A DNA stretch of 43,863 nt from a virus, in the IMG/VR virus record IMGVR_UViG_3300032242_002820, positions 1 to 43,863 of that record. One strand, written 5' to 3'. Below, in pieces: positions 1 through 43,863 of the stretch (positions are counted from its first letter, which is position 1; the number at the start of each line of letters is the position of its first letter). A program made the translations under genes and the position numbers. A model generated the notes under the pieces. The model saw nothing but the letters and a program-made list of their open reading frames with translations, had not been told where the DNA came from and ran no database searches.

Positions 1-192
1 CTTCGTTTCTATTATGATGGCGGAGATCGCTTCATCGATGGTCTGGAATCTATGGCAGAATCAATGTCTGCCGTGACCTGTGAAGTATGTGGCAATCCTG
101 GCAAACTAGTCGGTGGTGGTTGGGTTCGCACTCTTTGTAAGACTCATGCCGAAGAACAAAATTATGTTTGGAATGATGATGACAAAAAGTGA
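1..192 (+). CDS. Partial gene, C-terminal 63 residues of a zinc-ribbon-like phage protein
   Basis: The window opens inside this reading frame, which is open from base 1 to a TGA at 190-192, so the start lies upstream. The visible part has an acidic/aromatic opening (FYYDGGDRFIDGL) followed by CEVCG and, 15 residues after the second Cys, LCKTH. This C-x2-C / C-x2-H spacing suggests a small metal-binding knuckle. The last residues are acidic. It ends 8 bases before the next gene and is co-directional with gp59 and gp32, so it probably belongs to the replication/recombination cluster. I do not recognise a named family; short Cys-containing proteins of this kind are common hypotheticals in T4-type phages. 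The metal site is inferred from spacing only. Confidence 0.75.
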   Translation, partial: LRFYYDGGDRFIDGLESMAESMSAVTCEVCGNPGKLVGGGWVRTLCKTHAEEQNYVWNDDDKK

Positions 193-200
193 GGTAAAAT

Positions 201-482
201 ATGTATTCACTCAAAAGACTTAAAGACGGCATAGGTGATTCTGGCGGCATGAGCCTGGGTCTGTGGCTTGATGAAAGCAAACCTGAAGGTGATCAGGTTG
301 TATGTGAAGAAAATGCTCGCCCTCGAGTCGGCATTGCTTTGCGGGTTGGATCAAGATTCGCTCGCACCATGACACATCAAGATTGGTGGCAGACAACGAT
401 TATTAAAGAGATCATTGAGGACAGAATTGACTATGTTAAGTTTGTAACAGAGAATGGCTCTACTTACGAATGGAAATGCTAA
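201..482 (+). CDS. Hypothetical protein, 93 aa
   Basis: The start at 201 is supported by a GAGGT ribosome-binding sequence at 192-196 that overlaps the preceding stop. The product is 93 residues, with a Gly/Ser-rich N-terminal third (IGDSGGMSLGLWL), a basic middle (RVGIALRVGSRFART) and a C-terminal half rich in Ile, Asp and Glu that ends in a Cys. No signal peptide or membrane segment is seen. It sits between the partial zinc-ribbon gene and the gp59 gene with short spacers, so it is probably co-transcribed with replication genes. I cannot assign a function. It is kept as real because of the clean Shine-Dalgarno, the tight packing on both sides and the absence of a competing frame. Confidence 0.7.
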   Translation: MYSLKRLKDGIGDSGGMSLGLWLDESKPEGDQVVCEENARPRVGIALRVGSRFARTMTHQDWWQTTIIKEIIEDRIDYVKFVTENGSTYEWKC

Positions 483-488
483 CCTAAC

Positions 489-1088
489 ATGACACCCTTT
501 GACGCATACGTGATGTATTGCGCGCTTAAGATGCATTTTACTACAAAGGATTATGACTTCATTAAGTACAATGGCAAGTTGCGTATTACCGGCGACCATT
601 TTGAAAGGCGCAAAGACAAATACTTTTTTCACAAACTTGCCAAGCGCAAAGATGTAAAAGAGTTTCTTATATCTAATTTTGTATCTAACACCAACCAGAC
701 ATGGATTGGCGATCTTGTTAATAACTCTTCTACAGAAGACAATTATACAGAATGGAAGAAACGCACTCAAGCAATTGCGTATTCATTCGAAGAAGATCTC
801 AAGAAGTGCTTGACAAAGTTAGACGACAATGTTATTATAACTGACAATCAACATCCTTTCATGTTGAAGCTTTTCCTACGAAAGAAGATATCAATCGAGA
901 CCCTAATCATTTTAAACGATCTCATAGGATTCTTTTCTCATTGGAACAAGCACCTGAAGGACGATATTATTTGGAAGGACATACATTTACTGTGTGTAAA
1001 ATATCGCCCATTTTTACAGTATGACAAAGTGAAGATGAAGTCGATTGCTCTCAAAATATTTGCTGATAAGCAAACAGAGGCGGCATAA
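489..1088 (+). CDS. 59: gp59-like loader of the replicative helicase
   Basis: The 199-residue protein matches T4 gp59 (217 aa), which loads the gp41 helicase onto gp32-coated forks during origin- and recombination-dependent replication. The recalled similarity is strongest near the N-terminus: T4 gp59 has a stretch like YDVIKYNW...RRDKYFFQKL, and here one reads YDFIKYNGKLRI and, further on, RRKDKYFFHKLAKR. Later blocks also match: TWIGDL (T4 AWIGDI), FEEDL (T4 FEEDI) and a C-terminal IIWKDIHLLCVKYRPFL region. The gene lies directly upstream of gp32, the protein it binds, as expected for a functional pair. No strong Shine-Dalgarno precedes the ATG at 489; translation may be coupled to the gene ending at 482. 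Assignment is from remembered family sequence, not from a search. Confidence 0.9.
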   Translation: MTPFDAYVMYCALKMHFTTKDYDFIKYNGKLRITGDHFERRKDKYFFHKLAKRKDVKEFLISNFVSNTNQTWIGDLVNNSSTEDNYTEWKKRTQAIAYSFEEDLKKCLTKLDDNVIITDNQHPFMLKLFLRKKISIETLIILNDLIGFFSHWNKHLKDDIIWKDIHLLCVKYRPFLQYDKVKMKSIALKIFADKQTEAA

Positions 1089-1091
1089 ATA
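1084..1091 (+). promoter_or_regulatory. Possible late promoter (CATAAATA) upstream of gp32
   Basis: CATAAATA differs by one base from the T4 late -10 box TATAAATA and lies about 70 bases before the gp32 start, overlapping the end of gp59. Initiation would fall near 1097. Genes for gp32 in T4 are transcribed from several promoters including late ones, so this is plausible, but a one-mismatch 8-mer in AT-rich DNA can occur by chance. Confidence 0.35.
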
Positions 1092-1161
1092 ATGAATACA
1101 TTATGCATACTGTGGATAATAAAAAACATACTAACATACAATTATACAAGGAAATACTAAT
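1089..1161 (+). promoter_or_regulatory. gp32 mRNA leader: small hairpin plus A-rich, G-poor tract (possible translational operator)
   Basis: The leader starts with a 6-bp stem, ATAATG (1089-1094) and CATTAT (1099-1104), with an AATA loop. From about 1117 to 1161 the RNA is almost free of G except in the ribosome-binding sequence AAGGAAA, so it should be unstructured. In T4, gp32 represses its own translation by nucleating at a structured element and then binding cooperatively along an unstructured A/U-rich leader that covers the start site. This leader has the same two ingredients, though no pseudoknot is evident. The regulatory role is inference. Confidence 0.4.
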
Positions 1162-2073
1162 ATGGTAGATTTTGCTACACTCAAGCGTTCATCTAAGAAC
1201 GATCTCAACAAGCTCACAGAGCAACTCAAGAAACTCAATACCAACGAATCAACATCAAGCAATGATGATCGTATGTGGTATCCTGAAGTAGATAAGACAG
1301 GCAACGGATATGCTGTCGTTCGCTTCCTACCCGCACCATCAAATGAAGATGTCCCATTCATTCGTATGTGGGAGCACGGGTTCAAAGGTCCTACAGGTCA
1401 ATGGTATATTGAGAACTCACTAACAACGATTGGCAAGCCCGATCCTGTTTCCGAGTACAACACAGAACTTTGGAATAAGACATCAGACGACAACTCACCC
1501 TTGCGTAAGCAAGCACGAGATCAGAAGCGTGGGTTGCGTTATATCTCTAACATCTATGTGGTGAAGGATCCAGCAAAGCCTCAGAACGAAGGCAAAGTGT
1601 TCTTGTTCAAATATGGCAAGAAGATTTTTGACAAGTTGAATGAAGCAATGAATCCTCAGTTTGATGATGAGAAGCCATTGAATCCTTTTGATCTATGGGA
1701 AGGTGCGAACTTCAAGATCAAGATTCGTAATGTAGAAGGTTATCGTAACTACGACAAGTCCGAGTTCGATGAGCGTGGTCCTCTATCAGATGACGATGCT
1801 GATCTAGAGAAGGTTTGGAAGAGCGAACACTCACTACAAGCATTCTTGGATCCTAAGAACTTCAAGGACTACGATGTTCTCAAGAAGAAGTTGCACACTG
1901 TTCTAGGCCTGTCTCAGCGGGTTGCTGAGGAGGCACAACAGGATCTTCCTCGTGCAGAGGCACCTAAGTTCAAGGCGGCACCTGCAAAGGTAGAGAAGGA
2001 AGAAGAGACTGTATCAGTCGCAGATGAGGACGATGATGATCTTAGCTACTTTAAGAAATTAGCAGACGGTTAA
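1162..2073 (+). CDS. 32: gp32-like single-stranded DNA-binding protein
   Basis: This 303-residue protein is the T4 gp32 homologue (T4: 301 aa), which coats ssDNA and organises replication and recombination proteins. The basic N-terminal LKRSSKNDL resembles the T4 cooperativity motif around KRKST. The core carries NGYAVVRFLP, HGFKGPTGQWYIE, VVKDPAKPQNEGKVF, YGKKIFDKL and DLWEGANFKIK, all with close T4 counterparts. The C-terminus is strongly acidic (ADEDDDDLSYF), matching the T4 protein-interaction tail. There is no cysteine in the whole protein, so the T4 zinc site (one His and three Cys) is lost: the segment is IENSLTTIGKPDP instead. To my memory cyanophage gp32 proteins have the same loss. 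The ribosome-binding sequence AAGGAAA lies before the ATG. A strong terminator follows the stop. Confidence 0.95.
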   Translation: MVDFATLKRSSKNDLNKLTEQLKKLNTNESTSSNDDRMWYPEVDKTGNGYAVVRFLPAPSNEDVPFIRMWEHGFKGPTGQWYIENSLTTIGKPDPVSEYNTELWNKTSDDNSPLRKQARDQKRGLRYISNIYVVKDPAKPQNEGKVFLFKYGKKIFDKLNEAMNPQFDDEKPLNPFDLWEGANFKIKIRNVEGYRNYDKSEFDERGPLSDDDADLEKVWKSEHSLQAFLDPKNFKDYDVLKKKLHTVLGLSQRVAEEAQQDLPRAEAPKFKAAPAKVEKEEETVSVADEDDDDLSYFKKLADG

Positions 2074-2093
2074 CAAACATCTGATGATGTTTT

Positions 2094-2118
2094 AAGGGAG
2101 CTTCGGCTCCCTTTTTTT
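2094..2118 (+). terminator. Rho-independent terminator of the gp32 unit
   Basis: AAGGGAG (2094-2100) pairs with CTCCCTT (2107-2113) around C-TTCG-G, a stable UUCG tetraloop, and is followed by a T tract to 2118. The minus-strand membrane-protein gene ends with its TAA at 2119-2117, so the T tract overlaps the end of the convergent operon. Read leftward, the same stem is followed only by TTAAAA, so termination in that direction should be weaker. Confidence 0.93.
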
Positions 2119-2359
2119 ATTGTGCAGGAGGATCGTCTGCAGGACGTCTAGGAGCAAACTTCTCTGCTCCAGTGATTCCTAATCCTGCCATAACAATATA
2201 AGCGACCGCATTGAATACAAAGTCGCTAGGTTGATACTTCCAAAATAGATTAGCAATGAATCCTACGCCAAGAAGTATAGAAAAGAATACAGTGACACAT
2301 CGTTTAGATGATGGCATTCCATCAACGTCTTTTAACATGCCTTTGATAAATTCTATCAT
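2117..2359 (-). CDS. Small two-helix membrane protein, holin-like candidate
   Basis: The 80-residue product has a charged N-terminus (MIEFIKGMLKDVDG), a first hydrophobic segment at about residues 20-41 (VFFSILLGVGFIANLFW), a short polar turn, a second at about 46-65 (FVFNAVAYIVMAGLGITG) and a charged Pro-rich tail (APRRPADDPP). Two helices and both ends on one side would fit a class II-type holin; small proteins like this are often annotated as putative holins in T4-type marine phages. Its ATG overlaps the TGA of the upstream tape-measure/peptidase gene (ATGA at 2356-2359), so translation is probably coupled. The pairing of a wall peptidase domain with a holin-like gene supports the idea, but T4 holin gpT is different and no lysis role is shown by sequence alone. 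Confidence 0.6.
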   Translation of the reverse strand: MIEFIKGMLKDVDGMPSSKRCVTVFFSILLGVGFIANLFWKYQPSDFVFNAVAYIVMAGLGITGAEKFAPRRPADDPPAQ

Positions 2360-4737
2360 ACTGCTGGCGCACCAACTCCCATAGGAGGGTCACCTACATT
2401 GAAGTATGCGGCAATATGATCTTCTTGTGAATGAGGTGCACTAGGAGATGGAACTCCGTATTGTTGCCCCTGTTTGCCGCCGCCAGCAGATTTAGATGAT
2501 GATCCTGTAGATGCCATCATTTGGCTAGGTGCTGGAGCACCACCCGTTCTAGGAGGAGCAGGTGCTGGCGATGCTCCACTAGATGGTGCTGGCGATGCTC
2601 CACTAGAGGGTGCAGCAGATGCTCGAGCAGGTGCTGGCGATGCTCCACTAGAGGGTGCAGCAGATGCTCGAGCAGGTGCTGGCGATGCTCCACTAGAGGG
2701 TGCAGCAGATGCCATCGTTTTAGTTCCCTTTTTACTAGCTATTAAACTTGCAAGGTAAGGTGAGTCTTTAGATAGTGATGATGAGTGATAATCGCTTCCC
2801 CAACCAGTTAATGATTTATGGCTAGTATCTAAGTGAATATGCGCTCCACCTGGAGCACTGTACTCTGCTCCTAATCCTGTAAACCCCAAACCAATAGCAG
2901 TAGAGAATATTTTATTTCTTTCACTTTCATTTAATTGGTTAGAATTTAAACCAAGATCAATTGCATCTCCCGTACCATGATTAGCAACACCGGGTCTATA
3001 CCCGCTAGTTATAATAAGACTTTTACCAACTGCTTTTTCTAACTGTGCTTTTTTACTCAATACATCAGGCTTAACTCCGGTAGCGTTACCTCCTGCATCC
3101 TTTGCACCCTTTGCACCCTTTGCACCAGTCGAACTGGCGGCATCTGATCCTTCTGGTGCTGCTGGAGTTGTAAATGTTCCTGATGCACCCGCACCTGCAA
3201 ATTTTCCGCCGGATCCTACAGCACCTTTAGATGTTGCCGCTACACCACCAGCAGCAGTTTTAGCAGCAGTTTTAGCAGCAGGTGCTCCTGCGGCAGTTGG
3301 TGTAGGTTTAGATACAGGTGTTGCTGCAGCAGGAGCAGCTTTATCCTCTCCGCCGAATCCAAAAAAGCTTTTGATTGACTTGCCAATCTTTGACGCAGTT
3401 TCTTTGACCTTTTTTACCAAATCATCGCTAATTTCTTTTAAAACAGCAGATACAGATTTGCCATCAAAAACAATTTCTGCTATCTTTAAACCTAAATATT
3501 CTCCCGCCATGGCACCGCCAAAGGCTCCTATTACACCACCTATAATAGTTCCGAATCCTGGAAATATTGCTGTGCCTATAGCGGCACCTAATATAAAGCC
3601 TCCTTCGCCACCCAAGAATGATCCTAGTGATTTTGCAAAGGCCTTTTTAACTTCTGTCCATGATCCTTCACCTGATGCAGCCTTAATGGTTGCAATGACT
3701 GGGTCTATAAACATGAGGAGTTTTGCAAGCAATGGGATCTTTGAAAGAACATTTCTAAATGGTACTAAATATCCCAATGCTTTTGCCGCTTTGCCTGAAA
3801 GTTTCGCAACCCCTTTGGCTAATTGACCAAGTTTTCCTACCTTACCTACTTGTTCTCCTGCAGCGATTGCTATACCTTCTCCTGCCGCGGCCGCCTTTCC
3901 TGCTTTGCCTGCAGCTTTGCCTAATTTGCCAGCTTCTTCTACTGCTGCACCTGCTTTTTTACCAAAGCCCAATTTTTGTGCAATCGCTTCGCCAAAGCCT
4001 TTAACTTTTGAAATAACACCCTCAACGATTGACTTTAATCCATTGAGTGTTTTGCCCAGCCCCTCTTGCAACAATTTACCAATTTTTCCTAGTTTTCCCA
4101 CTACGGTGTTGATACCTGCACCTATCCATGTCCAAGCACCTCGTATTTTTGAAAGCAATGCTAATGCAAGAGGAATCAACATCAACGCAAAAGTATCAAG
4201 GAATGATTTCATTTTAGGTGATACTTTGGTAACATCCTTTTTATCAGGTGCTTTAGTTTCTAATCCTGATTCTGCTTCTCTTAACTTTTGATCTTCAATA
4301 CTTTTCTTTAATGTACTTTCAATACTTCCAAGATACTTTAAAACATTGGTGACTTTAAGATCAATAATTCCAACTGCTTTGTGAATAACAGATACAGTAG
4401 ATTCTTTTGCAGATATTTTTTCTAAATTATCAAGACGTTTAATAATAAAAGTAAAGACACTGCCCTTTAAGGCAGAATCTGTTTCTTTTTTTGTAACATT
4501 TATCTTTTTGCCATCGACTTCTTTTTTGGCAAATATTCCACTTGCTTTGATGCCTTCCTGGCCAAGAATAGCGCGCTCCAGGGGATTGTATCCTTTCTTT
4601 TTAGTTGACGCAGCGCTTTTCTTTGTTGTTTCGGCTAATCCACTTAAAGGAGATTCAGAACTGGCTGCTGCAGGTTTAATAGCGGCAGCCATCTTATCTT
4701 TAGCAACAGATTTTAATGCATCAGTTATTATTGCCAT
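2356..4737 (-). CDS. Tape-measure protein candidate with C-terminal M15 peptidase domain
   Basis: This 793-residue protein is the longest of the minus-strand tail operon and lies just downstream of gp26 and a small overlapping frame, the place of a tape-measure gene. Residues about 60-180 look helical and coiled-coil-like. Residues about 180-450 contain long Gly/Ala-rich hydrophobic stretches (LDTFALMLIPLALALLS; GGFILGAAIGTAIFPGFG), typical of tape measures. An Ala/Pro/Thr-rich linker follows. Near residues 565-640 is a VanY/M15-type peptidase: TSGYRPGVANHGTGDAIDLG and AHIHLD give the H-x6-D and H-x-H zinc ligands. The tail has a tandem Ser/Ala/Pro repeat. T4 gp29, the T4 tape measure, is 590 aa and lacks such a domain. 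A soluble endolysin is less likely given the hydrophobic core and gene position. The start has no good ribosome-binding site and overlaps the upstream frame by 17 bases, suggesting coupling. Confidence 0.75.
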   Translation of the reverse strand: MAIITDALKSVAKDKMAAAIKPAAASSESPLSGLAETTKKSAASTKKKGYNPLERAILGQEGIKASGIFAKKEVDGKKINVTKKETDSALKGSVFTFIIKRLDNLEKISAKESTVSVIHKAVGIIDLKVTNVLKYLGSIESTLKKSIEDQKLREAESGLETKAPDKKDVTKVSPKMKSFLDTFALMLIPLALALLSKIRGAWTWIGAGINTVVGKLGKIGKLLQEGLGKTLNGLKSIVEGVISKVKGFGEAIAQKLGFGKKAGAAVEEAGKLGKAAGKAGKAAAAGEGIAIAAGEQVGKVGKLGQLAKGVAKLSGKAAKALGYLVPFRNVLSKIPLLAKLLMFIDPVIATIKAASGEGSWTEVKKAFAKSLGSFLGGEGGFILGAAIGTAIFPGFGTIIGGVIGAFGGAMAGEYLGLKIAEIVFDGKSVSAVLKEISDDLVKKVKETASKIGKSIKSFFGFGGEDKAAPAAATPVSKPTPTAAGAPAAKTAAKTAAGGVAATSKGAVGSGGKFAGAGASGTFTTPAAPEGSDAASSTGAKGAKGAKDAGGNATGVKPDVLSKKAQLEKAVGKSLIITSGYRPGVANHGTGDAIDLGLNSNQLNESERNKIFSTAIGLGFTGLGAEYSAPGGAHIHLDTSHKSLTGWGSDYHSSSLSKDSPYLASLIASKKGTKTMASAAPSSGASPAPARASAAPSSGASPAPARASAAPSSGASPAPSSGASPAPAPPRTGGAPAPSQMMASTGSSSKSAGGGKQGQQYGVPSPSAPHSQEDHIAAYFNVGDPPMGVGAPAV
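2561..2713. repeat. 45-bp tandem repeat in the tape-measure/peptidase gene
   Basis: Units begin at 2561 (a shortened 24-bp copy), 2585, 2630 and 2675 with near-perfect identity. On the coding (minus) strand each full unit encodes a 15-residue Ala/Ser/Pro block of the type ASAAPSSGASPAPAR. The repeats form a flexible linker after the M15 domain. The near identity at DNA level suggests recent expansion by slippage or unequal recombination. Confidence 0.9.
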
Positions 4738-4846
4738 GTTGGTTCTGTGTCTCTACGTAATCTTTTACCATGCCTACATATATATCTCTTTCAAATGGAA
4801 TCAAATTTTCTAGATCTTCTATAGAATAATAATAATGATGTGCCAT
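4721..4846 (-). CDS. Small frame after gp26 (41 aa alone), likely expressed as a -1 frameshift extension of gp26
   Basis: A minus-strand frame runs from ATG at 4846 to TGA at 4721, giving 41 residues that begin MAHHYYYSIEDLENLIPFER. It is too short for usual ORF cut-offs, but it fills the gap between gp26 and the tape-measure gene and overlaps the latter by 17 bases. The ATG has no Shine-Dalgarno: the upstream bases are CCACCATATTTTCA. The same frame is open backwards through the end of gp26 and past a T7 run at 4906-4900; a -1 slip there would add 59 residues (YIGLIHTDLN..., then the 41 aa) to residue 237 of gp26, giving about 296 aa. In lambda-type phages the gene pair before the tape measure makes such G/GT chaperones. 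In T4 the hub-assembly gene 51 follows 26; homology of this small frame to gp51 is not established. Confidence 0.7.
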   Translation of the reverse strand: MAHHYYYSIEDLENLIPFERDIYVGMVKDYVETQNQHGNNN

Positions 4847-4887
4847 TGAAAATATGGTGGCGTAGTAATTATTTAAATCTGTGTGAA

Positions 4888-5610
4888 TTAGCCCAATGTA
4901 AAAAAATCGTCTAGTGTTGTCAGTTCGATACTTCGAGCTGTCCCCTTTGAGTTAGTATACTCAATTTTATGATATAGTTTAGGCATCGTGTCAAAGTACT
5001 TCTGTATTTCTTCAAAAGCCTTAACACTTAGCGAATCAATAAACTCATCAAGTTCTGCTTTAGAAGATTCCTTCGCAACATATACTTGATCAGCATCATA
5101 AATCTTATCGATGCACTCTCTAATCAAAATCGAAGTCATTTCTGCTGTAGACATTTCGTCGTCTTCAAGCTTTGTGATAATCGATGCTGTTGGATATCGC
5201 ATGATAATACCCACTTCATCATTCACCTTAATCTTATTAGTGTGAACTTCATCTTTTTTAATTTCAATTTCATCTAATTTGATTTTAAACTCGTATGTCT
5301 TTTCATCTTCATGATCGATATACTTTAGAGTGACAACGTTATCTACTGACTTTGCTCGAATCTTGACAAACAAGTATTCTAGATCAAACGTAGTTAAATC
5401 GTCGGCATCAAAGTCACTTCCATCATTCAACGAAACACAATTATTAATGATCTGCTTTAACGCATTGACCATTTCTTTTCTTGTGCCGCCTGCTTGTGCA
5501 ATAAGAAGAATCTTTTCTTCCTTGACAAGAAACGGTCTAAACTTTGCATCCTTTTGAGTCGATGGTATAGTCACATCAAATAAAGGCACTGTAATCTTCG
5601 GTAAAGCCAT
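4888..5610 (-). CDS. 26: gp26-like baseplate hub / tail assembly protein
   Basis: The 240-residue product begins MALPKITVPLFDVTIPST and contains KFRPFLVKEEKILLIAQ, a signature I recall from gp26-type proteins of T4-like phages (Pfam 'T4 bacteriophage base plate protein'). The rest is acidic and Lys-rich, with a helical C-terminal part (VKAFEEIQKYFDTMPKLYH) and an end DDFFTLG. T4 gp26 (208 aa) is needed for hub assembly. The start is supported by AGGAG 7 bases upstream. It is the second gene after gp54 in the late minus operon, 12 bases downstream of it. The last codons lie on a run of seven T, read GAT TTT TTT ACA, a candidate ribosomal slippery site (see the regulatory entry at 4900-4906). 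An assembly-chaperone role like lambda gpG is inferred from that context. Confidence 0.85.
   Translation of the reverse strand: MALPKITVPLFDVTIPSTQKDAKFRPFLVKEEKILLIAQAGGTRKEMVNALKQIINNCVSLNDGSDFDADDLTTFDLEYLFVKIRAKSVDNVVTLKYIDHEDEKTYEFKIKLDEIEIKKDEVHTNKIKVNDEVGIIMRYPTASIITKLEDDEMSTAEMTSILIRECIDKIYDADQVYVAKESSKAELDEFIDSLSVKAFEEIQKYFDTMPKLYHKIEYTNSKGTARSIELTTLDDFFTLG
4900..4906 (-). promoter_or_regulatory. Candidate programmed -1 frameshift site (T TTT TTT)
   Basis: On the coding strand gp26 ends GAC GAT TTT TTT ACA TTG GGC TAA. The heptamer T-TTT-TTT lets both tRNAs re-pair after slipping one base back. The -1 frame is open from just after a stop at 4954-4952 to TGA at 4721-4723, so the slip site lies within the short overlap of the two frames. 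Downstream, a CCAU/AUGG mini-stem can form around the internal ATG, but no strong pseudoknot is obvious. Efficiency cannot be judged from sequence. A missing T in the assembly would give the same appearance. Confidence 0.65.
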
Positions 5611-5622
5611 AATAATCTCCTA

Positions 5623-6504
5623 TTAAATAAACGGAATAATTCCAGATCCTCCTACGCCTCCGCCAACTACTCCGGGTCCGTTTGACATGGTACTGCCAAT
5701 AAGGCTGCGAGCATTCACAACATTAAGAACATCAGCAACTGTCTGCGGCATTTGAATTGCAGAGACTGCTTGTGATAATGATTTCAATCCTAGCAAGTTC
5801 TGCAATGAAGAAATCTTGCTGTTGAGTGCATCTTTTGCGCCGTTGACTGTTGAGTTCAATGTTGTGATTGAAAAATCAGTGAATGAGAATGTGACTTCTG
5901 CTTTAAGCAAACTATCAGTTGCGTCCCATGCAAGACTAACACCGCCCACTGTTCTAGCATAGCAATCTCTAAAAGTATAGATTAAGATCTTTTGATCTGT
6001 TTCATTGTAGACATATACTTCGAGATCAAACTTGTAATCATCTTTATATGCGACTTCGTATGGCGTCGCTGCAGTTGATGCTCCATATATGCTAGCGTGA
6101 CTGCCGTCATTAATATCATTGTACTTCATAAATGAGGTGACACCATTCAGATAATCTGTCACCTTCGAAAGAATATTGTTTTGAGAATTTTCAACCATAA
6201 AGTTCATTGTCAAATCTGTAAAGATCGGTCGATGCGGAACCTTTTCCATCGGACCATAGCCATATCTGCGAATGACTTGTGAGTCTAAATCAATTGCAGG
6301 GATACTGACATTATTTGTAAAGAATAATAAATTGTTAGGGAAGGCCTTTGCTTGTGAAAAGTTCACAAGGTATAATGTGGGCCTCAAATATCCATTTTTT
6401 AAAGCGTTGGATTTAAACTCACTAACGCTAAATCCCTCTGTGGGTTTATTGTTAGGTGCCTTAAGTAGCCCTAGAACATTTGATACGGTATCTAAAAACG
6501 ACAT
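5623..6504 (-). CDS. 54: gp54-like baseplate-tail tube initiator
   Basis: The 293-residue protein resembles T4 gp54 (320 aa), which caps the hub with gp48 and nucleates the tail tube. Visible features are FTNNVSIPAIDLDSQVIRRYG (trimmed), followed by the MEKVPHRP and FTDLTMNFMVE strands, and the block FRDCYARTVGGVSLAWDATD followed by a β-strand TFSFTDFSI, a pattern shared by tube-like proteins of T4-type phages. The C-terminal 80 residues are Ser/Val/Gly-rich and end in a glycine tail. An AGGAAAG ribosome-binding sequence precedes the ATG. It lies directly downstream of the 197-aa gene with one base between. gp48, its functional partner, is on the opposite strand at 7568, so the two tube-cap proteins are split between the two divergent operons. 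The gp54 versus gp19-like distinction rests on length and position. Confidence 0.85.
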   Translation of the reverse strand: MSFLDTVSNVLGLLKAPNNKPTEGFSVSEFKSNALKNGYLRPTLYLVNFSQAKAFPNNLLFFTNNVSIPAIDLDSQVIRRYGYGPMEKVPHRPIFTDLTMNFMVENSQNNILSKVTDYLNGVTSFMKYNDINDGSHASIYGASTAATPYEVAYKDDYKFDLEVYVYNETDQKILIYTFRDCYARTVGGVSLAWDATDSLLKAEVTFSFTDFSITTLNSTVNGAKDALNSKISSLQNLLGLKSLSQAVSAIQMPQTVADVLNVVNARSLIGSTMSNGPGVVGGGVGGSGIIPFI

Positions 6505-6505
6505 T

Positions 6506-7099
6506 TTACTTTCCTATCATCTTTCTGGAATCTCTCCAGACCTGAGCGTTGGTTGCTTTTTGGAAATTCTCAACAGGCAAGAATAAAGCGATGTCCCACT
6601 CCACGGGCACAATATTAATAAATTGTGTCCGTACATGAGATGTTATATAATGCTTTATGCAAGGCTTAATGTATTTATTGGTGCTTGCTGACTTTAAAAT
6701 TTGGTAGCTAATTTTTAATTCTGCAGGATCACTGAGTTTAGGATCACTAACAAAGTTATATAATAAGTCCATGAGTTTTGCTCTTAGGACATAGGGTAGG
6801 TAGTGTAGATTGATTCCTAAGAATCCGCCAGAAACAGATTCAAAAGGAAATACCAAAGGAAACCTATCATAGTACGGAAGTTCTTTTTTGAATTTAGGAT
6901 CATACCCAAACATGTACATCTTGCCGACTTCAATGCGTGAAGTCAAAGCATCTTTTGATCTCAGAAGATTTCCTTCTGTCACTCCAGTCAATTTCTTGGC
7001 TGTATTACGAAACCACTCTCTTGCTTCATTAGATCTGCCTGGGATTTGTCCAGAACGTAGACCATCAGCGAGTGTTTGATTAAAAGCGTAAATTGCCAT
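6506..7099 (-). CDS. Conserved T4-type late protein of unknown role, 197 aa, next to gp4
   Basis: The gene lies between gp4 and gp54, ending one base before the gp54 start and beginning directly after the gp4 stop. The protein has a basic N-terminal region (REWFRNTAKKLTG), then YMFGYDPKFKKELPYYDRFP, FLGINLHYLPYVLRAKLMDLL, KPCIKHYI and a C-terminal WDIALFLPVENF followed by VWRDSRK. This arrangement is familiar to me from unnamed proteins of T4-like phages. In T4 the DNA-end protector gene 2 is adjacent to gene 4 and some annotations may use that name, but T4 gp2 is longer (274 aa) and I cannot confirm homology. A virion or head-completion role is inferred from its neighbours only. No membrane segment or catalytic motif is evident. 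Confidence 0.8.
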   Translation of the reverse strand: MAIYAFNQTLADGLRSGQIPGRSNEAREWFRNTAKKLTGVTEGNLLRSKDALTSRIEVGKMYMFGYDPKFKKELPYYDRFPLVFPFESVSGGFLGINLHYLPYVLRAKLMDLLYNFVSDPKLSDPAELKISYQILKSASTNKYIKPCIKHYITSHVRTQFINIVPVEWDIALFLPVENFQKATNAQVWRDSRKMIGK

Positions 7100-7519
7100 T
7101 TATTTTCCGTATAACTCTTTTTCGGTTATGATTTGAAATGTCCACTTGCGATCTGCACAATACTCTCTAGCCGCTTTCCACTTTGCTTGATTAATAAGAT
7201 ATGTGGCAGCTTCATTTAGAAATGTTCGGGTTCGCTTTTGTGGGACTTTAGGTTCCTGTGTTTGTTGATAGGGCTTGACTTCTATTAGAATGACTTCATT
7301 ATTCTTCTTTTTAACTATCATATCAGGAAAATACCGATGCATTCTATTATCCATAGGTGATATATAAGGTATAACAATCTCTTCACTTCCCCACCCGACA
7401 ACATCATCGTTTGAATCTAAAAACATCATAAGATGCAGTTCCCAGGAACTACGATAAATAATGTTGGTAGGATTCCCTATATATTTCTTTGGATTTTTTG
7501 GTTGAAACCTACCTTTCAT
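7100..7519 (-). CDS. 4: gp4-like head completion protein
   Basis: The 139-residue product matches T4 gp4 (gp50/4, about 150 aa), which acts in the last steps of head completion before tail joining. Recognisable blocks are ITYRSxWE (here NIIYRSSWELHLM), EEIVIPYISPMDNRMHRYFP, IEVKPYQQTQEP, FLNEAATYLINQAKWKAA and a C-terminal WTFQIITEKEL. The D...(9 residues)...ExK pattern around FPDMIV and LIEVKP is like that of the TnsA/type II endonuclease fold, and gp4 is thought to be related to nucleases. It is the first gene of the minus-strand late operon. Its ATG has no clear Shine-Dalgarno; the leader from the late promoter at 7558-7551 would be only about 26 bases long. Confidence 0.93.
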   Translation of the reverse strand: MKGRFQPKNPKKYIGNPTNIIYRSSWELHLMMFLDSNDDVVGWGSEEIVIPYISPMDNRMHRYFPDMIVKKKNNEVILIEVKPYQQTQEPKVPQKRTRTFLNEAATYLINQAKWKAAREYCADRKWTFQIITEKELYGK

Positions 7520-7526
7520 ATATTGC

Positions 7527-7534
7527 TATAAATA
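7527..7534 (+). promoter_or_regulatory. Late promoter -10 box (TATAAATA) for the rightward baseplate operon
   Basis: An exact match to the T4 late box lies 34 bases before the gp48 start, giving a predicted start near 7540 and a leader containing the AGGAA ribosome-binding sequence. It probably drives gp48 to gp8 and beyond, since no other exact box is seen between genes until 30912. Confidence 0.85.
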
Positions 7535-7550
7535 AGTGATGGACTCATTG

Positions 7551-7558
7551 TATTTATA
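7551..7558 (-). promoter_or_regulatory. Late promoter -10 box (TATAAATA, minus strand) for the gp4-gp54-gp26-tape operon
   Basis: TATTTATA on the + strand is an exact minus-strand TATAAATA; the extended minus sequence TATAAATACAATG resembles the T4 consensus TATAAATACTATT. The predicted start is near 7545, upstream of gp4 at 7519. It faces the rightward box at 7527-7534 with 16 bases between, so the two predicted starts almost coincide. Confidence 0.85.
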
Positions 7559-7567
7559 GGAACAAAC

Positions 7568-8794
7568 ATGGGCTTTAACGTCTCATCGATTACGAATAAC
7601 CCTTACGTTCAGTCAGTAAACCAAACAGTTGTCAGCAATCTAACTTCTGCTGCAGGCGGCGCTGTAAACAACTTAGTTAATAATGTAATGGGGTCTGCAG
7701 GTGCTGCTGGTGGGATCATTTCTAATATATCAGGGGCATTATCTGCTGCTGGCGTTAGTTCTGGATCATTAGCAGGAATTGTGTCTGGCAAATTAGATTC
7801 ATTGATCACAGGTGCTAGTTCATATTTTGCTTCAGGATCACCTGCACGAACCACACTCAATGCTCTAGCGAATAGAAACTTCGCTGTCAGTAACGGAACA
7901 AACCCAGAATCTAAGATATCTAGCTCATCTAATAAAACAAATGGAGGAACGGCTTATTCATATCCTCCTATTCCTGCTCCATACTATATGATGCTTAATT
8001 TTTATGATTATAAAAGACCTACTCCATTCGATAATACAACGCTACCTGCAACAGGGTCTGTTATTTTGCCTCTGCCTGATGGTAGTGGGTTAAATGACAA
8101 TACAAGCGCTAATTGGGAAGGGACTGCTTTAGGTATTGCTGGAAACGTTTTAGATGCTTTTGGCAGTATTGACAAATTAAAAACCTTAGGTACAGCAGAA
8201 GCTATAAAAGGCCAAGGTGGCGACGCTGCAATTTATGCCTTGGATCAAGCAGCGTCTGCTTTCAGCAGTGAGGCCGCCGGAGCCGCTGAATCACAACTAG
8301 GTATTGCTCCTAACCCTGCAATGAGTATGTTGTTCAAGGGTGTTGAATTTAGGTCTTTCTCATTTAAGTGGACCTTTGCACCTAAAAACGAGCAAGAAAG
8401 CAATATACTAAAAGATTTAATTAGATTTATTAAAGCAAAACATTTGCCAACCTTTACAGGTACAGGCACTGCAGGATCAAGTTATCTATTCAACTATCCT
8501 TCTATTTGCAAGCCATCATTTTCACTTGGTCAAGACTACATGACCGACTTTAAGTATTGTGTAATCAAATCTGTGAATATTGGATATTCTCCACAAGGAG
8601 ATGCTCCATCATTCTATGCAAAAACAAAGGCGCCGGTATTCATTACGTTGTCTATTGATTTACAAGAAATGCAATACAGAATGGCTGATGATTATGATCC
8701 TAATGCAAAAGGTAAAACTGCAGCATCTGTTGTGGGCAGTCAGCTTAATTCTTTTGCTGATGCACTTAAAGATACTTCAAAATCTGGGACCTGA
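7568..8794 (+). CDS. 48: gp48-like tail-tube cap / baseplate protein
   Basis: The 408-residue protein corresponds to T4 gp48 (364 aa), which joins the baseplate hub to the tail tube. The first 110 residues are low-complexity Ala/Gly/Ser/Asn, then comes a stretch with YMMLNFYDYKRPTPF, and the C-terminal half is diagnostic: EFRSFSFKWTFAPKNEQESN, FNYPSICKPSF, VNIGYSPQGDAPSFYA and IDLQEMQYR, each matching the tube-like fold region of T4 gp48 (TFAPKN-type strand, PSFYA, QE-x-Y). The AGGAA at 7559-7563 supports the ATG at 7568. It is the first gene of the rightward late operon, 2 bases upstream of gp53. Its partner gp54 lies across the divergent promoter. Confidence 0.9.
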   Translation: MGFNVSSITNNPYVQSVNQTVVSNLTSAAGGAVNNLVNNVMGSAGAAGGIISNISGALSAAGVSSGSLAGIVSGKLDSLITGASSYFASGSPARTTLNALANRNFAVSNGTNPESKISSSSNKTNGGTAYSYPPIPAPYYMMLNFYDYKRPTPFDNTTLPATGSVILPLPDGSGLNDNTSANWEGTALGIAGNVLDAFGSIDKLKTLGTAEAIKGQGGDAAIYALDQAASAFSSEAAGAAESQLGIAPNPAMSMLFKGVEFRSFSFKWTFAPKNEQESNILKDLIRFIKAKHLPTFTGTGTAGSSYLFNYPSICKPSFSLGQDYMTDFKYCVIKSVNIGYSPQGDAPSFYAKTKAPVFITLSIDLQEMQYRMADDYDPNAKGKTAASVVGSQLNSFADALKDTSKSGT

Positions 8795-8796
8795 TA

Positions 8797-9735
8797 ATGA
8801 CACAATTTTTTAAAAAATTCCCTGTTATTAACTATGCGAACTCAGTAGGAGTTAATCTTCTAGCACGAGTGAATATGTCTAAGTTAGCGCTTACCAATAA
8901 ACAAGCCTACTATGACTATGTAATGACTCCAGGATTACGTCCCGATAGTTTATCATATAACTATTATGACAATCCGGACTTCATTTGGTTGATCGGATTA
9001 ACCAACGGAATCATCGACCCCTACTATGACTTTCCTTTATCTGAAGAAGATCTAAACAAGTATATTAGCAACAAATATGGCAGTTATTCAAAAGCTCAGA
9101 ATACAATTGTGTTTTTTAGAAACAATTGGTCTGGTGACGATTCAAACATCACAGTTGCTGCTTATAACGCACTGAGTGTAGGAAGACAGAAGTATTGGGT
9201 GCCACAACTTGGGTATTCAAATCAAATTGTTGGATATGTACGTAAACAAGAAGATTGGACTGTCACTACAAATGAAGTATATCAGCTAACTACAACAACA
9301 GCTGAAGAATTATTAACAGAAAATGGATACACATTATATACATGTGATAGTAGTGGTAATCCGGTAGATCCTATTGTTATACCTGAGGGGCTTGTTAATG
9401 TGCCTTTTGTTAATGGTGAATTATTACAACAAAACGGTGTAACAGTTGCAACCGTTGCGTCTACCACGAGCGACGGCACAATCGTCGCACAGCACATTTC
9501 AGGTACGTTATCAATTGATCCAATCTATGGGTTGACTTCAGGTGCCGCTGCTACTGTTACGTCAATTACCCTGATATCACAAAGCATTTCCACTGATGAG
9601 TTAGTATACTGGAGTCCAGTAACTGCCTATGATTATGAGCACGAATTAAATGAAAATAAGAAACAAATCAAATTGCTAGACAACAAATACGCAGGTCAAG
9701 CAACCAAAGAACTTAAAAACCTATTGATGCAATAA
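8797..9735 (+). CDS. 53: gp53-like baseplate wedge protein with an internal insertion
   Basis: T4 gp53 (196 aa) is the wedge subunit that links wedges to the hub. The match here is in the first 160 residues: TPGLRPDSLSYNYYDNPDF, WLIGLTNGIIDPYYDFPLSE (T4: WVLLMCNDNYDPYYGWITSQ-like), and in the C-terminal 45 residues with YEHELNENKKQIKLLDNKY (T4: YEAAVLENEKLRQIKII-like). Between about residues 165 and 265 lies an extra segment, Thr/Val-rich, ending in YGLTSGAAATVTSITL, not present in T4, which explains the 312-aa length. This insertion resembles β-modules in gp7 and gp8 of this phage. The gene starts 2 bases after gp48 and ends 6 bases before gp27. Confidence 0.9.
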   Translation: MTQFFKKFPVINYANSVGVNLLARVNMSKLALTNKQAYYDYVMTPGLRPDSLSYNYYDNPDFIWLIGLTNGIIDPYYDFPLSEEDLNKYISNKYGSYSKAQNTIVFFRNNWSGDDSNITVAAYNALSVGRQKYWVPQLGYSNQIVGYVRKQEDWTVTTNEVYQLTTTTAEELLTENGYTLYTCDSSGNPVDPIVIPEGLVNVPFVNGELLQQNGVTVATVASTTSDGTIVAQHISGTLSIDPIYGLTSGAAATVTSITLISQSISTDELVYWSPVTAYDYEHELNENKKQIKLLDNKYAGQATKELKNLLMQ

Positions 9736-9741
9736 TATATA

Positions 9742-11001
9742 ATGTCTGGAACATATACTAAATCAGATTCGGTTGAGATTAAAACTCTCACACTACAATC
9801 GTCAAAGGGTGATCGGACATATGATCTTCGATCCCAGGTTGTATCTATTGATGTCTTCGAAGATATCATGTTTCCTGTCATTCGTGCTGAATTTCAATGC
9901 ATCGATGCAATTGACCTGCTAAATTCTTTTCCTATCATCGGAGAAGAAATTATAACAGTCGAGTTTGCAAATCCCGGAATTGATCTCACTAGTTCATATA
10001 CGTTTCATGTAAAATCTGTTGAAAATCAAATTAGCAATCAATCTGCAAAAATAAAAACCTATACGATTAAAGCTATCAGCGAAGAATTTATTACAAATGC
10101 TCGGCAGTTTATTAGTAAAAAATATTCATCTGAGCCAACTTCTATCATACAAGATGTTATGAAAAGCTTTTTGAAAACAGATAAAACAATTGCTATAGGT
10201 GATCCAACTAAAGGTGTTCAAGAGGTTCTCTTCAGTCGAATGAGACCTTTTCAAGCAATTGATATGGTTCGTAAACGATCTGTATCAAAAGACTATGCAT
10301 CATCTTCTTATGTTTTCTTTGAGAACAAACGAGGATTTAACTTTTGTTCTATTGAATACCTAATGGATCAACTGAAAGATAATATTAAAGATAAAATATT
10401 TTATTATGATACAACAGGCAATAGTGATGCTCGAAATATGAATACAAGAAACATTCTTAGTTTAATGAATACGTCACAAGTGAATAACACCAAGAAGTTG
10501 ACACAAGGCTCCTTGCACAACATTGTCAAACGCTTTGATATTCTGACAGGTGAAGTAGTTGAAACTGTTTATAAAAATACGGAACAGCAACAAAAATTTA
10601 AGTTTGCATCGAATAATGCAGTGGGATTGAACAGTACTGACTTCGAACAGAAACACGGCGAAAAACCTGCAAGCTCATTACTAGTTCCTCATTCGAGCCA
10701 TATGCCTGAAACATATACGGCAGAATCAATGGGAGCAAAACACTCATTCGTATCTAAGATTTCTCAAAACATATATCAGGCACATATCAACGGCGATGTT
10801 GCACTAACTGCAGGTGATGTAATTACTATTAATATTCCTACGTCAGACGGTAGTACTGGCGGCAGTCCTGATAATCGATTGACAAGCGGAAATTATTTAA
10901 TATCAAAAATTAGACACATGATTCACAATGCAACTTCTGCACAGAAGTCATATCGCTGCTCTCTTGAATTGATCAAGGGCAATTACGAGGATCGTTCATA
11001 A
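9742..11001 (+). CDS. 27: gp27-like baseplate hub protein
   Basis: The 419-residue protein has the size and position of T4 gp27 (391 aa), the trimeric hub ring that holds the gp5 spike and mimics the tube diameter. N-terminal strands (SQVVSIDVFEDIMFPVIRAE, FPIIGEEIITVEF, YTFHVKSVENQ) suit the first tube-like domain. AISEEFITNARQFISKKYS and LFSRMRPFQAIDMVRKRSVS are recurrent in hub proteins of T4-type phages, as is YVFFENKRGFNF. The C-terminal VALTAGDVITINIP and NYLISKIRHMI fit the last β-domain. The stop overlaps the gp5 start (TAATG), so the two interacting proteins are probably made in step. Sequence similarity to T4 itself is weak; context carries much weight. Confidence 0.85.
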   Translation: MSGTYTKSDSVEIKTLTLQSSKGDRTYDLRSQVVSIDVFEDIMFPVIRAEFQCIDAIDLLNSFPIIGEEIITVEFANPGIDLTSSYTFHVKSVENQISNQSAKIKTYTIKAISEEFITNARQFISKKYSSEPTSIIQDVMKSFLKTDKTIAIGDPTKGVQEVLFSRMRPFQAIDMVRKRSVSKDYASSSYVFFENKRGFNFCSIEYLMDQLKDNIKDKIFYYDTTGNSDARNMNTRNILSLMNTSQVNNTKKLTQGSLHNIVKRFDILTGEVVETVYKNTEQQQKFKFASNNAVGLNSTDFEQKHGEKPASSLLVPHSSHMPETYTAESMGAKHSFVSKISQNIYQAHINGDVALTAGDVITINIPTSDGSTGGSPDNRLTSGNYLISKIRHMIHNATSAQKSYRCSLELIKGNYEDRS

Positions 11002-11828
11002 TGACTACTAAAAGAATGGGTGAAGAAGGAGTGCGCTGGTTTATCGCCAGAGTAGAAGATATTATGGATCCCGAGAAACTCGGTCGAGTAAAAATTCGTG
11101 TCATTAATGAGCATGACGATCCTGCAATCACTACAGATGATTTAAATTGGGCAACACCGTTGATTCCTATCACATCTGCAAGCCATCAACAGATAGGCAG
11201 ATCACCTACGGGGCTGCTTGTAGGATCAACCGTATTTGGATTTTATCTCGATGGTCATGAAAAGCAACTGCCTGTTCTTTGGGGATCGTATGCTAAAATG
11301 CCAGGCAAGGACATACAGAAAAATGATATTCCCGGATTAGCTCGGGAAATAAATACCATAACAAAGACTCCTGTGGGTCCTGAACCTGCCGCAGCGTACA
11401 ATGCAAAGTATCCCCATAATCATGTTTGGCAAACTGAGTCAGGACATGTAATAGAGGTTGACGATACTCCTTCACAAGAGCGACTACACATATATCATAA
11501 GTCAGGATCATATGTTGAAATTAATCATGATGGACAGAAGGTTACTAAAGTCGTTGATAAAGATTATGAAATTGTTGTAAAAGATAAAACAGTATACATT
11601 GGTGGCAATTTAGAAGTGCATGTAATTGGAAATGTTACATTGACAGTTGATGGTAAGGTAACAGGTACTGCTTCTGAATGGGACATGAAAGGTCCTCTTA
11701 ATTGGAATGGCGATGTTAATGTTACCGGCAAGATCACTGCTAGCGGCGATGTGGTTGGTAATGGAATTTCACTAGACAATCATACTCATACTGATCCACA
11801 AGGTGGGTCGGTAGGAAAGCCACAGTAA
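11001..11828 (+). CDS. 5: gp5-like central spike protein without lysozyme domain
   Basis: T4 gp5 (575 aa) has an OB-fold, a lysozyme domain and a triple β-helix. Here 275 residues contain an N-terminal OB-like domain (VRWFIARVEDIMDPEKLGRV and KIRVINEHDD; later GLLVGSTVFGFYLDG and LPVLWGSYA), then a linker with HNHVWQTESGHVIEVDDTP, and a repetitive C-terminal helix (LHIYHKSGSYVEINHDG, VTKVVDKDYEIVVKDKTVYI, then strand repeats EVHVIGNVTLTVDGK, WNGDVNVTGKITASGDVV) ending in LDNHTHTDPQGG. No glycosidase segment with a catalytic Glu-x8-Asp pair lies between OB and helix. Thus the spike is present but the enzymatic domain is not. The final His-rich loop may bind a metal or meet a PAAR-type tip; no separate PAAR gene is seen. 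Confidence 0.93.
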   Translation: MTTKRMGEEGVRWFIARVEDIMDPEKLGRVKIRVINEHDDPAITTDDLNWATPLIPITSASHQQIGRSPTGLLVGSTVFGFYLDGHEKQLPVLWGSYAKMPGKDIQKNDIPGLAREINTITKTPVGPEPAAAYNAKYPHNHVWQTESGHVIEVDDTPSQERLHIYHKSGSYVEINHDGQKVTKVVDKDYEIVVKDKTVYIGGNLEVHVIGNVTLTVDGKVTGTASEWDMKGPLNWNGDVNVTGKITASGDVVGNGISLDNHTHTDPQGGSVGKPQ

Positions 11829-11840
11829 TAGGATACTCTA

Positions 11841-12269
11841 ATGGCACAGGTTTTCAAACAAGATAGATATACTCCGGTTTCAACTCAAACTGAAATCTAT
11901 AGTGATATTTTTACTAACTTTGACGTACATCCGGATCTTGGCGACATTGTTCGTAAAAAGAACGAAGAGGCTGTAAAATCTGCTATTCAAAATCTTATTT
12001 TTACGAATAAGTATGAAAGGCCTTTTAATCCAAACTTCGGAAGCAATATCAGAAAGTTTTTGTTTGAACCTATGACGCCGCAGACGCAATCAGGCCTTCA
12101 AGAAGAGATACAGAACGTCATTCAAAACTATGAGCCGCGTGCTAATGTGATCAACGTAATTGCTACTCCTTACATTGATGAAAATGCCTACGTAGTAACG
12201 ATTACTTTTTCTGTAATAAATAATAGCAATCCTATTACATTAAACACCATTCTCTATAGAGTACGATAA
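11841..12269 (+). CDS. 25: gp25-like baseplate wedge protein
   Basis: The 142-residue product belongs to the gp25/gpW-like family of sheath-initiating wedge proteins conserved in all contractile systems (T4 gp25: 132 aa). Characteristic residues are ERPFNPNFGSNIRKFLFEPM near the middle and NYEPRANVINV with VVTITFSVIN near the end. In T4, gp25 sits in the wedge core with gp6 and gp53 and provides the first sheath contact. An AGGAT precedes the start by 8 bases. The gp6 start follows the stop after a single base, and the core bundle partners gp25, gp6 and gp7 are consecutive. Confidence 0.96.
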   Translation: MAQVFKQDRYTPVSTQTEIYSDIFTNFDVHPDLGDIVRKKNEEAVKSAIQNLIFTNKYERPFNPNFGSNIRKFLFEPMTPQTQSGLQEEIQNVIQNYEPRANVINVIATPYIDENAYVVTITFSVINNSNPITLNTILYRVR

Positions 12270-12270
12270 T

Positions 12271-14082
12271 ATGGCAAATTCTAGCATCTCTCTCACTAGT
12301 CTCGATTTTGCTGACTATAAGAACTCTCTAAAGAAGTATCTTTCATCACAGCCGCAATTTCAAGATTATAATTTTGATGCGAGCAATCTCAGCGTCATTT
12401 TAGATCTACTATCATATAATACCTATCTTAATGCATATTATATGAATATGATTGGATCTGAGATGTTCCTTGATACAGCACAATTGCGTGATTCTGTTGT
12501 TTTAAAAGCAAAGGAACTAAACTATGTTCCTCGTTCATTCCGCTCAGCCCAAGCTAACGTAAACCTTAAAGTTACGTTTACTGGCATGAATATTCCTGTA
12601 TTGTTATCAATACCTAAGGGAACCTCATTTACCGGTAAAGCAGGATCTAACGCTTACACGTTCAGTACAAATCAAAACATTACTCTACAAAGTGGCAATG
12701 GGGTATTCGTAGCAAACAATTTAAACATCTATGAAGGCACCTATGTTACAGATACCTTTGTAGTGCAAGCAGCAGCAAACAGCGCTAGCGTGCAGAAGTT
12801 TGCTCTTTCTAATCCGACGATTGATACAAACTCTCTAACCGTAACTGTTGTTGAGAATAATGGCGCTAACGTCATTCCATATTCTCTTGCATCGTCTATT
12901 TTAGATCTTACTACAACATCTCCTGTATACTTCTTGCAAGGATCAGAGAATAGCCTGTACCAAATTGTTTTTGGCGACAACGTAGTAGGCAAAAAACCTT
13001 TAGACAATTCAACCATCATTGCAGAATATCGTGTAACCAACGGACAGTTGCCTAACGGGATTTCAATCTTTTCCCCTAATGGTACCCTTGGCGGATCATC
13101 AAACATCGCTATAACAACAGTCTCTAGTGCGTCAGGCGGCGACATTGGCGAAGACATTGAGAGAATTCGTCAAAATGCTCCTCGTTTCTATGCCACACAA
13201 GATCGAGCAGTTACAGCAAACGACTACGAGAGTTTGCTTCGTATTGCCTATCCTGAAATTCAAGCGCTATCTGTATATGGCGGAGAGGTTGCAAATCCTC
13301 CTCAGTACGGCACAGTTTTGATCTCAATGAAGATTGCAAACTTCGATGCGGTGCCTGATTCAAAGAAATTAGAATATACTACATACTTAAATGCACGAGC
13401 ACCATTAACCATTCAGCCCATGTTCATTGAACCCAATTATACCTATGCAAGTGTAAAAAGTATAATCAAATATAATGTCAATAAAACAGCATTGTCTCCT
13501 GCAGATATATCTAGTTTCGTTACTTCTGCTATTCAGAACTATAACTTGCAAAATTTAGATAACTTTAAAGCGACCTTGTTGTATTCAAAGTTAGTCGCTG
13601 CAATTGACGCTGCAGACGCTAGCATTATTAGTAACCAGACAGAATATACTTTGATGAAGAAGTTAGTTCCTTCTTTAGCAAAGATTCAAAATTATACCAT
13701 CGACTTCAATACTGCGCTCAATAGCAATTATCCTCCTGAACCTGGAGTTCACGCAGCAGATGATTTACATTCAATATCATCATCAAGTTTTGTTTATAAT
13801 AACATTGTAGTTGCTTTAGAAGATGATAGTAATGGCAATATTCGTATTGTACAGCAGCAAAGCGATGGCAATCATCATACCATACTAAACATCGGTACGG
13901 TTGATTACGTCACAGGCCGAATACAATTGAATAATTTCTTTACAAGCAATTACTTCGGAGATTCTATTCGAATCTATGCAAGGCTTCCTGATGGCATATT
14001 AGATTATACATCAAATCAAAATACAATCTTAGAAATTCCTAATGATGAAATTTCTGTTAATGTTCAAATTGTAAGACAATAA
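12271..14082 (+). CDS. 6: gp6-like baseplate wedge protein (baseplate J family)
   Basis: The 603-residue protein matches T4 gp6 (660 aa), which forms the ring dimers of the inner baseplate. Near the N-terminus are FADYKNSLKKYLSSQPQFQD and SVILDLLSYNTYLNAYYMNM, followed by FLDTAQLRDSVVLKAKELNY and VPRSFRSAQA, a hallmark block of T4-type gp6. In the middle are the J-like QGSENSLYQIVFGDNVVGKKP (trimmed) region and ERIRQNAPRFYATQDRAVTA followed by NDYESLLRIAYPEIQALSVY. The C-terminal 130 residues are less conserved. Stop and next start overlap by one base (TAATG at 14080-14084). Confidence 0.95.
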   Translation: MANSSISLTSLDFADYKNSLKKYLSSQPQFQDYNFDASNLSVILDLLSYNTYLNAYYMNMIGSEMFLDTAQLRDSVVLKAKELNYVPRSFRSAQANVNLKVTFTGMNIPVLLSIPKGTSFTGKAGSNAYTFSTNQNITLQSGNGVFVANNLNIYEGTYVTDTFVVQAAANSASVQKFALSNPTIDTNSLTVTVVENNGANVIPYSLASSILDLTTTSPVYFLQGSENSLYQIVFGDNVVGKKPLDNSTIIAEYRVTNGQLPNGISIFSPNGTLGGSSNIAITTVSSASGGDIGEDIERIRQNAPRFYATQDRAVTANDYESLLRIAYPEIQALSVYGGEVANPPQYGTVLISMKIANFDAVPDSKKLEYTTYLNARAPLTIQPMFIEPNYTYASVKSIIKYNVNKTALSPADISSFVTSAIQNYNLQNLDNFKATLLYSKLVAAIDAADASIISNQTEYTLMKKLVPSLAKIQNYTIDFNTALNSNYPPEPGVHAADDLHSISSSSFVYNNIVVALEDDSNGNIRIVQQQSDGNHHTILNIGTVDYVTGRIQLNNFFTSNYFGDSIRIYARLPDGILDYTSNQNTILEIPNDEISVNVQIVRQ

Positions 14083-17009
14083 TGACACCCACAACGATCT
14101 CGAATTTAATTGCGAGTCAATTTCCAGCATTTTACAATGAAAGTGGGCCGACGCTTATTGCTTTTATTGAAGCGTATTATGAGTGGATGGAACAACAAGG
14201 TAATCCCATTTATCAAGCCAGAAACCTACAAAGTTTTTCGGACATTGATACAACGCTAGACCAATTCATTGTACACTTTAAAAATACCTATCTACAAGGT
14301 ATTCAGTTCACAACACTATCTGATCAACGACTAACAGTCAAAAAAATCATTGATTTATACAGAGCAAAGGGCAACATTCGTGCTCTCAAATTACTATTTC
14401 AATTAGTATTCAGTGAAGATATTACTGTATACTTTCCGTCAGACGATATTCTAAAGCCTTCTGATGGTGTGTGGACTCAACCCATATACTTGGAAGTATC
14501 TAACTCACCTCGAATTCCTGAATTTAGTGGCAAAATCGTCACAGGTGTAAACTCGGGAGCTACTGCTTTCGTTGATAAAATCATTACGAGAGCAATCGGA
14601 TCTAAGTTCATCAATGTCTTCTATATCACCAATCTTTCTAAAGATTTCCAAACAGGTGAGGCTCTATATGTTGATAACAATTTAACTGATGTGCCTTTCG
14701 TAGTCGGATCATTGTCAAGTTTCGTGGTTGATGACGGAAGTTACGGATTCGCTGTAGGAGATCAGGTTACAATATCCTCAGGTTCCGGACAGCAAGCTGT
14801 CGGGCGTGTAGATGCCATACAAGACATCAGCGGTATTGTACAGTTTACTTTGAATGACGGCGGCTGGGGATATACATCAAACTCACAAATATTAATTTCA
14901 AATACAAAATTTTATTTGACTAATGTACACACAACACTGCTGACAAACACAACACCGATTAGCAAGTTCAGCACAGTTATTATTAATAATCCTGCTAACA
15001 ATGCAGCCAATGTGACTGCTAATGTATTTGCCTTTTCAACAACAGCGAATCTATACGCTACTCCAATCTCAGGCCTCTTTGTTGTTAATGAAACAATCAC
15101 GTCTGCAGATACTAACGCAAATGCAGTTGTTAAGGTTGTCAGTTCAAATGTAACAACAACTACATTAAGTGTGGCCAACGTATATAATTCATACTTTGCA
15201 TCAGGACAAGTAATCACAGGATCAATTTCAGGAGCAAAGGCGACAATATCTTCTTATGATACAAATATTGGTGTCATAAGTTTGTCAGGCTCTGTTACTA
15301 ATTCCCATACAGCATTGTATACTACAACTGGCAATGCAACGATTACAGGATACTCAACAGGTATTAGTGCTAGCTTTAGCATCAATCAGTTGAATACAAC
15401 AGAAACTATCTACACATATGCCGACTATGTAGGTGGACAGTCTACACTACAAACATCAACATCTAAAACAGGTACATTTACAAATGGTAATGCATTTATT
15501 ACCGGAATGTCATCTACAACAGGTATTAATGGCAACAGCGCTATTACATCAAGCAATCCGACAGTAGCTGCTGGGTTACCTGCATTACCTATCGTCACTA
15601 ATATTGTAAACAGCACTGCTGTAATCATGTCTGGAAATTATACAGGGACAACAACTGCAGGTGCCTCTGTTACGTTCACAGGCAATACAGCATATACAAC
15701 AATCGCTTTAAATGCAAGTTCATACGGCTTCCCGAAGTTGCCTTCAGCGAACTTGACAAATGGATATCTTGTTGATATAATCGGAGCTAGCGTATATAAT
15801 CTTGGTTCAATCCAGTCGATTATAACAACCAATCCAGGATTATATTATAACGATAATCCATACGTTGAAGTTTATGAGCCAGTAATTGCTCCAAAGCGAA
15901 AGCAAGATTATATTATAAACATTACAACACCTGTTACTCCCTTTATTGTAGGTGAAACAGTACAACAGGCAGTTCCTATTTCAGGAGTATCAACTCTTGC
16001 CACTGCAAACGTTAATGGTGGGTCATATGGCGCCAATGTGTTTACCTATGGTGAAGTTGTTTATCAAAGCAATAACACAGCAGGATTATTCCTTGCAAAC
16101 ACATTATCAACATTAGTCACAACAACAACAGGATCAACAGCTGCTCTTGCTGCTGGCCAGTATGTTTATATCGGTGCAAAAGATTTACGAGTAGTTAATA
16201 ACGTAGTCAATACCACTGCATTTTATATAACACAAGCACCTTATACACAAAATGCAGCTGCTAACGTTCTCTCATTATCAGCAGCAGGTGCTGTCTTGTT
16301 GATCTCTGGTAATAATTTAACCACAAATACATTCAGCGGCACCTTTGTGACAACTAGAAATATTACAGGCCTTTCTTCAGGAACAACAGCAAATCTTGCA
16401 AGTGTTAGTACAGTGCCTGTCAATCTGTCTGCTCTAGGAAGTATTATTTCCGCAAACAGTACCGTTCTCAATGTCCGTAGATTATCACTCGGACAAGACT
16501 TTGTACCAACCTATGCAATTACAGGATCTCAGAGTGGAGCAAATGTTATAGTAACTGCGGTTGCTGCTAATACAATTTCTGCATTTTCTGGAGATAATGC
16601 CAATGTATATGCCAACACATTCTCCTCTAAGGGTACTGTAAAAACATTGACTGTACAATCTTCAGGATTTGGATATGTTAATGCAGAGTTGATCACCTTT
16701 ACATCATCTGATAAAACACGTAGCGGCACAGCAAAAACAGGGTTGGGTAAACAAGGTTATGCCCCTGGGTATTATTCATCCACTAAAGGATTTTTAAGTG
16801 CTGATAAATACATTCAAGACAGCGATTATTATCAAGGATTTTCGTATGAGGTTCGATCTTCATTAGATTTGACTAAATATGCCGACATGATCAAAACAAT
16901 TACTCATGTTGCAGGAACAAAGTTATTTGGTGCGGTTATTAAGAAGAACAAAATATCAACACCTGTAGTGATTGACAATTCAAATACATCTCCGATTATA
17001 GGCACATAA
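14082..17009 (+). CDS. 7: gp7-like baseplate wedge protein with many β-insertions
   Basis: Length (975 aa; T4 gp7 1032 aa) and position between gp6 and gp8 give the call. The N-terminal 130 residues contain LIASQFPAFYNESGPTLIAF, EAYYEWMEQQGNPIYQARNL and IDLYRAKGNIRALKLLFQLV, typical of gp7 in marine T4-like phages and likely the part that joins the wedge core bundle. The rest is low-charge, Thr/Asn/Ala-rich and built of β-modules with recurring FxxGExV, SGAKATISS and SGTTANLASVS elements. The end (YYQGFSYEVRSSLDLTKYAD, MIKTITHVAGTKLFGAVIKK) is again conserved in the group. The function in T4 is to start wedge assembly and bind gp8, gp10 and gp6. Homology of the middle part to T4 gp7 is not visible. 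Confidence 0.88.
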   Translation: MTPTTISNLIASQFPAFYNESGPTLIAFIEAYYEWMEQQGNPIYQARNLQSFSDIDTTLDQFIVHFKNTYLQGIQFTTLSDQRLTVKKIIDLYRAKGNIRALKLLFQLVFSEDITVYFPSDDILKPSDGVWTQPIYLEVSNSPRIPEFSGKIVTGVNSGATAFVDKIITRAIGSKFINVFYITNLSKDFQTGEALYVDNNLTDVPFVVGSLSSFVVDDGSYGFAVGDQVTISSGSGQQAVGRVDAIQDISGIVQFTLNDGGWGYTSNSQILISNTKFYLTNVHTTLLTNTTPISKFSTVIINNPANNAANVTANVFAFSTTANLYATPISGLFVVNETITSADTNANAVVKVVSSNVTTTTLSVANVYNSYFASGQVITGSISGAKATISSYDTNIGVISLSGSVTNSHTALYTTTGNATITGYSTGISASFSINQLNTTETIYTYADYVGGQSTLQTSTSKTGTFTNGNAFITGMSSTTGINGNSAITSSNPTVAAGLPALPIVTNIVNSTAVIMSGNYTGTTTAGASVTFTGNTAYTTIALNASSYGFPKLPSANLTNGYLVDIIGASVYNLGSIQSIITTNPGLYYNDNPYVEVYEPVIAPKRKQDYIINITTPVTPFIVGETVQQAVPISGVSTLATANVNGGSYGANVFTYGEVVYQSNNTAGLFLANTLSTLVTTTTGSTAALAAGQYVYIGAKDLRVVNNVVNTTAFYITQAPYTQNAAANVLSLSAAGAVLLISGNNLTTNTFSGTFVTTRNITGLSSGTTANLASVSTVPVNLSALGSIISANSTVLNVRRLSLGQDFVPTYAITGSQSGANVIVTAVAANTISAFSGDNANVYANTFSSKGTVKTLTVQSSGFGYVNAELITFTSSDKTRSGTAKTGLGKQGYAPGYYSSTKGFLSADKYIQDSDYYQGFSYEVRSSLDLTKYADMIKTITHVAGTKLFGAVIKKNKISTPVVIDNSNTSPIIGT

Positions 17010-17010
17010 G

Positions 17011-18861
17011 ATGGCGACAACACAACTTATTCCAAACAATTATAGACTTCATATGGCGAATCAGTTTGTTGAATCGTTCAATGAAGCTGCGAATACAATA
17101 TACTATATGTTTTCTGGAACATCTGTACCTTTTTCAGGCGGCGTAGTTCCTCCTATTCTAGATACACCTAATGCAACTCAATTCAATGCATTTAATAATA
17201 TGTTGTTCGGTAAGCATATTCGTTCTAGTGATGTATCCTTGATGGCATATTCTTATCCATGGACTAGCGGCACAACATACACAATGTATGATGATACAGA
17301 TATCAATCTTCCTGATGAGCCATTCTATGTATATGTGTATCAGAGCAATACATACTACGTATTCAAATGTCTGTTCAATAATAATGGAGGAGTATCAACT
17401 CAACCTCCAACCTTTGCCGATACCTCAGCAAGCGACACATATTATAAGACTTCTGACGGATACATTTGGAAATACATGTATCAGATTGATTCTGCAACAT
17501 TTAATAAATTTGCAACCAATCAATATATTCCTATTGTCCCGGATTCTAATGTAACAGCTAATGCAGTTTCGGGGGCTGTTGATATTATTGTAGTCCAATC
17601 AGGCGGGACAGGATACAATAACTATTTCTCAGGAAAATTCTACGCAGGTTCAGTCACTAATGGCACACAGCCTTTGTGTGTGCTTGCAAATACGGCATCT
17701 TCAGTTAATAACTATTATAATGGATGTTATTTGTATATCACCGGCGGCACGGGTGCAGGACAATACAAGAAGATTACATCACACTCAGCAAATAATCTAG
17801 GAACATATGTTACTTTAGATTCTGCATTTGCTTCTATTCCTGATAATACATCTACCTATGATATTAATCCTGCTGTTATTATTTTAAACAGTTCAGATAC
17901 AGCGCCAACTACTATTGCAAGAGCCTTGGTAAATTCAAGCATTTCAAATAGTGTATATCAAATTCAAGTTTTGAACAGAGGTAAAGGTGTATATAATGCA
18001 GGTGCTTATGTTTACGCCTCTAACGCTGTAGGTGTCAGCAACACAGCTGTCATTCGTGTTATTGCCGGACCCACAGGCGGGCATGGAGCAAACGTATCAG
18101 CAGAATTATATTCTTCTCGAGTGGGTCTCAGTGTTAAGTTCTCAAATACAGAAAGCAGCACGATTCCTGCAGTAAATGATTATCAAACAATTGGTATTCT
18201 TAAAGATCCTTTATTTTCAAATGTGGTCTTTACTACAACAGGATTGAATGGCAGTTTTCAAGTTGGCGAAACAGTTACGCAGTCCCTTGCAAATGTGTCT
18301 GCCAACATAACAACGACTGCTACAGGTGTTGTTGTTGCAACATCCCCCGGAAGCTTGCAAATTACTAATGCATCTGGATCCTTTGTACTATCAACAAATA
18401 GTATCGTAGGAACAATTATTGGAAAAACTTCTGCTGCAAATGCTCAAATAAGCGCTATTCTAAACAATGGCGTTTCAAAATACTTCGAGACGTTTGTTCA
18501 AATGTATTCCTATGCAGGAAGCTACACAGGTGCTTATGCATTTACACCGAATGAAGTTGTGTATCAAGGAACAAGCAACACTACACCTGCTCCTGGTATA
18601 CAAAGCATTGCAACTTCTAATGCTGTTTTCTTTTCAAACAACGGCGCAGGTACTCAGGTTTATTTAACTTCGAAGTTGGGACCTATTTACTCCTCCTCGA
18701 CAATTCAAGGAGCTTCTAGCGGTGCAATTTTTAATATAAATACTTCCACAAGCCCAGATTTAGTTATGGAAAGCGGTCAAGTCCTTTATCTTGAAAACTT
18801 TGATGCTGTTAGCAGATCAGGTACGCAGTCTGAAACTATAAAACTTATTCTAGAATACTGA
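17011..18861 (+). CDS. 8: gp8-like baseplate wedge protein, enlarged
   Basis: T4 gp8 is 334 aa; this homologue is 616 aa. The N-terminal part has FNEAANTIYYMFSGTSVPF and FNNMLFGKHIRSSDVSLMA, and the diagnostic block DGYIWKYMYQIDSATFNKFA followed by NQYIPIV (T4: DGYVWEYLFEIPPD...NEYIVVP). The C-terminus MESGQVLYLENFDAVSRSGT followed by QSETIKLILEY aligns with T4 SGEMIYMENRPPI...EEINILFTF. Between these lie about 300 residues of β-rich insertion with modules such as FQVGETVTQSLANVSANIT and SIVGTIIGKTSAANAQISA, similar to those in gp7. The gene follows gp7 after one base and is followed within 8 bases by the giant structural gene. Confidence 0.93.
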   Translation: MATTQLIPNNYRLHMANQFVESFNEAANTIYYMFSGTSVPFSGGVVPPILDTPNATQFNAFNNMLFGKHIRSSDVSLMAYSYPWTSGTTYTMYDDTDINLPDEPFYVYVYQSNTYYVFKCLFNNNGGVSTQPPTFADTSASDTYYKTSDGYIWKYMYQIDSATFNKFATNQYIPIVPDSNVTANAVSGAVDIIVVQSGGTGYNNYFSGKFYAGSVTNGTQPLCVLANTASSVNNYYNGCYLYITGGTGAGQYKKITSHSANNLGTYVTLDSAFASIPDNTSTYDINPAVIILNSSDTAPTTIARALVNSSISNSVYQIQVLNRGKGVYNAGAYVYASNAVGVSNTAVIRVIAGPTGGHGANVSAELYSSRVGLSVKFSNTESSTIPAVNDYQTIGILKDPLFSNVVFTTTGLNGSFQVGETVTQSLANVSANITTTATGVVVATSPGSLQITNASGSFVLSTNSIVGTIIGKTSAANAQISAILNNGVSKYFETFVQMYSYAGSYTGAYAFTPNEVVYQGTSNTTPAPGIQSIATSNAVFFSNNGAGTQVYLTSKLGPIYSSSTIQGASSGAIFNINTSTSPDLVMESGQVLYLENFDAVSRSGTQSETIKLILEY

Positions 18862-18869
18862 GGATTCGA

Positions 18870-21800
18870 ATGCCTATTCAAACAGATCTAAGTGTTGCTC
18901 CGTACTATGATGATTTTAGTCAGTCAAATGACTATTATAAAATCCTCTTTAAGCCGGGTGTTGCAGTACAAGTACGTGAGCTTAACCAGCTTCAGACAAT
19001 TTTGCAAAACCAAATCGAGCAATTTGGCGACAATATCTTTACACGAGGTACAATCATCAATGGGTGTAATTTTCATTACTACCCAACATATCCTTACGTA
19101 AAAGTTAATGATCTACAAGTAGACCTACTAGGTGCTGTAGTTAATAACTATGTAGGCCTCTATGCAAATAACAGCGCTAATTTAACAGCATACATTATGT
19201 CTGTTTCTAGCGGATATCAGTCTCAGGCACCTGATCTTAATACACTTTTTGTTCGTTATATCAACTCAGGTAATGACGGACAGCAAACAGCATTTAATGC
19301 ACAAGATTCTTTAACTATTTTTGATTCAAATAATTCAATTTTTCAGACTAATGTTCCTGTGGGCGGTACGGGTGCAGGATTCAGTAATACCGATGTTGTT
19401 ACATTCATGTCTGCTGTTACTGTTACAAACAGTACAAGCGTCTCAGCTGGACAAACACTTAATGATCCTGTTTCACTAGCCAATGCAGTTGTTACAGAAG
19501 TCAATGCTACGGCAATTCCTGGCAGCTTGGTATTGAAACTACGTCCATATGCTAATGCATTAACAAATGTTAATCAAACATCAACATCTTGGACATTTAA
19601 TCCAGGCAACACAGTTCTTATTAATAATACCACATCTACACAGTTGTTGAGTATTATCGGATCAGGCGCTACAGGAACACCTGTTACAGATGCTTCTGGT
19701 AAAATTGTCAATATCATTATGCTCACTCAAGGTAATGGATATACTGTCCCTCCTTATGCGACAATTAAGACATCAAACTCAACAGCTACTGTTTCTTATC
19801 TATCATTAACTGCTCAGAATTATCTTTGCCAGCTTACAGTTGCTAACAATGCATCTGCTCCCATTGGATCAGGATATGCTTTTGGTGTTTCAGAAGGTGT
19901 CATTTATCAGAAAGGATACTTCCTATACGTTGCTCCACAAACTGTTGTAGTAAGCAAGTATTCAAATACTCCAGACGGCGTAGTCGTCGGATTCAATACT
20001 AACGAAGCGATTATCAATAGCAATATTGACACAAACTTACTCGATAATTCTGCTGGAACATTCAATGCACAGGCTCCCGGGGCAGATCGCCTCTTGCTTG
20101 CACCTGCATTGACAGTACTCAGCTCAGCAGCGTCTCAAAGCAATACTGAATTCTTCACTATCACTGCATTTTCACAAGGGCAGCCATATCTTCAGAACCA
20201 ACAGACATCATATAGTGTTATTGGCGATGAGATGGCGAAGAGAACAAAAGACACAGCGGGTGACTTCGTTATAGATCCGTTTGTTGTATCAACAATTGTT
20301 GCTAACAATATAACTGCAGAAGCAAATACATTCCAGATTACAATTGATCCAGGATATGCATACATCTCAGGAAAACGAGTACAGACATTTACAAATTACG
20401 TATTGTCTGTACCACAAGGCAATACCACTACTGTAACCGATACATCTGTTGCATTGAATTATGGAAATTATATTCCAATTAATGAGCATGGCGGTGTATT
20501 TGATTACACCGTAGGTGATCTAGTTACGTTCTATGACGCACCTAAGCTTTATTTGTCAAATAGTGCCCACTGGTCGATTAGTAATACTGCACCTTTAGGA
20601 AACCCTATTGGTCGTGCTAGAATTCGTCATAAGGCATTAGTCCCAGGAAGTACTCCAGGAACCAATACAGCCACCTACAATCTTCATCTTTATGATATAG
20701 ATATGAATCCTGGTGCCAATTTCAGAAATGCAAAAAGTGTGTATTACTCAGCGACCAATGGTACAGGATATACCGGCATTGCTGACATTAAAACAACAAC
20801 TGATCCCACAACAAATACAGCTATCGCTGCCGTTGTCAATACTAATTCATCAGCGATGGTATTCGATCACGGCGCAAAGTCAACAAAAAACGCAAATAAC
20901 ATTACGTACACTTATAAAGACATACGTAGCACAAACACAGGCGGTATCATCACTGTCACTACAAATGGCAATGAGTATCACCCATATTCAAATAGTAGCA
21001 CACTATCTGCTACACAAGAATATGATATCAGTATTATTCCTCTAGCGAATGTTCAAGCGTCTGCAAATTACTCAGGAACATTCGGAGTTACTGCTTCAAG
21101 CACTATTGTAACTGCTTCAGTATCTCCGTTGACTGTGCTAACAGCTGGTGATTATATCAAACTATATAGTAACTCAACAGGTGAGATTAAACGAATCACA
21201 AGTGTTATTAATAGCACCGCTTTCCAAGTGGATTCAACCACACTTAATACTAATGCAACCTCAAATGCTGTATTCTATCATCCTGCAAACACACACTATT
21301 CTATTCATAACAGAACAGACCGCTTTGCGAACGTTGATTCAAGCGGACAAAACCTAACTATTGTTTTGAATAAAGCAAATAGTTCAAGTTATTTTTCTTC
21401 TAATGTGAATGTTCGAGTTGAATGTCATATTAAGAAAATTGCTCCAACGCCATTAGTTAAAGTATCTAATCGATATACTTGGGTTAAACTTGATCTTGCA
21501 AATGTACAGCAAACAGCGTCCTTCACCGGCACGATAGCAAGCGGGAATTTGTGGATTACAAGCATTTCTTCAAACACAGGTATTGTTGCTGGTGAAACGC
21601 TAACAGCCAATATTACAGGCATCACAGTAGGTACAACTGTTTCCTCAGTCAATTCTACTGTTGTCGTTATGTCTGCAGCTGCAACAGGATCAGGTTCTGC
21701 TACAGTTAATGCATACACATCAAATACAACAGGCCCATGGAATTTGGGTGTACCGGACATTTATCGATTAAAGGCTGTGTTCTTAGATACTGTTAGTAAC

Positions 21801-23288
21801 ATTGTAGGGGCGACTGCGAATACAGGCACCGATGTGACCGGCCAGTTCTACATTGACCACAATCAAAACGTAGATTATTATAATCATGGATACTTGTATC
21901 TCAATCCAGGATCTACAACATCACTTACTACATCAACAGGATTGTTAGTTGCATTTGATCACTACACAAATGCTTCTGCAGGATTCTATGCAGGTAAGGT
22001 TTCGTATCCTGTTGATGACACACTATCATATGCAACTCGTAATGCAACGCAAACAGGCGGCAAGATTCATTCGCACGAAATTCCTGAATTGATGGGCAAA
22101 GACGGCGTGTATCGTGATTTGATTGACCATGTAGACTTCAGGCCTCGTGTACCAGCAACTGCCGCTGTATCTACAACAGTTACAGGTGCAACCATCAATC
22201 CTGCAGTATTAAATGCCAATACTCGTTTTGGTAATAGCGCAACGTTGACTACTAAGATTGGGTTCCCGGTCCCAACAAGCACATATACTTCAACACTTGA
22301 AAATTATTTGGGTCGTGTAGATCGTGTCGTTATCGATAAGAACGGCGTCATTTCATCTATTCAAGGTGTTTCAGGTGCTAACAATTTAGTTCCTCCTCCT
22401 GCTCCTGTTGATACAATGACTATCACGTTGCTATATGTTCCTCCGTATCCTTCTGTGCCTGCACAGTTGTCCTCAAATTATGCCTATATTTTAGATAAGG
22501 GTATTGCTAATGAGTCATTATTTTCAACAATGCGAGTTGAAGCACACACCGTTACTGTTCCGTCATTAACTATATCACAACAGAAAGAATATCAGCCTGT
22601 TGGATATACAATGAAGGACATTGCGAATCTTGAAGCAAGAATTGCAGCTTTAGAATATTATGTCACTCTAACAAGTCTCGAGCAAAATGTTAAAGATTTG
22701 ACAATTCCTTCTTCAGTCAATAGCACACTAAACCGCTTTAAGTATGGATTCTTTGCTGATAATTTTACTGATTCATCATTTACAGATGTTGCAAATCCTG
22801 AAAATACAACAATAATTGTCAATCAAGAAGTTGTTCCTCAGCAGTTTGCAATTAATATTCCGCATAAAGTGAACTTAAGTAATACAGTGACTGTTTCGAA
22901 TACGAAGGGTAAACATACTACTTTACCATATACACAAAAATTCCATACTGGTAGTAATGTTGCGACAAATAATGCAATTGCTACAACTACAACTCAAAAG
23001 TTGACCAATACAACAATAACAACAGTTACAACCAATACAGTTATTGTATCAACAGGCGGCTCAAATACAGTTGTATCAAATACAGTATCTACAACAGTAT
23101 CTAATACAAGTATCTCTAATACAACATCGAATAATACCCCTGTTATATACACAGGCACAAGTACAGCGACTCCATCACATCCAATTCTTGAAACAGCACG
23201 AGTGAGTGCGCCGGCAGGTGGTGGGGGAAGCGGAGGATACTCAGGGTCAGGTGCAAGTTCGACTTTGTTTAGAAATTTACCAAAATAA
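18870..23288 (+). CDS. Giant virion structural protein, DUF4815-like, in gp9/gp10 position
   Basis: The 1472-residue protein opens with DLSVAPYYDDFSQSNDYYKI, LFKPGVAVQVRELNQLQTIL and FGDNIFTRGTIINGCNFHYY, the recognisable start of the DUF4815 family of T4-like marine phage structural proteins. Further DUF4815-type blocks are QNYLCQLTVANNAS, YQKGYFLYVAPQTVVVSKYS, IDPGYAYISGKRVQTF and, near residues 1070-1110, KIHSHEIPELMGKDGVYRDL followed by IDHVDFRPRVP. A β-module (NYSGTFGVTASSTIVTAS...) recurs in the 709-aa protein. Near residue 1260 a helix MKDIANLEARIAALEYYVTL suggests a trimeric coil. The C-terminus is Thr/Asn/Val low-complexity ending in a glycine segment. It replaces the genes for gp9/gp10 expected after gp8; a peripheral baseplate or fibre-anchor role is inferred. 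Confidence 0.85.
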   Translation: MPIQTDLSVAPYYDDFSQSNDYYKILFKPGVAVQVRELNQLQTILQNQIEQFGDNIFTRGTIINGCNFHYYPTYPYVKVNDLQVDLLGAVVNNYVGLYANNSANLTAYIMSVSSGYQSQAPDLNTLFVRYINSGNDGQQTAFNAQDSLTIFDSNNSIFQTNVPVGGTGAGFSNTDVVTFMSAVTVTNSTSVSAGQTLNDPVSLANAVVTEVNATAIPGSLVLKLRPYANALTNVNQTSTSWTFNPGNTVLINNTTSTQLLSIIGSGATGTPVTDASGKIVNIIMLTQGNGYTVPPYATIKTSNSTATVSYLSLTAQNYLCQLTVANNASAPIGSGYAFGVSEGVIYQKGYFLYVAPQTVVVSKYSNTPDGVVVGFNTNEAIINSNIDTNLLDNSAGTFNAQAPGADRLLLAPALTVLSSAASQSNTEFFTITAFSQGQPYLQNQQTSYSVIGDEMAKRTKDTAGDFVIDPFVVSTIVANNITAEANTFQITIDPGYAYISGKRVQTFTNYVLSVPQGNTTTVTDTSVALNYGNYIPINEHGGVFDYTVGDLVTFYDAPKLYLSNSAHWSISNTAPLGNPIGRARIRHKALVPGSTPGTNTATYNLHLYDIDMNPGANFRNAKSVYYSATNGTGYTGIADIKTTTDPTTNTAIAAVVNTNSSAMVFDHGAKSTKNANNITYTYKDIRSTNTGGIITVTTNGNEYHPYSNSSTLSATQEYDISIIPLANVQASANYSGTFGVTASSTIVTASVSPLTVLTAGDYIKLYSNSTGEIKRITSVINSTAFQVDSTTLNTNATSNAVFYHPANTHYSIHNRTDRFANVDSSGQNLTIVLNKANSSSYFSSNVNVRVECHIKKIAPTPLVKVSNRYTWVKLDLANVQQTASFTGTIASGNLWITSISSNTGIVAGETLTANITGITVGTTVSSVNSTVVVMSAAATGSGSATVNAYTSNTTGPWNLGVPDIYRLKAVFLDTVSNIVGATANTGTDVTGQFYIDHNQNVDYYNHGYLYLNPGSTTSLTTSTGLLVAFDHYTNASAGFYAGKVSYPVDDTLSYATRNATQTGGKIHSHEIPELMGKDGVYRDLIDHVDFRPRVPATAAVSTTVTGATINPAVLNANTRFGNSATLTTKIGFPVPTSTYTSTLENYLGRVDRVVIDKNGVISSIQGVSGANNLVPPPAPVDTMTITLLYVPPYPSVPAQLSSNYAYILDKGIANESLFSTMRVEAHTVTVPSLTISQQKEYQPVGYTMKDIANLEARIAALEYYVTLTSLEQNVKDLTIPSSVNSTLNRFKYGFFADNFTDSSFTDVANPENTTIIVNQEVVPQQFAINIPHKVNLSNTVTVSNTKGKHTTLPYTQKFHTGSNVATNNAIATTTTQKLTNTTITTVTTNTVIVSTGGSNTVVSNTVSTTVSNTSISNTTSNNTPVIYTGTSTATPSHPILETARVSAPAGGGGSGGYSGSGASSTLFRNLPK

Positions 23289-23292
23289 TGTA

Positions 23293-23300
23293 CATAAATA
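23293..23300 (+). promoter_or_regulatory. Possible late promoter (CATAAATA) before the 151-aa gene
   Basis: One mismatch from TATAAATA, in the 38-base gap after the giant structural gene, with predicted initiation near 23306. The ribosome-binding AGGAA at 23312-23316 and the ATG at 23327 would both remain in the transcript. Confidence 0.5.
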
Positions 23301-23326
23301 ATTAAAATATTCAGGAACAATATACG

Positions 23327-23782
23327 ATGGCATCAACCACTACAGGAATTCTAGCTAATTCAGCCATTATTGGTGGATTTACAACACCCGCGGCTAGTCA
23401 AAATAACGTATACATAGCAGCTGCTCAGCAGTTTGTTATATCTGCACAAGGGCTACGTCCTACCACAAGACATTATTTTTACTATAATGGCGTTGATTCA
23501 TCTACAAGTTGTCAAATATATGGAGGCCTTCCTGGAGATAATTTGCAGACAGATGCAAATGGAGCAATCACATTTACATATTATTATAACTCAGGCATTT
23601 TTAGCACTGCGACTTCATTATTAGCAACTCAAGATTTAAAAAATCGAGTCGCAGGAACCAAAAAAGCTGTTTTAACTAATAGTGATAACACTTCAAGTTG
23701 TTATGTGACATTACAAGTTTTGGCAGGTAGTGCTGTGTCTGATAATTTTGTAAGCACTCCTGTGTCTATCGTTAGTGGTTAA
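23327..23782 (+). CDS. Structural protein with Ig-like fold, 151 aa
   Basis: The central block FVISAQGLRPTTRHYFYYNG is the 'GL(R/K)P-T-x-HY-F' strand pattern I associate with the β-domain that precedes the LAQTF segment in gp10-like proteins of T4-type phages; QTDANGAITFTYYYNSGIF completes it. The last 50 residues add NRVAGTKKAVLTNSDN and a strand-rich end. There is no signal peptide. It begins 38 bases after the giant gene, behind its own AGGAA and a possible late box, and ends 12 bases before the 709-aa gene. In relatives, to my memory, this domain and the following one occur in one polypeptide, so this may be a separated part of a gp10-type protein. Confidence 0.75.
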   Translation: MASTTTGILANSAIIGGFTTPAASQNNVYIAAAQQFVISAQGLRPTTRHYFYYNGVDSSTSCQIYGGLPGDNLQTDANGAITFTYYYNSGIFSTATSLLATQDLKNRVAGTKKAVLTNSDNTSSCYVTLQVLAGSAVSDNFVSTPVSIVSG

Positions 23783-23794
23783 ATCGAGGTTTAA

Positions 23795-25924
23795 ATGTAT
23801 ATTTTAGCACAGACTTTTTATATTGATCCAAATGCAGCAGCAAATTCAACGTCTGTATTTGTCACAGGTCTCGATCTTTATTTAAAATCAAAACCGAAAG
23901 CAACTAAAAATCGTTCAGGTATTTCTAATCCTGGATTGCATATTTCTATTTCTGATACAAATTTAGATGGTAGTCCAAATTTTACTTCTATATACGCCGA
24001 ATCACATCTAGATGTCCCATATTCAACGATTACTGCTGACACTAATGCTAATACAGCGACTTCGCTTACATTTAATCAACCAATCCCACTAGCATCAGGT
24101 AAAAAGTATACACTTCGAATTCAAGCGTATGATCCTGACTATGAATTATGGACAGGTACTGCAGGTAATCCTATCGTAGGAACTAATACAAAACTTGGCG
24201 GATTTTCAGCAGGATTTCAAGGTGCATTATTTGATTATGCATCAGACGGCACAGTAACACCTCGTGCTGCATCACAATTAAAACATGCAATATACATCGC
24301 ACAATTTAGCGCGAATAATGCAACCTATGAATATGTTAATGAAGATCTGGAGTTTCTTACAATAACAGGACAGTCAAGCGAATTTGTTGGGGGAGACACT
24401 GTATTCACAAAATATGCTAATGTGTCCGCCCAAACAGTCCTTGCTAACAGCACAACAGTAACAGGTACCGGCACTACATTCTTAAGTACATTTACCAACG
24501 GCAGTTATATTGCTGTATGGGGCAGCGCTGCTAATAGTTTAACAGTGCCTATTGTTCGTCAAATTGTAAGTATCGCAAATAATACTTCGTTGACCATAGC
24601 TGAGCCGTATGCGAGTATTTGGCGTTTAAATACAGTTGCTTCGCCATATTTCAAGACACAAGTTGGTGTAGTGTATTCTGAAAATCAACATGTAAATACA
24701 ATTTATTTAAAAGGCTCAACAGCAAACTCAACCTTGCGTTTCCAAGCAGGGCAGGTAATTGCAGGGTCTATGCAGGGCACGCAAGTTGGCGTCGATGGCG
24801 GATATGTACTGTCTATCAATGGCGGAATAACGGCGACAATTGTTTCTGTTGATAATCTTAGCGTGTCACAAGTACATCCTGAAATCGCTCTTAGATTACC
24901 CACTGGCGGTAAAGCGAATATTCAACACAGTCTTGCATACTATGACGGCTCTACCTACACAGTTTCTAATTCAAACTTTGTGGACATTGATAATTTAAAA
25001 ACAACATCACTTACAAAATATAATTGTTTGATCATGTCTCGATCAAACGAAGTGGTTAATTCAACATACTTATATGACGGCAAATCTTCAATCAAGAAGA
25101 TTACGCTTAAACAGGCTAATACATCTAACAGTGTATATACAGGTCCATATATTAACAATGAATTGCTTGGATTACATGTAGGCAAGTATTTAATTAACAA
25201 TGATACAACAAATGAAGTTACTTTAACAGGTAAAGCATTATCAAAGCATATCACAACAAAGTTAACGTTTGATTCTGGTAAATCATCAGAAGGCTTGTTT
25301 GTCTATTTAACTGCGTTCCAACCTGCAGGCACGAGCGTACTTGCATATGCGAAGATACACAATACCAAAGATAGCGATGCCTTTGATGACAAGGAATGGA
25401 CACAGTTAGTCACTGTCAATAACACAGGTGGTCAGGTTAGTACAACTGCTGCAAACAACTATGTTGAGATCGACTTTGGGTTGCCTAGTCAGCCTCCAAG
25501 TTACAATGTTGCAGGTGTGGTGACTACAACTGCTAACAGCACAACAGTAACAGGTTCCGCAACGAATTTTGGTACAGACATTTTAGTCAATGATGTTGTA
25601 AAAATATATTCTTCAACAGCACCTAATACCAACTACTTTATTGCGACTGTTGCATCAATTGCAAATACTACCCAGTTGACGCTCAATTCACCTGTAGCAA
25701 CTAACACTGTTATTAATGGTAGCGGGTTCTACATTGATAAGATTTCAGACCCATACCAAGCATTTATTAATCCACAAAATAGTAATGTGGTTCGATACTA
25801 TGGATCGGATCTAACTGAATACGATACATTCGATACAGCGCAGTTTAAGATTGTTCTTCTATCGAATAATGTCAATATTGTTCCTAGAGTAAACAGCTTG
25901 AAAGCCTTGGGTGTTAGCGCATAA
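23795..25924 (+). CDS. Structural protein, gp10-like distal module, 709 aa
   Basis: The protein starts MYILAQTFYIDPN and continues with SVFVTGLDLYLKSKP and GLHISISDTNLDGSPNFTSI, a module (LAQTF...V(T/S)-ID-LYF-x-SK) found in peripheral baseplate proteins of T4-type marine phages. Two copies of a roughly 60-residue β-domain follow: STTVTGTGTTFLSTFTNGSY near residues 215-275 and STTVTGSATNFGTDILVNDV near residues 575-635. The C-terminal 60 residues (FINPQNSNVVRYYG, FKIVLLSNNVNIVPRVNSLK) look like a conserved assembly end. An ATCGAGGTTT sequence supplies the ribosome-binding GAGG. The stop overlaps the next start (TAATG). A gp10/tail-pin-like role is inferred from architecture and position. Confidence 0.8.
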   Translation: MYILAQTFYIDPNAAANSTSVFVTGLDLYLKSKPKATKNRSGISNPGLHISISDTNLDGSPNFTSIYAESHLDVPYSTITADTNANTATSLTFNQPIPLASGKKYTLRIQAYDPDYELWTGTAGNPIVGTNTKLGGFSAGFQGALFDYASDGTVTPRAASQLKHAIYIAQFSANNATYEYVNEDLEFLTITGQSSEFVGGDTVFTKYANVSAQTVLANSTTVTGTGTTFLSTFTNGSYIAVWGSAANSLTVPIVRQIVSIANNTSLTIAEPYASIWRLNTVASPYFKTQVGVVYSENQHVNTIYLKGSTANSTLRFQAGQVIAGSMQGTQVGVDGGYVLSINGGITATIVSVDNLSVSQVHPEIALRLPTGGKANIQHSLAYYDGSTYTVSNSNFVDIDNLKTTSLTKYNCLIMSRSNEVVNSTYLYDGKSSIKKITLKQANTSNSVYTGPYINNELLGLHVGKYLINNDTTNEVTLTGKALSKHITTKLTFDSGKSSEGLFVYLTAFQPAGTSVLAYAKIHNTKDSDAFDDKEWTQLVTVNNTGGQVSTTAANNYVEIDFGLPSQPPSYNVAGVVTTTANSTTVTGSATNFGTDILVNDVVKIYSSTAPNTNYFIATVASIANTTQLTLNSPVATNTVINGSGFYIDKISDPYQAFINPQNSNVVRYYGSDLTEYDTFDTAQFKIVLLSNNVNIVPRVNSLKALGVSA

Positions 25925-26154
25925 TGAGTGCTCAAAATGAGTTTATTCCAACCAGCATTCCAGGATTATTCAGGAATGTAAATACAGGTGCCATCATAAA
26001 TAGAAATGATGCAGAATTAACCCAATACATGAATGAGCGTAGTAGACTTTTACAGCAAGAAAGTATTAACAGAAAGGTTAATGAATTAACAGAAGCTGTA
26101 ACAGATATTAAAGAAATGCTAAAGATTTTAATGAGTACAAAAAATGGCAATTAA
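25924..26154 (+). CDS. Small coiled-coil structural-cluster protein, 76 aa
   Basis: The 76-residue product has an N-terminal motif FIPTSIPGLFRNVNTGAIIN and a C-terminal helix with heptad-like spacing (LLQQESINRKVNELTEAVTD and IKEMLKILM). The gene overlaps the preceding stop by one base and the following start by 11 bases, so it is tightly embedded in the late operon. Proteins with the same 'PGL(Y/F)R(N/D)-TGAI(I/L)N' opening followed by a helix occur as hypotheticals in T4-like marine phages as far as I recall. A trimerising or chaperone role is possible but not shown. Confidence 0.8.
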   Translation: MSAQNEFIPTSIPGLFRNVNTGAIINRNDAELTQYMNERSRLLQQESINRKVNELTEAVTDIKEMLKILMSTKNGN

Positions 26155-26716
26155 CCAATCACAAATATCTACAGCAACTGACACGTTTAATGATTGGGTC
26201 ACAAAGACTAATCAGATCGCCGCTAATCTCAGTTCGTCTATCGTCACAGCTAACAGTGCAACAGGGGTTACAACAGGTAATGCATATGTCAATGGGGTAT
26301 TCTCTGCTAACACCTTAGCGATTGTCTCAGACATTCGTGGGGGTACAGTTAGTAGCCCGGCAACATTGAATATCAGTCAAGCATTTGTAAGCAATAGTAT
26401 TGTTCTGCAGTTAGGCGGAGCAGCTTCGTATGTTACAGCAGCTGCGAACCAAATTGTAGATTCTTATAGTCTTTCAACCTATAGAAGTTCTAAGTATGTT
26501 CTACAAGTGAACAGCGCTTCTGGGTATCAATCAACAGAAATTATGATGATGCATGACGGCACTAATGCATACATTACAGAATATGCTACATTAACATCAG
26601 CTGGAACAATTGCAGTATTCTCAGCAAATATCAGCGGCGGAAACATCAATTTACTTATTACACCGACACCTTCTGTGTCAACTGTGAGTTTTCAACGAAT
26701 TGCAATTGCAGTATAA
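26144..26716 (+). CDS. Tail-associated β-rich protein, 190 aa
   Basis: The first 40 residues form a helical opening with TATDTFNDWVTKTNQIAANL, which in T4-like marine phages often begins fibre or collar-like proteins. The rest is β-rich with NISQAFVSNSIVLQLGG, a strand YVLQVNSASGYQSTEIMMMH and DGTNAYITEYATLTS, and a final SVSTVSFQRIAIAV. No enzymatic motif is visible. It overlaps the previous gene by 11 bases, sharing the ATGGCAATTAA junction. An adhesin or fibre-accessory role is inferred from position just before the long fibre genes. Confidence 0.75.
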   Translation: MAINQSQISTATDTFNDWVTKTNQIAANLSSSIVTANSATGVTTGNAYVNGVFSANTLAIVSDIRGGTVSSPATLNISQAFVSNSIVLQLGGAASYVTAAANQIVDSYSLSTYRSSKYVLQVNSASGYQSTEIMMMHDGTNAYITEYATLTSAGTIAVFSANISGGNINLLITPTPSVSTVSFQRIAIAV

Positions 26717-26733
26717 CATAAATAGGTATTAAG

Positions 26734-27072
26734 ATGGCTGCAAAAGCAAATATAATCGTTGATCAAGCTACAACATTTAATACCGAATTAAACTTGACCA
26801 ATGACGCCGGAAACGCCTTGGATCTGACTGGATATACAGCTCAGGGTCAAGTTCGTAAGTGGTATACTTCGTCTAATGCAGTTAATTTTGCAATTTCGAT
26901 TCCTGAACCAACGTCTGGAATCATTTATTTGTCTCTTGATGCCAATACAACGGCAAATCTTTATTATGGACGTTATGTATATGATGTAGTAACCATCGAT
27001 GGTACTGGACATGTGACTCGAGTAGTGGAGGGGATTTTAACCGTAACACCAGAAGTCACTCAGGTAACCTAA
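26734..27072 (+). CDS. Small β-sandwich-like tail protein, 112 aa
   Basis: Residues 1-45 read AKANIIVDQATTFNTELNLT and LDLTGYTAQGQVRKWYTS, with later NFAISIPEPTSGIIYLSLDA, YYGRYVYDVVTIDGTGHVTR and EGILTVTPEVT. The pattern (input-like D-Q-x-T-F, 'L-T-G-Y-x-x-x-x-Q-R-K', then a two-strand repeat) is that of small proteins found next to fibre genes in T4-like phages and resembles the BppU-type N-terminal fold of baseplate/fibre linkers. The stop and next start share one base (TAATG). An AGGT lies 7 bases before the ATG. The function is inferred as a fibre-baseplate adaptor. Confidence 0.75.
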   Translation: MAAKANIIVDQATTFNTELNLTNDAGNALDLTGYTAQGQVRKWYTSSNAVNFAISIPEPTSGIIYLSLDANTTANLYYGRYVYDVVTIDGTGHVTRVVEGILTVTPEVTQVT

Positions 27073-27422
27073 TGGCTATTAATGTTAATGTTCAAAATGG
27101 ACTAGGAAACAGCAACATTCGTGTGAATACAACTCACACTGCTCGTGTTAAACTCTCCAATTCTCCAGGAATTACTAACGCTCGAGTTTCAGAAAATCTC
27201 GGGTTTAATCCTGTTCGATTTACAACAAACGCCAATCCTATTGTTATTAGAAATGAAGCGCTATTATCAGCTAGCAATTTGCGTGACTTGCATGATGTTG
27301 TGATGTTAGATAAGGCTGATGGAAATACACTAGTATACAATGCGGCAGATGCCACATTTATATTAGAAACTCCAGACCATTTAAACTTAAACATTGCAAA
27401 TATCGATGGTGGTAGCTTCTAA
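27072..27422 (+). CDS. Hypothetical fibre-cluster protein, 116 aa
   Basis: The protein has an Asn/Val-rich start (NVNVQNGLGNSNIRVNTTHT), a middle NLGFNPVRFTTNANPIVIRN and a C-terminal part SNLRDLHDVVMLDKADGNTL followed by VYNAADATFILE. The 'L-x-D-V-x-x-x-x-x-(D/Q)-G-x-x-L-V-Y(D/N)' pattern is common in phage fibre proteins where short β-hairpins follow one another, so this looks like a fibre tip or base piece. It overlaps both neighbours by a single base (TAATG), so it is almost certainly translated with them. No family is recognised. Confidence 0.75.
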   Translation: MAINVNVQNGLGNSNIRVNTTHTARVKLSNSPGITNARVSENLGFNPVRFTTNANPIVIRNEALLSASNLRDLHDVVMLDKADGNTLVYNAADATFILETPDHLNLNIANIDGGSF

Positions 27423-30400
27423 TGGCAAATACAATTGTACAAATTCGCCGCAGTAATACGGCATCATCACCAGGCACTGTACTTGCTGCCGGTGAGTTAG
27501 CATATTCTTATAACTCAAATAACATCTATGTTGGTGCTCAAACCGGCGTAGGCACCGCAGGATTTGTTATCGGTGGTGCAAAGTTTGCTTATGTAAACCA
27601 AACAACAGGCCCAGGTACACAGACCGCTAATGCGACTGTCATTCTTGATGCCAACTCATTCGTATCAAACACATTCACAACAGGCCTTGTTGTACAAGGA
27701 ACATCGTCTACAACGATTCCTGTTGTTGTCAGTTCAATATCCAATACAGCAAACTCATCTGTTCTAGGTGCTAATACCAGTGGCGGCGGATCAGGCTTAG
27801 AACTTGCAACCACTGCAGCGATGGTACAATACATTGGTGGGCGTACTGGGGCAGCGGTCGGCGCCAACGGAAACTTCTTATTTAATAATTCGGGCATCAC
27901 AACAGGTGCCACGAACTTTAATTATGACTATACCACCGGCGCAATGACTGTTGGTAATACCTCAATTAACGTTCAGATGGGATATCTCTCTGGCAACAAC
28001 CAGATGATGCACTGGCATGGCTCTGCAAACAGTTATGTTCAGGTCATGCTTCAAAATGCTAACAATGGTCCTAATTCATCTGCAGATTACATTGTTGAAG
28101 TCGATAACTCAACCGATACTGCATACTATGTAGACTTAGGTCTTAATAGTTCTACCTGGTCAAACGCTGCATGGACAGTTAGCGGCGCTAATGACGGATA
28201 CTTGTATAATGCCAACGGCGCAATGTCTGTTGGTACAGCATCTGCCAAGCCTGTTACATTCTTTGCTAACGGCACGCTAGCAGTTAATGAAGTTATGCGT
28301 ATTGATGCAGGTGCCAACGTTGGTATCGGCAATACAAATCCTAATGCAAAGTTGGCGGTCACAGGTTCAGCAAATATTTCAGGTCTTGTCACATTAGGTG
28401 GCAATACCATTTTCAATGGCAACGTACAAATTGGTACAGCGGCACTTGCAGTTGGATTATCTGCTAACGGATCATACGGATCAGCAGGTCAAGTTCTTGC
28501 ATCTAATGGAACGTCCGTCTATTGGGCTTCTGGTGCATCAGCAACTCCTGGTGGTGCCAACACACAAATTCAATTTAATAGCAGCGGTACGCTAGGCGGC
28601 AGTGCTGGGTTCACATTTACGACTACGTCCAATAACGTAGCAATCGCCAATAACCTTAACGTCAATACAGTCAGTGTTACAACCAACACACAGGTCGGTT
28701 CTAACGTTACTGTTAATACGACAGCGTTTTCTATCACTGGCAACTCAACAGTATCTACAGCGACTGTTACAACCGGCAACATTGTTTACGGCAACTCTAG
28801 CGTAACTAATGCACCTATTATCACGCTACAAAATAGCACATCAACATCGAATTTAACATCACTTGCATTGACCTTAGGTACTGTTGTTGTTAATACAGTA
28901 GGCTTGGCTGTAGGTTCTAACGTTACAACTAATGTGTCTGCCTTTGCAATTGCAGGTAACTCAACAGTATCCACAGCGACTATCACAACCGGCAACATTG
29001 TATATGGTAACTCAAGCGTAACTAATGCGCCAATCATTACATTACAAAATAGCACATCAACTTCTAACCTAACGTCACTTGCCTTGACAATTGGTAGTAC
29101 GGTTGTCAATGCGGCTGGCTTGACTGCAACACTTGCTGTTGCTAACCTGTCAGGTTCATATGCTAATATCTCAGGTCAGGTCAATGCTGCTACATTATAT
29201 CTACAAACATCTGCTAACGTAGGTAGTAACGTACAACTTACGACCTCTACATTAACACTAGTAGGTAACACCACAACTCAGCCGACAATCAACGTAACCA
29301 CTAGTGGAACAACTGCAGGATTGATTGGCGGCAATAGTTCAATCACAGGTGCTCCTGTTGTATTGTTACAGAACAGTTCATCACAAGCAAATTTAACATC
29401 AGCCACATTGGCGATTGGTACATCTGTAGTTAATAGTACAGCGATAAGTGTTGGTACAGCAAACGTTACTACTCTTAATGTGGGTACTGCTTACATTACA
29501 ACAGGTCTTGCTGCTCCTTACGTAAACGTATCAGGCCAAGTTAATACAGCAACACTATTCGTCACAACCTCTGCAAACTTAGCATCCTCTAACGTTTACG
29601 TTAATACAGCAGGTATCTGGGTAACCAATACGACAGGTATTGTAAATTCTGCCGTATTCCAGGTTGGTACAACGTTTACTGCTAATGCAACCCTTGTTAA
29701 TGCGGCAGCAATCAACGTAGTTAACCAAACAAATACAGCGACATTGTATGTTACTACAACTGCTAACGTAGGTAGTAACGTACAGCTTACAACATCAACC
29801 TTAACGCTTGTAGGTAATAGTACAACAGTTCCTACAATTAATTTAACAACATCAAGCAGCACATCAGGATTGCTTGGCGGCAATAGTTCAATCACAGGTG
29901 CGCCGGCTGTTTTATTACAGAACAGCACGTCACAAGCAAACCTAACATCTGCTACATTGACGATTGGTACCTCTGTAGTTAATAGTACAGCGATGGCGAT
30001 GGGTATTGCTAACGTCACGACACTTAATGTGGCAACAGCGTATGTTACAACTGCTCTTCAAGCGGCATATGCTAACGTCACAGGACAAGTTAATACAGCG
30101 ACGTTATTCGTTACAACATCAGCTAACATTGCATCGTCTAACGTCATTGCAAATACAGCTGGTGTGTTCGTAGCGAACTCAACAGGTGTGGTCAATGCCG
30201 CCGTACATAGCGTAGGCACCGCATTTATTGCTAACAGCACAGCGGTTACCTTTACGGGTGCTAATATTGTTGCAACGTCTGGTTACTTGTCTATTCGTGA
30301 TATTCTTGCTACAGGTAACTTGACTGTACAAGGTACATTGACAACGATTGATACAACCAATTTGCAAGTCAAGGATAACTTGATTCAACTTGCAGATCAA

Positions 30401-30898
30401 CAAGCATCTACCGTAACATTCACGGATGCTGTTGATACAGGCATCTATCAAGCAACAGGTAATACACTTAATACGTTCTACTCTGGTATTGCTCGTATTG
30501 CTGCATCATCATCTAATACGAACCCATATTATAAACTTTTTGCAACAGGCACTGCACCTGGTACAACAACCATTGATACAGGTGCAACTACAGGTACATT
30601 GCAAGCATACTTGTTACCCTATGGCTCAGGTGGCGTCTTTGTTGCTAACTCACTCACAGTCACAGTAACTGCAAACTCAACAGTCAATGTCAATCTAACT
30701 GCGAACTCATTATCATTAAGTACAGCGTTAGGTGCAACATCAGGTGGTACAGGTACAGGAACTTACTCTGCTGGTGACTTGCTTTATTCTTCTGCAACTA
30801 ACACATTGTCAAAATTAGGTATCGCTGCAAACGGCAACGTGTTGCAGGTTACAAACAATTTACCTGCTTGGGGTGGCGTGGACGGCGGCACGTTCTAG
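27422..30898 (+). CDS. Long repeat fibre protein, 1158 aa
   Basis: The N-terminus ANTIVQIRRSNTASSPGTVL followed by AAGELAYSYNSNNIYVG is the 'IxxRRS-x-PG-xL-x-xGELA-x-x' module typical of fibre and tropism-determinant proteins. Around residues 280-310 is NEVMRIDAGANVGIGNTNPN, a common peptide before peptidase-like or chaperone ends in tail fibres. Near residue 350 is GSYGSAGQVLASNGTSVYW, also found in two other fibres here. Residues about 400-960 are Thr/Asn/Val-rich β-repeats, for example TSTSNLTSLALT...VVN, repeated several times. The C-terminus LQVTNNLPAWGGVDGGTF is a likely tip motif. The gene is followed directly by a homing endonuclease with its own regulation. It is not homologous in sequence to T4 gp34-gp37. 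Confidence 0.85.
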   Translation: MANTIVQIRRSNTASSPGTVLAAGELAYSYNSNNIYVGAQTGVGTAGFVIGGAKFAYVNQTTGPGTQTANATVILDANSFVSNTFTTGLVVQGTSSTTIPVVVSSISNTANSSVLGANTSGGGSGLELATTAAMVQYIGGRTGAAVGANGNFLFNNSGITTGATNFNYDYTTGAMTVGNTSINVQMGYLSGNNQMMHWHGSANSYVQVMLQNANNGPNSSADYIVEVDNSTDTAYYVDLGLNSSTWSNAAWTVSGANDGYLYNANGAMSVGTASAKPVTFFANGTLAVNEVMRIDAGANVGIGNTNPNAKLAVTGSANISGLVTLGGNTIFNGNVQIGTAALAVGLSANGSYGSAGQVLASNGTSVYWASGASATPGGANTQIQFNSSGTLGGSAGFTFTTTSNNVAIANNLNVNTVSVTTNTQVGSNVTVNTTAFSITGNSTVSTATVTTGNIVYGNSSVTNAPIITLQNSTSTSNLTSLALTLGTVVVNTVGLAVGSNVTTNVSAFAIAGNSTVSTATITTGNIVYGNSSVTNAPIITLQNSTSTSNLTSLALTIGSTVVNAAGLTATLAVANLSGSYANISGQVNAATLYLQTSANVGSNVQLTTSTLTLVGNTTTQPTINVTTSGTTAGLIGGNSSITGAPVVLLQNSSSQANLTSATLAIGTSVVNSTAISVGTANVTTLNVGTAYITTGLAAPYVNVSGQVNTATLFVTTSANLASSNVYVNTAGIWVTNTTGIVNSAVFQVGTTFTANATLVNAAAINVVNQTNTATLYVTTTANVGSNVQLTTSTLTLVGNSTTVPTINLTTSSSTSGLLGGNSSITGAPAVLLQNSTSQANLTSATLTIGTSVVNSTAMAMGIANVTTLNVATAYVTTALQAAYANVTGQVNTATLFVTTSANIASSNVIANTAGVFVANSTGVVNAAVHSVGTAFIANSTAVTFTGANIVATSGYLSIRDILATGNLTVQGTLTTIDTTNLQVKDNLIQLADQQASTVTFTDAVDTGIYQATGNTLNTFYSGIARIAASSSNTNPYYKLFATGTAPGTTTIDTGATTGTLQAYLLPYGSGGVFVANSLTVTVTANSTVNVNLTANSLSLSTALGATSGGTGTGTYSAGDLLYSSATNTLSKLGIAANGNVLQVTNNLPAWGGVDGGTF
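28745..30040. repeat. Direct repeats within the 1158-aa fibre gene
   Basis: Two similar copies lie at about 28745-28880 and 28975-29105 (TTACAACCGGCAACATTGT / TCACAACCGGCAACATTGT starts). A second pair lies at about 29215-29470 and 29765-30015. In the latter, GGCGGCAATAGTTCAATCAC occurs in both copies and again at about 37716 in the 421-aa fibre gene. Protein units are nearly identical and DNA units differ mostly at third positions. Confidence 0.85.
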
Positions 30899-30911
30899 AC
30901 ACACGCTATTA

Positions 30912-30919
30912 TATAAATA
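30912..30919 (+). promoter_or_regulatory. Late promoter box of the homing endonuclease
   Basis: An exact TATAAATA; the extended sequence TATAAATACTCTA is very close to the T4 late consensus TATAAATACTATT. Initiation is expected near 30925, which is within the last bases of the 5' arm of the hairpin described at 30915-30950. The coding sequence starts at 30952. Confidence 0.85.
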
Positions 30920-30950
30920 CTCTAGTGATATCTTGTTTACTGGAGTATTT
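30915..30950 (+). promoter_or_regulatory. Hairpin that covers the ribosome-binding site of the homing endonuclease
   Basis: AAATACTCTAGT (30915-30926) pairs with ACTGGAGTATTT (30939-30950): eleven Watson-Crick pairs and one G-U around a 12-base loop. The 3' arm contains the Shine-Dalgarno GGAG (30942-30945), six bases before the ATG at 30952. RNA read through from the fibre gene would hide the site; RNA begun at the late promoter near 30925 lacks nearly the whole 5' arm and leaves it free. The stem followed by TTTTAT may also act as a weak terminator. Confidence 0.8.
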
Positions 30951-30951
30951 T

Positions 30952-31671
30952 ATGGAAAAGTATGGATTCATTTACGTTTGGTTTGACAAGCAATACAATA
31001 GATTTTATGTTGGAAGGCATTGGGGTCATATAAATGATGGGTATATCAGCAGTTCGAATAGTATGCGAGAAGCTCATCGCCGCAGGCCAAATGACTTCAA
31101 ACGTAGAATAGTTTCTCGTATAGATACCAAAGAAGCTTTAGTCATTGAAGAACAGCGTTGGCTTGATATGATAAAGCCAGAAGAATTGAATAAAAAATAT
31201 TATAATAAAACTCAAAAAGCTACTACTCCGTCTACTTTAGGATATAATCACTCCGATGAAACTATACAAAAAATAAAATTAAATAACATAGGCAAAATTA
31301 GATCAGAATCAACAAAAAATAATATTAGCAAAGCTTCTATAAAACAATTCTCTGATCCTGAACAAAGAAAAATTCTTAGTGATAATGTAAAAAATCAATG
31401 GCAAAATCCTGAGTATCGCCAACGTCAAATTGATGCACATAAGGGAAAGCCATCAGCAAGAAAAGGTGCAACTGTTTCTGAAGAAACAAAGCAAAAGCTC
31501 AGAGAAAAACGAAAACTGCAAGCACCTATGTCTGATGAAACTCGCCAAAAATTAAAAGAAAAACAACTAGGTACTATTTGTGTTAATAACGGGATTATAA
31601 ATAGATATGTTCCTGCTACTATATGTATGCCTGCAGGATTTGTAAAGGGTAAATTAAAAAGGTATAAATAA
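30952..31671 (+). CDS. Free-standing GIY-YIG homing endonuclease
   Basis: The chosen start (30952) gives 239 residues and uses the GGAG at 30942-30945; a longer in-frame start at 30868 would overlap the fibre gene and add residues that look unlike the family. The N-terminal GIY-YIG nuclease core reads GFIYVWFD (residues 5-12) and FYVGRHWG (18-25), with the Arg/Lys-rich segment NDFKRRIV (47-54) and the catalytic-type Glu in ALVIEEQRWLD (62-72). Two or three DNA-binding repeats of the NUMOD/IENR type follow: YNHSDETIQKIKLNNIGK, TVSEETKQKLREKRKLQ and MSDETRQKLKEKQLG. The lysine-rich composition and low GC differ from neighbours. It is not within an intron as far as can be seen. Such enzymes cut an allele lacking them and spread by repair. 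Confidence 0.9.
   Translation: MEKYGFIYVWFDKQYNRFYVGRHWGHINDGYISSSNSMREAHRRRPNDFKRRIVSRIDTKEALVIEEQRWLDMIKPEELNKKYYNKTQKATTPSTLGYNHSDETIQKIKLNNIGKIRSESTKNNISKASIKQFSDPEQRKILSDNVKNQWQNPEYRQRQIDAHKGKPSARKGATVSEETKQKLREKRKLQAPMSDETRQKLKEKQLGTICVNNGIINRYVPATICMPAGFVKGKLKRYK
31596..31603 (+). promoter_or_regulatory. Possible late promoter inside the endonuclease gene
   Basis: An exact TATAAATA lies 68 bases before the 66-aa gene at 31671, with predicted initiation near 31609. It could keep the downstream fibre genes expressed despite the inserted endonuclease. It lies in an AT-rich coding region, so chance is possible. Confidence 0.4.
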
Positions 31672-31871
31672 TGGATATGAGTGGCGAATTTATTAATGTG
31701 TACATTGAAAAGATGAGAGCGGTCATTAGTGAAATGCAAAGTAAGTTATTACTTCTGGAAACAGATTTACACTTTAAGACAAAAAAAGTAGAGGAATTAC
31801 AGACGGCGCTAAATAGTGCTGTCGCAAAAGCACAGAAACCCAATAAAAAGGTGACTGAAGAATCATTTTAA
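31671..31871 (+). CDS. Small coiled-coil protein, 66 aa
   Basis: The start codon overlaps the endonuclease stop region (AAATAATGG), behind an AAAGG sequence. The product is a single predicted helix: EFINVYIEKMRAVISEMQSK, LLLLETDLHFKTKKVEELQT and ALNSAVAKAQ have leucine/isoleucine/valine spacing suited to a coiled coil, ending in a charged tail. It resembles in size and character the 76-aa protein at 25924. It may be a small fibre-assembly or oligomerising factor for the 377-aa fibre that follows. I recognise no family. Confidence 0.7.
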   Translation: MDMSGEFINVYIEKMRAVISEMQSKLLLLETDLHFKTKKVEELQTALNSAVAKAQKPNKKVTEESF

Positions 31872-31874
31872 CCT

Positions 31875-31888
31875 TCCGTATATACGGA
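31875..31888. repeat. 14-bp perfect palindrome before the 377-aa fibre gene
   Basis: TCCGTATATACGGA is self-complementary and lies in the 33-base gap before ATG 31905. Around it, ACCTT (31871-31875) can pair with AAGGT (31895-31899), which contains the ribosome-binding AAGG of the next gene. It could be a protein-binding site or part of an RNA structure that covers the start region. No T-run follows, so it is not a typical terminator. Confidence 0.55.
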
Positions 31889-31904
31889 TTGACTAAGGTG
31901 CCAT

Positions 31905-33038
31905 ATGGCAAATACAGCATTACAGGTATTGCGAACCTCTACATCAGGTAGAATTCCTAACACCACTGCAACATACGCAACCAATTCTGCCTACATCGGT
32001 GCAGGTGGGTTAGCGCTAAATATGGCTGATGGCGTTCTGTTCAGCAGTAACGGAACATCAGGCAATTTATTCACTGTCGGTCAAAACAGTTATAGCTATT
32101 ATGCTTCTAATGGACTTGTTACTATTGTAGGTCCGTCCACAAATGCTGCTAGGTCAATTTATACGGGATATGGTCAAGGTATTGGCGGCGGGTTTGGAGT
32201 TTTGGCTGCTGCAAATGGTACTGGATTTGGAATTTATTTAAATTATAATGCATCGGGCAATAAACAATTAATATTTGCCGATCCCGATAATTTAAATTCA
32301 AATGTGATACGAATTGGCGTAATTAGTGGCGCTATATCAATTGATTCTCTTAATAGTTCTGGAGGCGGAACATCTGCAAATGTTGTTTTTGGTTCAGGTA
32401 TTATTGTTCAGCAAGGTGTATACGCTAATGATGGCAATCAGTCATATTTTAGCGCCATTAATGCTACAGGTAATATTAACGCTGCTTCATATACGACTAC
32501 CGGCATCACAATAAATGCTACTGCTATTGTTCCTACATCAAATAGCTCAGGGCAGACATTAGGAAATACTATTTCCCGATTTGTTCTATCAGCAAATACA
32601 ATTGATGCTACAGGTGCAATCACAGGCACTACTATTTCTGGTACAGTAAACGTGAGCATTGGCAGTTCTGCTAACTTGACGTTTGCTTCTGGTGCCAAAA
32701 TCATTGACTCAACAGCGTCACAAGGCACAGCAGGTCAAGTGCTCACATCAAATGGTACGGGTAATGTTTATTGGTCGACTGTAGCTTCTGGTTCAACAAA
32801 CGTTGCTGCACAATACACTTGGACAAACACTCAAACTTTTAGTAATACAATTACGTTTTCTTCTACAGCAGCGTCAGGCAATGCTACGTCTGGTGCAATT
32901 CAAGTGACTGGCGGCGTGGGTGTTGCGAATAACGTATATGTTGGCGGCCGTGTTGGATTTTCTAACTCAACAAACATCAGTGTAGTATATCAATATTATA
33001 ATTCAATAACAACCAGTTTAGACACGGTGTTTGGATAA
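31905..33038 (+). CDS. Fibre protein, 377 aa
   Basis: The protein begins ANTALQVLRTSTSGRIPNTT, a variant of the N-terminal fibre module seen in the 1158-aa protein, followed by a Gly-rich segment (YTGYGQGIGGGFGVLAAANG). Near residue 275 is GTAGQVLTSNGTGNVYWS, the motif shared with the 1158-aa and 1175-aa proteins, and near 330 GAIQVTGGVGVANNVYVGGR, a common fibre repeat ('SGALVVxGGVG'). The C-terminal VVYQYYNSITTSLDTVFG may be the trimer tip. The ribosome-binding site is AAGGTG. It ends 6 bases before the large LamG adhesin, with which it probably forms one fibre. Confidence 0.8.
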   Translation: MANTALQVLRTSTSGRIPNTTATYATNSAYIGAGGLALNMADGVLFSSNGTSGNLFTVGQNSYSYYASNGLVTIVGPSTNAARSIYTGYGQGIGGGFGVLAAANGTGFGIYLNYNASGNKQLIFADPDNLNSNVIRIGVISGAISIDSLNSSGGGTSANVVFGSGIIVQQGVYANDGNQSYFSAINATGNINAASYTTTGITINATAIVPTSNSSGQTLGNTISRFVLSANTIDATGAITGTTISGTVNVSIGSSANLTFASGAKIIDSTASQGTAGQVLTSNGTGNVYWSTVASGSTNVAAQYTWTNTQTFSNTITFSSTAASGNATSGAIQVTGGVGVANNVYVGGRVGFSNSTNISVVYQYYNSITTSLDTVFG

Positions 33039-33044
33039 TTTGTA

Positions 33045-36000
33045 ATGGCTGTTTTTATTACACCAACTCCACTTACTTGGGTTACTGTTGGCACAACTCA
33101 ATGGGTCACATATAATCTATCAGGTATTGTTCCGTCTAACGCAACAGGTGTTATTCTCAATTACGGACAATCCGCCGGCACCCAAAATATTATTTTAGTC
33201 CGTTCTACAGGATCGACTTTTTCAGCATTACCTGGCGCTGTAACTGGAGCTTCTGAACAAACTGTATTGTATTCTGGTATCGATAGCAATTTAAATATTG
33301 AAGTTTATACACAAGCTAGTGCAACCAATTCATTATGGGTGCTCGGATATTTTACAAGTTATGATGGAGGTCTTTTTACAAATCCTATTCAGCAATCAGC
33401 AACAACGTCTTCTACTTGGACAAGTTATGATTTTTCGGTGTATGGCTCAACAACTGCAGTTGCAGCCATCATTTATTTGCCTTATTACAATGGTGCTGTT
33501 CGCATAAATGGATCAACAGATACTTTTGGTAATGGTAATGAATCTGCTCCTGGCGCTAGATATCATATTGTTGGATTAGATGCGTCAAAGATTTGTCAAA
33601 TATTCACCTCTGGTTCGCAACTTCCTTATTTGGTAGGATTCATCACAAGTGGCTTTGTTTGGAATACAAACGCTATTTTGCGTACACCATCTACGGCAGG
33701 ATCATTTCAGCCATTGACGGCACGATCAAATGCAATTGGATATTTGTATAACCTCAATTCACCTACAACAAAATACAATTATAGCTTATGTTCTACTGCC
33801 GTTTCAGGATATGCACCCAATTTAGCAAATCCTGGTCAGTTGACTGGTCAAATGCCTTCAGGAGGTGCACAAGCACAAATCAACATTCAAAATACAGCAT
33901 TAGCTGTTTATGAATTAGGATATTTCACAGGCCCATCTGTTAATACTCGAGGCATTAATTTTCGGAATTCGTTGGCGTATGTTACCGACCCTACGGGTAC
34001 AGTAGGATTTCCAGGCAGGGGCGGCGGTCAATTTAATCTTCTTCCGTATCCGTATTCAGTCACTCCCAATGGAGACACATTTAATTGTGGGTGGGATGCG
34101 ATTGTTAACAATGAAGATGGCGCCCGAGATCGAGCCGTTAATACGGGTGTTGCAGCAGAATTATCAGGTATAAACGCTGTTACTGCAACAGGATCTCCAG
34201 TTGGAATCCGTGCGTTTTCAATTCAATTACCCTCTGCGGGAACGTATTTAATTTGGTTGGCACTGGGTGACGGAGCAGGAGGAAATGCATCAACATTTCC
34301 TGGAGGATCAGGATGTGGAATTTACGATGGTGGCACAGTAGGCGGTGCGTATAATTCTGGTGGTGAAAAATTACTACGTTCATTAGAGTATGGGACGACT
34401 ACATCATCAACATGGTTTGATGCAGCAGGAAATTTACTTAATCAATCACAATGGACTGCAAGCAATGGCGGCACAGGTGGCGGCACCCCTGTTGTTTGTA
34501 CGTTTCAAACAGCCGTATGTAAATTAGTATTGGGCAATATCAATGGCTCAGGCGGCGGCGCTGTCGCCCACTTAAGAATTCAGCAAGTTAGTAGTATATT
34601 AGTTAATACTCAAGTTGTAACGAGTTTAAGAAATACTGGGAATTTGCTAACAAACTCAAATATTCCATTTGATGAAAATGCATTGTACAACGGCAGTTTA
34701 TCATTTGACACTACAACATATTATAAACCGTCAACTACTATTGCAACAGTGTCTGGTGACTTTACTCTTGAAACTTGGGTTTATCCTTTAAGTTATGCTG
34801 ATATGATGGTTGCATCAAGTGACATTGACAGTAATTTACAAATTTTTAGAATTAATCAAAGCGGGAATCTTGGCTCAGTTTCAGTTTATAATAACGGAAC
34901 TCAAATATTTAATAATGTAGGTACTTCTACAATACCAGGTCAGTGGACTCATCTTGCTTGGGTGAGAAGCGGCACAACAAATACTCTTTATATTAATGGT
35001 GTTTCATCAGCAACTTTTACAAATAGCACTGCTTTTAACTTTAATATAATAGGAACATTTGGGTTTAACGGCGCTATTGGGTATGGGGGGAATGCTTGGT
35101 ATAACGGATACGTAAAAGATTTTAGATTAACCACATCAGTAGTGTATACAGGCAATTTCACACCGCCTACTTCTGTTCTTAGTAAGTTAGCTAATACTAT
35201 TTTTTTACTTAATGTGACAAATTATTATAATAGATTTTATGACGCTGCATTAGGTGCAACAAATATAAAATCTCCATTAATTGGATCCCCTCTTCCAGAT
35301 TTTTCTCCCAATTCGCCGTACACATTAGCAACTCCCACACCACAATCAAGAATAACTCAAAATGAAGTGGTTTATAATACGTTAGACGAAATTACAACTA
35401 CTGGCGGGGGTGTGGCAAGTCGATTGATCAATACAGGTACAATGCAAGTCTCTGGAATATTTGATGAAGTAACAGGAATTCCTACTACCAGTACAGTATA
35501 TGTTACATCTGCAGTGCAAATACAAAATACGTATACACACACGATACCTGCGGGGTATCGTGTTATGGTAATAGAAGCGTGGGGCGGAGGCGGCGGGCAA
35601 GCTGGCGTTGTTGATAATAATGGCGGGAATAGTCCTGCAAGTAATTTTCAAGGCGGCTGTGATCCTGGGGCTGGAGGATATTGTAGAACTATTCTCACTA
35701 ATGCAGCTTCTTTGGCAGGATTGACTTTATCTGTCACTGTTGGTGGCGGCGGTACTGGTCAAGGTGCTGGAGGAACTTCATCTGGATTAGTCGGGAATAC
35801 AACAACGGTATCGAGTGGTACTGCTACAATCACCACGATGACAGCAGGCGGTGGTGGCGGCGGTATATTTGGTTCAAATTATGGTGCATCAGGTGGAACG
35901 GCAAGTGGAGGAAATGATGCAAATATTCTTGGCGTAAATACCTCGGGAGTTGCCTTTGGATACAATACTCCTTTAAGTTCAGATGGGCAAGTTGTGCCTA

Positions 36001-36167
36001 CTGGAATAATGTACACACCCAATCTAGGAGTTGTTGGTTACTACGGAGCACGATATGGATCAGCTGGTAGAGTTCTTAGAAATTTGACTGGTGGAGGCAA
36101 TTACGGCACAATTACTGATGGCGGAGATAATGGACAAACAGGAGCAGTAGTGATTAGCTACTATTAA
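33045..36167 (+). CDS. Large adhesin with LamG-like domain and glycine-rich tip, 1040 aa
   Basis: Residues about 1-330 form a repeated β-domain (WVTVGTTQWVTYNLSGIVPS; SSTWTSYDFSVYGSTTAVAA). Residues about 340-520 carry NCGWDAIVNNEDGARDRAVN and a Gly-rich block. Residues about 545-720 are a concanavalin/LamG fold: LSFDTTTYYKPST, FTLETWVYPLSYADMM, GQWTHLAWVRSGTTNTLYIN and GYVKDFRLTTSVVYTGNFTP. The C-terminal 200 residues are a glycine-rich adhesin tip (IEAWGGGGGQAGV, TVGGGGTGQGAGGTSSG, MTAGGGGGGIFGSN) of the type found in phage receptor-binding tips. The order suggests host-surface carbohydrate binding by LamG and tip loops. The start is by ATG at 33045 after a weak ribosome-binding site. The same LamG-glycine arrangement occurs at 42758. 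Confidence 0.85.
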   Translation: MAVFITPTPLTWVTVGTTQWVTYNLSGIVPSNATGVILNYGQSAGTQNIILVRSTGSTFSALPGAVTGASEQTVLYSGIDSNLNIEVYTQASATNSLWVLGYFTSYDGGLFTNPIQQSATTSSTWTSYDFSVYGSTTAVAAIIYLPYYNGAVRINGSTDTFGNGNESAPGARYHIVGLDASKICQIFTSGSQLPYLVGFITSGFVWNTNAILRTPSTAGSFQPLTARSNAIGYLYNLNSPTTKYNYSLCSTAVSGYAPNLANPGQLTGQMPSGGAQAQINIQNTALAVYELGYFTGPSVNTRGINFRNSLAYVTDPTGTVGFPGRGGGQFNLLPYPYSVTPNGDTFNCGWDAIVNNEDGARDRAVNTGVAAELSGINAVTATGSPVGIRAFSIQLPSAGTYLIWLALGDGAGGNASTFPGGSGCGIYDGGTVGGAYNSGGEKLLRSLEYGTTTSSTWFDAAGNLLNQSQWTASNGGTGGGTPVVCTFQTAVCKLVLGNINGSGGGAVAHLRIQQVSSILVNTQVVTSLRNTGNLLTNSNIPFDENALYNGSLSFDTTTYYKPSTTIATVSGDFTLETWVYPLSYADMMVASSDIDSNLQIFRINQSGNLGSVSVYNNGTQIFNNVGTSTIPGQWTHLAWVRSGTTNTLYINGVSSATFTNSTAFNFNIIGTFGFNGAIGYGGNAWYNGYVKDFRLTTSVVYTGNFTPPTSVLSKLANTIFLLNVTNYYNRFYDAALGATNIKSPLIGSPLPDFSPNSPYTLATPTPQSRITQNEVVYNTLDEITTTGGGVASRLINTGTMQVSGIFDEVTGIPTTSTVYVTSAVQIQNTYTHTIPAGYRVMVIEAWGGGGGQAGVVDNNGGNSPASNFQGGCDPGAGGYCRTILTNAASLAGLTLSVTVGGGGTGQGAGGTSSGLVGNTTTVSSGTATITTMTAGGGGGGIFGSNYGASGGTASGGNDANILGVNTSGVAFGYNTPLSSDGQVVPTGIMYTPNLGVVGYYGARYGSAGRVLRNLTGGGNYGTITDGGDNGQTGAVVISYY

Positions 36168-36171
36168 TAAA

Positions 36172-36399
36172 ATGCCTATATTTCCCGCTTACAAACACTG
36201 GATTGAATTAATACCGACTGAGGGTGTTATTGTCTTTAGATTATATACGATAGACACCAATACGAATATTCTGGTCACTGAGGACTATACTATACCAAAT
36301 CCTCCATATAATTTTGACGGCGATATACACAAATATATTGATACAAATTTTGACATGGTTGCTGCACAAGATAAAAATATTGTGAGATTGCAAAAATGA
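36172..36399 (+). CDS. Hypothetical protein, 75 aa, coupled to the sulfotransferase
   Basis: This small protein (PAYKHWIELIPTEGVIVFRL; TIPNPPYNFDGDIHKYIDTN) has no recognisable domain and no membrane segment. Its ATG lies 4 bases after the adhesin stop and its TGA overlaps the ATG of the sulfotransferase (ATGA at 36396-36399), so the two are probably translated together. It might assist the enzyme or be a small virion part. The AT-rich, Lys/Asp-rich composition resembles the sulfotransferase more than the fibre genes, hinting that both arrived together. Confidence 0.7.
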   Translation: MPIFPAYKHWIELIPTEGVIVFRLYTIDTNTNILVTEDYTIPNPPYNFDGDIHKYIDTNFDMVAAQDKNIVRLQK

Positions 36400-37055
36400 T
36401 TTATTCTGCTGAAAAATCAGTTGCTGTATTTTTAAATCCTAAAACTGGCACAAACAGTTTGATTGATTGTTTTCAAAATACTGCATTTACATTTGATATG
36501 TGTGCTCATAATCATATGACCCATGATCATTTTACAAAAAAATATAGTTCTGAGTTAACCAATACTAAGATGTTTTGTTTTTATAGAGATCCTGTAGAAA
36601 GAATGTTATCGATGTGGAATTATATAAGAACTACTCCTGGGCATTTAGTCAAGATGTTACATTATTTTTATGGCAATCAATTTAAAATCTCTCATTTAAA
36701 TCGAGATCCTTTTCAAACATTGTCTTTAGAAATACAAGACGCTTTAGCAAGAATTAAAATTATAGATTTCTTAGAAAGCAATTTTAAAGAAAAAGTATCT
36801 CCAAATTGGCCGTTATTATATCCTCAACGAAATTGGCTTGATTTTGATAATATGGAATTATTGTCTTATGATGATTTTGATGTGGGAGTTACATCGATTG
36901 CAGAACAATTGGGTATTAGTGATTACACATTAAATAAATTAAACACTAAAAAAATTATACCAAATGATCCTGTAATCACTCAGGAAGAGATTGATTATAT
37001 AAAATCATATTCAGAAGAAGACTATGATTTTTTTCAATCTAAGAATATTTTGTAA
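36396..37055 (+). CDS. Sulfotransferase-family enzyme, 219 aa
   Basis: The N-terminal VAVFLNPKTGTNSLIDCF (residues 9-26) fits the 5'-phosphosulfate-binding loop of PAPS-dependent carbohydrate sulfotransferases (PK-x-G-(T/S)-x-S). FCFYRDPVERMLSMWNYI (60-77) fits the 3'-phosphate-binding motif, R64 and S72 being the expected Arg-x7-Ser pair. The length is near the lower end for the family. Downstream residues (WPLLYPQRNWL, LLSYDDFDVGVTSIAEQLGI) fit the C-terminal Leu-rich part of such enzymes. The family transfers sulfate from PAPS to hydroxyls on sugars or proteins. It sits between an adhesin and a fibre gene, so likely targets are virion fibre residues or host surface glycans, but this is inference. 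Lower GC and Asn/Lys/Ile-rich coding compared with neighbours suggest acquisition. Confidence 0.85.
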   Translation: MIYSAEKSVAVFLNPKTGTNSLIDCFQNTAFTFDMCAHNHMTHDHFTKKYSSELTNTKMFCFYRDPVERMLSMWNYIRTTPGHLVKMLHYFYGNQFKISHLNRDPFQTLSLEIQDALARIKIIDFLESNFKEKVSPNWPLLYPQRNWLDFDNMELLSYDDFDVGVTSIAEQLGISDYTLNKLNTKKIIPNDPVITQEEIDYIKSYSEEDYDFFQSKNIL

Positions 37056-37072
37056 ACGAATAGGTAAGAATT

Positions 37073-38338
37073 ATGGCAAAACTACAGTCAAACACAACAG
37101 TATATGGAAATCTTGTTGTGCAAGCTACAATCAACGCTGCAGCGATCGACATTACGGGACAAACAAATACAGCGACGTTCTTTGCAACTACTAGTGCTAA
37201 CGTAGGTGGCAATAATCAAATCAATACAACAGCATATGTTATTACTGGCAATTCGACTACTGCACCTACATTAACAATTTCTTCTAATAGCACTGTTGGT
37301 GTTGTTTATGGAAACAACTCGATTACTGGCGCACCTTCTGTATCATTACAAAATAGTATTTCTATTGCTACCATAACTTCACTAACAACTACATTAGGTA
37401 ACAGTACAGTAACTAGTGCACCTTTAGTTCGTCTTCAAAATAGCACTACACAAGCAAACCTAACTTCTGCATCATTGATTATTGGTAGTACTACTGCAAA
37501 TACTCTAGGTGTGTTTACTCCATTAGTAACAGCGAATATGACAGGCACTTATGCTAACTTATCTGGTCAGGTCAACGCTGCTACATTATATTTGCAGACA
37601 TCTGCTAACGTAGGCGGTAACGTACAGCTTACAACATCAACTTTAACCTTAACAGGTAATAGCACAACAGTACCTACTATTAACGTAACAACATCAAGCA
37701 GCACATCAGGATTGCTTGGCGGCAATAGTTCAATCACAGGTACTCCAACAATATCATTACAAAACAGCGTTTCGATTGCTACACGAACTTCATTATCAAC
37801 TACATTGGGTAATAGTACAGTAACAACAGCACCTTCTGTATTATTACAAAATAGTACGTCACAAGCGAACTTGAATTCAGCTCAATTATCAATCAATACT
37901 ATCAGTGCTACTACTAACGGTGCTACAATCGCTGCTGCCTCATTCAACGTAGGCAATACTACTGTTAATACTCAGATTATTCCAAACTCATTAGTTTTAC
38001 GTGCTAACAGCACAGCACAAACAACAATTACGGGTACAACATTTTCAAGTAATACAGGAACTGTGTCAGGAATGTGGACTAATCTCCCTGGAGCATTAAT
38101 CATGAACTGGGGAATTGTTGTTGCTAACAGCATAGGATCAAATACAATTACATTTGGTAATGCATATGTCACTAACGCATATTCTGTCATTTGTACTCCA
38201 ATTAGTAACTCAACATCATTTGTAATTGCTCACGCAAACAACATTACAAAAACAGGATTCACAATACAATGTGGCAATACATCTGCCCTCAATAATACAG
38301 GTATTTCTGGTGTTTATTACTTTGCAATAGGCGCCTAA
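37073..38338 (+). CDS. Repeat fibre protein, 421 aa
   Basis: The opening KLQSNTTVYGNLVVQATINA resembles 'x-L-x-S-x-T-x-V-x-G-x-L-x-V' starts of phage fibres. Residues 30-290 consist of repeats shared with the 1158-aa fibre: TATLYLQTSANVGGNVQLTT (also near 29200), TSSSTSGLLGGNSSITG (also near 29850) and SLQNSVSIATRTSLSTTLGN. The C-terminal 120 residues (TGTVSGMWTNLPGALIMNWG; FTIQCGNTSALNNTGISGVY) look like a compact globular tip, of the 'W-x-x-x-G' type seen in gp37-like or short-fibre ends. A TAGGTAAG precedes the ATG. Shared DNA with the 1158-aa gene suggests exchange between fibre genes. Confidence 0.8.
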   Translation: MAKLQSNTTVYGNLVVQATINAAAIDITGQTNTATFFATTSANVGGNNQINTTAYVITGNSTTAPTLTISSNSTVGVVYGNNSITGAPSVSLQNSISIATITSLTTTLGNSTVTSAPLVRLQNSTTQANLTSASLIIGSTTANTLGVFTPLVTANMTGTYANLSGQVNAATLYLQTSANVGGNVQLTTSTLTLTGNSTTVPTINVTTSSSTSGLLGGNSSITGTPTISLQNSVSIATRTSLSTTLGNSTVTTAPSVLLQNSTSQANLNSAQLSINTISATTNGATIAAASFNVGNTTVNTQIIPNSLVLRANSTAQTTITGTTFSSNTGTVSGMWTNLPGALIMNWGIVVANSIGSNTITFGNAYVTNAYSVICTPISNSTSFVIAHANNITKTGFTIQCGNTSALNNTGISGVYYFAIGA

Positions 38339-38352
38339 TGAATTTATTTTTA

Positions 38353-38360
38353 TATAAATA
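38353..38360 (+). promoter_or_regulatory. Late promoter box upstream of the 1175-aa fibre
   Basis: An exact TATAAATA lies 41 bases before the ATG at 38401 in the 62-base gap after the 421-aa fibre gene, with initiation expected near 38366. The purine-rich GGGGAAAGGGA (38383-38393) in the leader can serve as ribosome-binding sequence. Confidence 0.8.
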
Positions 38361-38400
38361 GACTGTATCAGACACTATCTATGGGGAAAGGGAACCTGGA

Positions 38401-41400
38401 ATGTCAACGACAAATACTTCTTTTTATGTAAAAAATGGTCTAAACGTCAACAACGGCCTACTCTTTGCTAATAACGGCAAAGTAGGTATCGGCAATACGA
38501 CCCCAGATGCTGTACTCACAGTAACTGGAACAGCCAATATTCAAGGTGCTGCGGTTGTTACAACAACCCTGGCATCTGGCAACCTAACAATTACTGGGTT
38601 CGCCAATGCAACAACTAATGTCACAGCACCTAGCTTCTACGGCAATGTCTTTGCAACTACGGTCAATGCTACAAGCAACGTAGTAACCACTAACGTCTAT
38701 GCAACCAATGTCAATGCGAATACATTTGGTATTCATACCGGTAATGTATCAGGTGCTGTAGTAAATGCATCAGCTAATATCAATACAGCCACACTTTACG
38801 GAAACGTAATTGCTGGTACTATTAACGCTACAAGCAACGTAACTACTGTTAATGTGTATGCCACACTAGTAACTTCGAATGTTGTTGCAACCTATGTTAA
38901 TGCAACTGCTAACGTCAGTACCCCTACATTATATGGTAATGTCATTGGTACGACTATCAATGCAACATCAAATGTTATTACAACGAATGTGTATGCAACA
39001 ACCATTAATGCATCTTCAAACGTTATTACAACCAACGTCTACGCTACAAACGTTAATGCTAACACATACGGTATTCATACGGGCAACGTATCCGGCGTAA
39101 CAGTTGCAGGGTCTGCTAACGTCACAGCGCCAAGCTTGTTCGGCAATGTCTTTGCAACCTATGTCAATGCAACAGCAAATGTTATTGCACCGACAGTATA
39201 TGCCAACTTAGTTTCAACATACGTCAGTGCAACAGCAAACGTAACAGTAGGTTCTAACGTAATTGCTAATACAACAACAATATCTGTAAGTAATTCTACA
39301 GCGTATTCAAACATGGCTGCTGGTACATTAAGTATCACAGGACTTGCAACAGTTGGTAACGTCACAGCAAACGTTGCTACTGTGACCACACTCAATATAT
39401 CAGGTATAACACAAGCATTAAATACCGTATATGTCGGAAATGTTGGCGGCAACAATGCAGATTTATGGGTCTATGGTAATTTGCACGTATCCGGACAAAC
39501 AGTAACAACTGGAGCGACTTCCTCTAACGGCAACTACTTACCTTCTTTAGACAATTCGTTTAATTTAGGTAATCCCGGAAGCACATGGCAATCATTGTAT
39601 GTTCAAAATGTGTTTGCAACAGCAAGCCTTTATGCGACAACGGTTGTTGCTAATCTTGCTGTTGGCACCATCAATGCAACATCTAACGGATTAACAGCCA
39701 ATGCTAACATGCTTCGAGTGGGCAATAGTTCAGTTTACGTTAATGTGGTCCCTGGTGCTATCTATACAACATCAAACGTAGTAACTACGAATGTCTATGC
39801 AACACTAGTCACAGCCAACGTCTCAGCGGCAGTCATCAATGCAACAACATCAATTGGTGTCGGCGGCAACACAATCAATACAACCGTGTGGACAGGCTCT
39901 GCTTCCTATCTCGGCGGTGTGGCTTCTGCAGGATATGTTAATACCTCAGGCAGTTACACACTAACAGGTGTATTGACCTTTGGTAACAGCATCGCCAATT
40001 CAACAGTTAATTCTACACTATTACAAGTATCTAATGGAACAAGCACAGCAAACCTATCACCGCTATCATTAACCATCGGATCTGTTGTTTCTAACTCAAG
40101 TGGATTCTACGGACTCCTCACAGGAAACGTCACAGGCAACACAGTAATAGCGAGCGCTAACCTTAATACAAATAGTGTATATGCTACTAACGTCTATGCC
40201 ACAACAGTAGCAGCCAACGTTACAGGCATTCTCACAGGTAACGTAGTTGCGGTTAACGTAGCAACAACTACAATGAATGGTAACGTAGCGGCAATCACTA
40301 TTAGCTCAACAGCCAACGTAAGCACTAACAGCGTATTTGCTACTAACGTTAATGCTACAACCACAACATCTAACGTAGTAGCAGTCACGGTTAATGCTTC
40401 AAGCAACGTAATCACTGCTAACGTTTATGCAACAACACTCAATGCAACCACATTAAATTCTAATGTAGTAGCTGCTACAGTTAGTGCATCTGCTAACGTC
40501 ACAGTAGGTGCTAGTGTGTTTATGAACACAACTGTTGTGTCTGTAGGTGGTAATACAATTAACGCCACAACCTATAGCGGTACGGCATTGACTGCTAATA
40601 ATGCATCTTACTTGGGTGGTGTTATTTCATCGTCTTACGTAAGCACCACAGGTAACTTCACGGTTGCAGGTACTATCGGGTATGGCAACTCAACAGTTAA
40701 TGCATTATCCAATTCAGTCCTCTTCCAACTTTCAAATAGCACGAGTGTTGCAAACCTAACACCTCTTGCATTGACCATTGGATCTGTTATTTCTAACTCA
40801 AGTGGGCACTACGGGCTCTTGACAGGAAACGTGACAGGCAATACTGTTATTGCATCTGCTAATCTCAATACAAACAGTGTGTATGCTACTAATGTGTATG
40901 CTACAACTGTTGCCGCAAATGTTACAGGTATCTTAACTGGCAACGTCAATGCAGTTAACGTAACAACTACAACAATGACAGGTAACGTAGTTGCTATTAC
41001 AGTCAGCTCAAGTGCTAACGTAAGCACTAACAGCGTATTTGCTACAAACGTCAATGCTACAACAGTCACTGCTAACGTCACAGGTATCTTGACAGGTAAT
41101 GTCAATGCAGTTACAGTTAGTGCGACAACAGTTACTGCAAACGTCACAGGTATTTTAACTGGCAACGTCAATGCAGTCAACGTAGCAACAACTACAATGA
41201 ATGGCAACGTGGTAGCAACGACAGTTAGTGCAACAACAGTCACTGCTAACGTCACAGGTATTCTCACAGGTAACGTAGTCGCTGCTACAGTTAGTGCATC
41301 TGCTAACGTTACAGTAGGTGCCACTGTGTTTATTAATACTACGGCAGTTTCTGTAGGCGGCAACACAATCAATGCTACAACCTATAGCGGATCTGCATTA

Positions 41401-41928
41401 ACATCTAACAACGCTACATATTTTGGTGGATATACTTGGGCTGCTCCATCAGCATTGGGTGCAACCACTGCAAATACAGGTAGATTTACTACATTAACAA
41501 CGACTGGCAATACATCGCTTGGTGCGAATATTGTTATTACGTCTACCGCGGGTGTGAGTGCAAACGGATCTTATGGTTCAGCAAACCAAGTATTAACTTC
41601 GAACGGTACCGCTGTTTATTGGGGGACAGGTGCATCGCTTAGCCAGACATATACTGCAGTAACAGGTGCCGGAACAACCGCAGTCAAGTTTACTCGGTAT
41701 CATCTAGATAGTACGGGTGGCCCATTTACAATAACCTTGCCCTCATCTGCTGCAGCGGGTGACTGGGTACAATTTATTGATGCAGGTCAAGTTGCAGGAT
41801 CAAACAATATTACAGTAGCGCCAAATTCACTTAATATTGAAAACTCAACAGCCAGCCTTGTAATAAATATCAACCGAGCTGCATTCTATCTTGTTTATAA
41901 TTCTACGTATGGGTGGGTACTAGCATGA
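38401..41928 (+). CDS. Long repeat fibre protein, 1175 aa
   Basis: The N-terminus (FYVKNGLNVNNGLLFANNGK, VGIGNTTPDAVLTVTGTANI) is a common fibre module. Residues about 60-1000 are Asn/Ala/Thr/Val-rich repeats with units such as TINATSNVITTNVYAT and ANVTGILTGNVNAV, which would form a long trimeric β-helix-like shaft. One long unit (SNSSGFYGLLTGNVTGNTVI, then ASANLNTNSVYATNVYATTV) occurs twice, near residues 560 and 800. Near residue 1055 is GSYGSANQVLTSNGTAVYW. The last 90 residues (FTRYHLDSTGGPFTITLPSS, DWVQFIDAGQVAGSNNITVA, NRAAFYLVYNSTYGWVLA) form a compact end domain of a type seen at tail-fibre tips. Its TGA overlaps the start of the glycine-rich adhesin (ATGA at 41925-41928), an arrangement like T4 gp37-gp38. 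Confidence 0.85.
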   Translation: MSTTNTSFYVKNGLNVNNGLLFANNGKVGIGNTTPDAVLTVTGTANIQGAAVVTTTLASGNLTITGFANATTNVTAPSFYGNVFATTVNATSNVVTTNVYATNVNANTFGIHTGNVSGAVVNASANINTATLYGNVIAGTINATSNVTTVNVYATLVTSNVVATYVNATANVSTPTLYGNVIGTTINATSNVITTNVYATTINASSNVITTNVYATNVNANTYGIHTGNVSGVTVAGSANVTAPSLFGNVFATYVNATANVIAPTVYANLVSTYVSATANVTVGSNVIANTTTISVSNSTAYSNMAAGTLSITGLATVGNVTANVATVTTLNISGITQALNTVYVGNVGGNNADLWVYGNLHVSGQTVTTGATSSNGNYLPSLDNSFNLGNPGSTWQSLYVQNVFATASLYATTVVANLAVGTINATSNGLTANANMLRVGNSSVYVNVVPGAIYTTSNVVTTNVYATLVTANVSAAVINATTSIGVGGNTINTTVWTGSASYLGGVASAGYVNTSGSYTLTGVLTFGNSIANSTVNSTLLQVSNGTSTANLSPLSLTIGSVVSNSSGFYGLLTGNVTGNTVIASANLNTNSVYATNVYATTVAANVTGILTGNVVAVNVATTTMNGNVAAITISSTANVSTNSVFATNVNATTTTSNVVAVTVNASSNVITANVYATTLNATTLNSNVVAATVSASANVTVGASVFMNTTVVSVGGNTINATTYSGTALTANNASYLGGVISSSYVSTTGNFTVAGTIGYGNSTVNALSNSVLFQLSNSTSVANLTPLALTIGSVISNSSGHYGLLTGNVTGNTVIASANLNTNSVYATNVYATTVAANVTGILTGNVNAVNVTTTTMTGNVVAITVSSSANVSTNSVFATNVNATTVTANVTGILTGNVNAVTVSATTVTANVTGILTGNVNAVNVATTTMNGNVVATTVSATTVTANVTGILTGNVVAATVSASANVTVGATVFINTTAVSVGGNTINATTYSGSALTSNNATYFGGYTWAAPSALGATTANTGRFTTLTTTGNTSLGANIVITSTAGVSANGSYGSANQVLTSNGTAVYWGTGASLSQTYTAVTGAGTTAVKFTRYHLDSTGGPFTITLPSSAAAGDWVQFIDAGQVAGSNNITVAPNSLNIENSTASLVININRAAFYLVYNSTYGWVLA
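40060..41320. repeat. Direct repeats within the 1175-aa fibre gene
   Basis: A unit of about 270 bp near 40072-40345 recurs near 40777-41050 with almost the same protein but many third-position differences. A shorter unit, encoding ANVTGILTGNV followed by a variable A(V/T)(N/T)V, recurs at about 40215, 40915, 41070, 41140 and 41245. Confidence 0.85.
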
Positions 41929-42746
41929 CATTACTTTCACAACTGGTTGGTGGCACTAATGCACTTCAAGTTACCACATATACTTCTGGTAGTGGCACAT
42001 TCACTCCTTTAGTCTCTGGCGGATCATTCTGCCGTATCACCCTTGTTGGTGGTGGCGGAGGCGGTGGCGGTGGGAGTACTAGTATTTCACAAGGTGCTAC
42101 TGGCGGAGGTGCTGGTGCTACACTAATGTACTGGCAATATGTTACTGCAGCTACTAGTTACACAGTAGGTGCTGGTGGGTCTGGCGGAGCCTCACTCGCT
42201 AATGGAACCGCAGGTGGAACAACAAGTTTTGGAACACTCGTTGCACCTGGCGGCGGAAACGGATCAAAAGGTGTTGCCAGTGCACCTTCTGCCCAAGGCG
42301 GGGGAGCAGCTGCAGTTGCCGTTTCACAAGTATCATCTACAAATGCTTCAGGAGTTTTTGCTGGTAGCACAAATATAGTTTATACAGGATTTCAAAACAG
42401 CATTGGCGGATCAAGCGGTGGCGGCAGCGGAGCAGTTCCTACAGCTTCAGCAGCAACAGCAGGTTCTGGATCTGCTCCTGGATTTGCAGCAGGCTCAGGT
42501 AATGGAAGTGCTGCAGGTGGTACGTCTGCAACAACTAGCTACGGCGGTAGTGGCGGCGGAGATTCTCCTTATGGCGCCGGCGGAGCAGGTGGGGCCGGGG
42601 GAGGCACAACAGGCACCGCAGGATCTGCTGCTACAGGATACGGGGCAGGTGGTGGCGGGGGAGGCAGAGGATCATCTGCAGGCGGCGCAGGCGGCAACGG
42701 CTCTGGCGGATATATCATCATTGAAGAATTTGGTGCTCTAGGTTAA
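41925..42746 (+). CDS. Glycine-rich adhesin, 273 aa (first paralogue)
   Basis: The start at 41925 is chosen because it overlaps the fibre TGA (ATGA) and because the downstream paralogue starts at the same point (TLLSQLVGGTNAL versus ALLTQSVGGSNAL); an upstream GTG at 41913 is less likely. The protein has FCRITLVGGGGGGGGG, YWQYVTAATSYTVGAGGSGG, TTSFGTLVAPGGGNG and a C-terminal run of glycine-rich loops ending GGYIIIEEFG. This is the glycine-rich tip architecture of phage receptor-binding adhesins, with hypervariable loops between polyglycine helices. In T4-like phages such as T2, an adhesin encoded right after the long fibre attaches to the fibre tip. The same role is inferred here for the 1175-aa fibre. 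Confidence 0.85.
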   Translation: MTLLSQLVGGTNALQVTTYTSGSGTFTPLVSGGSFCRITLVGGGGGGGGGSTSISQGATGGGAGATLMYWQYVTAATSYTVGAGGSGGASLANGTAGGTTSFGTLVAPGGGNGSKGVASAPSAQGGGAAAVAVSQVSSTNASGVFAGSTNIVYTGFQNSIGGSSGGGSGAVPTASAATAGSGSAPGFAAGSGNGSAAGGTSATTSYGGSGGGDSPYGAGGAGGAGGGTTGTAGSAATGYGAGGGGGGRGSSAGGAGGNGSGGYIIIEEFGALG

Positions 42747-42757
42747 TAGGACCTCAG

Positions 42758-43863
42758 ATGGCATTACTTACACAATCAGTTGGCGGATCTAACGCACTTA
42801 AAGTTACTACATATAGTGATAGTGGTACAGCACAACTATTGTTAGATGCATTAAGTACTCTATCAGTTTCAACTGATAGTAGTCCTAATGCTTGGACAAT
42901 TACTAACAATGGTTCGGTTACATACAGTTCAACTTCTCCATACGTTTCTGGCAACGGCGGATCAATCCAGTTTAGTGGCACAAACTCACTTAGTAACACT
43001 ACTGCAAATCTCTCATTAGCATCAAGTTCAACTCCATTCACTGTAGAAGCTTGGATTTATCCTACTGTAATTACTGGGTTTACTGGGGGAACAGTATGTC
43101 CAATAATCTCAATCGGCAATGAAAGCGTTGGTAGAATGGCGTTTGGGTTAAGCGGTGATAATTCTGGACAACTAGGTTATAATTATTACGGCTTCACTAA
43201 TGAAAATCTTTCTAGTGCTGGTGCAATAGCTGCTAGCACTTGGACACATGTTGCTTTTGTTTCTGATGGCACAACAGTTACTGGGTATGTTAATGGAGTT
43301 TCTACCGGATCATTCACTATAGGTAGTTCTGCTGCTGGCGTTGGTGGAAATGGAAATGGATTTTATGTAGGCGGGTCATCTGCTGGTGGGAAGTTCACTG
43401 GACGCATAACAAATCTTCGTTATGTCAATGGAACTGCAGTTTATAAAGGTAATTTTACACCACCAACCTCCCAATTAACTGTTGTAACAGGAAGTGCCGG
43501 CACATTCACTCCGCAAGTTTCTGGTGGATCATTTTGTCGTGTCATATTAGTTGGCGGCGGTGGGGGTGGTGGCGGAGCATCTAATAGTTCCCCCGGAGAA
43601 ACAGGAGGAGGAGCAGGTGCTACATTGGTGTACTGGCAATATGTCACTGCACCAACAACTTACACAGTAGGCGCTGGGGGTGCTGGGGGTGTTGGCGCAT
43701 CAATTGCCGTAGAGGGTGATGGGGCGAATGGCGGGACAACAAGTTTTGGTACACTCGTTGCACCCGGGGGCCAAGGAGGCATCACATATGGAAAAAGTAG
43801 CTCTGGCGGTCTTGGCGGTGGCGTATTTGCTGTTCCTGTTTCTTCTGTAGCAACTACAAATGC
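42758..43863 (+). CDS. Glycine-rich adhesin with inserted LamG-like domain (second paralogue, cut by window end)
   Basis: An open frame from ATG 42758 continues without a stop to the end of the window, 368 codons. Its first 20 residues (ALLTQSVGGSNALKVTTYS) match the start of the preceding adhesin. Then a region of about 210 residues has no counterpart there: IQFSGTNSLSN, FTVEAWIYP, STWTHVAFVSDGTTVTGYVN and FTGRITNLRYVNGTAVYKGN form a LamG/concanavalin-type β-sandwich. After it the paralogue resumes with AGTFTPQVSGGSFCRVILVG, GGAGATLVYWQYVTAPTTYT and TTSFGTLVAPGG. The LamG part is closer in plan to residues 545-720 of the 1040-aa adhesin, including the shared GNFTPPTS end. A TAGGACC sequence precedes the start. 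The C-terminus lies outside the window. Confidence 0.85.
   Translation, partial: MALLTQSVGGSNALKVTTYSDSGTAQLLLDALSTLSVSTDSSPNAWTITNNGSVTYSSTSPYVSGNGGSIQFSGTNSLSNTTANLSLASSSTPFTVEAWIYPTVITGFTGGTVCPIISIGNESVGRMAFGLSGDNSGQLGYNYYGFTNENLSSAGAIAASTWTHVAFVSDGTTVTGYVNGVSTGSFTIGSSAAGVGGNGNGFYVGGSSAGGKFTGRITNLRYVNGTAVYKGNFTPPTSQLTVVTGSAGTFTPQVSGGSFCRVILVGGGGGGGGASNSSPGETGGGAGATLVYWQYVTAPTTYTVGAGGAGGVGASIAVEGDGANGGTTSFGTLVAPGGQGGITYGKSSSGGLGGGVFAVPVSSVATTN

Follow-up and report, generated by a model that had tools for sequence, protein, structure and literature searches.

A programmed −1 frameshift on the heptamer T TTT TTT very probably lets a single gene of this phage, gp26, encode both a short tail assembly chaperone and a gp51-like long form. 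The reading draws on sequence comparison across the window (the whole stretch analysed, 43,863 nucleotides, IMG/VR record IMGVR_UViG_3300032242_002820) and its relatives. In the proposed mechanism, gp26 would be the short form (TAC-N). At T TTT TTT a minority of ribosomes would shift their pairing with the two adjacent Phe codons back by one base, escape termination at the end of gp26 and read 59 further codons; the resulting long form (TAC-NC) would correspond to T4 gp51. If lambda gpG/gpGT is a guide, many short and a few long copies would coat the tape-measure protein encoded next, with the extension recruiting tail-tube subunits.

Results

A slip site and an overlapping frame at the end of gp26

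The features of the locus are as follows.

5623–6504, minus strand: tail-tube-like protein, upstream of gp26 (phrog_45 tail tube, E 2e-22)
4888–5610, minus strand: gp26, 240 aa, the probable short chaperone form TAC-N (PF12322 and phrog_150 matches)
4900–4906, minus strand: slippery heptamer T TTT TTT, read in the gp26 frame as xxT TTT TTT
4721–4900, minus strand: −1 frame extension of 59 codons and a TGA, TAC-C, putative C-terminal domain of gp51 type (phrog_634 match, dN/dS, match to T4 gp51 207–245)
4721–5610, minus strand: predicted long form TAC-NC, gp26 residues 1–237 plus 59 (296 aa) by −1 frameshift
2356–4737, minus strand: putative tape-measure protein (position; partial phrog_794 tape measure match, E 4.6e-4)

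The gene order is thus tube, chaperone, tape measure. The 3′ end of gp26 reads GAC GAT TTT TTT ACA TTG GGC TAA, and the seven T at 4906–4900 (minus strand) form a canonical X XXY YYZ site in gp26 phase. The −1 frame runs through the gp26 stop without interruption, from 61 nt ahead of it to 167 nt past it, and ends at TGA 4721–4723, where it overlaps the tape-measure start (ATG at 4737) by 17 nt; an open frame of at least 59 codons arises in only 0.6% of mononucleotide shuffles of the stretch. Its single ATG ahead of the conserved core lies at 4846 (codon 19 after the slip), and no Shine–Dalgarno-like sequence was found upstream of it. All coordinates that the first-pass annotation gave are correct, as is its product of about 296 aa, and its proposal of a lambda G/GT-type pair, in which gp26 alone is the short product and gp26 plus extension the long one, gains support from the conservation, dN/dS and T4 homology presented below. 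The predicted junction peptide is ...DDFFYIGLIHTDLNNYY.... The 43.9-kb record, which may be a fragment, holds one PF12322 gene only.

Several other genes in the window drew our attention. The tape-measure gene carries tandem repeats at 2561–2712 (45-bp unit, 2.8 identical copies) that encode Ser/Ala/Pro repeats, and its protein (2356–4737, minus strand) includes SGYRPGVANHGTGDAIDL...GAHIHLD, which resembles an M15-type peptidase motif by eye and has no Pfam match. A TnsA-like endonuclease-fold protein lies within the tail gene cluster (7100–7519, minus strand; PF08722, E 2.6e-22). Amid tail-fibre-like genes are a likely GIY-YIG/NUMOD3 homing endonuclease (30868–31671; NUMOD3, E 2.9e-8) and a weakly sulfotransferase-like protein (36396–37055; PF03567, E 0.009, below cut-off).

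Conservation of the slip site and selection on the −1 frame

We compared 207 sequences (205 fetched loci or records, with the T4 region and the window in the set). All untruncated loci in the first set of relatives (80 from IMG/VR, gp26 identity 77 to 39%) have T TTT TT[T/C] close to the gp26 stop and a −1 frame that continues beyond it. Across the full comparison the extension lies in the −1 frame in 183 ORFs and the heptamer is in phase at 181 sites (122 TTTTTTC and 59 TTTTTTT), each preceded by a codon ending in T; the filters behind the two counts differ slightly, and identical or near-identical contigs are among those counted, with 161 distinct contexts. The alignment of gp26 loci that had been suggested as a check therefore returns a conserved heptamer with a conserved −1 frame at 181 of about 183 loci, the two lacking the heptamer being L119, a contig with an indel, and L085 (Cygsa01), which has no canonical heptamer. 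The remaining loci are truncated contigs, indel contigs (L114, L116 and L119), T4-type phages and Cygsa01; few loci came from scans that started from the gp26 of Stenotrophomonas and Cygsa01. Isolate genomes with the same junction are P-SSM2, HTVC008M, phiM12, Cr30 and phiW-14. Synonymous codon choice would yield the xxT TTT pattern with a probability of about 10^-20.7 (48 representatives below 60% identity, relatedness not fully removed). Near 3757, the near-identical Stenotrophomonas phage loci L115 and L116 have slip runs that differ by one T (TTTTTTCGG versus TTTTTCGG), which is either a sequencing error or a variant.

Outside its overlap with gp26, the extension has a pooled dN of 0.047 against a dS of 0.561 (43 non-overlapping pairs), with differences distributed 186/76/581 over the three codon positions, and reading it in the wrong frame reverses the ratio (dN 0.092, dS 0.052). 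Between the window and L002, its nearest relative, dN is 0.24 and dS 0.78 over 52 codons. These substitution patterns point to strong purifying selection on the −1 frame, the opposite of the neutral frame that the first-pass annotation had named as fatal to its own proposal, and the slip site and −1 frame are more than chance.

Protein identity and the T4 genes 26 and 51

Profile searches identify gp26 as PF12322 T4_baseplate (E 8e-58, above cut-off) and phrog_150 (E 2.5e-65), and match the extension to phrog_634, ‘baseplate hub assembly catalyst’ (E 8.5e-19), a name that cyanophage ‘gp51’ also carries. The predicted gp26 model (pLDDT 87) has as its top PDB match the HK97 tail assembly chaperone, 2OB9 (VIA Z 8.1, 87 residues, rmsd 4.2), the next match scoring Z 3.5; the match spans the N-terminal part only (model residues 1–89). 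Foldseek also places 2OB9 first, weakly (E 0.65, probability 0.63), and a sequence-profile search of the PDB gave no match. The model assigns the short form a chaperone-like fold of the tail assembly chaperone type. Modelled alone, the extension forms three helices (pLDDT 78), for which Foldseek found no match in the PDB.

T4 gp51 (249 aa) matches phrog_150 over columns 13–280 of 282, plus phrog_634, while T4 gp26 matches the first part only. Profile comparison aligns the short form with T4 gp51 13–202 (probability 97.7, E 1.7e-12) and the extension with T4 gp51 207–245 (probability 91, E 1e-6). By homology, then, T4 gp26 corresponds to the short form and T4 gp51 is an in-frame fusion of gp26 and extension within one ORF, so that T4 would obtain its two forms from two divergent genes and the window phage from one gene with a slip site. 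The heptamer is absent from the T4 pair, T4 gp26 having GAG TTC TTT in its place. Our tree, rooted at the midpoint, places gp26 and gp51 of the Tevenvirinae as sister groups (96/84), compatible with a gene duplication having taken the place of frameshifting there; Aeromonas P19, from the Straboviridae outside Tevenvirinae, retains AGT TTT TTC and the −1 frame. The identification of the −1 frame as the gp51-position product holds in part: it is gp51-type, and it matches the C-terminal domain of T4 gp51 (residues 207–245), not the whole protein.

A stem-loop after the slip site in most close relatives

RNA folding energy dips 10–60 nt past the slip site (mean z −1.04, 47 representatives). Relatives of the seven-T type (L005–L056) have a 9-bp stem of consensus GCTGAGTCA / TGGCTCAGC, 7 nt after the heptamer and with a 38-nt loop (alignment A4, columns 15–23 with 62–70). 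Its positions pair in 89% of cells, against 20–36% when the arms are slid, with 17 double changes, a count in which relatedness was not removed and for which the stem was picked after the sequences were seen. Against synonymous recoding of 26 representatives, the mean z is −4.0 and stem pairs number 210 where 131.5 ± 6.3 are expected, so protein conservation does not explain the constraint. RNAalifold gave no consensus structure for the 43-row alignment; the probable reasons are the length of the loop and the presence of rows without the stem. Pair counts and synonymous recoding were used instead to test the named stem. These covariation statistics indicate that a stem-loop constrains the synonymous codons of the −1 frame in most close relatives.

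The window, L002 and L003 lack this stem (5 of 9 pairs), the window having an MFE z of +0.7 against synonymous recoding, and they lack any Shine–Dalgarno-like element; a search for such a stimulator upstream of the window site found none. The window site may thus depend on the heptamer alone and perhaps has a lower rate. Cyanophage-type loci (TTTTTTC; L057–L205, alignment A5) seem to bear different hairpins, shorter ones, downstream of the heptamer (GTATGGCTCA/TGAGTCATAC in the P-SSM2 type, GCCTC/GAGGC in others).

Loci outside the canonical set

In Ackermannviridae and Cygsa01 (L085, L209, L210, L212, L213, L215, L216, L217 and L220) the −1 extension occupies the same place with only [A/C/G]TT TT[T/C] near the gp26 stop, so not every member of the wider family carries the heptamer. 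In Cygsa01 and several Ackermannviridae the gp26 stop itself forms a TAATG stop–start overlap. Here the long form would be made either by a weak A-site slip or by separate translation. In the tree this clade adjoins phiW-14, which carries the heptamer.

Alternative readings

The extension might instead be a separate small gene (gp51), translated from a start codon of its own or by ribosomes that reinitiate once gp26 is finished. GenBank records of P-SSM2, HTVC008M, phiM12, Cygsa01, BUCT608 and others annotate just such a CDS after gp26, and the TAATG overlaps of Cygsa01 and several Ackermannviridae would suit it, but we consider this reading unlikely. The only ATG of the window frame lies inside the conserved region and lacks a Shine–Dalgarno sequence. 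Within the first 25 codons, 18 of 48 representatives have no ATG and 7 of 48 have none of ATG, GTG or TTG; most candidate starts lie downstream of the point, shortly past the slip site, at which conservation sets in. A separate gene would also make the conserved heptamer and its phase needless, and T4 gp51 is the full fusion.

Two further readings turn on the T run itself. Seven T form a homopolymer on which RNA polymerase could slip, producing mRNAs of altered U number and fusing the frames as ribosomal slippage would. Such slippage in E. coli usually needs runs of about nine or more; only six T (TTTTTTC) are present at 122 of the 181 sites, the phase of the heptamer relative to the codons is invariant, and many relatives have the stem-loop 7 nt downstream that is typical of ribosomal sites, all of which makes transcriptional slippage highly improbable. 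Still less credible is an assembly or sequencing error, in which one uninterrupted gene would have had its T run miscounted: homopolymers invite this, and a few relatives do differ in T run or by indels (L116, L114), but the same junction recurs at 181 loci from other contigs and from isolate genomes, which refutes it as a general explanation; the eight-T reads that the first-pass annotation had seen as a threat would revive it for this contig only. Programmed −1 frameshifting by the ribosome is the reading that we carry forward.

Discussion

Lambda gpG/gpGT offers a close parallel, being part of a G–T frameshift reportedly described as conserved by Xu, Hendrix and Duda in 2004. In both systems the slip site lies close to the 3′ end of a short ORF, the overlapping −1 extension has no conserved start of its own, and the tape-measure gene (identified in the window by position and a weak phrog_794 match) follows directly. 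They differ in the site itself, GGGAAAG in lambda and T TTT TTT in the window, and by sequence the proteins belong to different families.

A 2016 review describes G–T frameshifting as conserved among long-tailed phages except T4 (PMC5009743). The first-pass annotation held that such a frameshift was not described for gp26/gp51 of T4-type phages, a claim overtaken by Vladimirov, Gautam and Davidson (2022, Virology 566:9–15), who, by their title and the papers citing them, identified T4-like tail assembly chaperone genes. Citing papers credit them with poly-T slippery sequences in T4-like TAC-N genes (PMC12846349) and with finding that some T4-like phages have one gene for the short form and another for the fusion (PMC10274946); as so reported, their short and long genes, with poly-T sites in some phages and separate fused genes in others, match what we see. 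The window case is therefore not a first description and is a further example of a device already reported in outline for T4-like phages. For Vandenendeviridae and Andersonviridae, which are other phage families, a −1 frameshift has likewise been proposed where TAC-N ends in a T-rich stretch, there with a GTTTTT motif (PMC12846349).

Taken jointly, the loci raise a possibility that we regard as evenly balanced, namely that recoding signals around a conserved poly-T site turn over between lineages: T TTT TTT with a covarying 9-bp stem-loop in most close relatives, a bare heptamer whose stem was lost or never present in the window phage and its two nearest relatives, the [A/C/G]TT TT[T/C] −1 overlap in Ackermannviridae and Cygsa01, and gene duplication in the T4 lineage. 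The stem-loop, and its absence in the window phage, may be undescribed so far.

These observations indicate that gp26 and ‘gp51’ are one frameshifted gene in a large share of T4-type phages, among them cyanophages, Pelagibacter, Sinorhizobium and Caulobacter phages and environmental relatives. The small ‘gp51’ CDS in GenBank would then probably be misannotated, and the long product missed. The long-standing puzzle of gp26 and gp51 function in the T4 hub becomes testable as a problem of chaperone ratio.
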